The position numbers and the translations under genes were made by a program. Positions 1-64,000 of a DNA stretch of 64,000 nucleotides are shown here, one piece after another; position 1 is the first letter of the stretch, and each line of letters starts with the position of its first letter. The DNA comes from Bryum argenteum (Eukaryota; Streptophyta; Bryopsida; Bryales; Bryaceae), in the NCBI GenBank assembly GCA_037043015.1, contig CM073324.1, positions 26,056,097 through 26,120,096 on the forward strand, in the 5' to 3' direction. The notes under the pieces are model-generated. The model saw only the letters and a list, made by a program, of their open reading frames with translations. It made no database searches and was not told where the DNA came from.

Positions 1-600
1 TAGTGATTGTTGATTGATAAAATACTTTTGATTTGGAATATTGGATCTTGGGAAAAAGGATCTCATGGGTCTCATCCTCCTTTCGCTTGTAAAAAACATG
101 AAATGTTGGACATTTAGAGTTGATGCCCACCTTATACCTAAAGTTGAAAATATAATCAGACTACAATTTGCCCCTGAAATTGCCATGAATATTTTTTGTC
201 ATACTTGCGTTTGAAAGCTTATAACAGATTATCTACAAAACCGATCCACGTTTTAAAGATTGCATATGAATCAAGACTCACCAAATCTATACTCCTCATA
301 ATATTATTCACAATAAAAAGTAAATCCAACTGTAGCAACCTCTCAAAATTCACAATCTCCCAAAAATGGTACTTTGGACTTTTAAAGGTCAAGAAGCAAA
401 AATCTAATTTACAATTTCGCTAGTTAATATATCATTCCGCTTGCTTTTTGAGTGGATTTATCTCTTGGCTTTGAAGCTCTTGCACTACTAAAGCAATAAA
501 AACTGATATATACAATTTTGTATTGTTTCCCCTTGATTGGGAATTCTCAAGGAAGATTAACTGAAAAAATAGTGGTGGTGAACTAGGGCCACGGTCGTAG
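1..600. other. AT-rich intergenic DNA, no gene seen
   Basis: I see no conserved protein, RNA gene or clear repeat here. The short reading frame at 196-423 has no recognisable motif and AT-driven composition. The stretch probably holds distal upstream sequence of the TPI gene. Confidence 0.5.
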
Positions 601-1710
<1,110 letters not shown>

Positions 1711-1944
1711 ACACGCTTGCTCTTTCCCTCCCTCCTACAGCTCCTCTTCAATCGGTGTGTGTGTTGGATTCCTCGCAGATCCAATCTTCGCTCCTCTTTT
1801 CCCCTTCTTGAATGGGTACCCCCGCCCCACCTTTTGACCACCTTCAATCGGCCAAGCGTCCTCCACATTCGAACACGCAGTGGTTTGGTGAATGGACGCC
1901 CTGTGCAGAGGTTTTGAGTTGATAGAATGGCATTTCTCTCTTGT

Positions 1945-1950
1945 AATAAA
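1945..1950 (+). terminator. Candidate poly(A) signal of TPI
   Basis: An AATAAA hexamer lies about 235 bases after the TPI stop codon, in a T-rich stretch typical of plant 3' ends. It is the first canonical hexamer downstream of the gene. Confidence 0.5.
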
Positions 1951-4850
1951 AGCATCATCGTCGACTGCTGTTTTGTATCTACTTCTCTTTCGTGCTTGTC
2001 TCACTTGACTAATAAGTTTGAATTGGCTATTGGAGATATCAAATGCTTCCTACATAAATCATTCGTTAATTAGCAATGCTGCCCTGTCTATAAAGGATTA
2101 GATTGGCATTGTTCAATGATTCCTTCACATGCAAACGCACTGACATGCAAGCTAGTTAGCAAACAGGTCAAGAAGCATTCTTCTTAGAATCTTTCAATCT
2201 CACTTCCTTGGATACGTTCAAGTTGAATAATCGCTCTTCTTATCCACCGTATTCAGATGGTAGTATGGATATTCCACACCCATGAAGGTACCCAAAAACC
2301 GAAGAGAAAGTGAAACTGACGCAGTCAATCCATTACATGCGTGCAATCAGAAATCATCGGCATCCCATTCTGATCGACTTCCGCAAGCATCCTCACCGCC
2401 GAAAGTCAATGTCCAGGCAGAGTGGTCCCACAGAGAGGAATATACTTGGGAGAAGCCACTGAAGATGCCTATCCATCGAGGTCATTCGAGCGATCATGTA
2501 TCTCCTTTTTGTGCTGTGATGATGTGACCTCATATGTTAAAAAGCTTACACCGTAGAACGCTTTTCCATACCTCGGTGCTAATCTTTTCCATGTACTTCG
2601 TACATTGCACTTCGCTGCACTTCGTGCGAAGAGCAGAGTTGATTCGGCCGACCAAATGCAAATGCCCAGAGATAAAAGGAAGTGTAAAAAAGGCTTTCTG
2701 CAAGATGGTGGCACACACATGATTCACTTGAGCTGTAAGCGAAACTACAGAATCGAAAGTTAGTCGAATAGAGGCACGTCGGGAATAAGGTGCTTGATAA
2801 ATTGATGTCGTGAATTTTGAAGTGCACGTGCTGCTACATCTCTTAACCATGAATCATCATTAAAATCATTGAAATCAACAATCTTAACCCATGAATCATC
2901 ATTAAAATCATTGAATTCAACAAGAGGCTCGTGCAATAATTTAGAAGATTACAGGTTTTCATCAATATTTTGTTGTGGAAACTTTGGTAACGTGCACCGT
3001 TGGACGATAGAAGTTCCTTCGAAGACCAAGGGGGTGTTTCAGGGATTCTTGCATTCTATCTCCTTGGTCCCAGCTTGAATATCTCTAAAAAATCTTCTAT
3101 CATAATATACATGAATTTGGGAAGTGTTACACGATTTGATCATTCAACCAAAAAAATCTTGGAGGTAGATCATACTGTGATGTTGATTAAAAAAACAAAA
3201 ACAATTTTTGGAGAATCATAAGGTGTGACTTGAACACCTAGATGTCTTTATATTGCAAGACATCTGGGGGATAGACAATTCATTTACATATGGCTTCTCT
3301 ACGTACAACTTTTCTTGTTACTTGTCTTTGCTGGCCACGCCCTCGCTCCTACACCCAATGATCCATTTGACCCGGCTTGATGAAACAGCTACCACACTCC
3401 ACCCCACGCCAAACATACGCAACTCGGTAATTGGTGGTGGACTTATGAAGCCTGTAAACAAGCACGAAGCCCTCGATCGCTCGGTGGATGCATGCATGTG
3501 TTTACACCAGCGATGTAAGCCTCCTCAAATGCGTGCATAACCTGCCTGCCTCGTACTGTACTACAAAGACAACAGATGGGGTAGTCCTATAACTCAAATT
3601 TTGGAAGCCGGGGTCGAACCACATTTGGCTGCTTTCCAAAACTCATGGTCAGACCGATCTCCTTCACTTTGGGAGGTCTCTCCACAAGCCTGCAGTCATA
3701 AGAAGAAGATGAAACTTCAGCAAGCCATCAATTCATAACAGCAGAATCATGAGAAAGTTCGAATACGTGAAGCCAATCGCAACGAAAATAACAAGGTAGT
3801 CCAGGTTTTCTTGTTGTGAAAAGGTCGATTCAAGAGAGCAGTAAATGAAACTATACCTGTAGCATTTTACTCTGCAGATGATTCTTACTCGGTTCCGTGC
3901 ACTAACGAACAACTAGACATGCCCGAACCTGATACAGATGTCGAGATCAATTAGGTAAGTGTACGTGATGATCTGCTTGCAACTTGTACTTGCACGCCCA
4001 TAATCATAAGGGTGTATCTACTATCATATGACCCACCCATAAGGGCAACCATCTATATAGGCCATAAAGTAAGATGATGTTAGCGCGACATAAGATAAAT
4101 AATATAAGAAACGTAATCCCCTCTATTATATTAACCAGCGTCTCGTCCAAATACAGACTAAATAACTCTGAGCAATGCCTTAACCACTCAGCTTCAGATA
4201 CAAGTGAGGCTGACAGGTTTACAGTCACCAACTTCAGACTTGTATGAGAAATTGCATAAGGTTTGGGCGTTTGGCTGCTACATCCAGAGTAATCTCTGTG
4301 TATGTCACTAGTGATGCCTAAAACAAATATTCCTCATGCTTCCTCAGGATATGATGCAAAAAACAATGAGTATTTTGGTAGATGGAATCTGCTTCTTTGG
4401 AGGTCATGGGAGTAGGACCATACCAGTACAAGACTCGAGACAATTGTCGCAAAGCCTCAGGGCTCATTTGTTTCCACCGTAAGTCTTAGAGATTTGGACA
4501 TTATTACCTGTTAGGAACATATGAGCGTTAAGATATTAAACAAGACATGCCAGATGACTACAAGTCTTGATTCACGGTGTACGAAAGTAGGAAGTAAGAA
4601 ATTTATTTAACGTAACTTCGCAAATGGCGGACACAAACCATTCATGTAAACAATCCTTTTCTAGCCGACACCAACCATCTTAATATATTTGTCGATGAAT
4701 TCCATTAATTGGTATTTATATTGGATTCTACATTGCGATACCTACACAGCACACTAAGGAAAGCGACTTGTGAAGCCATCAATATACCTGGTGGTTGAAT
4801 AGTCCACGGCAGAATCTCTATGCGTAAACACATAGTTCTATAGCACATCA
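1951..4850. other. Intergenic DNA between convergent TPI and nucleotidyltransferase genes
   Basis: I found no conserved coding sequence on either strand. TTTATT at 4602-4607 reads AATAAA on the minus strand and could serve as a poly(A) signal for the minus-strand gene ending at 4851. The short frames at 2282-2527, 2534-2722 and 3253-3540 lack motifs. Confidence 0.4.
2841..2922. repeat. Tandem duplication, 41-bp unit, two copies
   Basis: The unit beginning TCTTAACCATGAATCATC repeats with a 41-base period (2841 and 2882), with few differences. It looks like a recent local duplication in non-coding DNA. Confidence 0.85.
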
Positions 4851-7800
4851 TCACTTGCCAACGAAACTGGGTATAATCTTCTGTAATAAGTTGAAGCTTT
4901 CTTCTCCTTTGCTCACGTCCGTAGCGGATGCTTCAAAGAGCTCTTTCTCTAAAATGGAAACTGCATCTACAAAAGCCTGATTCAAACAACAAACAACGCT
5001 TAGAAGTGATTCAATGTCAAAGACTCGCACTTGGTTCTGGAAGTAATGAAAGCCAGCAGCACAAAGCGTCATGGAATACTACACTACAAAAGAGACATCA
5101 AGTCAAGGTCAGTTTCAAGCCATTGAACTCTGCTAACTTTGCATGAAACTGAAACATGACCCTTAGATAGCACATCGCATGAATACAACAATGTTACGTA
5201 ATGGACTCTCAAATATGAGCAAAACTACAGCCAAACGACATTCGTTGCTGTTCACTTTCCCACACTTGAAAGCCCATGACTTTCTAGACTAGTTTCCTTG
5301 CTGTACCTTAACAATCTGCTGAATGCGGAAACAGGTGCTCCCGACATTATTCTCAAAATCGAATGGGTCTTCAATATGTAAAGGATCAATACTGCAACAA
5401 GGTAAGCGGTCCCTGCTGTAAGTAACCTTCAGTGAACGTGCACCACATGTGCACACATACCACTCGTCACCATGAGTAATATTAAATTATCAAGAATTTA
5501 AAACTATGAATCATTATATCACCTCATGCATTCACGTAAGATGGCATATGTTATGTACTTCGTAGTAAGGTTATTAAACACAATTACGAAGTGTCCAGGT
5601 ACAAACCTGGGACCACGATCTCTGCTTACATACTGTCCTCCACTCCGAATACGGACGCACATGCTTCGAGGATCAAATACGTGCCTTGAATACCAAGCCA
5701 CTTATGCATGTTAAATATGTACTACATATTTCACGACAATGCTGTTCCAAAGTCTTCAAACGCCTGGTTGCAGAACACAAATCAAATCACTAATAACAGA
5801 GTGAAGGGCAGTGCAAAGCTTACCCAAAGAAATATAGGAAGTCCATAAGTAAGAGTCCAAGATTCTGTATCAAGAATCAACACGCATGGATTACAAAAGA
5901 ATGATCAGTACTGGATTATCAAACCTAGTCCTGATTCAAGAAAGTTAAGCAGAAAACGATGAAGTAACTAGGACGAGTAGGTGGCGATCCTGACGTCGAA
6001 CTTCCAGAAATATGCAATGACCCATGCTGTAGAATAAAGTACTAACCTCATTTGAAGAAGGTTGTCCAAGATGCTGTTGATGCTGGAGGTATCGTGTTAT
6101 CAGTAAGACCTGATGACATTGTTGAAAACTCCAGAAGAGTGAGGGAATAGAAAATGTATAAAAGAGGGGGGAAAAAGCAACCCTTAACATCATGTACTCA
6201 TAGGCTCTCATCTAAATTCCCGTAAGGACAAGCTAATCAGTATTGGTATTTATTTCGACTTCAGAGTGGACTTGGCATACATTGACACTAGACCTTTCGT
6301 TTTATCTAGTGCCAGAGCGCAAGTTCTGTGATGCTACGAACTTAGTATAAGATATACCGCTGAGATGCACCATGACACTTGAAGAAAGTTCCAACAAGTC
6401 TCGTTCTGGAGTACTTCCGCAATCCAAGTATTGAGTTAAATGAAAGTTTGTATCCAAAATCAACTATCATTTAGCTCGAACTATATATTACTAGCGAAGT
6501 TAGCGGGATAATAGGGGTCGCCAAGATGCTAAAGCAATAGGACGTACTAGACCGGATGCGAAGGAGAGGACATAATCAAAGAACTTGTAATATGCTAGGC
6601 CATCATTCAAAAGTGATTGATGTGAGAGCAGACCTGGCAGTAAGAACTAAGACCACCCTTGTTGGCATTGTCAAGGCTCCGGTCCGCAAGAAATTGCTTC
6701 AGAATTAATGCTAGGGGTGTCAAATGTGGAAATTGCCCCATCAGCTCGCGGACCTGATCACAGCGTCATTTTAAGTCAATTGGAGTACATAGTAATGAGT
6801 AACTGAATGACTTGATCCTACATATGCTGGACTGGATTCAATACAACAGTTTCACTGATGGCAAACAAAGATTGATCACACTGAAAAGTCAAGAAGTTAA
6901 GCGAAGGCCTGTGTTACCAATTCAGAAGTACGAAGGCCTGTGTTTGTAGGAGCTTCGAAACTAATATCAAGAAGTACTATCTGACGATCTTTTTCAGAAC
7001 CCCATGGACCCTCCTTCCCTGCAGAGTCTCCAGAGCATTGACTATTTGGTGAACCATCCAGTGCATCGCTGCTTGTACCCATAGGACATGTCTCTTTTAC
7101 GCTCAAAGATATGTCACCCAACTGGCACTGATGCGGTAATATGTGAGCTTTCAATCTTATGAGTGGCACCTGCAAAAACGTCAGCTGATATGTGAACAAA
7201 AAGACCGCACATCTGAGGAAAATAGCGAGATTATTAGACGTCTGTAAAGCAAAGGAAAGATTACAGACAAGAAGGGAGAAACCAGCTACAGAATCGGCAC
7301 GAGAGCTTCTTCCATGTGTTCATATCATGTACCATAGTGTGTTCGATAACTTGCAGGGACTTGACCCAATCCTGATCTTCAAGGTTGCGTGCAGCATGCT
7401 GTGATCGGACAACCACCAGTGTGAGTACAGACCCCCCTAACTACCGTAGCATCATGAGATCATTGGCTCAAAAATTCAGAGACGTCACCAGAACATAACA
7501 AACATAAAAGGATCATCCACTGCTTCGCAAGGCACTAACCAGCAAGCAAGTGTCCTTAACACCATCAATTCGCCCTTCCAATATTCCAGCTTGTTTAATT
7601 GGTTCCCGCGCCTATGAAATAGAAGATCCATACAACAACCGCACAATTCAGTACCCAGGTGTATGTCACTGCCCGGTCCTACTCAAATCTATGATGTTTA
7701 GTCAGACAAATGAATCTGACCGTCGTAGCAAAATTAATGATGGGATGCTTCACCGCATGACTGTCGAACGCACCTTTCTAACAGGAGGTAAGCTAACGAC

Positions 7801-10800
7801 AAGATCAACATCGCTTGTTGGGAGAGCTAAACCGGTAGAATTTGAACCAAATATCTTTGCCCGCGATCTTGGCCACAGGACTTGTAGGGAATGTGCCACT
7901 TTCTTCACTGCTGTATTAATAAAGGGCATTCGCAATCTCTTCTCTGCAGCAACCTGGAGTGAAAATAGTACCTCTTTGTCAGGCAATAAGAACTCTATGA
8001 TAAAGATAAGGTGAATGATGGTTTCGGAGAACCATTGAGAACTGTTGATACCTGCATCAAGTTCTAAATACACAACTAGCCCTATTAAAGGTCCTTAGTC
8101 CAGAAAGAACAAAGCTCATTCTTGGAAAGACTGAGTCGCGCACCTGTACACAAAACGTTTCAATCTCCTTATGAAGAGCTGTATAAAAAAGCGTGATAGC
8201 AAGATGGAGCGTAGGATTATTACTATATAGTGCACTGCTCCGCATTATCAGGGCTTCGTCAGCCTGCACATCCAAGAGAAATGTCGCGTGATGAGCTCAA
8301 ACTTACAGATGTGCCATTTCTTTCAACGATCACACAGCAAGATTTTGAGCAAAAGAAAGAACCAGCAGCAGAACACTGAAGACGCTACGATCACTGAAGG
8401 GTCCTTAAAGGCACATGCAGAGTAAAAGCAGCGATCAGAGGGCCAGAGCGTAACATGACAAGAAGCAGATGGAGGTCTAAAATGCATGTGTACCATGTGC
8501 TCCTGATCCAAGGTCAATGGGGGCATAGCTATCAAATGCTCCCTCCGTACAGCTCCCGAAAGGGGGCGAATTGGTGGGGTGCTTGCTAATACAGGCTTTC
8601 TTCTTCCATTTCCCACAACAGTATCCCTGTTCACTGCTTGCACGTCGAAGTTGTCCACGTCATCCTTGTTCCACCAACTCGTAAGACCCCAGTGGCGGGG
8701 GCTTGAGCTCCCAGACCTGGCAGACATCCACCCCTTCCTACGCTTGGACCCAGCAACTGGAGAAGGTGGAGGTGGAGGTGGTGCATGACGAATGACAGGG
8801 GGAGAGGGCCGGCGCCGTCTGCTCCCTGAAAAGTCTTGCACTTCCCGAGATGTGATGTGAGGACTACGTGCTTCCCGTAGGCGCACAAAGTCATTTTTCA
8901 CCATGGGCCTAGATAAGCCAGGATCTCTCACCACCACAATAGGACGTAACCTTGGCATAAATCCATCACTCATGATGCCATCTACTACTCCCACTGGGTT
9001 CCCCACATTTGGCCCGGGTGCTTGAGAATCATCGGATATAGACCCATAATTAACTGCAAAATCGCTTCCTGCAGATCTAGTCAAGCCTACACGAGGACCA
9101 ACTTGGCTAGACCCTACCTGATCAAAGGCTACTGGAAGGGAGGTAGAAGGTTGAGAAGGAGAAGTATTAGAAAGATTGGAAGCCGTTGACCCTTTGCCTC
9201 TGTAGGGACCTTGGAGTGCATGAATGCCTACTATATCATCAAGAACAGCACCAAGGTCCGCCTCCCTACGAGCCCATGAGCTATCATCTGAACTCATTGA
9301 ACCTGGTCGAGAATAACCCATGCCTGTGTAGTCCGCTGAGTTCCAGTACATCACGCCACCACCAAATACCTGATGGTAGTCTTCAGCTTTTACATACGCG
9401 TTGTCCTCCATTTGCCGTTCCCCTTCTTCTTCAGAAACCACATACCCATCGAAGTCTTCAAATTCGCCTGCATAAGGTTCAAAGATTTCAAGGTCTGTGT
9501 CGTACAAGCGCTCCTCAACCTCAGTTTCATCCCCTATTCTTATTTGTCCGTTTGGTGGGGTTCTTGATGCATATAGTGAGGATGTAAATGGTGAGAGGGT
9601 AACAACTTTAGGGTCATTTGAGGCAGAGTACCCAACCACTGGAGGAAGGCAGTACCCATTGTGAACAAATGGGGGCCAATCAAGGCATCCAGGGGCAGGG
9701 GTGGAATTGGAAATAGACACCGGAGAGGCACTCAAACGCTTGGGCAAGTCATGAACGCCATCCAAGTGAAGTCGGTCTAAAGCTGTCGGACGCACGTTAT
9801 TGCCTGATACCTGGACTTGCGAATAGCCCGGCCATTCATGAGAATAAAACATAGCAAAGGCAGGCACATGTTGAGATCGTAGTGACCCACCCTTTATGTT
9901 ATGAACAAGGACAGGTTCTTCCGTAAAATACGCTGGTGTATGACGTGACATGAACAGCTTCCCTGCAGATCAGCAGGAAGCAGACATTAGTGACATCATT
10001 GACAAGGTTACTCTTGCACGCCAATTTGCGGATCGTGATCACTTTCTCAAAACAACTTGGTGAAACAAGTTAACAGAACTGAACAGTAACAGAAAACGCA
10101 GAGTTAAATTGTTGGGTGTGGAGATGCAAAATACCTGGGGTACAAGCCCCTGCGGGTAAGCTTTGTGACCGAAGCCCAGACCGCCGGGTACTGCGGTTAT
10201 GCACTGGCTCTGAAGTCGCTCCAGTGTCACCAGCAAGCCCAACCTCCTGCGCTTCAATTCTCATACCATTAAAGGCATTTGTTTTGTGGCCATTTTCTGA
10301 AGCTGCTTTGTTAAGCACTTGCAGATCAGGTACTGTCCGTTGAAGAGCCGAGGCATTCCATGTGTTCGAGGACTTTGCATTCAGGGAAACCTGTACGTCA
10401 GACGCAATGACATCTATAGTTCCAAAACGAAGCTGTAACGCCTTGTGCTCCATGCTTTGTGATTCAAGACCACACTTTCTTGCATCATCCGCCGGCTTTT
10501 CGATAGACTCCTCAATGTCCTGTTCGCCTACCGAAACGTCGAACGCCTCAGATGAACCGACAGTGGGCTCCTCCCCAACTGGTGACAGTACGCGGGTTTT
10601 GACTTCATCGGATTGCCTTAAATGGCCATTTCGATCAGGAAATTTTGGTTTCTCTACAGCATCGAATAACCCCAAAGAATTTGAGATTATTGGTCCATGA
10701 GGTTTATCGTCAGCATCAGAAACAAGTCCATCTCCACAAAGGTCAGTGTTAACCTCAGAGGGTACCTCAACAGTGCTAGGAATAGGTGAATTGGTATTAG

Positions 10801-13557
10801 TTGCTTCAACATCACCAAGACAGAAGCTTGCGCCAGACTTCAATTCCAATATTTCATGACTGTCGTTCATCCTCAACTTATCCTCAAACCGAGATTTATC
10901 ACCGTACAGATGATTATTATCCACACTAGCTTCCGCCTGCGCGTGTTTTCCATGCTTGTGTATCCTTGACTTCCGATTTGGAGACTTTGAGCTCTGAATG
11001 TTTTCCGCACGAAAGTCGGTGCTTCCTTCAATCTCCTTTGGGAGTTTCCCCTTCTGAGATTGCGGAACAGTCTCTTCCACATCCTCTTTTCTAACTCGTT
11101 CACCCTTCTGTAAAGAGAGGACATAGAATTACTATCATAGTTAGTGCTTGGCTGATGTTATAAAATTGACCATCTGCCAGAAGTTAAAGTTTACCAATCA
11201 AAAGAGGAAACTGTCAAAAGATACACCATCTTACAAACGACTGATGACCCTCAACCAACAGTAACGCGAGACCACAAGGTAGAACTCGAGGACTGCAACA
11301 ACAGTACAATGCAAAAACAGCCCTATAAGATTACTGTTTGTCCTGCGAGACACAGCTCCAGATATGATCCTTTTGAAGTGACCGAGATATCTGATGACCG
11401 ACATCACCGACTTCAAAAACATTACTCCCACCAGATCAAGTCAAGAGATTACGGAGTGAAAGAGAAATCTACCTCAGAGGATTTACAATCCAAGTCAACC
11501 AGAACCTTTTCATCTTGTGCAATCTTTTGCACTGAGCTCCGTTTTCGCCTCTTTTTCTTATCTTTGCTACCTTTGTTCTCTCCAACTCTGACACTTTCGG
11601 CAGTCATTGATTTCGTACCTGCTTCTCCTTCAAGAAGTTCAGATTCAACAGCTTCGTTCATGACTCTTGCCAAGACATTCCTTGATCTCCTTGCAATTCG
11701 ATCTGTCAATGTGAATACAGATTTCAAATTGCTAAAGGACAGACCATCACTGTCTAGAAGTGAGGAGCTTGCACCACCTGATAAAGTGTGCAACTCAGCA
11801 GCTTCCTTCAGTGCCGCCAAGCCTGCAAGCAGAGGTGGCAGGGTTGGAGTGATTATACTCGTTCGCGAACTTGGTGCATACTGATCAGCTTCAGTGTCCG
11901 AGAGACTGGTCCACTTCAGGCTTCTTCCTCTACGTCTTGTAGCGCTAAAGAGCTCAGGAGATCTCTTTGCAGGTTTTGCATTCGAAGGTGCATTTCTTAC
12001 AGATGAAACGGCGTTCGTGACCTGCACAGCGAAACGATAGCATAATCAATGGGCAGTACAGCTCCACTTAAGGACCTCATCAGAAAACCACGAGATCATG
12101 ATAAGCCACAGGCCATGTAACTAATGAAAATGTGCACCAGCTAAAACCCTTTAAACAGCTTCGAAATGATCACACGAAACACCCGCCACAAAGAACATGA
12201 TCCCAACGCACCCACCTCCAATTTGGTTGCTGCTACCAGGGCAGCAAGGACAGCTTTCTCTTTCACATCGCCGGGCACTCTGTCCCACCAGTCAACACAG
12301 CCTTGTTTTTTACCATGTAAACTCTGAGCAACTGCTGCTGACTCGAGAACATCGATACATCTGCCGGGAATGCGAGTCGACCTCATTGATTCATTCGTTT
12401 TGCTGGTCAACCCATTTTTTAAGGAACGCTTACTGCTCGTTGAGAAGATGTAAGATGACCAGATGGTTATCTCCAACTTGTTGACGATGTATGCTGCAAC
12501 GTTGTAGTAACCCTGGGCCTGCATCACCCATTCTTATCATTCCATGAAATTAAGCTTTGACCATCGGAGTCCAATTTGTGCACTCACATATCATGAATTT
12601 ATAGAGCGAGTCCCTTCAGTACTTACATCGACGATTCTATATACCTACTCATCTGCACTATTACAGCACTTCAATAATTATGACCAGAAACTACAGGAGA
12701 GAACGTAAACAAGCAGGTACCTGTAACCAGGGAGTTTCTTCCCAAGGTGATGCCACCAATTCCAGGGGATGCTCAAGGAACTCTCCATCTGAAATTTCCT
12801 CCATGACTTCTAGGAACGAATCTAAATTCTCTGCCAGATCTCCTGCTATCATCAAAGAGTCAAGTGCAGGTTCAGACCGACGGTCGACAAGACCTTTCTC
12901 CCCATCTTGTGAGCTATATAATTTGACACCTTTAAGAAGCTTCTCTTCAGCCGATAGTTGATTTTTCAGCCTGGCCAAAAGACCATTCGCTTTCCTGTAA
13001 CATAATCCTGGAAGACTTATGCTTATGCTGTCAGAAAGTGGGGCTTTATTGTTTGAAGGTTTTACTGCTCCTCCACATTTGGTGTCCGCCTTCTGGTCCT
13101 CCTCCAAGTTTACAGAAGTGCTCATCTTTGAGCCTTTTGAGCTTCGAGCACGCCTGGAATTGGTGCTGGCCCTCCCTTTCGGCTTCTTATCCTTCCCTTT
13201 CGGCTGCTTTGAAGAGTGGGATGAAGTTGAGTCCGTATTTACAAAACTAGAAGATGGCATGTCTGGAAGAATGATGAACCTCCCAGGACCATTTTCATTC
13301 AATTTCTGTTGCATTTGTAATAAAAGCATGACCCACGGTCTATCAAAGATGGTAAGGGCAGCCTGTCTCCGAAATGTACTTAGTCCAGAGAACCAATCTA
13401 TCACTTTCTGTTTGATAACATTGCTGCTTTTGAACCCTGACTTTACATTTGTCTTCTTGTCAACACCTGGAGGCTTCATTGCTTCCAGTCGCCCAGCCGA
13501 CCGATGATAAATGGCCATATGATCCGTGAGGGCATCAACTGCCTGTTGAGTATCCAT
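4851..13557 (-). CDS. Non-canonical poly(A) polymerase/TUTase-like nucleotidyltransferase, 16 exons
   Basis: The protein resembles the large plant nucleotidyltransferase family typified by Arabidopsis AT3G61690. Exons: 13557-12721, 12518-12216, 12021-11473, 11107-10135, 9962-8494, 8263-8144, 7953-7774, 7611-7540, 7398-7333, 7169-6918, 6753-6634, 6109-6047, 5864-5824, 5684-5607, 5391-5307, 4976-4851. All have GT-AG borders with matching phases, giving about 1,780 residues. The plant-specific N-terminus carries GRFIILPD and QGCVDWWDRV. The middle (exons 3-5) is low-complexity, with a poly-Pro run. The catalytic core has FGSNSTG...SDVDLVV (GS plus the DxD pair, exon 7) and the third aspartate in LLDISFEAP (exon 10). 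The PAP-associated part has LKQFLADRSL and GGLSSYC (exon 11). The family adds nucleotides to RNA 3' ends; the substrate here is unknown. The start MDTQQAV fits the family. The exon 5/6 junction is the least certain. Confidence 0.9.
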
Positions 13558-15324
13558 GGTGGAGAGATCTGAGGTAAAATATTTTACAGTCAGTACGATC
13601 AGAAGAAGAAATATGTTACAGTTCATGTTGTATCAAGCTCTGATCAGGGAAATTCTGAAACCGTTGGAGCTACAATCTCTACACGGAAAGGTCCACCAAG
13701 ACAACGTCTCTCGCCCCTTGAACTATTCGAAGATCCCCAGGAAGCTTCTCCGATCATGAAGGATTACCAATTGTATGATCCACGTGAGATGTGAACAATG
13801 CAACTTACAGAAACCCGACTAATCTTTCACAATCCATTATTCCAAGATACATCTGTCGTCCAAACTCATCAGAACTCCTTTCCTTCCTTGATATCCTTGA
13901 AAGATATCTCAATTTAATGAGGAGAAACTTTAAGCAGTTTTGCTTTGTTTTTATTCAATGAACGGCCAAAGAAAGAGGTGAATTAAAAGTTGATATGAAG
14001 GAACAATGGACGACGATTTAGGAGTATGAATAATCCACAACATGACATTGTCAAGCAGAAGTACCTCGAAAAGAGAACTCAGCCATCATAAAGAAATGCT
14101 TCGCACCGAATTTCGATCACTTCCCCATGAATTTGCTTGTAGCCTCAACCCTGACGGTTTGGGCCAAGGACTATGATGTTCCAAACAAAGTCGCCTTTTC
14201 ATGCCCTGTATTGAGAACCAAAACGTGCAGCCGATGAAAATGTCGGCCCTCAGATAGACTACTCGATCACATTATCCTTCACAATAATCGATGACCTTCT
14301 CGTCACAAACACTGCTAAATACGCCAAACAAATACTCCACCCAGAAATCCTTCTCCGCAGCTCCAGCCGTTGTCGCCTTCCAGTAAATAAATCATACCAC
14401 TTGCTCTTGTATAGTGTAACATAAATTGCTTCGAGCTATACCACACAATTCAGGTATCAACGCATCTAAAATTCCAAAACCGCGCCTCGTCTAAGCAGTG
14501 CAGCGTAACAACTCCCGAAAATTCCGAAGCCTCCTAATTAACAGAGAAACTGCATTCGAAATTGTAGTCGATCCTAAACTTAAAATTCAGTCCACAGCTG
14601 ATCACGCAAGATAAAAGTTCATTCCCGCCAAATAGCACCAACTCTTCTAACGCACATCCTCGCTCCAATTCACTCTGTCCATCACCTTTGATTCCATGTT
14701 TCTGACACGTCGCCCAAGCTGAATCCAAATTTCCGTATGATCCACCACTAAGTTAATTGAAAACCAAACCGACAGACTCAATCTCTCGTTGATCCAAACC
14801 CTAAACCTCACGCCATAACAGAGAACTGATGAATGCTGAAAACCCTAATTCTGCACGTCCCAATTCACTCTGCATAAGCGTACGGTCCATGTATTGCGGG
14901 ATACAAACAGCGTGTTTTCAGGAGAAGCTAAAACAGCAACACGGTGCCATAATTAGCCTAGTGTGTGTAAGAGAGCCACATTGGATGGAAATGGCTGAAA
15001 TTGCGATCTAGACCAAATCAGACTTATGGAATCGAATCGTAGACGAATTTGCGCCTGAGAGAAATGTTCAGGGAGAGGATGAGGCGAGGAGTGCGATTGC
15101 ATACGAGGCAGCGTAGCCATTGCTGTCGTGAGCGGTGATTTGGACCATTGCTTTGGGCAGCGTGAGAGCTAAAAGTGGTTGCAGCGCTCATTGCGACTGC
15201 TAACGCTCAAGGTTGACGCTAGTCCAGTCCCCGTGGACTTCCCGCCTAATTGTCTGACCTGGACGCTGACTCGGATTCCTCTCTAATCAGTGCATTTCTG
15301 GAGTCCCGCAAATATATAAATAAG
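13558..15324 (-). promoter_or_regulatory. Upstream region of the nucleotidyltransferase gene
   Basis: No conserved protein is encoded here. By position it should hold the promoter and possibly non-coding 5' exons of the minus-strand gene starting at 13557. Base composition rises in GC around 15050-15270, which may mark the promoter core. I could not place a TATA box or a leader intron with confidence. Confidence 0.35.
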
Positions 15325-15465
15325 AACACCAAACCCTTGTAGGCCTGGCGTGAATAAAATGCCCGTTCGACCTACCTTTGATGATATGCCGATGGGACGT
15401 AGCAATAATGACGTATGACTACTAACCCCTCTCAAAGTGAACACTAGAGTCCGCAACCAAAGGGA
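15325..15465 (-). repeat. SINE-like repeat family B, partial copy
   Basis: It shares the block GGCGTGAAT followed by CCGTTCGACCTACC with copies near 23.4, 25.9, 28.5, 36.4, 38.3, 40.6 and 58.6 kb. Strand is given so that the hairpin and pyrimidine tail form the 3' end. No coding capacity is seen. Confidence 0.7.
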
Positions 15466-16443
15466 GCAGACTGGAGAACCACGTAACTTCAAAAATTGCT
15501 TACTACGGGCATTCGAGGAGGAGGTACTTTGGTAGTTTCAAAAATTGCTTATTACGAGCATTTGAAAAGAAGGTACTTTGGTAGCTTTTGGTCATAAAGT
15601 TTTAGGTATTCATGGTGTACATTAAAAGTGTCTGAATTTAGATACACCAACAACTCTCATTTACAAAATTTGTAAGTATTTTAAAATAAATTCAAGATTT
15701 ATGATTCCAATTGATCCAGTTCCTTACGTATGGTACTTCATACATTTTTGGAAATTCATTCTCTTTGTCACATCTCAGTGAGCTTGTAAATCTGAAATCT
15801 TACTAGATTATTGATCCTCCTACCTTAGACCCTCAAACCCCAAAAGGGTACCAACCTTTGACTTCCATCAAGATAAACAAGTTAATGAATAAATTATTGG
15901 ATAATTTCAACTAAGGTTTAAGAAATTGTAAATGTCGTCTTATAGAGCACAAAACTATGGACGAAGTCTTATATAGCACTAACATGAGATACTTCACAAT
16001 ATATTCGGAGTTGGTTCATCGTATAGATTGAGAGCTCTAAGATTATATGGAACACGAATACTTAAAAGATATTTTGAACAGACTACGATCAAGCATTGCA
16101 ACGTCATTAGTCAAAAACGCTACATTCTTTCAAAATATGTTAAAAATTAGTCTTAGCCACCGTTTATATATCTATGGTACAATCATTAAAACTGTACAAA
16201 ATCATCTATGAAGCCTGCAATATGTGAAGGTAAAGAAGTTATAGTATTTTATAAAAATAATGGAAAGCACCAGTTAGAGATTGGCAAGTGTAAATTGAAG
16301 GGTCACCTCATATTTATAAAGTCAATTTTGTTAATTCACCATTTGACTAATTTTAAGACATAAGTATATGCAACGAACACGCTAAGGAGGCAGACTAACT
16401 ACATAGAGATGGTCATGTGAAGATCATTTTTTTTCCAAAGAGA
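15466..16443. other. AT-rich intergenic DNA
   Basis: A short imperfect duplication sits near 15487-15580, where a phrase reading TTCAAAAATTGCTTA is followed by a similar TACTTTGGTAG segment twice. Otherwise nothing recognisable is present. Confidence 0.4.
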
Positions 16444-16848
16444 CTACACTAAAAATTATATTTAGTGTTGGATGACAATTAGTGTAGTACCCACCATCAT
16501 GCTCCAACACTATTAGTCAACTTGTGGACAATTAGTGTATTGGGGGGCCACCCCTTCTTAATGGCAACCTCCCTTTTATAGTCAACTTGTAGACAATAGT
16601 GTATTGGGGGGCCACCATATCTTAATGGCAGCCTCCCTTTTAGTCACCAAAGTTGCAAGTTGGCTAGCACCAAACCAAAATTTAACACTAAATGTCAACT
16701 TCTTCATTTTTCAATTCTTTAATTCTTACTATTGTTCACAATTGGTGTTGGAATTGACAATTAGAGTTGCTACAATTCTACCTTGTTGGCAATTGGTGTT
16801 GTTGTTCGTATTTAGTGTTGCCAACACTAAATATAATTTTTAGTGTAG
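16444..16848. mobile_element. Non-autonomous DNA transposon with perfect 28-bp terminal inverted repeats
   Basis: The left end (16444-16471) begins CTACACTAAAAATTATATTT, and the right end (16821-16848) is its exact reverse complement over 28 bases. The 405-bp element has no coding capacity. Inside is an imperfect direct repeat containing TGTATTGGGGGGCCACC (about 16536 and 16601). The CACTA...TAGTG ends recall the CACTA superfamily, but I cannot see a matching 3-bp target duplication, so the class is tentative. Perfect ends suggest fairly recent activity. Confidence 0.8.
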
Positions 16849-17067
16849 CTATTTGGCCCGCCATTAGTCACAAGCGACAAAGAGTGTCAAGACCCCCAAA
16901 GGTAGATACTTGCCGAAGCCCTATCCATCCAACTTCCACTCAAATGCGCATTGTTTATTTCAAGCTAATTGACTTTTGGAAATTTTCGTCCGCCTCTTTA
17001 GGCAATGTTAAAACTTCTAGACTGCAAGCATTTTTCATAGTCTCATGGCAAAATTTAGAAAAGACTT

Positions 17068-17332
17068 TTAACCCCTAAACGACCCTAGTAATGAATAACG
17101 ACATTTTGGAAAAAAGGCATAAACTATGAAGAGCCATGAACTTCATCTGTACTTTGTCACAAACAAAATTACTTGGAGTGGGTCACAAATCAAATCTTGT
17201 TTGTGTGATAAAAACTGTAAACCCGTAAAGTTAAGTTTGAATAAGTGGCATGCATTTTAGTGAAGGCAGCTTTTAGTTTTGGGTTTTCAAACACTACGCA
17301 TGTTTTACCATTACAAGCAAATTATCTAAAAC

Positions 17333-17373
<41 letters not shown>

Positions 17374-17775
17374 ATGTATACAAGTGTGATCTTTAGATGC
17401 ATCCCAAAAAATTTGTATTTGAAATATTTTTGATCCGGATAACTTTGGTATTGGATGTTTCTGGGATGAAACAACCAAGAAAAGGGATGATTTATGAGAG
17501 GCTATACCTTCTTCATTCACCATTAGATTTTGACGACATATTATGGAATGGGATCTTACTCTAGACTAGTTTGAGTGGTAGAATCCTTGATCCAATCGAA
17601 GATGTACAAAGATAAAGTATGGATCTAAGTGCAAGGGGTTTAGTTTTGAAGTATTTTTCCTTTCTAAAATGTTTGGCAATTTTCACCATTGCAAGGTGTC
17701 GAACCTTGTTCTCCAAAAATTTGAATTTTGTTGTGTGTTTAGTGTTTTGAGTAGCATTTTAATGATGAGGAATAA
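17068..17775. mobile_element. TTAA-ended long-inverted-repeat element (family E), copy 1
   Basis: The copy starts TTAACCCCTAAACGACC. Its left arm (to about 17330) matches, in inverse orientation, the right end of the copy at 37.9-39.5 kb and parts of the copy at 52.6-53.9 kb. Its right half, around 17570-17720, matches 35.86-35.98 kb in inverse orientation. The phrase TTTTACCATTACAAGC recurs across the family. It is non-coding, and its right border is uncertain. Confidence 0.6.
17334..17372 (+). repeat. Poly(A) tract, 39 bases
   Basis: An uninterrupted run of A lies inside the family E element. It creates an artefactual poly-lysine reading frame. It may be replication slippage or the tail of a retroposed insertion. 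Confidence 0.95.
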
Positions 17776-17960
17776 AGACCGGATGGCTGAAACCGGTCAA
17801 TTAGCGATTCCTTAGTGTAGCAGCCAACCCAGTTGACCTTAGTAGATTGTTACGTCTATCAGAAAACAAGTAATCCGGTTTCCCCGGGTCTGTCACTCAT
17901 ACGGTCCGGATAGGTTCCTACATCCGGAATAGTAGTCAGTGTACTGTCAGGGTAGTCGGA

Positions 17961-20900
17961 ATGGCGGCGCAACCGAAAATGTCCGAATTGTAGATTTTAA
18001 GTGCTGCTGCCACCAATTACTCCCACTCCGCGAGCGATTCGTACGCCCGGAGTGCACCTTCACTTCCGTGTCGGCAAATTGCACCGCCCATTTCAAATTT
18101 TGCGCCTCCAGTTTGTATTCCGGAGAGTAGGGTTTCTACGGAGCAGAGTCCGGAGAGAGGGGAGAGTTCTGAGGGAGAGCTGGAAGTCCGGAAGAAGAGG
18201 AAGTATTGCCGCGCAATGACGAGGAAGCGGGACGATTCGCTGTGGAGGGTGAGGAAACCGATTCCCATCAAGGTGGTGAAACCGGATTTTCCGCGGAACC
18301 AGAAGCACGAAGAAGAGCTGCTGGAGGACCTCGTCCGGATGGGCTGCAACGGGTTCTTCAAAGTCCCTTGCGACCTTGTCGATCCACAGATCATCGAGGA
18401 GGCGGTCAGCAGGCAGTGGCCGGATGAGCACCGGGAGCACAAGCTGCGCGACAAACCGGAGAATTGGACGCCGAAGTAGTGGCATAAGACCTACCGGTTC
18501 CCCGACTCGGTTGTCGGCTACATCACGAAGAAGGGAGACGAGGGGCTGAAGAGTTGATTCCGGAGGCCGTCTGACAACAAGGATGGCTTCAAGCTCGACC
18601 AGTGCAAGAACGCCCGGGAGCAGAGGCTACTCCGGTTACTGGTGCCGATCCTCAATCCGGATAAGCTTCCTACACGATCAAGCTCATGAAGTCAATTCTG
18701 TGGAGTTACGACGAGAAGAGGGTAATTGGGTTGCACCACATCATCAGCATGGTGATGCAGAAGGAGGCGGCCAAGATCGGCAACCGGAAGGGCTGTCCGT
18801 TGCCACCCTACATACCTCTATCACCCGTATGCACGGTATGGCATTCTCACCCAGCGGAAAGTAGAAACTTGGGAGAAGCTACAACCCCTAGAGGTTGTCC
18901 CTCCCCATGTCGACCTATCCGGATAGACCGGTCATCGATCTGGAGGGATCTCCGCAGTACGTCAAGACGACCCCGCAGAAGAAGAAGGCCGGACCCAGTA
19001 GCGCACCGCGGAAGTCTACTCCACGGAAACCGGCAGGACGCAGGCCAGCTACCCGGTCAACGCGGGCCACTAGGGCAATACCATTCATCTTCATGCCCCA
19101 CGGAGGTGACGAGGAGGAAGAAGAAGAGGAGCAAGAAGATGAGACTTCTCTGGTCTAAAGGAGTACACGGGTACAACAAAGGCGGGCTGAAGCAATAGCA
19201 GAGGCCGGAGGAGATCAATCCGAAGAGGAGGATGATCAGGAAGAGGACGATCCAGAAGAAGATGACCCGGACAAAGATGAGGAAGGAAAATCCGGATGGA
19301 GGACCCGTGCCTGGCCTGGGATGAGTGCTGGAAGGAAGAAGAGGAAGTTCACACCCCAGTTGGCAAGGGTGCGGACTCCTAACCAGTCGCCTGCGAAGGA
19401 GGGAGAGACAACCGGAGTGGTAGCCAGACAAGGATCAATGGGTACTCCGGGAGCAGCGTCAACAACTCCAGCTTCCGAACAAGCACCTACCGGAGGGAGA
19501 GTACCGAATCTGAAGCTGAAGACGGAAAAAAAGATAAAAGAGATTGGTGATGATGCGGTTGAACCGGAGGACAAAGGCGAGTAAGAGGAAATCCCGGACC
19601 CGAGGTCATGCAGGATCCAAAACCCACTCCGGTTACCAATCCGGTAGGTGACACTTAACACGATGCGGTCTCCTGCAGAAAATGGTTAGATACCGGTAAG
19701 GCAATCATGCAGGAGGCAGAGGTGTCCCGATAACCCCAAAAATCGGAGCAGCCCGGGCCACCAAAACCAGTCACGCTAGCGGTGCGGGTACAATCGGAGA
19801 CGATCAACCGGACTGTGCCAACCCCAGCTGTCGAGGTAGTCGTACCAACACTACTCCAACCGTATTACTAGATTCCCAGCAAGGATATCCTACAACCTAT
19901 CCGGTTTGCCATTGAGGAGGTGGAGCAAGACACCCGACGGTTGTTCTCATCCATAGAACACCCCGGCCAAATTTTTTGGATACCGAATGTCGTGCGTTAC
20001 CTGGAGTTCGTAGAAAACCTGAACAAGCAGGTAGCGGAGTTACGAACGGGAAAGACAAAAACCGAACGGAAAGCGAAGCAGAAGATGGAGGCCTTGAGGA
20101 AGACGATGCAGGAAAAGGAAAGTGTAATCCGCGGTTTGCAGGGCATTAATCGGACAGTGTTGCAAACACTGGAGAAGTTCTTTCAGGCAAATGGAGAGGC
20201 CCAGATGAAGACAAAGCTCTACGACGCGCAGCAGGTGTTGGACGACTCATCTTGGTCGGAGGAGCTACTCCGGAGACACGCGATGGAGGTGAACTAGGCC
20301 TTGAAGGAATTCCGTATACTTACAAGTAAGTTGCTATCCGCCATCCCCTTTGCAAGTCCGGGTGATATCATTCCTCCGGTGAATGTTGTACCCAAGCCTA
20401 CACCGGAGTACGTTGCAGCCACACCTCCAACTTTGGTTGATGTCCCGATGACCAGATCCGTCAGCCCAACAGGAGTGGCAGACACACAGGGGGATACCGG
20501 AGTGGTTACTTTAGTCAAAGGACATGAGGAATCCGATCTACCGGCGGGGACCAGCACTGTCGAACCTCAGGAGGATCAAAGAGAGCTGCTCATTACCGGG
20601 AATACCTCAACTGATCTACAAGAGGAGAGTGTCAAAACACCGTTAGCAGAGCCGATGGTAGAACATGTAGTACCATCGGTAGTGCAACCTGTAGTGGATG
20701 CGGTAGAGGAACCGGTCATACAACCGGCAATGGAGATATTGGAAGACCCGTACAAGATACTTCCAACCCAAGAGCAGATCGGAGTAATCGCACAGGAGGA
20801 GTGCACCAAGGAGGCCACCGCAGTACTAGCGGAGGAGATACGTACCGAATAAGAGAAACCAAGGGACGAAGTGAAGCTACCTGAGCAAGTAGCCCCCGAT

Positions 20901-21059
20901 TGCACTCCGGTTCCTGCGAATACCGGAATAGTCCCCCCTGTTATGAAGATCCAAGAGCCGGCCGACATGTGCCAGATCGTTATTCGGCCGCCCAAGACCC
21001 TTGAACCGGTGGAGAGGAGAGAGAGGACCAGACTCCTACCCGGAGCCCTACCCGCATGA
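17961..21059 (+). pseudogene. Broken single-exon reading frame, unrecognised protein
   Basis: The frame starts MAAQPKMSEL and would span about 1,030 codons, but has stops (after SEL, after ENWTPK, after DEGLKS and more) and several frameshifts between 18660 and 18900 and again after 19580. The N-terminal region, for example LLEDLVRMGCNGFFKVPCDL, looks globular. Then come a basic Pro/Arg/Ser stretch, an acidic Glu/Asp run, a Lys-rich segment, a likely coiled coil (about 19920-20290) and a Pro/Val/Glu-rich tail. I do not recognise the family and see no reverse transcriptase, integrase or transposase motif. Its long single exon and location suggest a gag-like or accessory protein of a mobile element. 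That is inference. Confidence 0.55.
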
Positions 21060-21706
21060 GTTCCCTGTTGAGATCCTGCAGGCAACAATGACATTGGAGG
21101 AACCGCCGTTCGCGAATCCAGGGAACCAGGGATCCGGATTAGTAAAGAAGGTTGCGCCACCTTCCATTCCGACTTGACTAGTGATAGACGAGTATGCGGT
21201 TTAGTAGGTAGTCGTAAGTAGTGCTCCTAGATATTTAGATTAGAGACAAAAATGTAGATGCTTAGCCAAGTCCACTTACTCCGGAAATCTCGAATTCCGG
21301 ATATTTAAAATCTGATGAGGGTTTCCGGTAAAACCGGGGGCCGTGGATACTTATAGGAGATTCTACGGAATACCCCGGGTTTTTCTGTATTTTCTGCATT
21401 CCGACAGTAAAGGTTTAGCTTGAATCTCAACCCCATGTGCCTTTGTTGTTTTCGTGTGATTTCTGAGTTGTTCTTATGCAAGTGTGGTCTAAATCCTGTT
21501 GTAGGAATAGGGGTCCGTCGCATGTTCGGTTGCCAAGGACACAAGAATACAAGAGACAAGAGAAGCTAGAACGAGAAGAAAGACTATAGATATAACTTAA
21601 ATGGGACTCAAATTAACAAGAAGAGTACACAACAACACCAAGAGGTGTGAGCTAGAGCTCCAAGAGATGCGTTGTGGAGACTGAGGTTGCCCCTAGTCTC
21701 AACTCC

Positions 21707-21714
21707 TATATATA
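21707..21714 (-). promoter_or_regulatory. TATA box downstream of the heat-shock-like array
   Basis: TATATATA followed on the minus strand by GGAGTT lies directly downstream of the decamer array. It would direct minus-strand transcription from the putative LTR. Confidence 0.5.
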
Positions 21715-21736
21715 CTAGCTTGAAGAAGGTTGTTCA

Positions 21737-21945
21737 GAACCTTCTACAATCTATAACCTTTCTAGGACCTTCCAAAAACTTCCAAAACCTTCCAGAGACT
21801 TCCAGGACCTTCCAGGAACTTCCTGAAACTTCTACGAACTTCCAGAGACTTCTAGTACCTTCTAGAGACTTCCGGAAACTTCCAGGAACTTTCAGAGACT
21901 TCTAGAAGTTTCCACAAGCTTCTGGAACTTTCTAGAACCTTCCTA
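21737..21945 (-). promoter_or_regulatory. Decamer array forming heat-shock-element-like sites
   Basis: About 18-20 units of a 10-bp repeat close to CTTCCAGGAA follow each other in almost strict phase. They create alternating TTC and GAA pentamers, the binding pattern of heat-shock factors. At 21920-21942 there are five perfectly spaced alternating pentamers. On the minus strand the array lies about 22 bp upstream of a TATA box, the layout of a heat-shock promoter. Confidence 0.7.
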
Positions 21946-22418
21946 AGTTGTCTCACTAGTACGTGGCCGTTACATCGGTGGCTGCTGCTCTAGTACCCGG
22001 TTTGTGGTGTTTAGAGTGGTTGTAGTTTGAGTAAAAATCCGAGTGGGAAAATTCCGAGTGTTAGTGTGTGTCTACTGGTTGCAAGGATTGGCGCTATACT
22101 CCGGATTGGGCAGAGGTACCTCGTTAATGAGTAAAGTTGATCCGGTAGCCAACCTCCTAGTCGGGATATCCGGTAGAGGGAGTCTTAACTGGAATCAGTG
22201 TTCGAACCCTCCATCCGGATTAGTTTCACGGCTGTTGGTTGGAATCTCGTGGATTGAACAGCGAGATACTGTTCACTGCAATCCGGATTGCGAGTTACTA
22301 TTGAACTAGGGAGAGGGAGAGAACCGGATGACAGCTTGAGTGACGTGCTATTTGGACTCTAAAACCGGATGGCATAAGTAGTTGTAAAAGAAGAACTCCG
22401 GAAGAAAAAGGGAGAAAG

Positions 22419-22426
22419 TATAAAAG
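22419..22426 (+). promoter_or_regulatory. TATA-like box in the 3' part of the CCGG-rich element
   Basis: TATAAAAG within GAAAGTATAAAAGAGC is a good TATA match in otherwise non-coding DNA. No matching LTR copy is found at the 5' side, so its role is unclear. Confidence 0.3.
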
Positions 22427-22859
22427 AGCAAACCAGTGAAGTTCCAATCACCTGAATCAACCGGAGGGAGTAAAATAATTCCGCACTCTCCAAATTATTA
22501 TGAAGGACCCCTCTGAGGACTTACGGAGGTAAAACTAAATCAACACTTCGATAACTAAACAATATCCGGTCGGTAGCGTACCTAACCGGAAAGGGAAACC
22601 AGATCAAGAATCACCCGGTTACCGGCTAGGGTTTTGGTTTGAGGTTGACCGAATTAGAGGGTGAGAGTAACTTGTCGTGTCAACCGGATCGTGGGGAATC
22701 GCTATAGCAAGACGTATTCCGGTCGTTGTAGCGTAAAATCGGTAGTCCCAACCGGATTGAGTCTTGTTTCACACTTCACATGGTCTCCGAGGAATGTTAC
22801 CCGGAAGGTGGACCCTTTTGTTAGGTATTAGTAGTCAAATGGGGTGTTTTTGGTCCTAC

Positions 22860-23282
22860 TTTGTTCAGTAACTCACGACACAAGGCTACTATTTGAGCCA
22901 AGATACTTTTTGATGAATTTTTCGGTACGAACAAATCTTTGAGATAAAGATGACCAACTTTCTAGTTGGTGGATTTTTGGTTGAAAATTTCATGTTGGTG
23001 GTATTTTCACTTCAAAGTGAAAATGATGAATTTTTTTAGCGTGTTGTGCGCACAAAAAACGTTATGATCTCGCAATCTTTAAGGTCCCATGAGTCAAGTT
23101 CTAGTTCACATGATCTACAACATCCATGGCAAGTTTGTAGTGTTGAGATTTGAATAGCTTATCTTTATTTTCATCAATGTCACTTTTTTTCAAAAATGAG
23201 TTTTTGGCTTAAAATACCCCAAGGATGTTTAGAGGTTCAAATCTTACAAATGGTGAGGGATATTAATTCATGTAATTTGAAA
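22860..23282 (-). repeat. Family E-related fragment
   Basis: The stretch with TTCTAGTTGGTGG and ATTTTCACTTCAAAGTG is the inverse of blocks near 35.7, 39.0 and 52.9 kb that read as CACTTTGGAGTGGAA and ACCAACTAGAAA. It is a non-coding fragment of the same repeat family. Confidence 0.5.
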
Positions 23283-23495
23283 CATATGATCATGTACCTC
23301 AAAGCCCTTTGGGAGATACCATGCCCGGTATCTCGGAGGCATTAGTGGCTAGGTAGGAAATAACATAGTGTATACTCCAAGAGGATTGGGTAGTAGTCAC
23401 GCCATTGATGTCATGACCTTGGGGCATGCATTCAAGGATACGTTAAACAAACACTCTATTCACGCCGGCCTTAAGTAGGGTTACAGATTCTTTTT
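23283..23495 (+). repeat. SINE-like repeat family B copy
   Basis: It contains TACCTCAAAGCCCTTTGGG, an inverted GAGATACC/GGTATCTC pair, and the terminal ATTCACGCCGGCC hairpin region followed by a T/C-rich tail (TTCTTTTTCC). Confidence 0.7.
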
Positions 23496-23699
23496 CCTTT
23501 TATTTTTTCTTTTTCTTCTTCATTATATACAAGAAGTGCACTTGATTCTAAAATCACAATCCAAAAAATATGCTGCAAGCTGAAAATTTGCCTTGCATTG
23601 AAAGAGTTCATTATATTCAACTATATATTTATCCATTTCTACACAAGTTAAGTAAAACCTTTACTGCAAAAATAGAGGTCTCTTGTCCAGGTCCGGCAA

Positions 23700-23742
23700 A
23701 GCCCGAACACATGACCGGTTTTGCCGGTCATGTACCCGGGCT
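23700..23742. other. Strong imperfect hairpin
   Basis: GCCCGAACACATGACCGG and the inverted arm CCGGTCATGTACCCGGGC pair at 15 of 18 positions around a 5-base loop. It stands out in AT-rich DNA. It may be a small inverted-repeat element or a terminator-like structure. Confidence 0.7.
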
Positions 23743-24119
23743 AAATTACAACCTATCAATACAATGAGAACCCAACAAGGGCCTAAGAGAAAATAAACCT
23801 CACAAATTCAGATTTCCGCTATTGGGGGAAACGCCCACCTTAAGTGACTAGTACTCCATTGACACACCATCTTTCTCACTAAACTCTTCTAAAAGACTTT
23901 CACACTTCCTGGAATATTTGATGCAAGTCTTTTGAAAACTTCATGCCATGCCAATTTCCATGGTCATTCACTCTCATCCAAAAAATAAATAAAATGTGCA
24001 GTTCTTCTGTCACCATCTCATATTGTTAAAGTTAGCCACATTCGTCTCATGCCATAGAGTCTACAAGATCATAGTTCATGTAAGAAGAAGCCAAATCCTG
24101 CTTATATGCTTGAATCCAT

Positions 24120-25055
24120 TTGACCCCTACAAATCCAAGTGTTTCCTCGACCTCCAAAACCAAAAACTGCTATTTTTCACCTCCGTTGGGAAATGGGGAA
24201 ATAAAGAAACTTTTTTTTTTGGTTTTAGACTTCGAAATGTAAGATCTTGTATCTCACCTGAACAAATAGGATCAGTCAAAATTTCAACTGTTGTATGTTT
24301 GTTATTTGAGATCGTAACGATCAAAGTTTGTCCAACACTTTTTTTTACCGTTGTCCGAGAGGCATTGTCTAAATGGTGCCAAGGGCAACTTCATGATTGT
24401 TACTCCAAACATTTCCGCCTCATTTTTTTCCATTTAGGTAATCAAGTTGGGTACGCCCATACAAAATTTTAGAGAATCATTCCACGTTTTTGACCTTTTA
24501 TGTAAATTATTTTATGAAAAAAGGTCTAAAAACAACAATATAGTAAAACAAGCACCACATATGATATATTTAGTTCAAAAAAAATTTGGACGGTGAGAAG
24601 GTGCCTTTATGAGTATGTGAATTTAAAAGAAAAGAAATTATTGGAAAAGATCCAAAATCCCAAATTTTGGCAATTTTTGAAAAAAAATTGTAAAATTATT
24701 ATAAATTGTGAAGATTGTTTTTGAAAGTCTGGAGGCCGTCCTTGTAAAATTGGTAAATTTTTTGACCTCGGTCACTTTAGAATTAGAATAGTAATTTGGT
24801 AATGAACATATTTCCAAAAAAGACTACTTCAAAAAATCTAAATCTCAACTGCTTGTTTTCGACTTGAAACCTAACATTTCTAAATGAAGGTTTTAAAATT
24901 AAAATTTGGCTTCGCAAAATTTACCACATACACATTGCAGAGTGGGGAGCACTCCATAAATATCTTAGGCAAAAATATCAATTTTAACCCTATTAAATGA
25001 GCTATCCAAAATCTAAAAAAACCAAATTAGTTTTCCTGGATTTTTAGGGGTTAAC
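24120..25055 (-). mobile_element. TTAA-ended element, family D (about 930 bp), copy 1
   Basis: The ends are TTGACCCCTACAAATCC and GGATTTTTAGGGGTTAA, matching as inverted repeats at 15 of 17 positions. The body matches 51.4-52.6 kb (opposite orientation), 56.1-56.9 kb and 63.6-64.0 kb. It has no coding capacity beyond short AT-rich frames. Confidence 0.65.
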
Positions 25056-25839
25056 ACTGCATGGACAAAATTGCATTGCTTCCAATTAAGATTGAGAGTA
25101 AGAGCATGGTGTCTTGTTACCCCATCAATAAAGGCAAGTCTAGAAATGGTGTTGGCACACCACCTCCAAGCAATACTTGCCGATATCCATCCCTAGCCCC
25201 TAAACGCCCAAGGGGGGGGGGGTAAAGCTCCTAACAATTGGTAATAATGCTGATTTTTTCAAAACTGCGTAAAAACAAATAAAGGATGAAAATGGAAAAT
25301 CCAACCGTAGGATCTTCTTTGGAGCATGGCAATTAGTATGACCTCCAAGTTGCATGCCATTTGGAGGTATGGATTTCAAGATCCATGCAAAAAAGGGGTG
25401 AAGATCACACCACCAAAACTTTCATGAAAAATCTTTTTCGCCCACTCTCACAAATTGAGGATCAAGGTTTTTACTATTTATCCAAGGAGGGAGTAGAGTA
25501 AACCCACCGAGGAGTTGAGCAAAAAAAACGGCGGATGAAAAATCGATGGGATGAAAACGGGGTTGTGCACCAAAGACGGAGCCTCACATCCAGAATGTCG
25601 AGAAACGACACTGTGGGCGCTTAAGGGCTAGAATCTATTGAGCAATGTTTTTCTTTCCCTCTATTGCAGACTATACAAAGTTGATCAATGTTGGGTTGGA
25701 ACTTCCCTCTCCACTTATTGGCAACCACGACCCTATGCCAAATGGTCCATTTGAGAACGAACACCTTTCTAATTCTTTGCTTATTTCAAATATTGAGCCA
25801 CTTGAATTTATAGTTCCTTTGCATAGACATCATTGTATG
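25056..25839. other. Intergenic DNA, no gene seen
   Basis: A short G run lies near 25211. The phrase AATCCAACCGTAGGATCTTC at about 25300 matches part of the family A MITE in inverse orientation and may be a remnant of it. Nothing else is recognisable. Confidence 0.4.
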
Positions 25840-26030
25840 GATATCTCAAATCCTTGGAGAGATACCATGTTGGGTTTTTCCAAGGCATAAGTGGCATGGT
25901 AGGAACTAGCATAGTGTTCACCCCAAGAGGCTTTAGTAGTCTTGCCACTGGTATGATAACCTCCGGGCATACATCCAAGGATAGGTCGAACAAACACTCT
26001 AACCTCTAAATAGGTTAGAATTTCTCTTCG
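25840..26030 (+). repeat. SINE-like repeat family B copy
   Basis: It shares the CTTGGAGAGATACCATG, CATAGTGTTCACCCC and AGGTCGAACAAACACTC blocks. The terminal hairpin CTAACCTCTAAATAGGTTAG is perfectly paired and is followed by a T/C tail. Confidence 0.7.
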
Positions 26031-26253
26031 TTTGCAAAACATCATTCCATGTCCTCTTCACAATATCTTATGTGTGGGCAATGGAAAGCTTGGGGTATCA
26101 CTTTTAGACACACTAATTAGGTTGTTTTTATTAAAAGCCTCCAAAGTTTGTCTAATATGTCCATTTTAATCAAGTAAAAAGACCCTAAAATGGGAAATAA
26201 AATAGCATGCACCACAATGAAATCAAAGTATATATGCCTATAGAGTTTCTCTT

Positions 26254-26255
<2 letters not shown>

Positions 26256-26303
<48 letters not shown>
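26256..26303 (+). repeat. Poly(T) tract, 48 bases
   Basis: This is an uninterrupted T run in AT-rich DNA. It may be slippage or a reverse-oriented poly(A) tail of a lost retroposon. Confidence 0.95.
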
Positions 26304-26304
<1 letters not shown>

Positions 26305-26822
26305 AATCATTCATAGATGAGGGAAAAAATGCTGAATTTTGGGATTTGCAGGCATTATAGTGCACAATGAATTAATTTTTAAATTAAATAAATCATTTTG
26401 TATTCTATACAAGAAGATGTTGGTCATATTCATGTTGGTCATAAAATTATATTAAAATATAAATGGTTGATATTCCATTTGCTTGATTCTATGAATTTTA
26501 GGTTAGTGAGACATAACTTACTTTTTCAACTAAAAAACCAATTAAAATTACTTCAAATATATTTTTAATTTCTAATTATTTTTCTTGATACATTATAAGT
26601 ATAGACAAATAAAACACATCTAATGAAGGCTTATTGTATTACAGTTTAAAAATCGATATGTTTCACACCCGTATTGTGCAATTGTTCATGAGACAACCTT
26701 TTTGGGTACCCCAACCATACCATCACTTGTGTGATAAAGTTGACTAAGAAACTCTCCCGTACTTAGTAGAGAATTCCAAGAGAGGGGTGTCATCCTCCCA
26801 CATAAACTAGTCGCGGTCCCAA

Positions 26823-27090
26823 GTAACCCCTAAAGATCCAAGAAAGCGGAAATCGCTTTTGGGAATTTCCGCAGGGAGGAAATTCAGCAAACTTTGACCA
26901 TTATAATCTCAAAATTGGAGAAAAATTAACGGTTCAAATTTGACATTCGAGAAAAGGGTCAAGTTACCTTCAAGATCCTACGGTTGGATCTTCTAATCAA
27001 TGCTTAGATTGAGTTTCTTTGCACCTGAAGCAGAATAAGGTTCTCTTTGATAATTTAAACAATTTTGTATCAAGGACCTTCAGGGGTTAA
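26823..27090 (+). mobile_element. TTAA-ended MITE, family A, 268 bp
   Basis: It runs from GTAACCCCTAAAGATCC to GGACCTTCAGGGGTTAA and aligns along its length with copies at 39532-39799 and 51464-51731, which have the same length. Shared internal marks are GACCATTATAATCTCAAAA and TCCTACGGTTGGATCTTCT. One end carries GTAA instead of TTAA. It is non-coding. Confidence 0.85.
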
Positions 27091-28369
27091 AGGTCCTTGG
27101 GGTCTAAAACGAGCAGCTCAAAATTGAATCACAACATCTTTCTGGACTTGGGCATCATGAATAGTGCACTTTTAAAACTTGAGCATCATGAATAATGCAC
27201 TTTTGAAACTTGGGCATCATGAATGGACCAATCAATGATGAGCTTGCAACCTTCTACAAGTTTATGTACAACCCAACCTACCTACGACAATCCTTTCAAA
27301 GCACAAAATCAGTCATACAAATTGTAATTTGAATCGTAAAAATTTCACTTTTTGAATGCATCAGAAGAAGGTGACCAGTTTGACATCAAAATATAAGTGA
27401 AAAGTTGAATGCAATGAGAACTACTAGGCATATTTTGTCGGGAAGAAGCCCCTACGACTTGCTTGAGCGTTTAAGGATTGATTTGTCCACCCTCCCACAA
27501 AGATAGTATTTTTCTTGGAGCCTTTCACTAAGTCCACCACTCTAACTCTTGCCAAACGCCCAAAGAAGTTCATAGCTTGCAATTTAGAGAGTGAAGCATC
27601 ATGGGTGAGTTGTCTGTTTATGGTATTTCTATGTTATCCAAAGACTGGGGCCTGATTCGGTGCGGTACTGTGGTGGATCACCTCACCAGTCCCTGCCACC
27701 GGCTACCAGTACTATGTTACCCTTCCATTTCAAGCTCCTCCAGAAATCAAGGACACACCTGACACTCATTTTTATGCTATAAACTTCTCTTTTCTTGCCT
27801 TGGTGGCATCACTTTGCTTGTGACAACTGGTGCATTATCATTCCCCTGCCAAAAGTCTTCATATGAATAAAGAGAACAACAACAACAACTCATAATTGGT
27901 ACGCGGTTGTAAATAGCCATTTTCATCTAACACTTTTAGGATACGTTGGTAGTCTAGGAAGTGTTTGTTGGAATGGAGGACACTTTATAGGATTGTTTGA
28001 TTCAATGTGTAGAAGGACTTGAAGGACAATCGAAGTGTGCTTCAACAATCGAATTGTGAAATTTCATGTTTCAATATGCAACCTTGGAAGATCACTTCGT
28101 CGAATTCATTGTTGTCTACTTGCAATGTAAAGTGTTTAATCGAAATGAAATAGAGAGTGGAACATACGGGTGGGTTTATACTGGGGATAGGGCTATTGGA
28201 GGATGGAGGTTAGTTCATCCCATGTGGCATGCGCTTGGATCCATGGGGCCGTGAATAAAAAAGTGCCTTGAGTGCATTTATTGTCTTAACATGGCCCCCC
28301 AAAATGGTGCTTTGTTTTGCTTTGCTTATAGCCATGTTAGGTACTACTATATGCTCCACCCAAATATTG

Positions 28370-28612
28370 TGGGAGGTCCTTGGACCTTGTTGTATGGGTA
28401 CCTCAAAGCCCTTTGGGGGGATACTATGTCAAGTATCTTCAAGGCACTAGTAACTACGCTAGAAACTAGCGTAGTTATAGTGTCCACCCTCGAGAGGGGG
28501 AAGTAGTATTGTTCTAATTTCCCCTTGTCCGGTGGCCATTGGGATATTAGCATTACAAACGGACACTTCATTCACGCCGGCCCCTTAGAAAGGGACTGGA
28601 GTTTCTATCTAC
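28370..28612 (+). repeat. SINE-like repeat family B, long copy
   Basis: This copy has GGTACCTCAAAGCCCTTTGG, a perfect palindrome at 28451-28477 (12-bp stem, three-base loop), GGACACTTCATTCACGCC and a terminal hairpin near 28577-28600 followed by GAGTTTCT. It is close to the copy at 40.57-40.70 kb, which lacks half of the palindrome. Confidence 0.75.
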
Positions 28613-28874
28613 TACTATATGCTAATATAAAACTAAATTGGTGTAAGACAAGATTAAAATATTGTTGACCCTCACTTCTAGTGTAGACTTGAAATGGTCA
28701 GTCCCAACCTAATGATCGATGGGAGGGGTGGATTTCACAGCTACATATTTTAGGTGTGTGACTGTAAGTTCTAGTACTTAACAGGTTTGATGTACATATA
28801 CACATACAAGTACTAGTACTAGATCTTACAGTCACAAACCTAAAATATGTCAATTTGAAAATTTTCACCTTGCA

Positions 28875-29143
28875 TTAACCGCTAACTCTCCTTAAAACCT
28901 GAAACAAGATTTTGGAGGTTCCCGTAGGAGAAAAACTCAGCCAACTTTGACCATTATAATCTCACAAATGAGAAAGAATGAACGGTTCAAATTTGGTATG
29001 TGAGGAAAATGTTAAGTGAACTTTGAAATCTTACGGTTGAATATTCTAAATAAGGCTTAGATTGAGACTTTTTGAGCTTAATCTGAAGGGAGGTCAAGTT
29101 TTATGACTTAGACCGTTTTGCAACAAGGAGAGTTTGGGGTTAA
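28875..29143 (+). mobile_element. TTAA-ended MITE, diverged family A copy, 269 bp
   Basis: The body aligns with the family A MITE (GACCATTATAATCTCA and TTACGGTTGAATATTCT are recognisable). The ends read TTAACCGCTAACTCTCC and GGAGAGTTTGGGGTTAA. They differ from the main family but still match each other at 15 of 17 positions, which suggests a separate subfamily. Confidence 0.75.
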
Positions 29144-30011
29144 AAGAGGATAGTTTGAAACTTGTTAGCAATTTGGAGCTAGTGGACTCTAGGGGTTAAT
29201 TCGTACATCTAGTAACGTATTTTTGCAGTGGAGATGTGACCTTGTATAAATGAACTGCCCAAATTGTAATGAATTTTTAAGATTCTTAACTGCAACTGTT
29301 ATGGAAATGTCTATTGTTAGTACTACTGTATTCTTCCAGCAAGAGTACTGAATTGTCCATCCAATTGATCTTCAAATTGATCCATGATCATACACAACAT
29401 GTGTTTGATTGTAGGTTACACTTAATATTCCATGATTTCCTCACGCCATCACTCGTACAACAGTACTACTTGAGTAGTCGATTAACTTAGGGACGCTTTA
29501 CATGGGGAGTCTTTGTTTTCGAACCAATTCGTTCACATCTTGAGCCCAATTGGCTCCATGGGCCACTTGAAGAACACATTAAACATTTGGTAAAGTGGGG
29601 GCCAATTCTCCCATGTGGAAATCCCTTGGGTCCAATTTCTAGAAGGAAAAACAAGGCCATGGGGCCGATTCGTATTATTATCTACATTCCATGTTTTTGA
29701 TTTGGTCACATTAAAATATTTTAGTGAAATAATGAATTTGTATTGAAATCAAGCAAGAGCCTCTTGGTCATGGATTGGCCATCTAATCTTGTATCTCCCA
29801 ACTTTTGGAGTGCGGGATGTGTCATAACTTGTCCCCAACCCACTGTAATATAATTTCAGAAAATTGGCCTTGACTCTCCATGTAAAGCCCCTTGACCCAA
29901 TTTCAAGATTAGACCAGTAACAAGAGAAGATTCTGCTAGACAGTGCCCCAGTCGATGGCTTGGCCTCTCGTGTAAAGTGGCCCTTAGTGCTGCCCTTATG
30001 GTAGTTGTATG
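29144..30011. other. Intergenic DNA, no gene seen
   Basis: No coding or repeat signal was recognised between the diverged MITE and the copia element. Confidence 0.4.
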
Positions 30012-30016
30012 TTATC

Positions 30017-30327
30017 TGTTAGAGATTAGGTTGCTCGTAGTTTATAAGAGCAACTAATAGGTTTTAGAGTATGTTAGAGTAAGTAATAGAGGCTAGGTCT
30101 TAGTCCTCTAGGGTGTTTGAAGAGGGCTGGTCCTAAAAGCCTTAGAGAGACAAGAGAGGACTTAGCCTCTCGGTTATCCCATATTGTTTGTAGCACCATG
30201 TGCCTACCTATGGATACATAAGCAAGGGCTTCGAATGAGTATGTATCTCATTCAAGCATTCATTGCTCTACCTTGTGTGTAAGCTTTGATGTTTGTATTC
30301 TCTCTCACCCTCTATTGAACTTCAATA
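30017..30327 (+). repeat. 5' LTR of the copia element
   Basis: It starts TGTTAGAGATTAGG and ends CTTCAATA. The boundary set by the target duplication gives TG...TA ends rather than the usual TG...CA. A TATA-like TTTATAAGAG lies near the start. Confidence 0.93.
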
Positions 30328-30341
30328 GGTTATGGGCCCAC
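30328..30341 (+). promoter_or_regulatory. Primer-binding site matching the anticodon region of initiator tRNA-Met
   Basis: GGTTATGGGCCCAC directly abuts the LTR. It is complementary to GUGGGCCCAUAACC, which spans the CAU anticodon of plant initiator tRNA-Met, recalled from general knowledge. This matches the half-tRNA priming known for Drosophila copia. It does not match the tRNA 3' end (TGGTATCAGAGC) used by most plant copia elements. Confidence 0.8.
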
Positions 30342-30354
30342 TACTCTTGTGGTG

Positions 30355-31437
30355 AGGTTGAGTTTGAATACATTTGGAGGCTTGGAGAGGTCAAGGAGGT
30401 GTTGCACACACTTAGAGGGCTGATTTGCACTTCTTGGAGCTTTGGAGGTGTTTGCAACCATTTGGAGGTGTTTGGAGGTGATTTGAGGCATTTGGAGGCA
30501 ATTGGAGCATTTTGGAGGTGTTTGGAGGTCTCTTGAAGGCATTGGAGGATTGTGAGCTTCCCTTGTCTTGGTTAGAGTGTTTCTAACACAAGAAGGTGCT
30601 GATTTGCATTGATGGCTATCAAATCCTTTTGTTGAGAGTGGTTTTGAGCTTAGGAGTGTTCTTTGTGATCTACTTGAGTGCACTTGCGGAATTGAGGGCT
30701 GAATCTAGCTTTTAGGGTGCATGTGTGCACACAAGGGGCTGATTTGAGCATTTGTGGTGCATGTGTGCACACAAGGGGCTGATTTGAGCATTTGTGGTGC
30801 AAGAGAGGTGTCTTGAGGCTCCTAAGTTGAGATTTGAGTGATTTGAGGTTCATGAAGCTTATTTGACATTGATTGAGGGCTGATCTAGTGTAGGGATTGC
30901 ACAAGTGCTCATTTGAAAGCATTGTGGCTTGATTTGAGTGCTTAGAGGTGCAAATTGACCTTGTGTGTGTAGTAGACATCTATATCTAGTATTTGGAGGT
31001 CAAATAGCTTGAGTTTGATCCAATTTGAGTGGGAGCGAGTGGATCTTGCTTGTTTGAGTGTAAGAGCAAGTGGATCTTGCTTCTTTGAGTAATTTGTTGA
31101 TCTAGAAGCTTCTTTGACATAGATTGAGGGCTGATCTAGTGTAGGGAGTGCACAAGTGCTCATTTGGAGGCATTGAGGGCTGATTTGAGTGCTTTGAGGT
31201 GCATATACACCTTGTGGGTGTGGGGGAAGCCTAGATCTAGCATTTGGAGGTCAAAGAGCTTGAGTGTGATCTGATTTAAGTGGGAGCAAGTGGATCTTGC
31301 TTTTTTGAGTGTTGGAGTGGCTTATTGTGCATTGTTGTGTGCACAAGTGTGTTTGCACACTCCTAAGGGGCTGATTTGAGTGTTTAGGTGGTAGATTTGG
31401 GTTGTTGGTGTTGTAAGGGCAGCGCTTGTGTTTAGCC
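30355..31437 (+). repeat. Repetitive non-coding leader of the copia element
   Basis: The 1.1-kb leader between primer site and gag consists of degenerate repeats around GGGCTGATTTGAG and TTTGGAGG. It includes a 40-bp tandem duplication (units at 30721 and 30761) and a larger duplication of about 251 bp (30871 and 31122). Such a long repetitive leader is unusual for copia elements and may hold packaging signals. That role is inference. Confidence 0.8.
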
Positions 31438-33427
31438 ATGGCTTCTTTTGAGGTTGAGAGTGTAAGGGTGCTTGAAAAGTTCAATGGCAACAACTTCCAC
31501 CTTTGGAAGTTTAAGATGAACTTGGCGCTCTCCGGGATGGACTTGTGGGAGATTGTTGAAGCCACGGAGGAGGCACCACCATCTCATGCAAGTGACAAGG
31601 ACAAGAAGGAGTACCAAAGGAGGGTGAGGAAGGCCATGTCCACGATTGGGCTCAATTTGGTGGATGCCCAACTTGCTCACATCAAGAGTTGCAAAGGACC
31701 AGTGAAGCATGGAGGGTACTTTGCAACATCCATGAGACAAGAAGCTTGGCCAACATCCTCTTCTTGAGGCGCAAGTTCTTCACAATCAAGATGGAGGAAG
31801 GGGTGACTTGTTGGAGCACATCAACAACATCAAGGCACTTGCGGATCAACTTGCTTGCTTGGATGTGCCCATGAAGGAGGAGGATATTGTTATGACCTTG
31901 CTCGATAGTCTCCCATCTTCATTTGAGCAGACTGATAACGGCTTTAGAGACCTTGACCCTTCTTGACCTTAAGATGGAGTTTGTGGTGTCAAGGTTGATA
32001 CATGAAGTGTCCAAGAGGAAGGAGAGGGGTGCTCAAAGTGGTGAAGAAGCGTTGGTGGCGGCTCAAAACAAAGGGAGGATGAAAATGGGCCAAGGTTGTC
32101 TTCAATTGTGGCAAACCGGGCCACATTGCAAGTATTGCTTCCAAGACAAGAAGGAGAAAGAGAGTGCCAATGTTGCAAGAAACAAAGACAATGAGGAGGA
32201 GTATCGTTTTTGTAAGCGCCCGTTGTTGCAAAGAAAGAGGAGATGTGGGAAGAGCATGCCTTTGCAAATGGAGATGGAGATGACAACACCATTGACAAGT
32301 GGATCATGGATTCGGGAGCCACCAAGCACATGTCACCTCATAGGGCAAAGATTTCAAACATATGAGGTAATATCACCACCACGAAATGTGCACTTGGGGA
32401 GATGGTAGTATTGTGCATGCGGTCGGAGTTGGCACTATTGTTGAGGAGGTGAAGGTGATGGGAGTAAAGACAAAATCAACATAAAGGAGGTTCTCCACAT
32501 CCCAAAGTTAAAGAGAAATTTGTTATCCATAGCAAAGCTTGCTTTCTTAATGGCTTAAAGGTGGAGTTTGATGATGATGCATGCATTGTGAGAATGCAAA
32601 TAGGAAGGTGATTGCTAGATTGCCAAGAGAAGGGAGTTTGTATCAAATGCCCTTCTCTATGTATGATATGGCCAATGTGGCACACCAAATGCCACAATCA
32701 GTAGCCTTTGGAGCTAAGCCATAGGCGCCTTGGGCATTTGAATGTGAAGAATTTGAAGGTCCTTCAAAGGATGGTAAATGGCATGCAAATCAAGAATAGT
32801 ACATCAAATTCAGCGGCTCGTGATGTGGTGATTGCGGAGGAGGCCACTTGTCGAGATGCGAATGTGGAGATGCATCCAAGTGGGAGTTTGGAGCCACTAT
32901 GGTGATTGGGGTGGATGCAACTCCAATTTCAGGCGTGCGTTGTCAAGAGAGGCTCAAGTTGGAGAAAAGCCTAAAGGAGTGCAAGAGCCGAAAGAGACAG
33001 AAGGGAGGATGTGGAGGTTGAATCACATGAGGAAGATTGAAGAGGCGGCGTCATACAAGGCCCATGGTATCCAATAAGGGAGAGGTGGTCACTTGGTGAG
33101 TGGTGGTTAAACCATATTCTTCCACCATCTATTGAGGTTGAACGTGCAAATCTTATTTGTTTTTGATGATACTTTGAGTTTGGGTGATGCTTTGCAAAGT
33201 GTGCATGCAAGCAAGTGGGAGTTGACCAAACAAGACAAATAGACATCTAGTATGGCCAATGGCACATGGGAATTGGCTTTGTTGCCAAATGCAAGCAGGA
33301 AAGTTAGAAGATGGAGAGGAGAGCTTGAGGTATTAGCAAATGGAGGACATAGTGGGAAATATGTGGACCAAGGCGTTTGTCAAGGTGAGGCACAAGGAGA
33401 TGGGATTGCGAGGAGAATACTACTCGC
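31438..33427 (+). pseudogene. Decayed copia gag-pol with internal deletions
   Basis: The gag starts MASFEVESVRVLEKFNGNNF and keeps a UBN2-type gag segment, but a frame change follows near 31690-31750. Further on are a damaged zinc knuckle (FNCGKPGHIAS, about 32100), the aspartic protease motif DSGATKHMS (from about 32309), KRNLLSIAKL and the pre-integrase motif HRRLGHLNVKNLKVLQ (about 32715). The reverse transcriptase survives only as its first residues (HASKWEL...MANGTWELALLP, about 33200-33290). A short C-terminal remnant leads into the polypurine tract. Several stops and frameshifts rule out function. Confidence 0.9.
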
Positions 33428-33437
33428 AAAGTGGGAG
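33428..33437 (+). promoter_or_regulatory. Polypurine tract of the copia element
   Basis: AAAGTGGGAG lies directly before the 3' LTR and would prime plus-strand synthesis. It closely resembles plant copia polypurine tracts. Confidence 0.8.
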
Positions 33438-33748
33438 TGTTAGAGATTAGGTTGCTCGTAGTTTATAAGAGCAACTAATAGGTTTTAGAGTATGTTAGAG
33501 TAAGTAATAGAGGCTAGGTCTTAGTCCTCTAGGGTGTTTGAAGAGGGCTGGTCCTAAAAGCCTTAGAGAGACAAGAGAGGACTTAGCCTCTCGGTTATCC
33601 CATATTGTTTGTAGCACCATGTGCCTACCTATGGATACATAAGCAAGGGCTTCGAATGAGTATGTATCTCATTCAAGCATTCATTGCTCTACCTTGTGTG
33701 TAAGCTTTGATGTTTGTATTCTCTCTCATCCTCTATTGAGCTTCAATA
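33438..33748 (+). repeat. 3' LTR of the copia element
   Basis: It is identical to the 5' LTR except for two transitions near its end (CACCC to CATCC and GAAC to GAGC). It is followed by TTATC, the second copy of the target duplication. Confidence 0.94.
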
Positions 33749-33753
33749 TTATC

Positions 33754-34716
33754 AACTCCCAATCTATGAGGCTTCATGACTCAAATATGGTCCTCATGAC
33801 CTGTAATAGGTCTACTATTAATTTGGACAGTTGCGATCTAATTGGCTTACCTTCATTTTCACCTATGTCACCTATTTGCGAATGTGTTTAATCGCTGAAA
33901 ACAGGTTCACTTGGTATGTGTAGGAATCCTAAGAGTGCCACAACACCATATATTATTCACAAATGGACATTTCTATCAACACAACCATTAAATAAGTCCA
34001 TATCCTTTAAAATTTAAATAGTATGATCAACACTTTATTTCCTACGCCTCTTACTAATATGACTTCGAAGAGACCTTGAAAAACATGGCTTCTCCATCAA
34101 CAAGTATAACCCATGACATGAGATTTGTACTAAGAATCATTCTTCATCCACTTGGTGGGGACATGAGCAGTTAGCAATTAACACCTGCCCATATCAAAGT
34201 GGTTGAGATTCATCAACAACAAAGGCTATCACCACACCCACACACATCGGATGAGCGGAAAATGGATGAAATTTACGCGTGCCCCACCAAACCGGCTTTC
34301 GTTTTTGTTTGTTTTTTTTTTCATTCTATTTCGAGTTTTTCATGGATGGCCATGAGGGGACGGTGGTGATGTTTTAGAGGAAAGGGAAGGAATGATAGTC
34401 AAGTGGTGGCCGTGTGTTGTGTTCCACTTGTTTTCAACCGAACCCTGCCTTGATACTTTATATTTGTGAATCTTCTGATGATGTCTAGACCTACCGTCCA
34501 TGCATTTTGGTTTGGTTCAACCCATTTAGCTTGGTCGACCTGCCAAGGCTAAACACCACCCCCATGCTTGTACAATGCATGCCTATGAATCATGGGCTTT
34601 ACAATGGAGTTTGTTAAATATCGAGGGTGGCTTTCTTTATGTGTACTTATAGGATCCAACCACAATTCATGATTTCATATGCATGTGGAGAACCTCCCTA
34701 ACTTACAATAGTCGAG
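33754..34716. other. Intergenic DNA, no gene seen
   Basis: A T-rich run lies near 34309. No coding sequence or familiar repeat was recognised. Confidence 0.4.
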
Positions 34717-34981
34717 TTGTTAATTAGTGTTACGTAGAGATTAGTGTAACTTTTGTTAAAGAACACTATTTTTCACCTCTGTTAAGATTAGTGTTCAGTT
34801 TGGGCATGTCCCATTGTTTTTTCTTTAAGTCACCAATTGCACCACTTCCAAGATATTCTTCTCTTGCAAGCAAGTGTGCATGCTCTTACATTTAGTGTTA
34901 TGGCTTGACGATTAGTGTTGTAACATTATGGTGACATTTAGTGTTACCGTTTCAATTAACATCTGTAACACTAATTAACAA
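34717..34981. mobile_element. 265-bp MITE with perfect 17-bp terminal inverted repeats
   Basis: TTGTTAATTAGTGTTAC at 34717-34733 and GTAACACTAATTAACAA at 34965-34981 are exact reverse complements. The interior contains repeated TTAGTGTT words and no coding sequence. A related partial copy lies at about 43080-43240. No target duplication is evident. Confidence 0.8.
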
Positions 34982-35650
34982 ATATTGTGTAATAAAAAGT
35001 GGCTTAAGAAAACCAAGCACTAGACCAATGAGTACACCATATACACCCAAGGTGAGTGTAAAACGCTTAATTTGCATTAATCAAGTGTACTCGCTGGTGT
35101 ATTGCATGGTGTTCTTGAGCCAGTTTTCTACTACAGTAGTGAGTTTAAAGAGGGTAGGTTGAACCTCCAAAGTCACGCACCCTCAAAGGTGCCAAACATC
35201 CTCAAAATTGCCTTCCATTCTTTCACTGTAAGGTAAGAATTTTTTCTTAATGACATGTTTTGAAGTATTTGACCATGAGATCTATTACCTTGCTAAATCT
35301 TTTAAGATGTATACAAGTGTGCCAAATCTTTTAACCCTAGATGTCCTTAATAATCTGAAATAAATTTATTAAAATTTGGCCACCTTATCAAATTTGATTT
35401 TTTTGCTTTCCACGTTTTTGTAAGTGCAGGGAATATGAAACATCATAGATTCGAGGTCGAAGGTAGTTTTGCGCAAATTTCAACCAGCATTGATCATCTT
35501 TGAACTTTGAGAGTCAATAATTCTTAACCCGTAAATGTGTAGTGTTGTGTTTAGCTAGAAAACACAATTCAAAAAAAAATAAAAATGAAGGTAAGCTAAT
35601 CTAATCTGCGTGCAAACTTGCAATGGGCTTATTGTAAACCATATGAACTA
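34982..35650. other. Intergenic DNA, no gene seen
   Basis: A TTTTAACCCTAGATGTCC phrase near 35331 resembles the TTAACCCCTAAA end of the TTAA families and could be a decayed border. Otherwise nothing was recognised. Confidence 0.35.
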
Positions 35651-36330
35651 GACTTTGAGTCATAAGACCGTACAAATTGAGAGATCATAACGTACTAGTA
35701 CTAAAAACGAAATACGAAATTTCACCATTTTGACTTTGGAGTGGAATATTACAATTGGAATAACAATATTACCAACTAGAAATTTGTTCACAAACATATC
35801 AAAATTTCCCTTGTACCAAAAAGATTTATTGGAAAAATTTATTGTCTCAAAGAATAGCCTTGCAATGGTGAAAATTGCCAAAAAGTTTACAAAAGGAAAA
35901 TACTTCAAAACTAGATCTCTTGCATGTCTTGCCTTCAAAACACCTTTGATTAGATAATGGAACCCTAAACCCAAAAAGCAAACTTCATTTGGAATTGATC
36001 CCAAAAGAAGAAGACGAAAACCAATGAAGACGAAATCCAATGGTAAATGAAGGAGATATAGCTTCTCAAAAATCATCCATTTTTTACTTTTTTCATTGTA
36101 AAAACATCATTGCAAATCTAATCCCAAAAGTAACTAGATCAAAAGACTTCAAACTAGAAGTTATTGGAAACATCTCAAGATCAAACTTGTGCAAAAAATA
36201 ATTTATGAAAGTCAATAGCTTGATTTAGAATCAGGGATTCAAATATTGAAACATGCCACATGTTGCAAAAAGCAAAAACTAATGAAACCATGAATTCATT
36301 TCCAAAATTCATGCCATAAATTTATAGCAT
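35651..36330. repeat. Family E long-inverted-repeat element, internal fragment
   Basis: It matches 17.57-17.72 kb in inverse orientation and 53.4-53.6 kb in the same orientation (CATTGTAAAAACATCATTGC). It is non-coding; the frames at 35660-36076 on either strand are AT artefacts. Confidence 0.5.
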
Positions 36331-36387
36331 ATTGATTTTGGATAAGGCTTTCCCAACAAGTAAGTAGACTTCAAGAAGAAGAAGAAC

Positions 36388-36720
36388 TCCAATCCTATTT
36401 GAGGTTGGCGTGAATAGAGTGCTCATTTGACCTATTCTTGAATACATGCTCCAAGGACATAACGCCAATGGCAAAACTACTATCTCCACTCAAAGTGGAC
36501 ACTATGGTAGTTCCTACCTAGCGACTAGTGCCTTAGAGATAGCCAAAGGTGGTATCTCCCCAAAGGGCTTTGAGGTATCCATACAATGAGGTCCAAGAAC
36601 CACTCACCGTAAAGGGGTGGACTATGGTGGTGAACACCTTGTTGACATGGACAATATGACCCCCAACCTCCTCATTTGGGGCCATAACCCCTAACCACCA
36701 AGCGAAGGCTTGTGGTGCGT
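36388..36720 (-). mobile_element. SINE-like repeat family B, longest copy with tRNA-like head
   Basis: On the minus strand the copy begins CACCACAAGCCTTCGCTTGG, followed by GGTGGTTAGGGG and GGGGGTCATATTGTCC, which resemble A and B boxes of a tRNA-derived promoter. It then contains TACCTCAAAGCCCTTTGGGG and ends with the hairpin CCAACCTC/GATTGG and a pyrimidine tail. Another head-like segment lies at 53.95-54.1 kb. SINE identity is inference. Confidence 0.45.
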
Positions 36721-36839
36721 AAGTAGACTCCATTTGGAAATTCAACCCAACAAATTTCGTCAAAAACGATGTTCGAATGAAATAAATACAAATCTTCAAA
36801 ATTCTGACTTGTCATCCTAAATGATCAAATTCAACATCT

Positions 36840-37929
36840 GGCGCGTTTAGGGGTTACAATATGAGAAATCCTCAAACATAAATTGATTTGTTGAAAATGT
36901 ACAAAAAAAAAACCTATAAAACTGGCAATATTTAAGTTTCGTAGTTCAAAATTTGGCTACGTACAAGCGTAACCAAATGCAAAACAACTACAATATAACT
37001 CTTGTCAACGATTGGAGTTAATCATTCAAAAACTCTAAACCAACCAAATAGATAAATTCATACATTCCCCTCACAAACTTGATCTTCATACTAATTGGTG
37101 AGCTAACCACTTTGAACGTATGGTGTATAGCATATCCACACTTGAAGATCATGTACACCCATGGTAGTGACCAAAATTGGGGAAAGAGGAATACAAGTGA
37201 CACATGGCATGACATGCGCATACTTGGGCCATTTCATTTTGCGGATGACTAGACCTCAAAGCATCCGAATGGAATACCACTGACTAGACTTCAAATGTCA
37301 GCACCATCAATTTGACGTGCTTAAGTAACCTGGAGTCATCAGAACGTCACTTTTGTAACAATCTCCGCTATGGGTCGGACTCCGGGGTCAATTCAATGTC
37401 CAAAGCCACATTTGTTTCAAGTTTCAACGCGCACAGACTCGTCCAAGAAGTCTAACGTCCCCGAATTCAAGCTTTGAAAATCATGTTCTATGATAAAAAA
37501 AAAGTGGAACCAATGTTGGTTGAAGTCAATGGTTTTACTTTGGATTCTTGCTATTCTTTCTTTACCACTCCTTGACCTCTTCATTTGAAAAACTACTTGG
37601 AGTAGTATGGCAAAAAGGTTATTTAGTGTAGCAATATAAATAATCTAGTATTCATCTTTAGAAGCTGAAAAATATTGATTTTTGAAGATCTAATGAGTAA
37701 GTTAAAGTAGGATGTTTGAAAAAAACAAAGAATTGTGTTTAGGGGCATTCAAGGAGGAGGTACATCATACTTCCAACTTGAGTTTGTGATGTATTCATGT
37801 TGTACATTTTAGAGTGTGTGGTTTGGGACACCTATTACCCTCAAGTTTATAATTCATAGTTGTTGATACATATATGATTCCAAATGGTACATAATTTTTT
37901 TCTACATAATTTTTTTTTGGTGTAGTTGT
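36840..37929. other. Intergenic DNA with a possible TTAA-family end
   Basis: GCGTTTAGGGGTTA near 36843-36856 matches the inverse of the shared TTAACCCCTAAACG end. I could not find its partner end. No gene is seen. Confidence 0.35.
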
Positions 37930-39479
37930 GATTGCATATTCATCGAAGATGTTGTGAAGTCATAGCATGCATTTTAGTGAAGGCAACTTTTGTTTTTGGG
38001 TTTTTTTAACAATAGTGATGTTCTGCCATTACAAGCCTATCAAGTGAAACCCATTATGATTTTTCATGGAATTTTGCTACATAAGCAGATCTTCTCATGA
38101 AATTCAACAACTTCGTAGTTGGGAATTTTTTTGATTTAAATACTTCTGATGTTGGATTTCCAATGAGAGATACTTCTAATTTAGAATGAAATAAGGACAA
38201 TTTGAGAATAAGCATGGAGTTGAGGACTTGAAACTTTAACCACACAACCACATTTGATCCTTGATTTGAACTTCCATGAATTCTAAATTGACCAAAGAAG
38301 AAGAAAAGAAACTCCAGCCTATTTAGAGGCTGGCGTGAATAGAGTGTTCGTTCGACCTAAATGGCAGACAACAAGCATTTGTGCTAGAATATTCGAGCCA
38401 TGTGAAACTCTACCAAACACACGCTTGAGAGCTGTTTCGAGAGTTGACCGAATTCAAGGCGGCACCACACCCAAAAGCAACGTTCGGGCATCGAGGGCGG
38501 GGCGTAAACAGAAAGTCAAATGGATATGTGCCACCTCCATTTGTAGATAACCACACTCTACAGTTGAACAAATTGCATGTAGCCTAAGCCAATTGAGGAA
38601 TGTTTGTGAAGCAATATTTTAGGAAAGAATCAGTGGTGTGTGTTTATTGTATTGTGTAAAAGAGCATCTGCAATGGCACCGGTATCTATAACGGCAAATT
38701 GATTTATACTCAATTTACTCTTTTAGAAAATTTAAGATTATCATATGCAGTATCACAAAGTTTAGTTATGATCAATACCTATTAATCTCTCATTATGCCT
38801 GTTTCTTTTGGTTCCAATTTAACCCTAAATGGTTTGACTCATTTGTAACAAAAAATTGTCATAAATGGATTAAAGGTGAGTTATTCACATCTCGGCCATA
38901 AAATCTTGTAGTTAACATATTGTACATCATGTGGGTCAAGTTTTGAGTCATGAGGTCTCATAGATTGCAAGACTATAACATAGTAGTACTCAGAAATGAT
39001 CATGGAATTTCATCATGTTTTCCTCAAAATGAAAATGCTCTAGCGGTAGACTTATTGCAATGAAAAAAATCACCAACTAGAAAGTTGTTATTTTCATCAC
39101 AATAACCTCTTTGAAGAAAATACTTTGGATCAAAATACTTCTAACTACAAAGTTGTTGGCGTACATCTAAAAGTCACATTCAATTGTGTAGAAAAACAAA
39201 ACATAAAAAATCAATTTCTAATTTACATGATTTGATTGTAGTGGTAAAACATGCGGAATGTTTGAAAATCCAAAAACAAGAGTTGCCTCCACTAAAATGC
39301 ATGCCATTTATTTGTAATTTAGTTTATGAGTCCGCATTTTTCACCACACAAACTAGATTTGATTTGATATCCATTCCAAGTAATTTCATCACGGATGAAG
39401 AAATTATGGCTCTTCAAAGTGTATGCCCTTCATCTAAAATATTGATTTTTTTGACACTATAGACGTCTAGGAGTTAGAC
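37930..39479. mobile_element. TTAA-related long-inverted-repeat element (family E), copy 2
   Basis: The left arm (about 37966-38040, GCATGCATTTTAGTGAAGGC) and the right arm (about 39240-39320) are inverted copies. The outer right end, read in reverse (GTCTAACTCCTAGACG), corresponds to the 17068 end TTAACCCCTAAACG. A family B fragment sits inside at about 38305. It is non-coding, and its left border is approximate. Confidence 0.55.
38305..38362 (-). repeat. SINE-like repeat family B, 3' end fragment
   Basis: The hairpin CCAGCCTATTTAGAGGCTGG is perfectly paired over seven bases. It is joined to CGTGAATAGAGTGTTCG and TTCGACCTA, the conserved terminal block. Confidence 0.75.
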
Positions 39480-39531
39480 CTTTAATTTCCCATCCGGAAG
39501 TTAAAAGTTTGACATATAGCATAGTTAGAGG

Positions 39532-39799
39532 TTAACCCCTAAAAATCCAAGAAAGCCGAAATGGCTTTTTGGAATTTCCGCAGGGAAAATTTCAGCCAAC
39601 TTTTGACCATTATAATCTCAAAATTGGAGAAAAATTAACGTTTCAAATTTGTTACTAGAGTAAAGGGTCAAGTGAGGTTCAAGATCCTACGGTTGGATCT
39701 TCTAATTAATGCTTAGATTGAGTTTCTTTGGGCTTGAAGTAGAAGAAGGTTCTTTTTGATGATTTAGACAATTTTGTATCAAGGATCTTTAAGGGTTAA
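39532..39799 (+). mobile_element. TTAA-ended MITE, family A, 268 bp
   Basis: It runs from TTAACCCCTAAAAATCC to GGATCTTTAAGGGTTAA with the standard family A interior, including GACCATTATAATCTCAAAA. Its length equals two other copies exactly. Confidence 0.88.
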
Positions 39800-40564
39800 G
39801 CAGTTTTACTTGAGATGACAAAGCATTAATTTCTCTTTTGATTACTACCCAAGAACTAAGAAGTGTTTTGAACACCACGATCCTCACACCAAGGACATAA
39901 CTGGGGATGTACGAGAGTTCATTGGAAAGCTCCAATCAATCTTCACAACCATAAACATAATAGAGATTTTGAATTTTCAAAAGCATGTTATATCAAATCA
40001 AAATTAGTGTAGGGGTTTAAAGCTCCCCCCCCCCCATTTTAAAGTAACATGATCAAAACCCAAGTAAAATTTACTTCAACAAGTTCATCATGGAGTGATA
40101 AAAGGAAAATTTTGGAAGAATGTGCAATCTAAATTAAATTTTCTTTATCTAGTTGTGAATATCGAAAAGTGATGTCACAAGTGTTCCTCAAAACCAATCA
40201 AAATGATCTACACAATTGAAGGCGAGAATCTCTTTCTAGCTGACTCAGCCTACTGCTCAGTTTCCGACACCCCTCAGAATATGAGCAAGTGACCGGCTTC
40301 ATGTGTTTTAAGAACGTAAGGTAAGGTGCTGTATAATCAATCCTGAGAAATACAAGAAAGAAATTTTCATGCACGCCGAAGGATAGAGCAAGTAGAATCA
40401 TCAACTTTGGCATCTCTCTTACAATTTACAACGAAGGTAGACTTCAAAAATGGTGCAGCCCTAAAATGAGACCCTATAATATTCATATACCATTGGATTA
40501 CGAAGCTATTATGTACCTCTCAACCTAGAGCACCTTACCTAGCTCAGACATAGATAGAAACTTT

Positions 40565-40705
40565 GGTTCCTATAGGAGCTGGCGTGAATGAAGTGTCCGT
40601 TCGTAATGCTAATATCCCGATGGCCATTGGACAAGGGAAAATTGGAACAATACTACTTTCCCCTCTCGAGGGTGGACACTATAACTACGCTAGTTTCTAG
40701 CTCAG
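40565..40705 (-). repeat. SINE-like repeat family B, truncated copy
   Basis: It is very similar to the 28.37-28.61 kb copy in inverse orientation (GAGCTGGCGTGAATGAAGTG, CCTCTCGAGGGTGGACAC). It stops within the palindrome at about 40700. Confidence 0.78.
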
Positions 40706-40865
40706 ACATAGAAAATAATACAGTAGAAGCAAGAGCGAGCTTGTAGGTAGGGTTGCTTAGCAAGAGTGACGCAGTCAAAGGAGACACAGGAGCCGCCTCT
40801 TTCTTGTCTTGCGAGGCTGCGGGTGCAGGAGCAGTGGCAGGCAGGCAGAAAAGAGCAAAACGGGT

Positions 40866-41051
40866 GGGAAGGGAAGGGAAGGGAAGGGAAGGCGTAGCAA
40901 GGGAAGGGCAACAACCCTGTTGCTCACTTTACCTGGCTCACAATCTGCTGCAAGGGCAGTGCAAATCAGGCAGCATCATTATCAAGGACACCTTTAGCAT
41001 ATCCGCCTTGTAAGGTATATTGCCACTTCCCTTCCCTTCCCTTCCCTTCCC
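40866..41051. repeat. Inverted pair of pentamer arrays, (GGGAA)5 and (TTCCC)5
   Basis: Five perfect GGGAA units at 40866-40890 face five TTCCC units at 41027-41051 across 136 bases. The arms can pair, and the G-rich arm could form a G-quadruplex. No gene is evident between them. Confidence 0.9.
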
Positions 41052-41232
41052 ACCGGCACAAGCCTTCAATCCCTTCCACAACTCCCCCTTCCCTTCCAGT
41101 TGCCCACCACCCCTGCTGCTGCTGCATCATTGCTTTTACAACGTACCTTATTTGCATTTAGGTTTGATTTTATTTTGCTGAATGTCACATCAAGACTTTC
41201 GAGCTCAGCTTGTATGTTGGCTCTGTTTCGGT

Positions 41233-41561
41233 CACCCTTAGATGAGTGCTACTGGCGTCTCTCGTAGTCCCATCAGCCAATGGGATTTTTTTTCACAATC
41301 CTTGGAATCTTCAATTTACACCCTCCGACGACAGTTTTTGATAATTTTGAATTCAAAAATAGGGCATGGGCCCCAACTTACTCCTTGACATTTTCAAAAA
41401 TAGGGCATGGGCCCCAACTTACTCCTTGACATTTTCAAAAATAGGGCATGGGCCCCAACTTACTCCTTGACATTTTAAGCCGAAACATTAAAAATGCAGG
41501 GGATTTTTACCCCTCCCCCTCCCTTGCCCCCAAGAAACGCTTGTAGCATTGATTTACATTG
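41233..41561. mobile_element. MITE family C copy with an internal 41-bp triplication
   Basis: The left end GAGTGCTACTGGCGTCTCTC is the inverse of the right end around AGAAACGCTTGTAGCATT. The body aligns with 59498-59759. Between 41352 and 41476 a 41-bp unit containing AGGGCATGGGCCCCAAC is present three times with no differences I can see. The other copy has one such unit. Confidence 0.75.
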
Positions 41562-43084
41562 ATCCCTTCATTTTTGTTCTACGGAGGGAATGGTGTTAGG
41601 ATGATCAAAGTGTGCACGATTACCTTCACGCTAAGGAAATTTTTCTTCCCGATGTAAGGGTCGAAGTTTGCTAAACGCGAGGGAAAAGAATACAAGAGTA
41701 CCTCAAATTACCAAACTTGATTTTTATAGAAGATGTTTCTCATGATTTGATTGCCACGATATATGAACAAAGGTAAAATTTGAATCTACATAAGAATTTG
41801 GTACTTTTGTGGGTTTTAGTTTAGAACTTACGAAGCACTGAAATTCAAAGATGTGCGTATTTTGGGTATGTTAAGACATTAGGTGAAGGTTATCCCTTTT
41901 AGAGAATACGATGGTCTTTTGGTATAGAGTGGTTGGCTTCATTATGCACATTTGGAATGTAGTTCATAGTTGGTTTGCATAACATGAAAACTTGATATGC
42001 CGTGTTTTCTTTATTTGCGTTTTTAGTTGTTGAAATGGAATTCAGAAATGTGAAAATTGCTCTAAGATGGCTAAAAGTCAAAAGACTAAAAACCACACTA
42101 TTGTCACACATTATTCTTGCACATGGATACACTTATTGTACATAAAGGACTTACAAGTATTTTAACCCTTAAAGGTCTGAACAACCATATTTTGGTTGCC
42201 AGAATACAGCGTATTTTGTTTGTATTGGAATGAGTGCACACCTTTAATAGATTTGAGTTCAAGAACAAGTTGACATATAAATCCATGCGGTTCTACTAAG
42301 CTTTTAAGATCTCAATATAGAGTTTCTTGTTGGTAGCAAATCTCAATTATACGCCACCGTACATACTATCCCCAAGGGACCTTTAAGGTTTAAGTACTTT
42401 GGTTCACCCCACATGTCGTGCATTAGTTGGCGTTTTTGTGATTCTAGTGTGTATGGATTGGTTAGTTAAGGTATTGGGATGTGATCCTCATATTACACAA
42501 TCTCGCGGACATGCGGTCTCCTCTATAATTACAATCTATATTTTAGTACAGTGTTTTACTTATTTTGTAGGAGTCTAAAATATTTTCACGCATAAAGAGT
42601 AAAAAAGAAAATAAATATAGAGCTCAGTACTTTTATCTTGTAAAATGAGAGTTGTATTTTCTTTTGCATAACATTCCAATGGTTGAGTTCACCCATCATT
42701 AGTTCTAATTACTACTGATATTTGACTCCACTTCCAATGCTTTTGTTCTCATAGAAGCCATGTTTGGAGAGTAGCATAAAAGACGTTCTAACACGTTCTA
42801 GCTACAATGGGAGTTTTAAAAGCTATATTTCAACAAAAATATGTTAAAACGTAGTTTGAGCTACTCCCCAAACGTAACTTATATAAAACACATACATAGA
42901 AAATGGGGTCAAATTCATGTAGTGAATCACTATCCTTATGAACATCTCAAGTTGTAAAACTAGAAGCATTAATTTTCATTTTAAAAGTTATATATGTTTT
43001 ACTTACCAGATTCAACATGGTTTATGTGGTAGACCATTATAGGCTCCCTAAGCCTCAACAAAGTTACTACACAAGAGTCGTTAA
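41562..43084. other. AT-rich intergenic DNA, no gene seen
   Basis: No conserved coding sequence or strong repeat was recognised. Confidence 0.4.
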
Positions 43085-43240
43085 TTAGTGTTACCTAGAT
43101 ATTGATATAATGGGTAAGTATTGGTAAAGAACACTATCTCTCAACTTTCTTAAGATTAGTGTTCACTTTGGGCCACTATTGCAATCCATGTCCCTTGCTT
43201 TTTCTTCAAGCCACCAATTGCACCACTTCCAATGAATTTT
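43085..43240. repeat. Partial copy related to the 34.7-kb MITE
   Basis: GTTAATTAGTGTTACCTAGA, AAGATTAGTGTTCA and CACCAATTGCACCACTTCCAA match 34720-34855. I could not find the opposite inverted end. Confidence 0.65.
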
Positions 43241-43486
43241 TTCATTTGCAAGAAAGTTTACAACTCTTGTGTAGTAAGATTTGTAATCTGAGCATAGAAA
43301 TTTTATTACAACAATGGAGTTTCTATCTTTAATTGAATAACATATTCATTTGTTGATTATGTGTGAAATTGCATTGGAATAGTTGTAACTTATAAAGTTA
43401 TGGCATACTTTTTATAACAATATTAGAAGAAAATACTTATTAAGTTACGTTTGCATGTATGCGAATGATAATACATTATGCTAGTG

Positions 43487-43905
43487 TCAACCTCTATAAA
43501 ATAGTTGTACCAAGTATCAAAATATGCCAACAAAATGTTGTACCAATCAATTGTGAACCTCTGTAAAATACTTTTACCAAACTTTGTTAACTTGGTTAAC
43601 TGTCAACCGTTACAAAATACTCATACCGGAATCTCACAACTTGATCAAGTGTCAATATTTATAATATCTATACCAAAATCTCCCAACTTGATCAACTGTC
43701 AACCTTTAAAATACTCATACCAGTCTCCCCCAACTCAATCAACCGTCAACTTCTGAAATACTCATACTACAATCGCCCAACTCCATCAATTGTCAACCTC
43801 TAGAATACTCATACCATAATCTCCCAACTTGATCAACTATCGACCTCTAAAATATTCTTACAAGAATCTTTCAACCCGATCAATTGTTAATCTCTAAAAA
43901 ACTCT
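43487..43905. repeat. Degenerate minisatellite, unit about 45-50 bp, eight or nine copies
   Basis: Successive blocks resemble a unit that runs CTCATACCAAAATCTCC, then CAACTTGATCAACTG, then TCAACCTCTAAAATA. The copies are diverged. The array creates a spurious plus-strand frame at 43505-43756. Confidence 0.8.
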
Positions 43906-44300
43906 AAGATTCAAATCCCTTAGCGGGATCCGTGACATACTTAGAAACATAATAGAAATACATTGCATTAAAATTGCTACTTACACTTCATAAGGCCAAT
44001 GTCACTACGTTCTTATGCATTGTTGATGTTGAAAGGGTACACAATCTCGTGTGGCATATGTTTTTTTGATAGACTTGGTCCAATCGTTACAAATTCCTAC
44101 AAAACATTGTATGGATGATGGGAGACTAATCAAAACTGGAGCGGTACCAATAGTGGAGCACTAGGCTTCTTCACGGGGAGGTACGCAATAACTTCTTCAC
44201 TCAACATTAGCACGTTACACGCGACAGAAATTATAGGGTGCAGAATTAGGGCACCATTTTAGAAACGCCTACAAGACCACCTTGAAAAACTCACAGCAAG

Positions 44301-44370
44301 TTGTAGAAGAGTCCAAAAATCATGAATCCACTATGTTGTAGAAGAGTCCAAAAATCATGAATCCACTATG
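44301..44370. repeat. 35-bp tandem duplication
   Basis: Two identical adjacent copies of a unit beginning TTGTAGAAGAGTCC and ending CCACTATG lie in non-coding DNA. Their identity points to a recent event. Confidence 0.9.
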
Positions 44371-44699
44371 ACTCTCTACTTCCCCATGCGACAAAAACGA
44401 CTTCCATTATTATCTTCATTAGAAATTGGAAGATTTGAAATTTGAGCCATGTTTGAGCACTCTTCCTTAGATACCATTTCCTCGAGAGGTACAAACTAAT
44501 GATGAGTTGGAAAAAGTGAAACAATGTTAGAAAAACCACAACAAAAACGAACGGAAAATGTTAGGACACATGAAACACATGTGCGAATGAAGGGGATGTT
44601 GGGTGATGGAATGGATGGAAATACGCGTAAATTGGTGAAAGGGACTGTAGAGGGATGGGGAAATAGTGAGTGGAGGGGGAGCGAAAACGCTGGCAGGTC

Positions 44700-46985
44700 G
44701 CCCCGTTCTAAAAGGGAATTGGGCCAACGAGCGAAGGCGAGGTGGAAGCCTAGCGAAAGCGTATAGGCTGCCAGGTCAAGAGCGCGGGCGCGGTCAACCG
44801 GGCGGGCCCGTTGCCCCACGCCCGCCGGTCAGTCGTGGATGGTAGGCATGCTCCAGGATGACTCATGGCATGCCATGGCCATGGGGCTATCCATCGGGCT
44901 TGCGTGGGAGGGCAGAGAGAGAGAGAGAGACGACGGACTCTGGAGAGAGAAAAGCGAGATACACAGATGACTCTGTTGTTGCTGCGAGGCGGGGCAATTG
45001 CTCACGCAGATTCGATGAGCAGATGCGCAAGCGCGTGAGCAGGCGATGCCGTAACGACGCGGGCACATCACCACTTCCCGATCGGTTCTGGTCTTGTGGC
45101 AATTGGTGTCCTGTGCAGGAAGCGGTGCTTGCGTTTGTGTGCACCAGAGGAGGCATGCCGGCTCTCTCACCTTTGTGCCGTTTCGCTAGCCTTTGATGCC
45201 ATTTGCCTCTCTCCCTCCCTGCTGCTGCTGCTGCTGCTGCTGCTGCCACTCCTTCCTCCTCTCCTTCGCCGCACTCTCCGTTTCCTACTCGGACTTGTTG
45301 CCTTCTGGCGGAGCTTTGTCGTCGTCCTCGTCGGCGCTTCTCGTAGGTCCCCTAGGGTAAGTACGGAAGCGTGTCTCAGTGTTTCTTCTCTCTTGCACTA
45401 CGTCGGTGCTAGGTCGTTGTTTCTTCGATTGTGCTGCGAGGTTGTGCGTCTTATTCGTCTCCCGAGGTCGGTCTTCGGTTGATTTTCAGCATCTTGAGGT
45501 TGTGAATTCGCTTTTGGTTCTTAGTTGTGCACGAGCTGAAGTTTGAACGATTGCAGATGTATTCAGTTTGGAATGTTAGGAATGCTTTTAGTGCAAGCAG
45601 GATTGAGTATGTTGTGTGTGCGTTGCTGGAGTGGTGAGAGTGCTTCGTGGCGTATGACCTTTCTGCTTGGATTTGCAGAGTACTTTGTCTGGCGTTTCAG
45701 CTTCATTTGTGCCAGAGCACTTACTTGTTGAAGTGGAAGTCGAATGCGCGGACAAAGTTTGAAAATTCGGCATTGTGACGTTTAAATCTGAACCAGGTTG
45801 GTAGCAGATAACCTCCATTCAAGTTCGAAGACCAGGATTGTCCAGAGAATCCATGATTCGTGGAGCACTGAGAATATTAGGGTTCTGAAAGTCGTTCTTG
45901 AGTGCCCGATTGGTGTATGATGCGTCTTTATTGACCATTACGGCTTGATTTTCTTCCGAAATATGCGACGTTGATTGACGGAAGTGAATTTTGGAGTGAC
46001 TACCGTATCATGTGATCGGTCGAAGTATTCGCGACTTCTTTATGGTATTGGTGCTCAGCAGAGTTCCCGTGGCTTGTATAGAAGGAATGTGCAGTGTGAA
46101 TATTAGGTTGACGTGTTTTTTCATGTTGTGAGGGCCAATCATTATCCAAGTATGGGGTGAGGGCATCGCGCAGGAGTTCAAGCTTTGTACTCGTTCTCGT
46201 TTCTCAAGCGGTCGATTCTTGAAGGATGATGATCTGAGTCAATGCATTGGTCTGGATTGGCCCACCTCTTTATGATAGTGAAATGTTCGTGTAACTTTCC
46301 CTATTACACCGTATTAAGTATTTACACTGCACCGGTAGGTTACTTGAAACTCGGGTGCATAGGGTGTGATATTCGATGATCACCAGCACATCGACTGAAG
46401 GTACATATTTGGATGAAGCGTGTTTCATCCGAAAGTCTCTTCCTCGTACTTCGAACTTTTCCATCGTGTACGTGCCTGTAGAGTAATGTGGCATTCTGCA
46501 GGCATGGACATGAGGGTTCGTAAGATTATGAGCGATCAGAAGTACACATTACTCGAGTGGTGGAAGTATCTTGGCTGATTGGACGTAAAGTGCATTCCTT
46601 GTTTGACAAGTATGGACAAGGATTAAGGAGGAGTGCTTTTTTTTATGCTTATAGATGGTTGGAGATTGAGGACACTGAATTAGCAGTACGGAATTTGACA
46701 GAAGTTGCCATTTTAGGGTGGAGAGCTCGGGGAGCCCCTTTCAATTGCCTGTGGGCTATACATTAAAGTGGTGAAGTACATCGAGGTCCTAGACGAGGTG
46801 GCACGGCCCGATCATTGACTGGGGTGGCGCTCCAACCTGGGATGGTGATGGGTACAATCAATCGTGCGCTGCGAAATGAAACAGAATGGTAAAAGGGTTG
46901 AAGGTTGAAGACAAGGTGTTGGCTGTGGGCCCCTTGTGTCCCCAGGTCAACTGTAGTCGGGGAAGCGGCGGGCAAAGTTGGGAAA
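44700..46985 (+). promoter_or_regulatory. Promoter and long 5' leader of the MED26-like gene
   Basis: GC content rises sharply from about 44700. A GA repeat lies at 44915-44932, and a (GCT)n run at 45221-45246 sits in a pyrimidine-rich stretch typical of plant leaders. AGGGTAAGTACGG at about 45354-45366 is an excellent splice donor, so the leader probably has at least one intron. Possible acceptors are GATTGCAG (ending about 45556) and TTCTGCAG (ending about 46501). The coding start at 46986 follows a long stretch with no conserved protein. Frames over the GCT repeat are not convincing genes. Confidence 0.5.
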
Positions 46986-49591
46986 ATGGATACAAGGTGG
47001 CGCAAGTACTTTGATGGAGCCGGAGCGGACATATGGACAGTCATAGAAAGTGCATTGGACATCGCCGCCACAGACTTTCCTCATGACCTTCGAATGAGAC
47101 GGGATGCTTTTGTAGAGAAACTCTATGCTCACCCTGCGCTGCTTTCGAAATCTAATGGATGCGTGCCAGTTATTGCCTGCGACGACGTCGAGGAGGCTCG
47201 TGATGACAAGAGTACAGATCCTCCCGAGTACGATTATGACCACGTTAGGAACGATCTTAGTGATGACGAGGATAGGCTGGTAAATTCAAATGAGGAATAC
47301 GATGAAGCAGAAGCTCTGAATGACGCAATGGAAGAAGAGAGTCGGCAAATGAAAGAGGTGTTGAGGTTGAAAAAAATACTTGCGGATTTACCTGAGGTAT
47401 TGAAGTCCTCTGCCTGTAGCCTACTATAAACCTTCCATGAGAGCTTTGTTTTTTTCACTTGACCGCTCGAATGCACGAAGATGGAACTCAGATATGTGGC
47501 TTTGTTGTGCAGGATGAGAGTGATGTCCTTACGGCATTGTGCCGGTTGGAGGAGATGCATATATCTGTGGAGGCGCTGAAGGTAGGACTTTTTTGGCATT
47601 TGTTTGCCCCTGTCTTTGTGCACTTGATGAATACCTTGTTGAGGGCTCTTAGCGTGACTTTGCTGTTTGATGAGGGTCTTGTCTTGCTGTGTCAAATAAT
47701 ACGAGAAATGTGACCCCTGCAGGCTACTGAAATTGGTAAGGAAGTGAATGCATTGCGCAAGCACCAGTCCAAGCGCGTCCGGACCCTTGCAAAGGGGTTA
47801 GTGAGGTAAGTTTGAGATGCCTCAATCGAGACTCCGGTATTTGTGGTGTCACTGTTTTTACATCTCGAAGTTGGCAAGTATATTGTTTGCCTCAGATCAT
47901 ATTGATCACTCTTTGGGTTCGTCACGGAGTGGGTTGATTCACATGGGCTTATACGAGCACTTTGCTTTGATATGTGATGCAGAGGCTGGAAGGACCTTGT
48001 CGATGAATGGGTAAAGAGTGCGGGGGATGTTGCTGCAGCTGCGATGGCAGGTAAAGTGAACTCCTTTGACTTGAGATCCTATTTGCTTTATTCTATTTGA
48101 AATTGGAAGTCTTCTTGATGTTTCACTCTTTATCTTCCGTTTCTTAAAGATTTTCTACTGTTTTGCAGGATCAGATTCAACCGGTGTAGACAATGGAGAT
48201 GAGGGTTTACCTTCTCCCCCTTTGGATCCTGGTGCTCTCTTAGCGTCCACTCGGTCGAATTCTATGGATGTATCTCACTTTTTTGATGACTTCTTGGATG
48301 ATTTGTGTAAGTGATACTCCGAGACCTTATCTACCGTCGTCGTTATATAAATGCGAGATTACTATGTGTTCTGGAATTTGATTTCTTTAATCTTGAGACC
48401 TAGGGAACCGCAATATCGAATCGTGTGATACTAGATGCCTTGGCTATGGGACATGACTTCGATGTTTTCTTCGGGGTACTAAGGTGTACTTGTACTTGTC
48501 AGCTGCAGGCTCAGGTCCCAGCCCACCCTCTTCCAATGGAGTATGTGACGATTTAGCGGTTCCTTTGAACAAGCGGCAACAACAAAGTAGGGGGCCTACA
48601 GCTAGTCCTGAGTCCCAGGCTCCAAAGCCTAAGGGCAGGGTTAACACATCAAACAGTCACCTTGATATTCGAAATAGCGATGGTAGGCATATCCAGTCTA
48701 ATGGACGGAGAGCCGTTGATATTCCTAGTGGTGCCGACAGATTAGCAAACGGTGTAATTCGAGGTAATTCTGGACCTGGACGACCAACTGAGAGGTCAGG
48801 GGTCCCTAAATCAAACGGCAATGTTGTTGGGCGGAAATTTGAGACGAAGCCTCCTGTTCCGAAAGATCATAAGCCAAAACCTGATCAGAAGGTAAGATCT
48901 CTTCTCCTTACATCAATCTAATGACACGAGAGAGCTTTTCTGTACACATGCTCGTACTGTGGTTAGTTTTTTTAGTGCTGTCTTTGACCTTTCTTGTGGA
49001 CTATTCTGCGATTTTCACATGAAGGTTAGTGCTGGATCTTCTCTTGTAATGAGAACTTGCTAAGATTTCACTCTGCGACGTTTTTGAGCCAGTTATTGTG
49101 TTGAACGAGCCACCATCAGTTGAGGCACCCAGTTCTCATGCCTGAACTGTTGTGTGCATCTTGCAGAAATCTCAAGAGGCGGAAGAGAACATGAGTGTCG
49201 CAGCCAGACTCGAGGCTGCTAAGAGGAAGTTGCACGAAAGATACGAGCAAGAAAAGAGCGGTAAGTTACGTGTCAGAGAGATTAGCTTACCAGAGATCTT
49301 TTCAATTGGCGTTCTTTTCTGGCTGTGCGAAATGACCACGAGCAAAAGTGCTCCCTTGTGGATTAGATGCATGCAATAATGAACCCGGCACATTGAAAGG
49401 AATGGCCACTGACGTCCCAAGGGTGGTGTGGGAGTGGTTCAGCTAAGAGGCAGCGGGTGGTGCAAGTCATGGAATTGACTGAGCTCCCCAAAGGAGGGCC
49501 CAACCGAGCGAAGGCGGGTCAGAGCCACCCCCCCGCGAAGCCAGCGCTACCGAATCGGTTTAGACAACAGCAGCAGCAAATACGGAGATGA
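46986..49591 (+). CDS. MED26: Mediator complex subunit 26-like protein (TFIIS N-terminal domain), 8 exons
   Basis: Mediator bridges transcription factors and RNA polymerase II in the nucleus, and MED26 proteins use a TFIIS N-terminal helical bundle to contact elongation factors. Exons: 46986-47396, 47513-47581, 47723-47805, 47983-48050, 48169-48306, 48509-48891, 49167-49260, 49443-49591. All have GT-AG borders and compatible phases, giving about 464 residues. The start MDTRWRKYFDGAGADIW and the DFPHDLRMRRDAFVEKL helix match plant MED26. The TFIIS-N core spans exons 2-4 (LEEMHISVEALKATEIGKEV, VNALRKHQSKRVRTLAKGL, WKDLVDEWV). A low-complexity linker follows. The C-terminus has the plant MED26 block LEAAKRKLHERYEQ, then AKRQRVVQVMELTELPKGGP and a Gln-rich end. 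Exon 6 has two possible acceptors six bases apart (48503 or 48509), both in frame. Confidence 0.93.
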
Positions 49592-50150
49592 GGTCCAGCA
49601 TGCGAACTGTAACGTGGTTGGGATTCCCCGGAGCATTCATTCTGTGGGTAGTCCGCCAGAACCTGTGCGAGGGCAAATCTCCTAGTCAAGCAAGGGCGGT
49701 GGAGTTAAGAGACTAGCGCAGCCAAGATGGGCCAGGACAGAAACAATTTTGGCAAGACAAAGACCTTCTCGGCAAATATTACGAGTTTGCGTGGTGGTAG
49801 TTGTAGTAGATGGAAGGGAGAGACTTGTCGGTAGATCACTATGTGTTGCTGGCAGCATCAGTTGTCTGTGTTGCTTGCCATTCGTGACCTGCCCGCACCT
49901 AGGTTTTTTCTTGAAGAAATAAGTTCCAGTTCCATTGGTCTCTTACCACGGTGTTCCAGCGTTCAGGACAAATCTCTGGATGTCTGACAAACCCTCTGCT
50001 AGTAGGTGGATTAACATTGAAACCACTTCTCACAAACTGAATGGGATGTGCTTTCGTGCCATTTTTGCGGAGTTGTGAATTCAACCACATCTACGCAGCT
50101 CATTAAGGTACCTTTTTTTGACCCTTGAGTTTTCTAACTTCTCTATGGGC

Positions 50151-50156
50151 AATAAA
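50151..50156 (+). terminator. Candidate poly(A) signal of the MED26-like gene
   Basis: AATAAA lies about 560 bases after the stop codon. A 3' UTR of that length is plausible but unproven. Confidence 0.35.
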
Positions 50157-51406
50157 ATCCCGGGCTTAATCAACGGCCTTGAGTGACCTTTTAACTGTTG
50201 AGGTTACAAATACAGAAACTTCTGGCAGTATCTTTTCTGAGGAATTCTTTCAGATCCGTGATGGCTATCAATTCTACTCATGCGAGGGGAACGGGCCGTT
50301 GAGTCTGCTGATTGATAAACTTCTGCTTCTATGGGGTACTGTTGTTTCTTGAGACTTCTTTAGTACTAGTGCAATGTACATGTTAATATTTACTCTAAGA
50401 GCGTTAGACTTGGAATGGAATGATTTTGTAGGATACGGTGTAAAGATTGAATCAATCCGCAAGTGTTGGTAGACGAACAGTGTCGATAGGCACCACGACG
50501 GGTAGTACTAAGCTGTTTCCAATACGGGTCGTTCTAAGCTCCCGGGTTGTTGGACACTTTTGTATCAGTGGTATCGTACTAAGCTCCCGGGGAGATGGAC
50601 ACTTTTGTATTAGTGGTAGGAGGTTAAGTCAACTTTAAGATCCTATAGTTGGAATTTCTAAATAATACTCAATCTGAATTTTATCGGTCCTGAAGTATGA
50701 AGTATAAGGTTCTGTTGATAAATTCTCGAGGAATTAAGATAGTAGTATCGAACCTTATAATTGGACAAGTAACCAAGTCGATTGATTCACATTTCTGTCT
50801 ATCTGGTATCAACAAATACAAAACTTCTAGATTATTTTACTACAGACTGTTATAGTTTCCACAATGTTCATACATGCGGTCTAAGCCTACATACCCGAAT
50901 CCCCAAAATCTACGTCAATAGTTCATTTTGGTCAAATTATTCATGTATCAAACAATTGTTGTGTAATCAGAGGCAAAACTTACCACTGTGATGTGGTAAT
51001 ACAGAAGAGGAATATAGTCCGGTACTGTACTTCGTAATATTATATTAAAGACCTTCAAAAACAGACCGTTTTATTGATCTAAACAGTGACCTTTGAATTT
51101 TAAAAAAAGTCACAAGGAAATTCAAGCTTGTTTGCTACCTTCCCTCCACAATCATTGAAGCCCGTTGGGCGGTTGGCATCGGCAATTTATGGAAATGCCA
51201 CAGTTAATGCAGGGTACTAGGTTTGAAATAGAATCGATTTTGCGGGTATTTTTGGACTTCCCTTTCCAATGGTCTTATGAATTGTAAAATTAAAATGGCT
51301 GTAATGTGTTCTATAGTTCTGGACAAATGTATGGATCATCAAAGTCATAGTCGTGGACGATGGTTTCAAATTTGAAAATTGAGTTGCGATATATTTAATG
51401 AGGTTT
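50157..51406. other. Intergenic DNA with short duplications
   Basis: GGACACTTTTGTAT recurs near 50550 and 50598, with AAGCTCCCGGG also repeated nearby, as a small tandem duplication. A fragment similar to the middle of the family A MITE lies at about 50625-50735. No gene is seen. Confidence 0.45.
50625..50735 (+). repeat. Fragment of family A MITE
   Basis: GTCAACTTTAAGATCCTATAG and TTCTAAATAATACTCAATCTG follow the order of the central part of the 268-bp MITE, including GGTCCTGAAGTA. The TTAA ends are missing. Confidence 0.5.
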
Positions 51407-51407
51407 A

Positions 51408-52597
51408 ACCCCTAAACTACGAAGGCCTCCGATTAGGAGATTTGCGATTTCGGGCAGTTTAAGTTAACCCCTAAAGATCCTTGATACAAAATTGTCTAAA
51501 TTATCACAAAGGACCCTCTTCTACTTCAGGCCCGAAAAAACTCAATCTAATCATTAATTAGAAGATCCAACCGTAGGATCTTGAAGTGAACTTGACCCTA
51601 TACTCATATGTCAAATTTGAACCGTTAATTTTTTTCCGATTTTGAGATTATAATGGTCAAAGTTGACTGACTTTTTTTCCTGCGGAAACCCCAAAAAGCC
51701 ATTTCGGCTTTCTTGGATCTTTAGGGGTTAAGATGTTAAAAGTAATATTTTTGCCTAAAATTTTTAGTGGATGTTCCCTATATTACAAGGTGTATGTGGG
51801 AAAATTTGCAAAGTCAAACTCCACCTATGGAGTTCTCAAACGCAAATTTTAGTTTTCAGCCTTAGGGCGGGCAGAAAAAAACTTTTTATTTTTACCTTTT
51901 TTTTGAATTTTTTTAAAAAAAAAATCTTTTCTTGATTGATTTTGTACTAAGATTTCCAAGTGACCCAAGTTGAAACTTTTACCAATCCTACAAGGGCACC
52001 CTTCAAAAATTACAAGAGCTAGATTCAAAGTTTTCTTTGATATTTCCATTTTTTGTTTCAAAATTTGCCAAAATTTGAGATTTTGGAATTTTTGGAATTT
52101 CTTTTTTCTCAAAATTCACAAACTCAAGAAGGTATATACTCACCGTTCATTTTTCCCCTAAACCATATACAATAAATGTGGTGCATGTTTTACCAAATCC
52201 TTGATTTCTACCTTGTAGTAAATAAATTGCATGAAGGTTCAAAAAGCAAAATGAGTGTCTAAAATTTTGCATGGGCATGCCCAACTTAGTTATATACATG
52301 GAAAAGAATATGAGCTAGATGTTTAAGCTAATAAGCATCACGTTTTCCTTTGCACAAAGTCGACTATGTTTGCTAGAAAAAAAACTGCATCGACTTTGAA
52401 TGTTATGGTCTTACAAATGGCTACAATCCAACAGTTGAAATTTCAGCAACTACCACTAATAATAGTTCTCTTCAAGATCATACGGTTGAAAGTTTCAAAA
52501 AAGTGTAAAAAATATTCTCACTCCAAAGTTTACAAGGTGGTATGGAATTGTAATTTTGGAGTTTGGAGCTCACAAAACACCATGGTAGTTTAGGGGT
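51408..52597 (+). mobile_element. TTAA-ended element, family D, copy 2, with nested MITE
   Basis: TTAACCCCTAAACTAC at the left and GTAGTTTAGGGGTTAA at the right are exact reverse complements. The family A MITE at 51464-51731 sits inside. Without it the element is about 920 bp, in line with the 936-bp copy at 24120-25055. The body is AT-rich and non-coding. Confidence 0.75.
51464..51731 (-). mobile_element. TTAA-ended MITE, family A, 268 bp, perfect ends, nested
   Basis: TTAACCCCTAAAGATCC (51464-51480) and GGATCTTTAGGGGTTAA (51715-51731) are perfect 17-bp inverted repeats. The interior is the reverse complement of the 39532-39799 copy. It is inserted in the left part of a family D element. 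Confidence 0.92.
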
Positions 52598-52626
52598 TAA
52601 TCATTGTGTGTGTGTGCTCAGTCCTT

Positions 52627-53915
52627 TTTCCCCTAAATGTGTTGAATGTTGGAATTTGACATCTTGAGTGACAAAGTGAAACTTTGAGGAGCCATCACTT
52701 CATGTCCGAAGTATGTTTTTGATGAAAGGACCCAAAATCAAGTCTAGTTGTGTGGTGAAAATTGGAGAGTTTTTGGATATGGTATGAATTCATGGTATGG
52801 AATTTGTGTAAGCAACTTTGGTTTTAGGGTATTTAAACAGAGGCATATTTTACCAATGCAAGCCAGTAGATTGCGAGAACCTAACATTCTAGTATGGGGA
52901 AAAAAGAAAGAAGAAAAAATGACGTAATTTCATCATTTTCACTCTGGAGTGGAAATGCTACCAATTGATCTATGGTATTGAAAAAACCACCAATTGGAAG
53001 GTTCTTCAGTTTTATTTGAGTAACACCCTTGTACCAAAGTAATTTTATAAAAAACATTTCTTAGCTCAAATTATACTCTCTCCGTCTCAAAAGAATAACA
53101 TGATTTGGTCTAAACACCCATTCCACAATAATACCAAGATTTGATAGTAATGAGTATTAATCCAAACCATCCAAACCATATCCAACTATATCAAAGAGTA
53201 ATCAAAACCATTGAAAAAAATTTAATTGTTATTAGCAAATCGTGGAGTTTTTTTGAGACGGAGAGAGTAGCTCTAGAGGGTTAAAGTGCCTTGGAATCTA
53301 CTAAAATTCCAGAATTAGACTCCTTGCACTAAAATGCATACCATGTCTTCTTCAAATCTTAAATGGAATTAAGGTTTCTATCACAAAACTAAACTCAAAT
53401 TGGATTATGACCCAACAAACAAAGTTGAATTCAACGATGGATAAAGGTGATTTAGCACTTCAAAAACCATCATCCTTTTTCATTTTTTCATTGTAGGAAC
53501 ATCATTGCATATTTAATACCTTACCAAAAGTATATGGATCTAAAGTCTTCCAACTAGAAAGTTTTTGAAATTCACATTAAGATGATGACCATGTAAAAAA
53601 ATAATCTTATAAAAGACTGTTTTTGATCTCACGAATTTGGCTTGCAATGGTAAAACATACCTCATGTTTGAGAACCCAAAAACAGAAGCCGCCTTCACTA
53701 AAGTGCATGCCATTTATTTTCACTTCATTATCTAGGTTTGCAATCTTTATTACACAAACGAGACTTGATTTGGGACCCAATTCAAGTGAGTTCATCCAAA
53801 ATAGACTTTGGATGAAGAACTTAGGGCACTTCAGAGTTTCAACTTCACATCTCTTGTGTTGATTTTTACACACAAGATGTTTAAGAATGTTGAATTTTTG
53901 TTCAAACTTATAAAA
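52627..53915. mobile_element. Long-inverted-repeat element (family E), copy 3
   Basis: The region around 52640-52865 is inverted at about 53640-53905, forming arms of over 200 bp. Matching blocks include CCCAAAATCAAGTCTAG versus its inverse near 53765, and TTTTACCAATGCAAGCC versus GGCTTGCAATGGTAAAA. The left end reads CCCCTAAATGTG, close to the shared end. A Stowaway-type MITE is nested inside. No coding sequence is seen. Confidence 0.65.
53076..53267. mobile_element. Stowaway-type MITE, 192 bp, with TA target duplication
   Basis: The ends CTCTCTCCGTCTCAAAA and TTTTGAGACGGAGAGAG are inverted and flanked by TA on both sides (53074-53075 and 53268-53269). This is the hallmark of Tc1/mariner-derived Stowaway MITEs. 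It is non-coding. Confidence 0.92.
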
Positions 53916-53929
53916 GAACTATCACTATA

Positions 53930-54110
53930 TCAATGTGCAAATCTCATAAGACACCACAAGCTTTGGCCTTGGGGTTGGGGTTCATGGTCTCCAATTAAGA
54001 GGTTGGGGGTTCTATTCCTCATGCGAGCGTCGTGCTCATCACCTTAGTATATTCAACTATGAAGAGGGGTTCTTCTACCTCATTGTATGTGCACATTTGG
54101 TTACTTTTCT
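53930..54110 (+). repeat. SINE-like family B head segment
   Basis: CACCACAAGCTTTGGCCTTG, then GAGGTTGGGGGTTCTATTCC, aligns with the head of the 36.4-36.7 kb copy read on the minus strand. GGTTCTATTCC resembles a B box. The rest of the element is not joined here; further related phrases occur near 54420 and 54710. Confidence 0.45.
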
Positions 54111-56077
54111 TTGGCACTAGTAGCTACGCAAGATCTTACATACTCTAGGTTAATTATACCCCCAATTTCGGTGGTATGATTGGGGGTATAAATTTAAATG
54201 AAGTAGTAAGAAGTAATCTAATTTCCAGAACTAAGTTGTTATAGGCTTTCACCCTTCAAAATCACAAGGAGTTCTAGGGCTTTAAATTGTATAATTTTGC
54301 AACAAAATAAAGATACCGAACGCCTTTGTGTGGTGGTTGGAGCCTAAAAAAAGTACATAGTGTGATGACAAAAATCCTCCTACCATGTGCCTATCACCAT
54401 AGTTCACTCAAGTATGATGGGTTCTGAGGACCTTGTTGTTTAGGTACCCTCATAGCTCTTTGGAAATATAGTGATAGGTCTCTTACCTTGTAGGCTTCAA
54501 ATAACTAAATAAGAAAGTGCTTCTTCTACCTTACAACTCAAAACAACCCTTACTTCTCTCCCAACAATAAATCATGATTACAACCCATAGAATCAGCTAC
54601 AAAAGTATTCTTTATTTACAAAAACGCGTCCTCAAACTTAGATAATTTACATACAAAAAATTGTCCTTGAACTCGGATGATTTAAGTATAACAAGGTACA
54701 AGGACCTTGTTGTATAGGTACCCTCAAAGTTCTTGTACGCATCAAACAACTAAACAGAAAAGAGTCTCTTCTACCCAAGACTCAAAAAAACCCTTCCTTC
54801 GTGGCCAACAATTGATCATCAAAACAAGTACAATATTGTCCTTTATCTACATACAAAGACGTGAAGAATTATAAAGCACGGTATGACAAAATGAGGTAGA
54901 GAGCAAGAAAACCAACTAAACAAAAAGGTTTGTGGAGGAGTTTGAATTAGCGTAGAGCACGAAAGCTCAAGAGCATGATGGAACATGCAAATGCCAAGTT
55001 ACAATCCCAATGTTGCTGCACTTGCAAAAAGAGCCACGAAATTGGTTTGGCATCGGTTGCATGACCAACTTGCTCCCTTGGACTTTGAGTCTGAAAGCAT
55101 TCAAGGATACTGGGCCCCCATAAAAAGTTGGAAAGCCCAAGTTGGAAGCTTTCTCAATGTTTGTATGATGGAACCCAAACAACATTCTACAGTGATTGTG
55201 GAGTACTTATTCTAACTCAGAGCATCAGCACCCATGTTTGCCAAGTGTCTGACATACGCAATAAGTGGATGAAAAATGCTAAGGTCCCTTCATATGGTAG
55301 GCAGTCCTAAAAGCGCCAAGGGACCCAAAAGCGTCTGTACCTCAGTTGTAGATTGTGAAAATACAGATGTACCTCATTTGTATATAACGCATTTGGGTCA
55401 AATCTTACTTAGCACTTTGGAATTTTGTATAAAATTCACAAATGCGAATTACATGTTGCAAATTTTTGCAATCCTCCCAAAAACCTATTTCGAATGTGGT
55501 AATAATTTTATTTTGAATTTACTAGTGCTAAAAATAGGTCAGATCTCTTAAGTTGGTGCATTTAGGACACTCTACCTTAAATGCCTCTTGGCTCTCTACT
55601 TTGGCGTGTCAAAATGGCCCTCCAAAATCTGAGTTTAGTTGACTATGTTTGACAATCTACTTGCGATTGGTGCATTGACTATTTCACATGCACTTTTGTT
55701 GCTTGAGAGGCTTTTAAGGGTGGGGGATTTCAAGGACTCTTCAAATATAGATGAACATTTTTAGCCAGTATGGGTGGAGATGCTCTCATAGGCTTTGAAT
55801 CGAGTTTGTGGGTTTCATCATGTTTTGGGAATCCCCTTTCGTTTACTCCCACTACTAGATTGGAAAAGCTCACTCTTCCTAGAACTCGTTGGATGAGTTA
55901 CAGAATAAGGGCAGTTTACACTACTGGTGGAGAAGGCCACAGGTCGGTCAAGAAATTTATTTTCAATCAATCACATTTTAAGATCCTCAATTTCAACCAA
56001 TCAGAATTGACTTTTTCTCCCTTAATCCCAAAGTTGCCTTGTATTTTTGAGAGCTTGAAACCTCAAAACTCTACGAT
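54111..56077. other. Intergenic DNA, no gene seen
   Basis: Two phrases close to GACCTTGTTGTATAGGTACC (about 54430 and 54708) resemble the middle of repeat family B. The frames at 54985-55215 and 55770-56147 show no domain motifs. Confidence 0.4.
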
Positions 56078-56914
56078 TTTCAACCTCTATGGACTCATGG
56101 GGGTATGTAATTATTATTTTTCACTATTTTTTGACTTCCAACTGTAAGATCTTGTACTTAACCCTAATTTCGGTTGTATGTTTTTCATTTGTGAGATCGT
56201 GGCGTCGAAAGTTGCATGAGAAGTTTTTTAGGCCTTGCAGGAGATGTGTGTTCAAGTTGAAGATTGTTACCCCAAACATTATGCTCACACTTTTTTTCTG
56301 TAGGTAACTAAGTGTGCGCATGCAAAATCTTAGGATTTCTACATTCTTTAGGCAAAACTTGAAATTGCTTCTTGCAGGGAGGTTTAAATGTGCAAAATCG
56401 GCAAACTAATACCGTGGAATGACAATTTTTAATTTGGAAAAAAGTGAATGGTGGGTAGGTGCCTTCATGAATTTGTGATTTTTTAGCATAATATTTTTTG
56501 TAAATTTCCAAAATCTAATTTTTAAGATAAATTTCGAGAGAAATAATTTTGAAATTGCTATAATTATGGGGATTGTTTTTTGCAATTTTTGGAGGTTGTC
56601 CTTGTAGAACCGGAAAACTCTTTGACTTGGGTCACTTTGGAATTTGAGTAGTGACTTGGTTACGAACATCTTTCAAAAAGGATATTTTTAAAAATAAAAA
56701 TTAAATCTAAAATGCCCCATCTCAATTTGCACCCAAAGCAATGCCCTCGAAGATTCAATAATTGGAATTTAACTTCGTAATTTTTTTCACACATCTTGTA
56801 CTATAAGGAACACCCAATAAATTTCTTATTTAAAACTATTCATTTCAACTCAAAAACCAAGGGTGCCCAAAATTGCAAAAGACCGATTGAGGTTTTAAGA
56901 ATGGTTAGGGGTTG
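56078..56914 (-). mobile_element. Family D element, copy 3, degenerate ends
   Basis: The body aligns with 24190-24985 in the same orientation (GTAAGATCTTGTA, then a block with TTGTCCTTGTAGAA, then a TTTTGCAATT end block). The likely ends TCAACCTCTATGG and GGTTAGGGGTTGA are decayed versions of the TTAACCCCTAA end. Confidence 0.5.
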
Positions 56915-59497
56915 ATTTCTTGACCAATAGACTTCTCCACCATAGTGTAAATTGGCCCTAAGGAGGAGTATGAAATTTCTTTTGGTATGGTAAGAGATTT
57001 GTAAATTTTGATATTTCTGGTTAAAGAGGATTAGGATATTGGGGAGATAATTGCCAATTATTGGTGGGTGAAGAGAAAACATTATGTTGGGGTGTAATTC
57101 AAATCAATTATGGATTTGTGAATTTAGAAATGTGAATGTACCAAAACCCGTTTCACTATACTTAAACACGGTAATCACATTTTGGAAACAACCTTGAAAA
57201 GTGGTTAGGGTAAACGAGCCATTTATCCAAACCACTTTTATATTTTGGGTAAACGAGCCACTATATCAACTAATATGCCAATCATAACAATTTACATCTA
57301 CCATGGGTGTAAATTGCCACCATTGGGTGTACTCATGTGGTGTACTCACACCAATTTTTTACTAGGGCTTAAATGTATACTTTATGATTAAGCGGTTTTC
57401 AGAGCTTGGCGGATGAAATGGATCTATACTAGCTCTTGGTAGGAGAGAACTTATTGGTCTATTGTTCTCGTTCAATTTGTGATTTAAGAAAAGTTTTTGA
57501 AATGGCAGTCATGTGCAACACCGTATCTACTTCTTTGTTTATACAACCTATTTACTTGCTTTATACATACACTTCCTTATCTATACTTCATCTACTGTAT
57601 TTTTTACATGCTTTGCTCTATAAATCAATAGGTATATACGAACAAATGGAAATAGTTGAAGGTGTGCTTGTAGTAAAACAAAGCATACCTGTTCTCGTCC
57701 ATAATGTTTCTAAACCATGAGGGGATCCATTAGTTGAAGTTAGCATGATTGCAAGATTTTGATCATTTGACGTAAACTCCTAAAGTTAACTTTAGTTCAG
57801 GGTGCTGCTTGCTTCAGAAGAAGTGATTTTCTTCTGAAAGAAATGAGGTTCGAAAAAACGTGCAGACATTAACTATAGCAAGTGATGAGAATCTTTTTAA
57901 CTTTGACGCACAAAGTGAATGCCTTGTGATTCTCAAAAAGATTTGCATCAACTACACTAAATACGCCGATTAGTGTAGGGTACAATAATCACAACATAAA
58001 TATCACAAACATAACACTAACCAAGGTAATATTTCTGATACATTAAAAATCAATTACCCAACACTTGTTGTCAATTGTAGTAAATCATGAAAAAATTCAT
58101 GTCTTTGCTGACATTTAGTGTGGAATCGATTGGTCAATCTCCACAAACCCTAAAACCTTGGATCACCATATCTGGTGACAATGCACCCCTGAAAATCGAA
58201 CCTCTCTTGGGACTGTACCCTAAAGTTGCAAATCAGTGCGTGATTTCTGCACATTCAACGCCTCGTTGATGTTTCTGCTTTGGTCCTCATCGACAAGTGC
58301 TCGAAGGTACCCTTCCTCTTTGAATATCCGATCTATCCTTGCTGCAAATTCAGTAACAACGATCGCTATGATTACACCGATTGGGTGCTCAGTGCACCCT
58401 CCTGGAGTCAGTTGTAAAACACCACTCTTCAAAAACCGGCACTGAACTGCTTGAATGTGTAGTGGTGTAGTGGATTGCAAACACTTTTCTACTACATCAC
58501 TGTTACAAACGTTGATTGTAAACCCGAAACACTAAATGTCACATGTCACCATAGTGTTACCACCCTAATCATCAAAACAGATCAAGAATAAAAAGAAGAA
58601 CACCGCACCCCTATGGGTTGGCGTGAATTTAGTGTCCGTTCTACCTACCCTTGATGATATGCCCACAGGACATAACAACAATGTGTTGATCAAAACAAAA
58701 CACTAATTGTGAGAGCATGGAGATTTCTTTCGAAGAGGAGAAAGTTATTGGAAATGGTGCTTTTGGTGGCTTGAAGAAAAGACAAGGAGCAATGATTGCT
58801 ATGGGGACCCAAAGTGATCACTAATCACAAAAGAGTTGAGAAACACTATCAAATGGATAACTTTTGGTAAATGACACTAATCAATAGGGCTTGCGTAGTG
58901 AGAGCTCCTTCATTGATTTTCTCTTGATTCAATTTCAAATTTGAAGAAAGCTTGGAACACCTAAGTCATGATAACGTGCCCAACTTCGACGTGGATTGAA
59001 GCCCAATTTTACAAACCCTAGTAGGTGATTATTTACGCCTTCTTGACCCCATATTATTGACCAAGTGGTTTAGGGATAGTGTTGAAAGAAGGTTTATGCC
59101 CTACTGGCATAAGAAACAGTCGGCAGTGCTCAAGGAGTCCAAAAAAATTCAAGAGCAATATTAAAATTATATTGCACCTCTTTAAAAACCCTATAAGAAA
59201 AAATAACAATGTATTTGAATGCATCTCAAGGAAAGAAAGATTTTTTTTTTTAGCTCTTCAAATGGAAATGAAAAGATGGCATTCACCAAAATTGAATATT
59301 CCTATGAGAACCCTAGCCCTGCCACGTTCATATCATCAAGAGTAGGTCAAAGAAGCATTTTATTCATGCCAGTCTCCAAAAATGGATTGGTGATCATACA
59401 TGCATACACTTATAAATAGGTCTTTTTCAATACAACACTAATAACAAGATGGTAAATGTTGAAGGTAGTTTGAAAATAAAGGCTCATGCACATGGGG
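56915..59497. other. Intergenic DNA with scattered TTAGTGT words
   Basis: CTACACTAAATACG and ATTAGTGTAGGG around 57951-57980, and further TTTAGTGT words to 58560, resemble ends of the CACTA-ended and 34.7-kb MITEs. I could not delimit an element. No gene is seen. Confidence 0.4.
58608..58685 (-). repeat. SINE-like repeat family B, 3' fragment
   Basis: ACCCCTATGGGTTGGCGTGAAT followed by TAGTGTCCGTTCTACCTACC and TTGATGATATGCCCA matches the 15.3-kb copy closely. Confidence 0.72.
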
Positions 59498-59759
59498 CAC
59501 CTGTAAAAGAGTGCTACCTGCGTTTCTCGGAGCCTCCATCAACCAATGGAATTTTTTTCTCTAGAATCCCTCGAATTTTCTAGTTGGACCCTGCAACTGC
59601 CGTTTTTGACAATTTTGAATTCAAAAATGAACTCTGGGGCCCCAAATTAGAATAGAAGCCTACTCCCGTGCATTTTAAGCCTACACATTAAAAATTTAGG
59701 GGCTCTTTACCCCTCCACTCCCTTGCCCCGAGAAACGCTCGTAGCACTGATTTACAGTG
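59498..59759. mobile_element. MITE family C copy with about 35-bp terminal inverted repeats
   Basis: The left end CACCTGTAAAAGAGTGCTACC pairs with the inverse of the right end CGTAGCACTGATTTACAGTG, and both continue into GCGTTTCTCGG. The interior aligns with 41233-41561 but has a single unit where that copy has three. Confidence 0.75.
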
Positions 59760-61435
59760 ATCCTGATCGGCACAACCTTGTTTTTTGTTTGGAATTTTAT
59801 TCTAATTAAGATTCCCCTTTAATTGTTTTGTGTTTGCCTTGGTTGCAATGTCGCCGATTGATGCTTTGAGTGTGGGAAGGGAAAAAGGCAGATCCAAAGG
59901 AATCTATCTCCATCAAAAGGAATATAATCTACCTCCACCACCATGCATGCAAGTCTGTCGGAGCCATTCTCATCTCTACAGCCAAACACTTATCTCAAAT
60001 ACTACTCCCCAAAAGCACCAAATACTTTACACTTTCTATGGAAGAACATGAAACCAATCTCACTTAAAGAACATCCCAAATATTATTATTTCAAGCTCCC
60101 TACACTTGCTCCTTTGTTAGTTTTGCAATCGTGGAGCAACTACGCCAAGAGATGTCATGTCCCCCAATCCACATATAATTGTGCATAAAGAGAGTCAAGT
60201 TTTTAATTTTCTATTATATAAGGCGGACAATTTGTTTTGTGAGTTTGTTTGTGACTATATGATCTCAAAGACCATTGGTCGGATGAGGTGTCGTTGGAGG
60301 CAGGTATTTACGTAGGGGTTGCGGGCAACAATTTGATCGTAGAGTGGGCTAACACTTCCCAAGATACCACGTTTCAAAGTATTTACGACCCAAGAAAAAT
60401 GTGTATGAGCGTGGCAATGCCGCATGGGCATACTAGTATGGTCCTATTACAACTACAAATCTAGCTAGAGTTCATATAATGCCCCTTTCTCTTACGTCCA
60501 CAAACAACATATAGAAAATCTCAATATAATACCAACCAAATGACTTTTTAAAATTTATTTTTTGGACAACTTGCTTTAACATTTGACTTTCTTCATGGAG
60601 AATAAACGTGTCCAATATCTTTCTCTATCTCTAATAGGCCTTGTTTTCAATTGGGTACTTTTTTATTTATGAGAACCAAACCTTCGTGCATAAATTTTCA
60701 ATCATCAAAGATCAAACAATCATGATCATGCATTAGATAAGAAGATATGCCAATGATGTTCAAACCAAAAGAACCAAGAGGGAATAGAGGATGCCCAAAA
60801 TAGACATGTGGTGCACATAAAATAGAGGGTCAGAAAGCCAATAATTGATTCCATGTTCAAAGTTGCCCTAGAGGCCAATATGTGGTTCATGTCTCTTGAC
60901 AATTTAGGTCCTTGTTTACACTGTAAACCATGTACCTTATTTTCTTTTATTTTGAACCAATTAATTAATTGAACACCAATACATGCTAAAACCATGTACC
61001 TTTTTTCTATTATTTTGAACCAATCATTCAATTGAGACTATTACATGCTAAAACCATGTCCTTCTGAACAAGCTCTTGTACAATTGCAATCCATTCGAAT
61101 CAAAACTTGGCCACCATTGATGCTTATCCATGTCTAAATTTGTGAAGCTCTCCTAACCACTCAATCAGAATGAGTGCTAATAAGAAATTACTTAATTAAG
61201 TATAGTCATGTTTTTGGGAGTTTTGTTTTGTTTTTCAGGTACAGTAGCCATGGGCTTGCTTTTCAATGTCCTTTTTCTCAAACACTCATGATACATAGTG
61301 AAGACCTTTTACACTGCAAACCCAATTGTATCCACAATAGCACTGGCCAATCCTAACGCATTTAGTGTATGTGTTACAAATTAGTGTGGGCTTTTTACGA
61401 TGTTCTACTTTTCACACAAGATCGAGCAACTGATG
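59760..61435. other. Intergenic DNA, no gene seen
   Basis: Near 60930-61060 the phrase AAACCATGTACCTT is repeated with nearby TTATTTTGAACCAAT, an imperfect tandem duplication of about 66 bp. No coding sequence was recognised. Confidence 0.4.
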
Positions 61436-61672
61436 TTAACCCCTAAAGATCCAAGAAAGCCGAAATGGATTTCCTCAGGGAATCAAGTCAGCCAACTTTG
61501 ATCATTATAATCTCAAAATCGGAGAACAATTAACGGTTCAAATTCAGCATACGAGTACATGGTCAAGTTAACTTCAAGATCCTACAGTTGGATCTTCTAA
61601 TGAATGCTTAGATTGAGTGTTTTCAGGCATGAAGTAGAAGACAATTTTGTATCAAGGATCTTTCCGGGTTAA
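61436..61672 (+). mobile_element. TTAA-ended MITE, family A, 237 bp with internal deletions
   Basis: It runs from TTAACCCCTAAAGATCC to GGATCTTTCCGGGTTAA. It lacks short segments present in the 268-bp copies, around the CGCAGG block and before the right end. Confidence 0.85.
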
Positions 61673-63580
61673 TTTGTGATCACATCCAAATGTGTTATGG
61701 ACAGTAATTGGTCTTTAAAAATAAATGCAAGACTTGGACGACAGTAATGCTTATGAGCTATGAGCCACTCAAACGGAGAATGAGTTAGGAAGAAGGGATT
61801 TGATCTGGTGGGTGTGGTGATCTGGTGGGTCACAACCAAAAAGGCTAAATTTAAAGGAAAAAGGCTATTTTTTGAGGAAGCTAGAGACCACAAGTTGGGA
61901 GGGATAGGCACAGACAAGACAATGGACATAGGAAATGGGAGAATGCCCCCAAAAGCTTGGAAAACAACCATAAGGCCAAGCCCATCATGCACGGCCTGCT
62001 GTTGGTCTGGGCATATTCTGGCCACGAACTGTCATCGTTATCCCTGCTGTCCGCCACCTGGCTAAAACCAGCCACATATTTGCCCCACTCTAATTTTAAT
62101 ATTATTTGAACCAATCAGTAGTTTGCCCCCCCCCCCCCCCCTCCCTTTTAATTTTCCATCATTTTGAGACTTTGACATTTTCGATCCCTTACAGCACTGA
62201 CAAAAACTGCCTCTGTGTCTGTGTTTGTTGTACTGATCCTTATCCCGTATCAATGGGAAAGAGCTTTTTGAGATTTTGATTACATGGAGTACCATACTCT
62301 AAAGAGCTTTATGGAAACCTCGTTTTCCTACGAAGAGGAGTAATGGTCTACTTGTGATATTTGTAAATACTCACGAGGATCGTGTTTTTCTAATACCACA
62401 CGGTACCTCTAGTTGTGCGAAGGGGTAGAAACTCACCGTTTTGAGTTTGTGAGTTTCGAATTCTTGACTTTACTTACAAGAAGGTCGAGTCTTCTGACAG
62501 AGCCATTTGAAACGAAAACGAAGGATTTATGTGCACTGCAGTTGATAACACATTGATTGGTTCGATAAAAAGGAGAAACGAAAAGAAGAATTTATGGCTG
62601 GATTCATGAGTTACTCCTTGTATCCTGCGGGACACTTCAGATATTTTTGTTAGGATCATTTAAGAATGTGAAATAATGTGATTCTTGTTTACTCAATCAC
62701 CCCGGAATCAAATGGGCTTTCCGAGAATGTGGATGTGAATACAACACCTCAGATCAACATTAAAAGAGTACGTAAACGCTGTTGATTGCCCCGATGTCGG
62801 TGCTAATTGCATCTTACTCGCACTATAGTTACCGACTTACTGCATACACTTGTTCGCTTAGTGCAAATCGTGCTCTCACATCACAACACCCGCACTTTCT
62901 TAAAAGAAGTAGGGCTGAGATAGCAGATGCAAGTTCAGAGATTGAATCACCAAAGCTTGTGTGGAAAGCTGGATTGAGTGATAAAAGAAAATCCTCCGCT
63001 AGTTTACTTTCTATCCAGTGAAGGATCACACTCTATCCAGATCAAAACCTTCCCTAAAATGCACGGAACATGTTACTTTTAAGTTGCCCTGACGACTATC
63101 AGGCTCGTACAGTAAAAAGCCAAGATTTGCTCAATCGAATGGGGGTGTGGATAAGGAGCAATGGTTGTCAAGAATGTGACATTTGCTTAATTGTGTACTG
63201 TAGTACCAACCCCACCCATGATTGATTGACTGTGGCAACCGGATATACATCCTTTCAACTTCAAGCAGAGGTGCTGTTTAATGGATAATCGGCAGGACGA
63301 TTGAAGGGATGTGATCACTTGCATATTGAGCACATTGTAATGCAGAAATTCAGGGGATCAGGATTCACACTTGGTGTTCAACATTGACTTTAACCTTGAT
63401 AGCGCTGATCACGAAATTATCTGGCTCACGTTTGTATCACAATATAAACAATATTACAGTACTAGTCTACTGAGTCCTGAGAGGGTCTCTGGGTTGGTTT
63501 GGACTTCGACACGGAAAAACATGAGGACTTCACTAATCGTTGGCTTCCTCATGTCCTTGGAGACTGCTATGCTCTTTTGC
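61673..63580. other. Intergenic DNA, no gene seen
   Basis: A run of 16 C lies at 62126-62141. The frames at 61669-62025 and 62782-63021 have no recognisable motifs. Confidence 0.4.
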
Positions 63581-64000
63581 CATTTCGGGCAGCCTAGGCT
63601 TTTGAGTTGAAATTGAGTATTTTTTACAAAGATATTTAGTGAGTGTCCCCTATACTACAAGGTGTTTGTGCAACAAATTGCAAAGTCAAATTTCAATTTT
63701 AGAGTATTTTAACGCAGATTTTCACATCCTACGCAAGTAAAAAAGAACTTTTTATTTTTGAGATTTTTTTGAATGTCTCTTTTTAGAAATATGTTCCTAA
63801 GCAAATCACTACTTGATTTCTAAAGGACTCTAAGTCAAAAGAATCTATTACCAATTCTACAAGGGCGGTCTCCAAACTTTATAAGAGCAATCTTCAAAGT
63901 TTTTAAAATTTTCAATTATAAAAAAATCTGCACAATCTTTGGATGTTCCCATCTTACAAATGATAGACATCCAACGGTCAATTTTGGACCACTCAATAGA
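63581..64000 (+). repeat. Family D element, copy 4, truncated by the window end
   Basis: TTTCGGGCAG, then AGTGTCCCCTATACTACAAGG, then TACCAATTCTACAAGGGC follow the order of 51450-52000 without the nested MITE. The left end is not recognisable. Confidence 0.6.

Follow-up and report, generated by a model that had tools for sequence, protein, structure and literature searches.

PiggyBac transposons are best known, and chiefly described, from animals. The closest described relatives of the repeats analysed here are T. ni piggyBac (PDB 6x67) and piggyBat (9c0f), with which the moss elements share the duplication of a TTAA target, ends that start with CCC, a DDD transposase domain (PF13843) and a C-terminal Cys-rich segment. 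They are unlike T. ni piggyBac in being 5.7-6.5 kb long, as against the 2,472 bp given for the T. ni element in the source extract available, in the long N-terminal part that precedes the domain (an open frame of ~370 aa in L064), and in combining a predicted small first intron and a conserved upstream frame with a plant host. The coral CMITEs, as described in the accessible part of PMC2872659, resemble the moss MITE in being short and uniform in length, with a TTAA duplication and piggyBac-like ends. However, those elements measure ~100 bp rather than 268 bp, whereas the moss MITE matches both ends of transposase-bearing elements, and its exact end recurs at no fewer than 1,746 genomic places.

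For plants, the superfamily has been named in several sources. Available extracts list 1,230 PiggyBac fragments in the C-fern repeat annotation (PMC6890710), place PiggyBac among the MITE superfamilies of angiosperms (PMC10004981), name it among plant superfamilies (PMC10794571), and table it with the superfamilies present in all groups studied (PMC4438587). The C-fern and angiosperm entries share the superfamily name with the elements described here, and in those extracts amount to no more than a row in a table or a name, with no element, ends or transposase described. The word piggyBac is absent from the main text of a review, published in 2022, on the transposable elements of land plants (PMC9033089), and PMC10619864 was rejected as a source on plant piggyBac, the word there being piggybacking. 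Among the matches listed by full-text literature searches, none described a piggyBac family from a moss. So piggyBac in plants has been named in print, with no detailed case among the literature matches listed; the kind of element is known, and it is the host and the scale that are unusual.

The window, meaning the whole 64,000-nucleotide stretch of Bryum argenteum DNA that was analysed, contains all five repeats that the original prediction had located. The copy of principal interest (51464..51731, forward strand) is a piggyBac MITE of 268 bp, with TTAA at 51464-51467 and 51728-51731 as its target site duplication. Its left terminal inverted repeat of 13 bp, CCCCTAAAGATCC (51468..51480, forward strand), is perfectly matched by that on the right (51715..51727, reverse strand). 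In the accessible part of PMC2872659, the terminal inverted repeats of the piggyBac superfamily start CC[CT]T; the MITE ends conform to this, starting CCCC, that is with a fourth C ahead of the T. Two further copies, both on the reverse strand, also have the predicted length of 268 bp: one at 39532..39799, with TTAA on each side, and one at 26823..27090. A reverse-strand copy of 237 bp (61436..61672) has internal deletions and TTAA on each side. The fifth repeat (28875..29143, reverse strand) is 269 bp long, and its end bases are CCGCTAACTCTCC / CCCCAAACTCTCC. We call it, on sequence, a sister family rather than a member of the same MITE family, because these end bases differ, and because it is only 69-73% identical to the other four, which are 85-90% identical among themselves. 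Hence the expectation that all five copies carry the same type of inverted end held for four of them, and that of flanking TTAA held for the most part, failing at 26823..27090, which has GTAA on the left and TTAA on the right.

The 17-bp end of the MITE, TTAACCCCTAAAGATCC, was found nine times in the window when up to two mismatches were allowed, against a mean of 0.02 in shuffled sequence, with none of 100 shuffles reaching nine. Eight of these are both ends of four copies, and the ninth is a lone end on the reverse strand (25038..25054), with one mismatch and without an assigned partner end. A lone end of related type, TTAACCCCTAAACGACC, lies on the forward strand at 17068..17084, and a possible degenerate relative of 232 bp, with three mismatches to the MITE end at each of its own ends and no strand assigned, is a weak candidate at 42162..42393. 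Across the genome searched (258.8 Mb in 25 contigs), the exact 17-bp end occurs at 1,746 places, 859 forward and 887 reverse, while its reversed-sequence control occurs at none. Using a 268-bp copy as the query returned 2,323 genomic candidates, and all of the best 40, which were scored, were 98-100% identical. MITE ends and piggyBac transposases are present on all eleven chromosome-size contigs (C1-C11). Identical 13-bp arms were identified by script in 26 of the 30 best copies; the script misread L032, the printed arms of which are identical. L022 apparently includes two adjoining TTAACCCCTAAA-type elements, with a single TTAA common to both.

As TTAA is palindromic, insertions at TTAA sites are by themselves equally compatible with a duplication of TTAA, a duplication of TA, and an inverted repeat that extends further. 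BLAST was used to extract the 30 best copies: TTAA stands on both sides of 28 of them, TTAT on both sides of one, and the last has TTAT/TTAA (L037); an 8-bp direct duplication was found in none of the 30. The version of the end preceded by ATAA, VTAACCCCTAAAGATCC, occurs at 100 places, compared with 1,746 for TTAA, and the first 20 of these ATAA-left places in listing order were examined. In 14 of these the far end was located by script: 13 read ATAA..ATAA, and the other, L079, has ATAA on the assumption of a single missing G. A common flank unites nine of the 13, or ten of the 20 places when the truncated L067 is included, and these were counted as one insertion, whereas L071, L072, L073, L078 and L079 are separate insertions. 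By eye, the far end is ATAA in L081 and TTAA in L074, and no far end is visible in L067, L070, L076 and L085. Hence seven of the eight separate, readable ATAA insertions have ATAA in direct orientation at both ends, the exception being L074 (ATAA/TTAA). For the insertion with the shared flank, the genome contains three unoccupied sites that match it exactly, each with a single ATAA. The ten places of this insertion (L066-L069, L075, L077, L080, L082-L084) have the same ten flanking bases, which suggests that the MITE was carried along in the copying of a host repeat.

The target duplication is therefore 4 bp and direct, because copies flanked by ATAA/ATAA and TTAT/TTAT are impossible with a TA or TWA duplication, or with an inverted repeat that contains TTAA. 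This answers the original prediction's concern that the TTAA might belong to the inverted repeat. Its proposed refutation, unoccupied sites revealing a duplication of TA or of 8-9 bp, did not materialise, as these sites have the single 4-bp target that piggyBac predicts. As ATAA is duplicated intact, it appears to be a real secondary target. Among 20 stretches with CTAA or GTAA on the left, the far end was TTAA in seven, CTAA/CTAA was seen in one, and GTAA/TTAG in two that share a flank, while three were unclear and seven had no far end. We read the CTAA/GTAA-left copies as probably being mostly mutated TTAA sites. The copies counted against the family reading are these CTAA/GTAA insertions, mostly without a duplicated 4-mer, together with L074 and L037 and the two of 20 transposase flanks, described below, in which no end was found.

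A profile search of the genome for the piggyBac transposase (PF13843) returned 776 candidates, and all 116 that were scored exceeded the curated cut-off, with a best E value of 7e-82. There were no matches in 14 control genomes, which are non-plant as far as is known, and hence constitute a check on specificity only. The full-length elements anticipated by the original prediction, with these ends and a DDD piggyBac transposase, were thus found, and both ends were determined for five of them (L051, L052, L063, L064 and L065). L063 (6,461 bp) and L064 (6,399 bp) are the only ones of these five with the exact 17-bp MITE end on both sides, and on sequence are autonomous-type partners with the MITE's ends that encode a predicted PF13843 transposase. 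L065 (5,934 bp) has the exact end at one terminus, and differs from it by a single change at the opposite terminus. L051 and L052 occupy two places and share 99.8% identity across 5.7 kb; L051 has TTAACCCCTAAAGGCCC at both ends within TTAA flanks, and L052 has an ATAA flank on each side.

The open frame of the L064 transposase spans 867 aa from stop to stop and includes PF13843 at 369-755; it matches both 6x67 (E 1.4e-28) and 9c0f (E 3.8e-28) in the PDB. The DDD catalytic triad of piggyBac is named in the accessible part of PMC10140906, and D509, D604 and D722 of L064 align with the catalytic D268, D346 and D447 of T. ni piggyBac, in a chain numbering counted by hand in the alignment. The L063 frame is interrupted, with an extra internal stretch relative to L064. 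A Cys-rich motif of the form CxxC..CxxC..C..H was found in the transposase frame of L040, L042, L043 and L044, and in another frame of L051 and L063, among 13 loci scanned; it was not found in the other seven. The C-terminal Cys-rich domain of the piggyBac superfamily hence appears to be present. Twenty further transposase 3' flanks were chosen from the PF13843 matches ending at profile position 347. An end of TTTAGGGG type, with up to two substitutions, was found in 18 of these 20, followed by TTAA in 16, CTAG in one and TTAT in one, and was not found in two; the exact TTTAGGGG-NTAN end was found in 16 of the 20. The same scan found it in none of the 20 on the other strand, in two of 20 as the reversed sequence, and in a mean of 1.04 across 50 shuffles, the largest value being four. 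Separately, TTAACCCC near 2828 in L039 and L040 was rejected as an element end, as homology between the copies continues past it.

The MITE itself has observable homology to both ends of these larger elements. Its positions 1-215 (51464..51678, forward strand) match the 3' end, on the side of the transposase stop, with 65% identity to 5934-5706 of L065, and 68-71% identity to L063, L064 and L051, mainly over positions 98-215 or 105-215. Positions 223-268 (51686..51731, forward strand) match the 5' terminal 46 bp, and are 85% identical to positions 46-1 of L063 and L064. The 586-bp variant L049 and a larger element within the window (51405-52600) are built in the same way from both ends, with longer pieces kept. 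Hence the MITE looks like an internal-deletion derivative, retaining ~215 bp from the transposase-stop end and ~46 bp from the other. L063 and L064 are, by sequence identity, relatives of the parent of the MITE rather than the parent itself, because L063-L065 are only 65-85% identical to it outside the 17-bp end.

It is almost certain that the repeats form a family of non-autonomous piggyBac MITEs, derived by internal deletion of a ~6-kb element and presumably mobilised in trans, and this assignment is upheld by both the partner transposases and the 4-bp target. Tourist (PIF/Harbinger) MITEs, with a 3-bp TWA duplication, are common in plants, and would be the usual plant reading of an MITE flanked by TTA; with four bases duplicated rather than three, and PF13843 in the partners found, a Tourist-like origin is exceedingly improbable. 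The same is true of a Stowaway-like (Tc1/mariner) element with a preference for TTAA, a 2-bp TA duplication and an end starting ACCCC. Palindromic TTAA targets would suit this equally well, and it also fits L074, L037 and most of the CTAA/GTAA copies, but the seven separate ATAA..ATAA insertions, and the single TTAT..TTAT copy, duplicate the outer bases too, and elements with the same end encode a piggyBac transposase. Kolobok and Sola3 are other superfamilies that produce TTAA duplications. That one of these drives the family is very unlikely, if marginally less so, as the transposase elements with such ends carry PF13843, although these were found by the PF13843 search itself. Contamination of the assembly by animal or oomycete contigs might be suspected from piggyBac having been described chiefly in animals. 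Yet we give this almost no credence, given the presence of ends and transposases on all of C1-C11, a plant-type triosephosphate isomerase in the window, and an assembly that includes a plastid contig with a moss-like PsaB. This contig (C12, 114.6 kb) has adjacent PsaA/PsaB-family genes, and the best PDB matches of its PsaB frame, at 1,700-1,704 bits, are 8htu, 6l35 and 7ksq, which we take to be Physcomitrium patens structures; 9lut scored 1,664 bits, and the others among the best 60 of 84 matches scored at most 1,634.

The piggyBac reading leaves a choice as to which transposase is responsible, and there is an even prospect that the MITE was mobilised by a subfamily other than that of L063 and L064. 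This would accommodate the limited identity between the MITE and L063-L065 outside the 17-bp end, and the best-scoring match to the MITE among 22 transposase 3' flanks being L103, at 72% over 133 bp. Furthermore, both ends are known for five elements, and the 3' end for 18 more, of the 116 listed and 776 candidates. However, the exact 17-bp end is on both sides only of L063 and L064 among the elements with both ends determined, and piggyBac transposases may act on related ends.

Under the favoured piggyBac reading, a parent element of ~6 kb would have lost its interior, leaving the two end pieces as the MITE; full-length elements of this genome would supply the piggyBac transposases that move it in trans. 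Insertion is mainly at TTAA, with ATAA less frequent and other variants rare, and the 4 bp are duplicated. By analogy with T. ni piggyBac, as described in the available part of PMC7351741, the transposase would introduce a nick at the CCC end, a 4-nt TTAA hairpin would form on excision, and the excised element would insert into TTAA to generate the 4-bp duplication, such that the chemistry is modelled on that system, and the result of insertion is observed in the moss. By the same analogy, excision would be seamless, the unoccupied sites bearing only on what insertion adds.

The copy at 51464-51731 is nested within a larger non-autonomous piggyBac-type element with TTAACCCCTAAACTAC ends (51405..52600, forward strand), a second element of the same kind that was absent from the original prediction. 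It is 932 bp long without the insert, when one TTAA is kept, and its ends match transposase-bearing elements at 61-69%. When its flanks are joined over a single TTAA, the resulting sequence can be aligned to six relatives, two 580-bp elements and four transposase-bearing elements, with no gap at the join. These are relatives of the empty site rather than the empty site itself, because they come from four subfamilies, and none of the six has TTAA at the junction.

The full elements may encode more than a transposase. The L064 transposase gene has a predicted short first exon, MPPRKPWKRGKQ, with similar exons in L051 and L065, and a small GT..AG intron is predicted from sequence at the same place in all three. 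Directly upstream of the transposase is a conserved frame, at 6753-7886 on the reverse strand of L064, with a core at 6810-7088, and with equivalents in L063, L065 and L051. In L064 and L051 the two overlap at the transposase start; in L065 the upstream frame stops shortly ahead of it. Three subfamilies share 49-64% identity with one another across the core, which is 93 aa long in L064. Differences in the core at codon positions 1, 2 and 3 number 42, 23 and 51 of 93 codons between L064 and L065, 26, 19 and 47 of 83 between L064 and L051, and 26, 20 and 42 of 83 between L065 and L051; in these raw counts, third positions differ more often than first or second positions in each pair. The frame has no Pfam family at the cut-off and no PDB match up to an E value of 1. 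We tentatively suggest, as a possibility short of likelihood, that a plant-specific piggyBac clade might be a two-gene system, with a second conserved protein encoded upstream, and that it might have driven the amplification of the moss MITE at TTAA and ATAA targets.

The MITE end also includes CCCTAAA, the plant telomere word, which is best read as a coincidence, as the original prediction had allowed. A telomeric derivation was rejected because CCCCTAAA (TTTAGGGG in the other direction), with TTAA or a variant, is a common end of this transposon clade, in 16 of the 20 additional 3' flanks of transposases. For T. ni piggyBac, an oligonucleotide in the accessible part of PMC7351741 gives the end as CCCTAGAAAGATA.

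One plant genome thus holds both halves of the system, elements with an open-frame transposase and an abundant MITE with identical ends. Such a genome is well suited to studying how piggyBac arrived and multiplied among mosses, and might provide transposons of plant origin that excise seamlessly.

The window has other features besides these. An uninterrupted (intronless) frame at 937-1707 encodes a plant-type triosephosphate isomerase (PF00121), the best PDB match of which is the chloroplastic 4ohq (424 bits), which we take to be the Arabidopsis enzyme; the chloroplast enzyme 9qm7, presumably algal, scored 317 bits. An LTR element at 30017-33748 (the end being approximate), judged Copia-like by eye, has 302-bp LTRs with one mismatch seen between them, a gag-like frame (MASFEVESVRVLEKFNGNNFHLWKFKMNLALSG), and TTATC on each side. 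Finally, a tandem array with a 47-bp period, the shifted copies of which are 60-76% alike, occupies 43615-43943.
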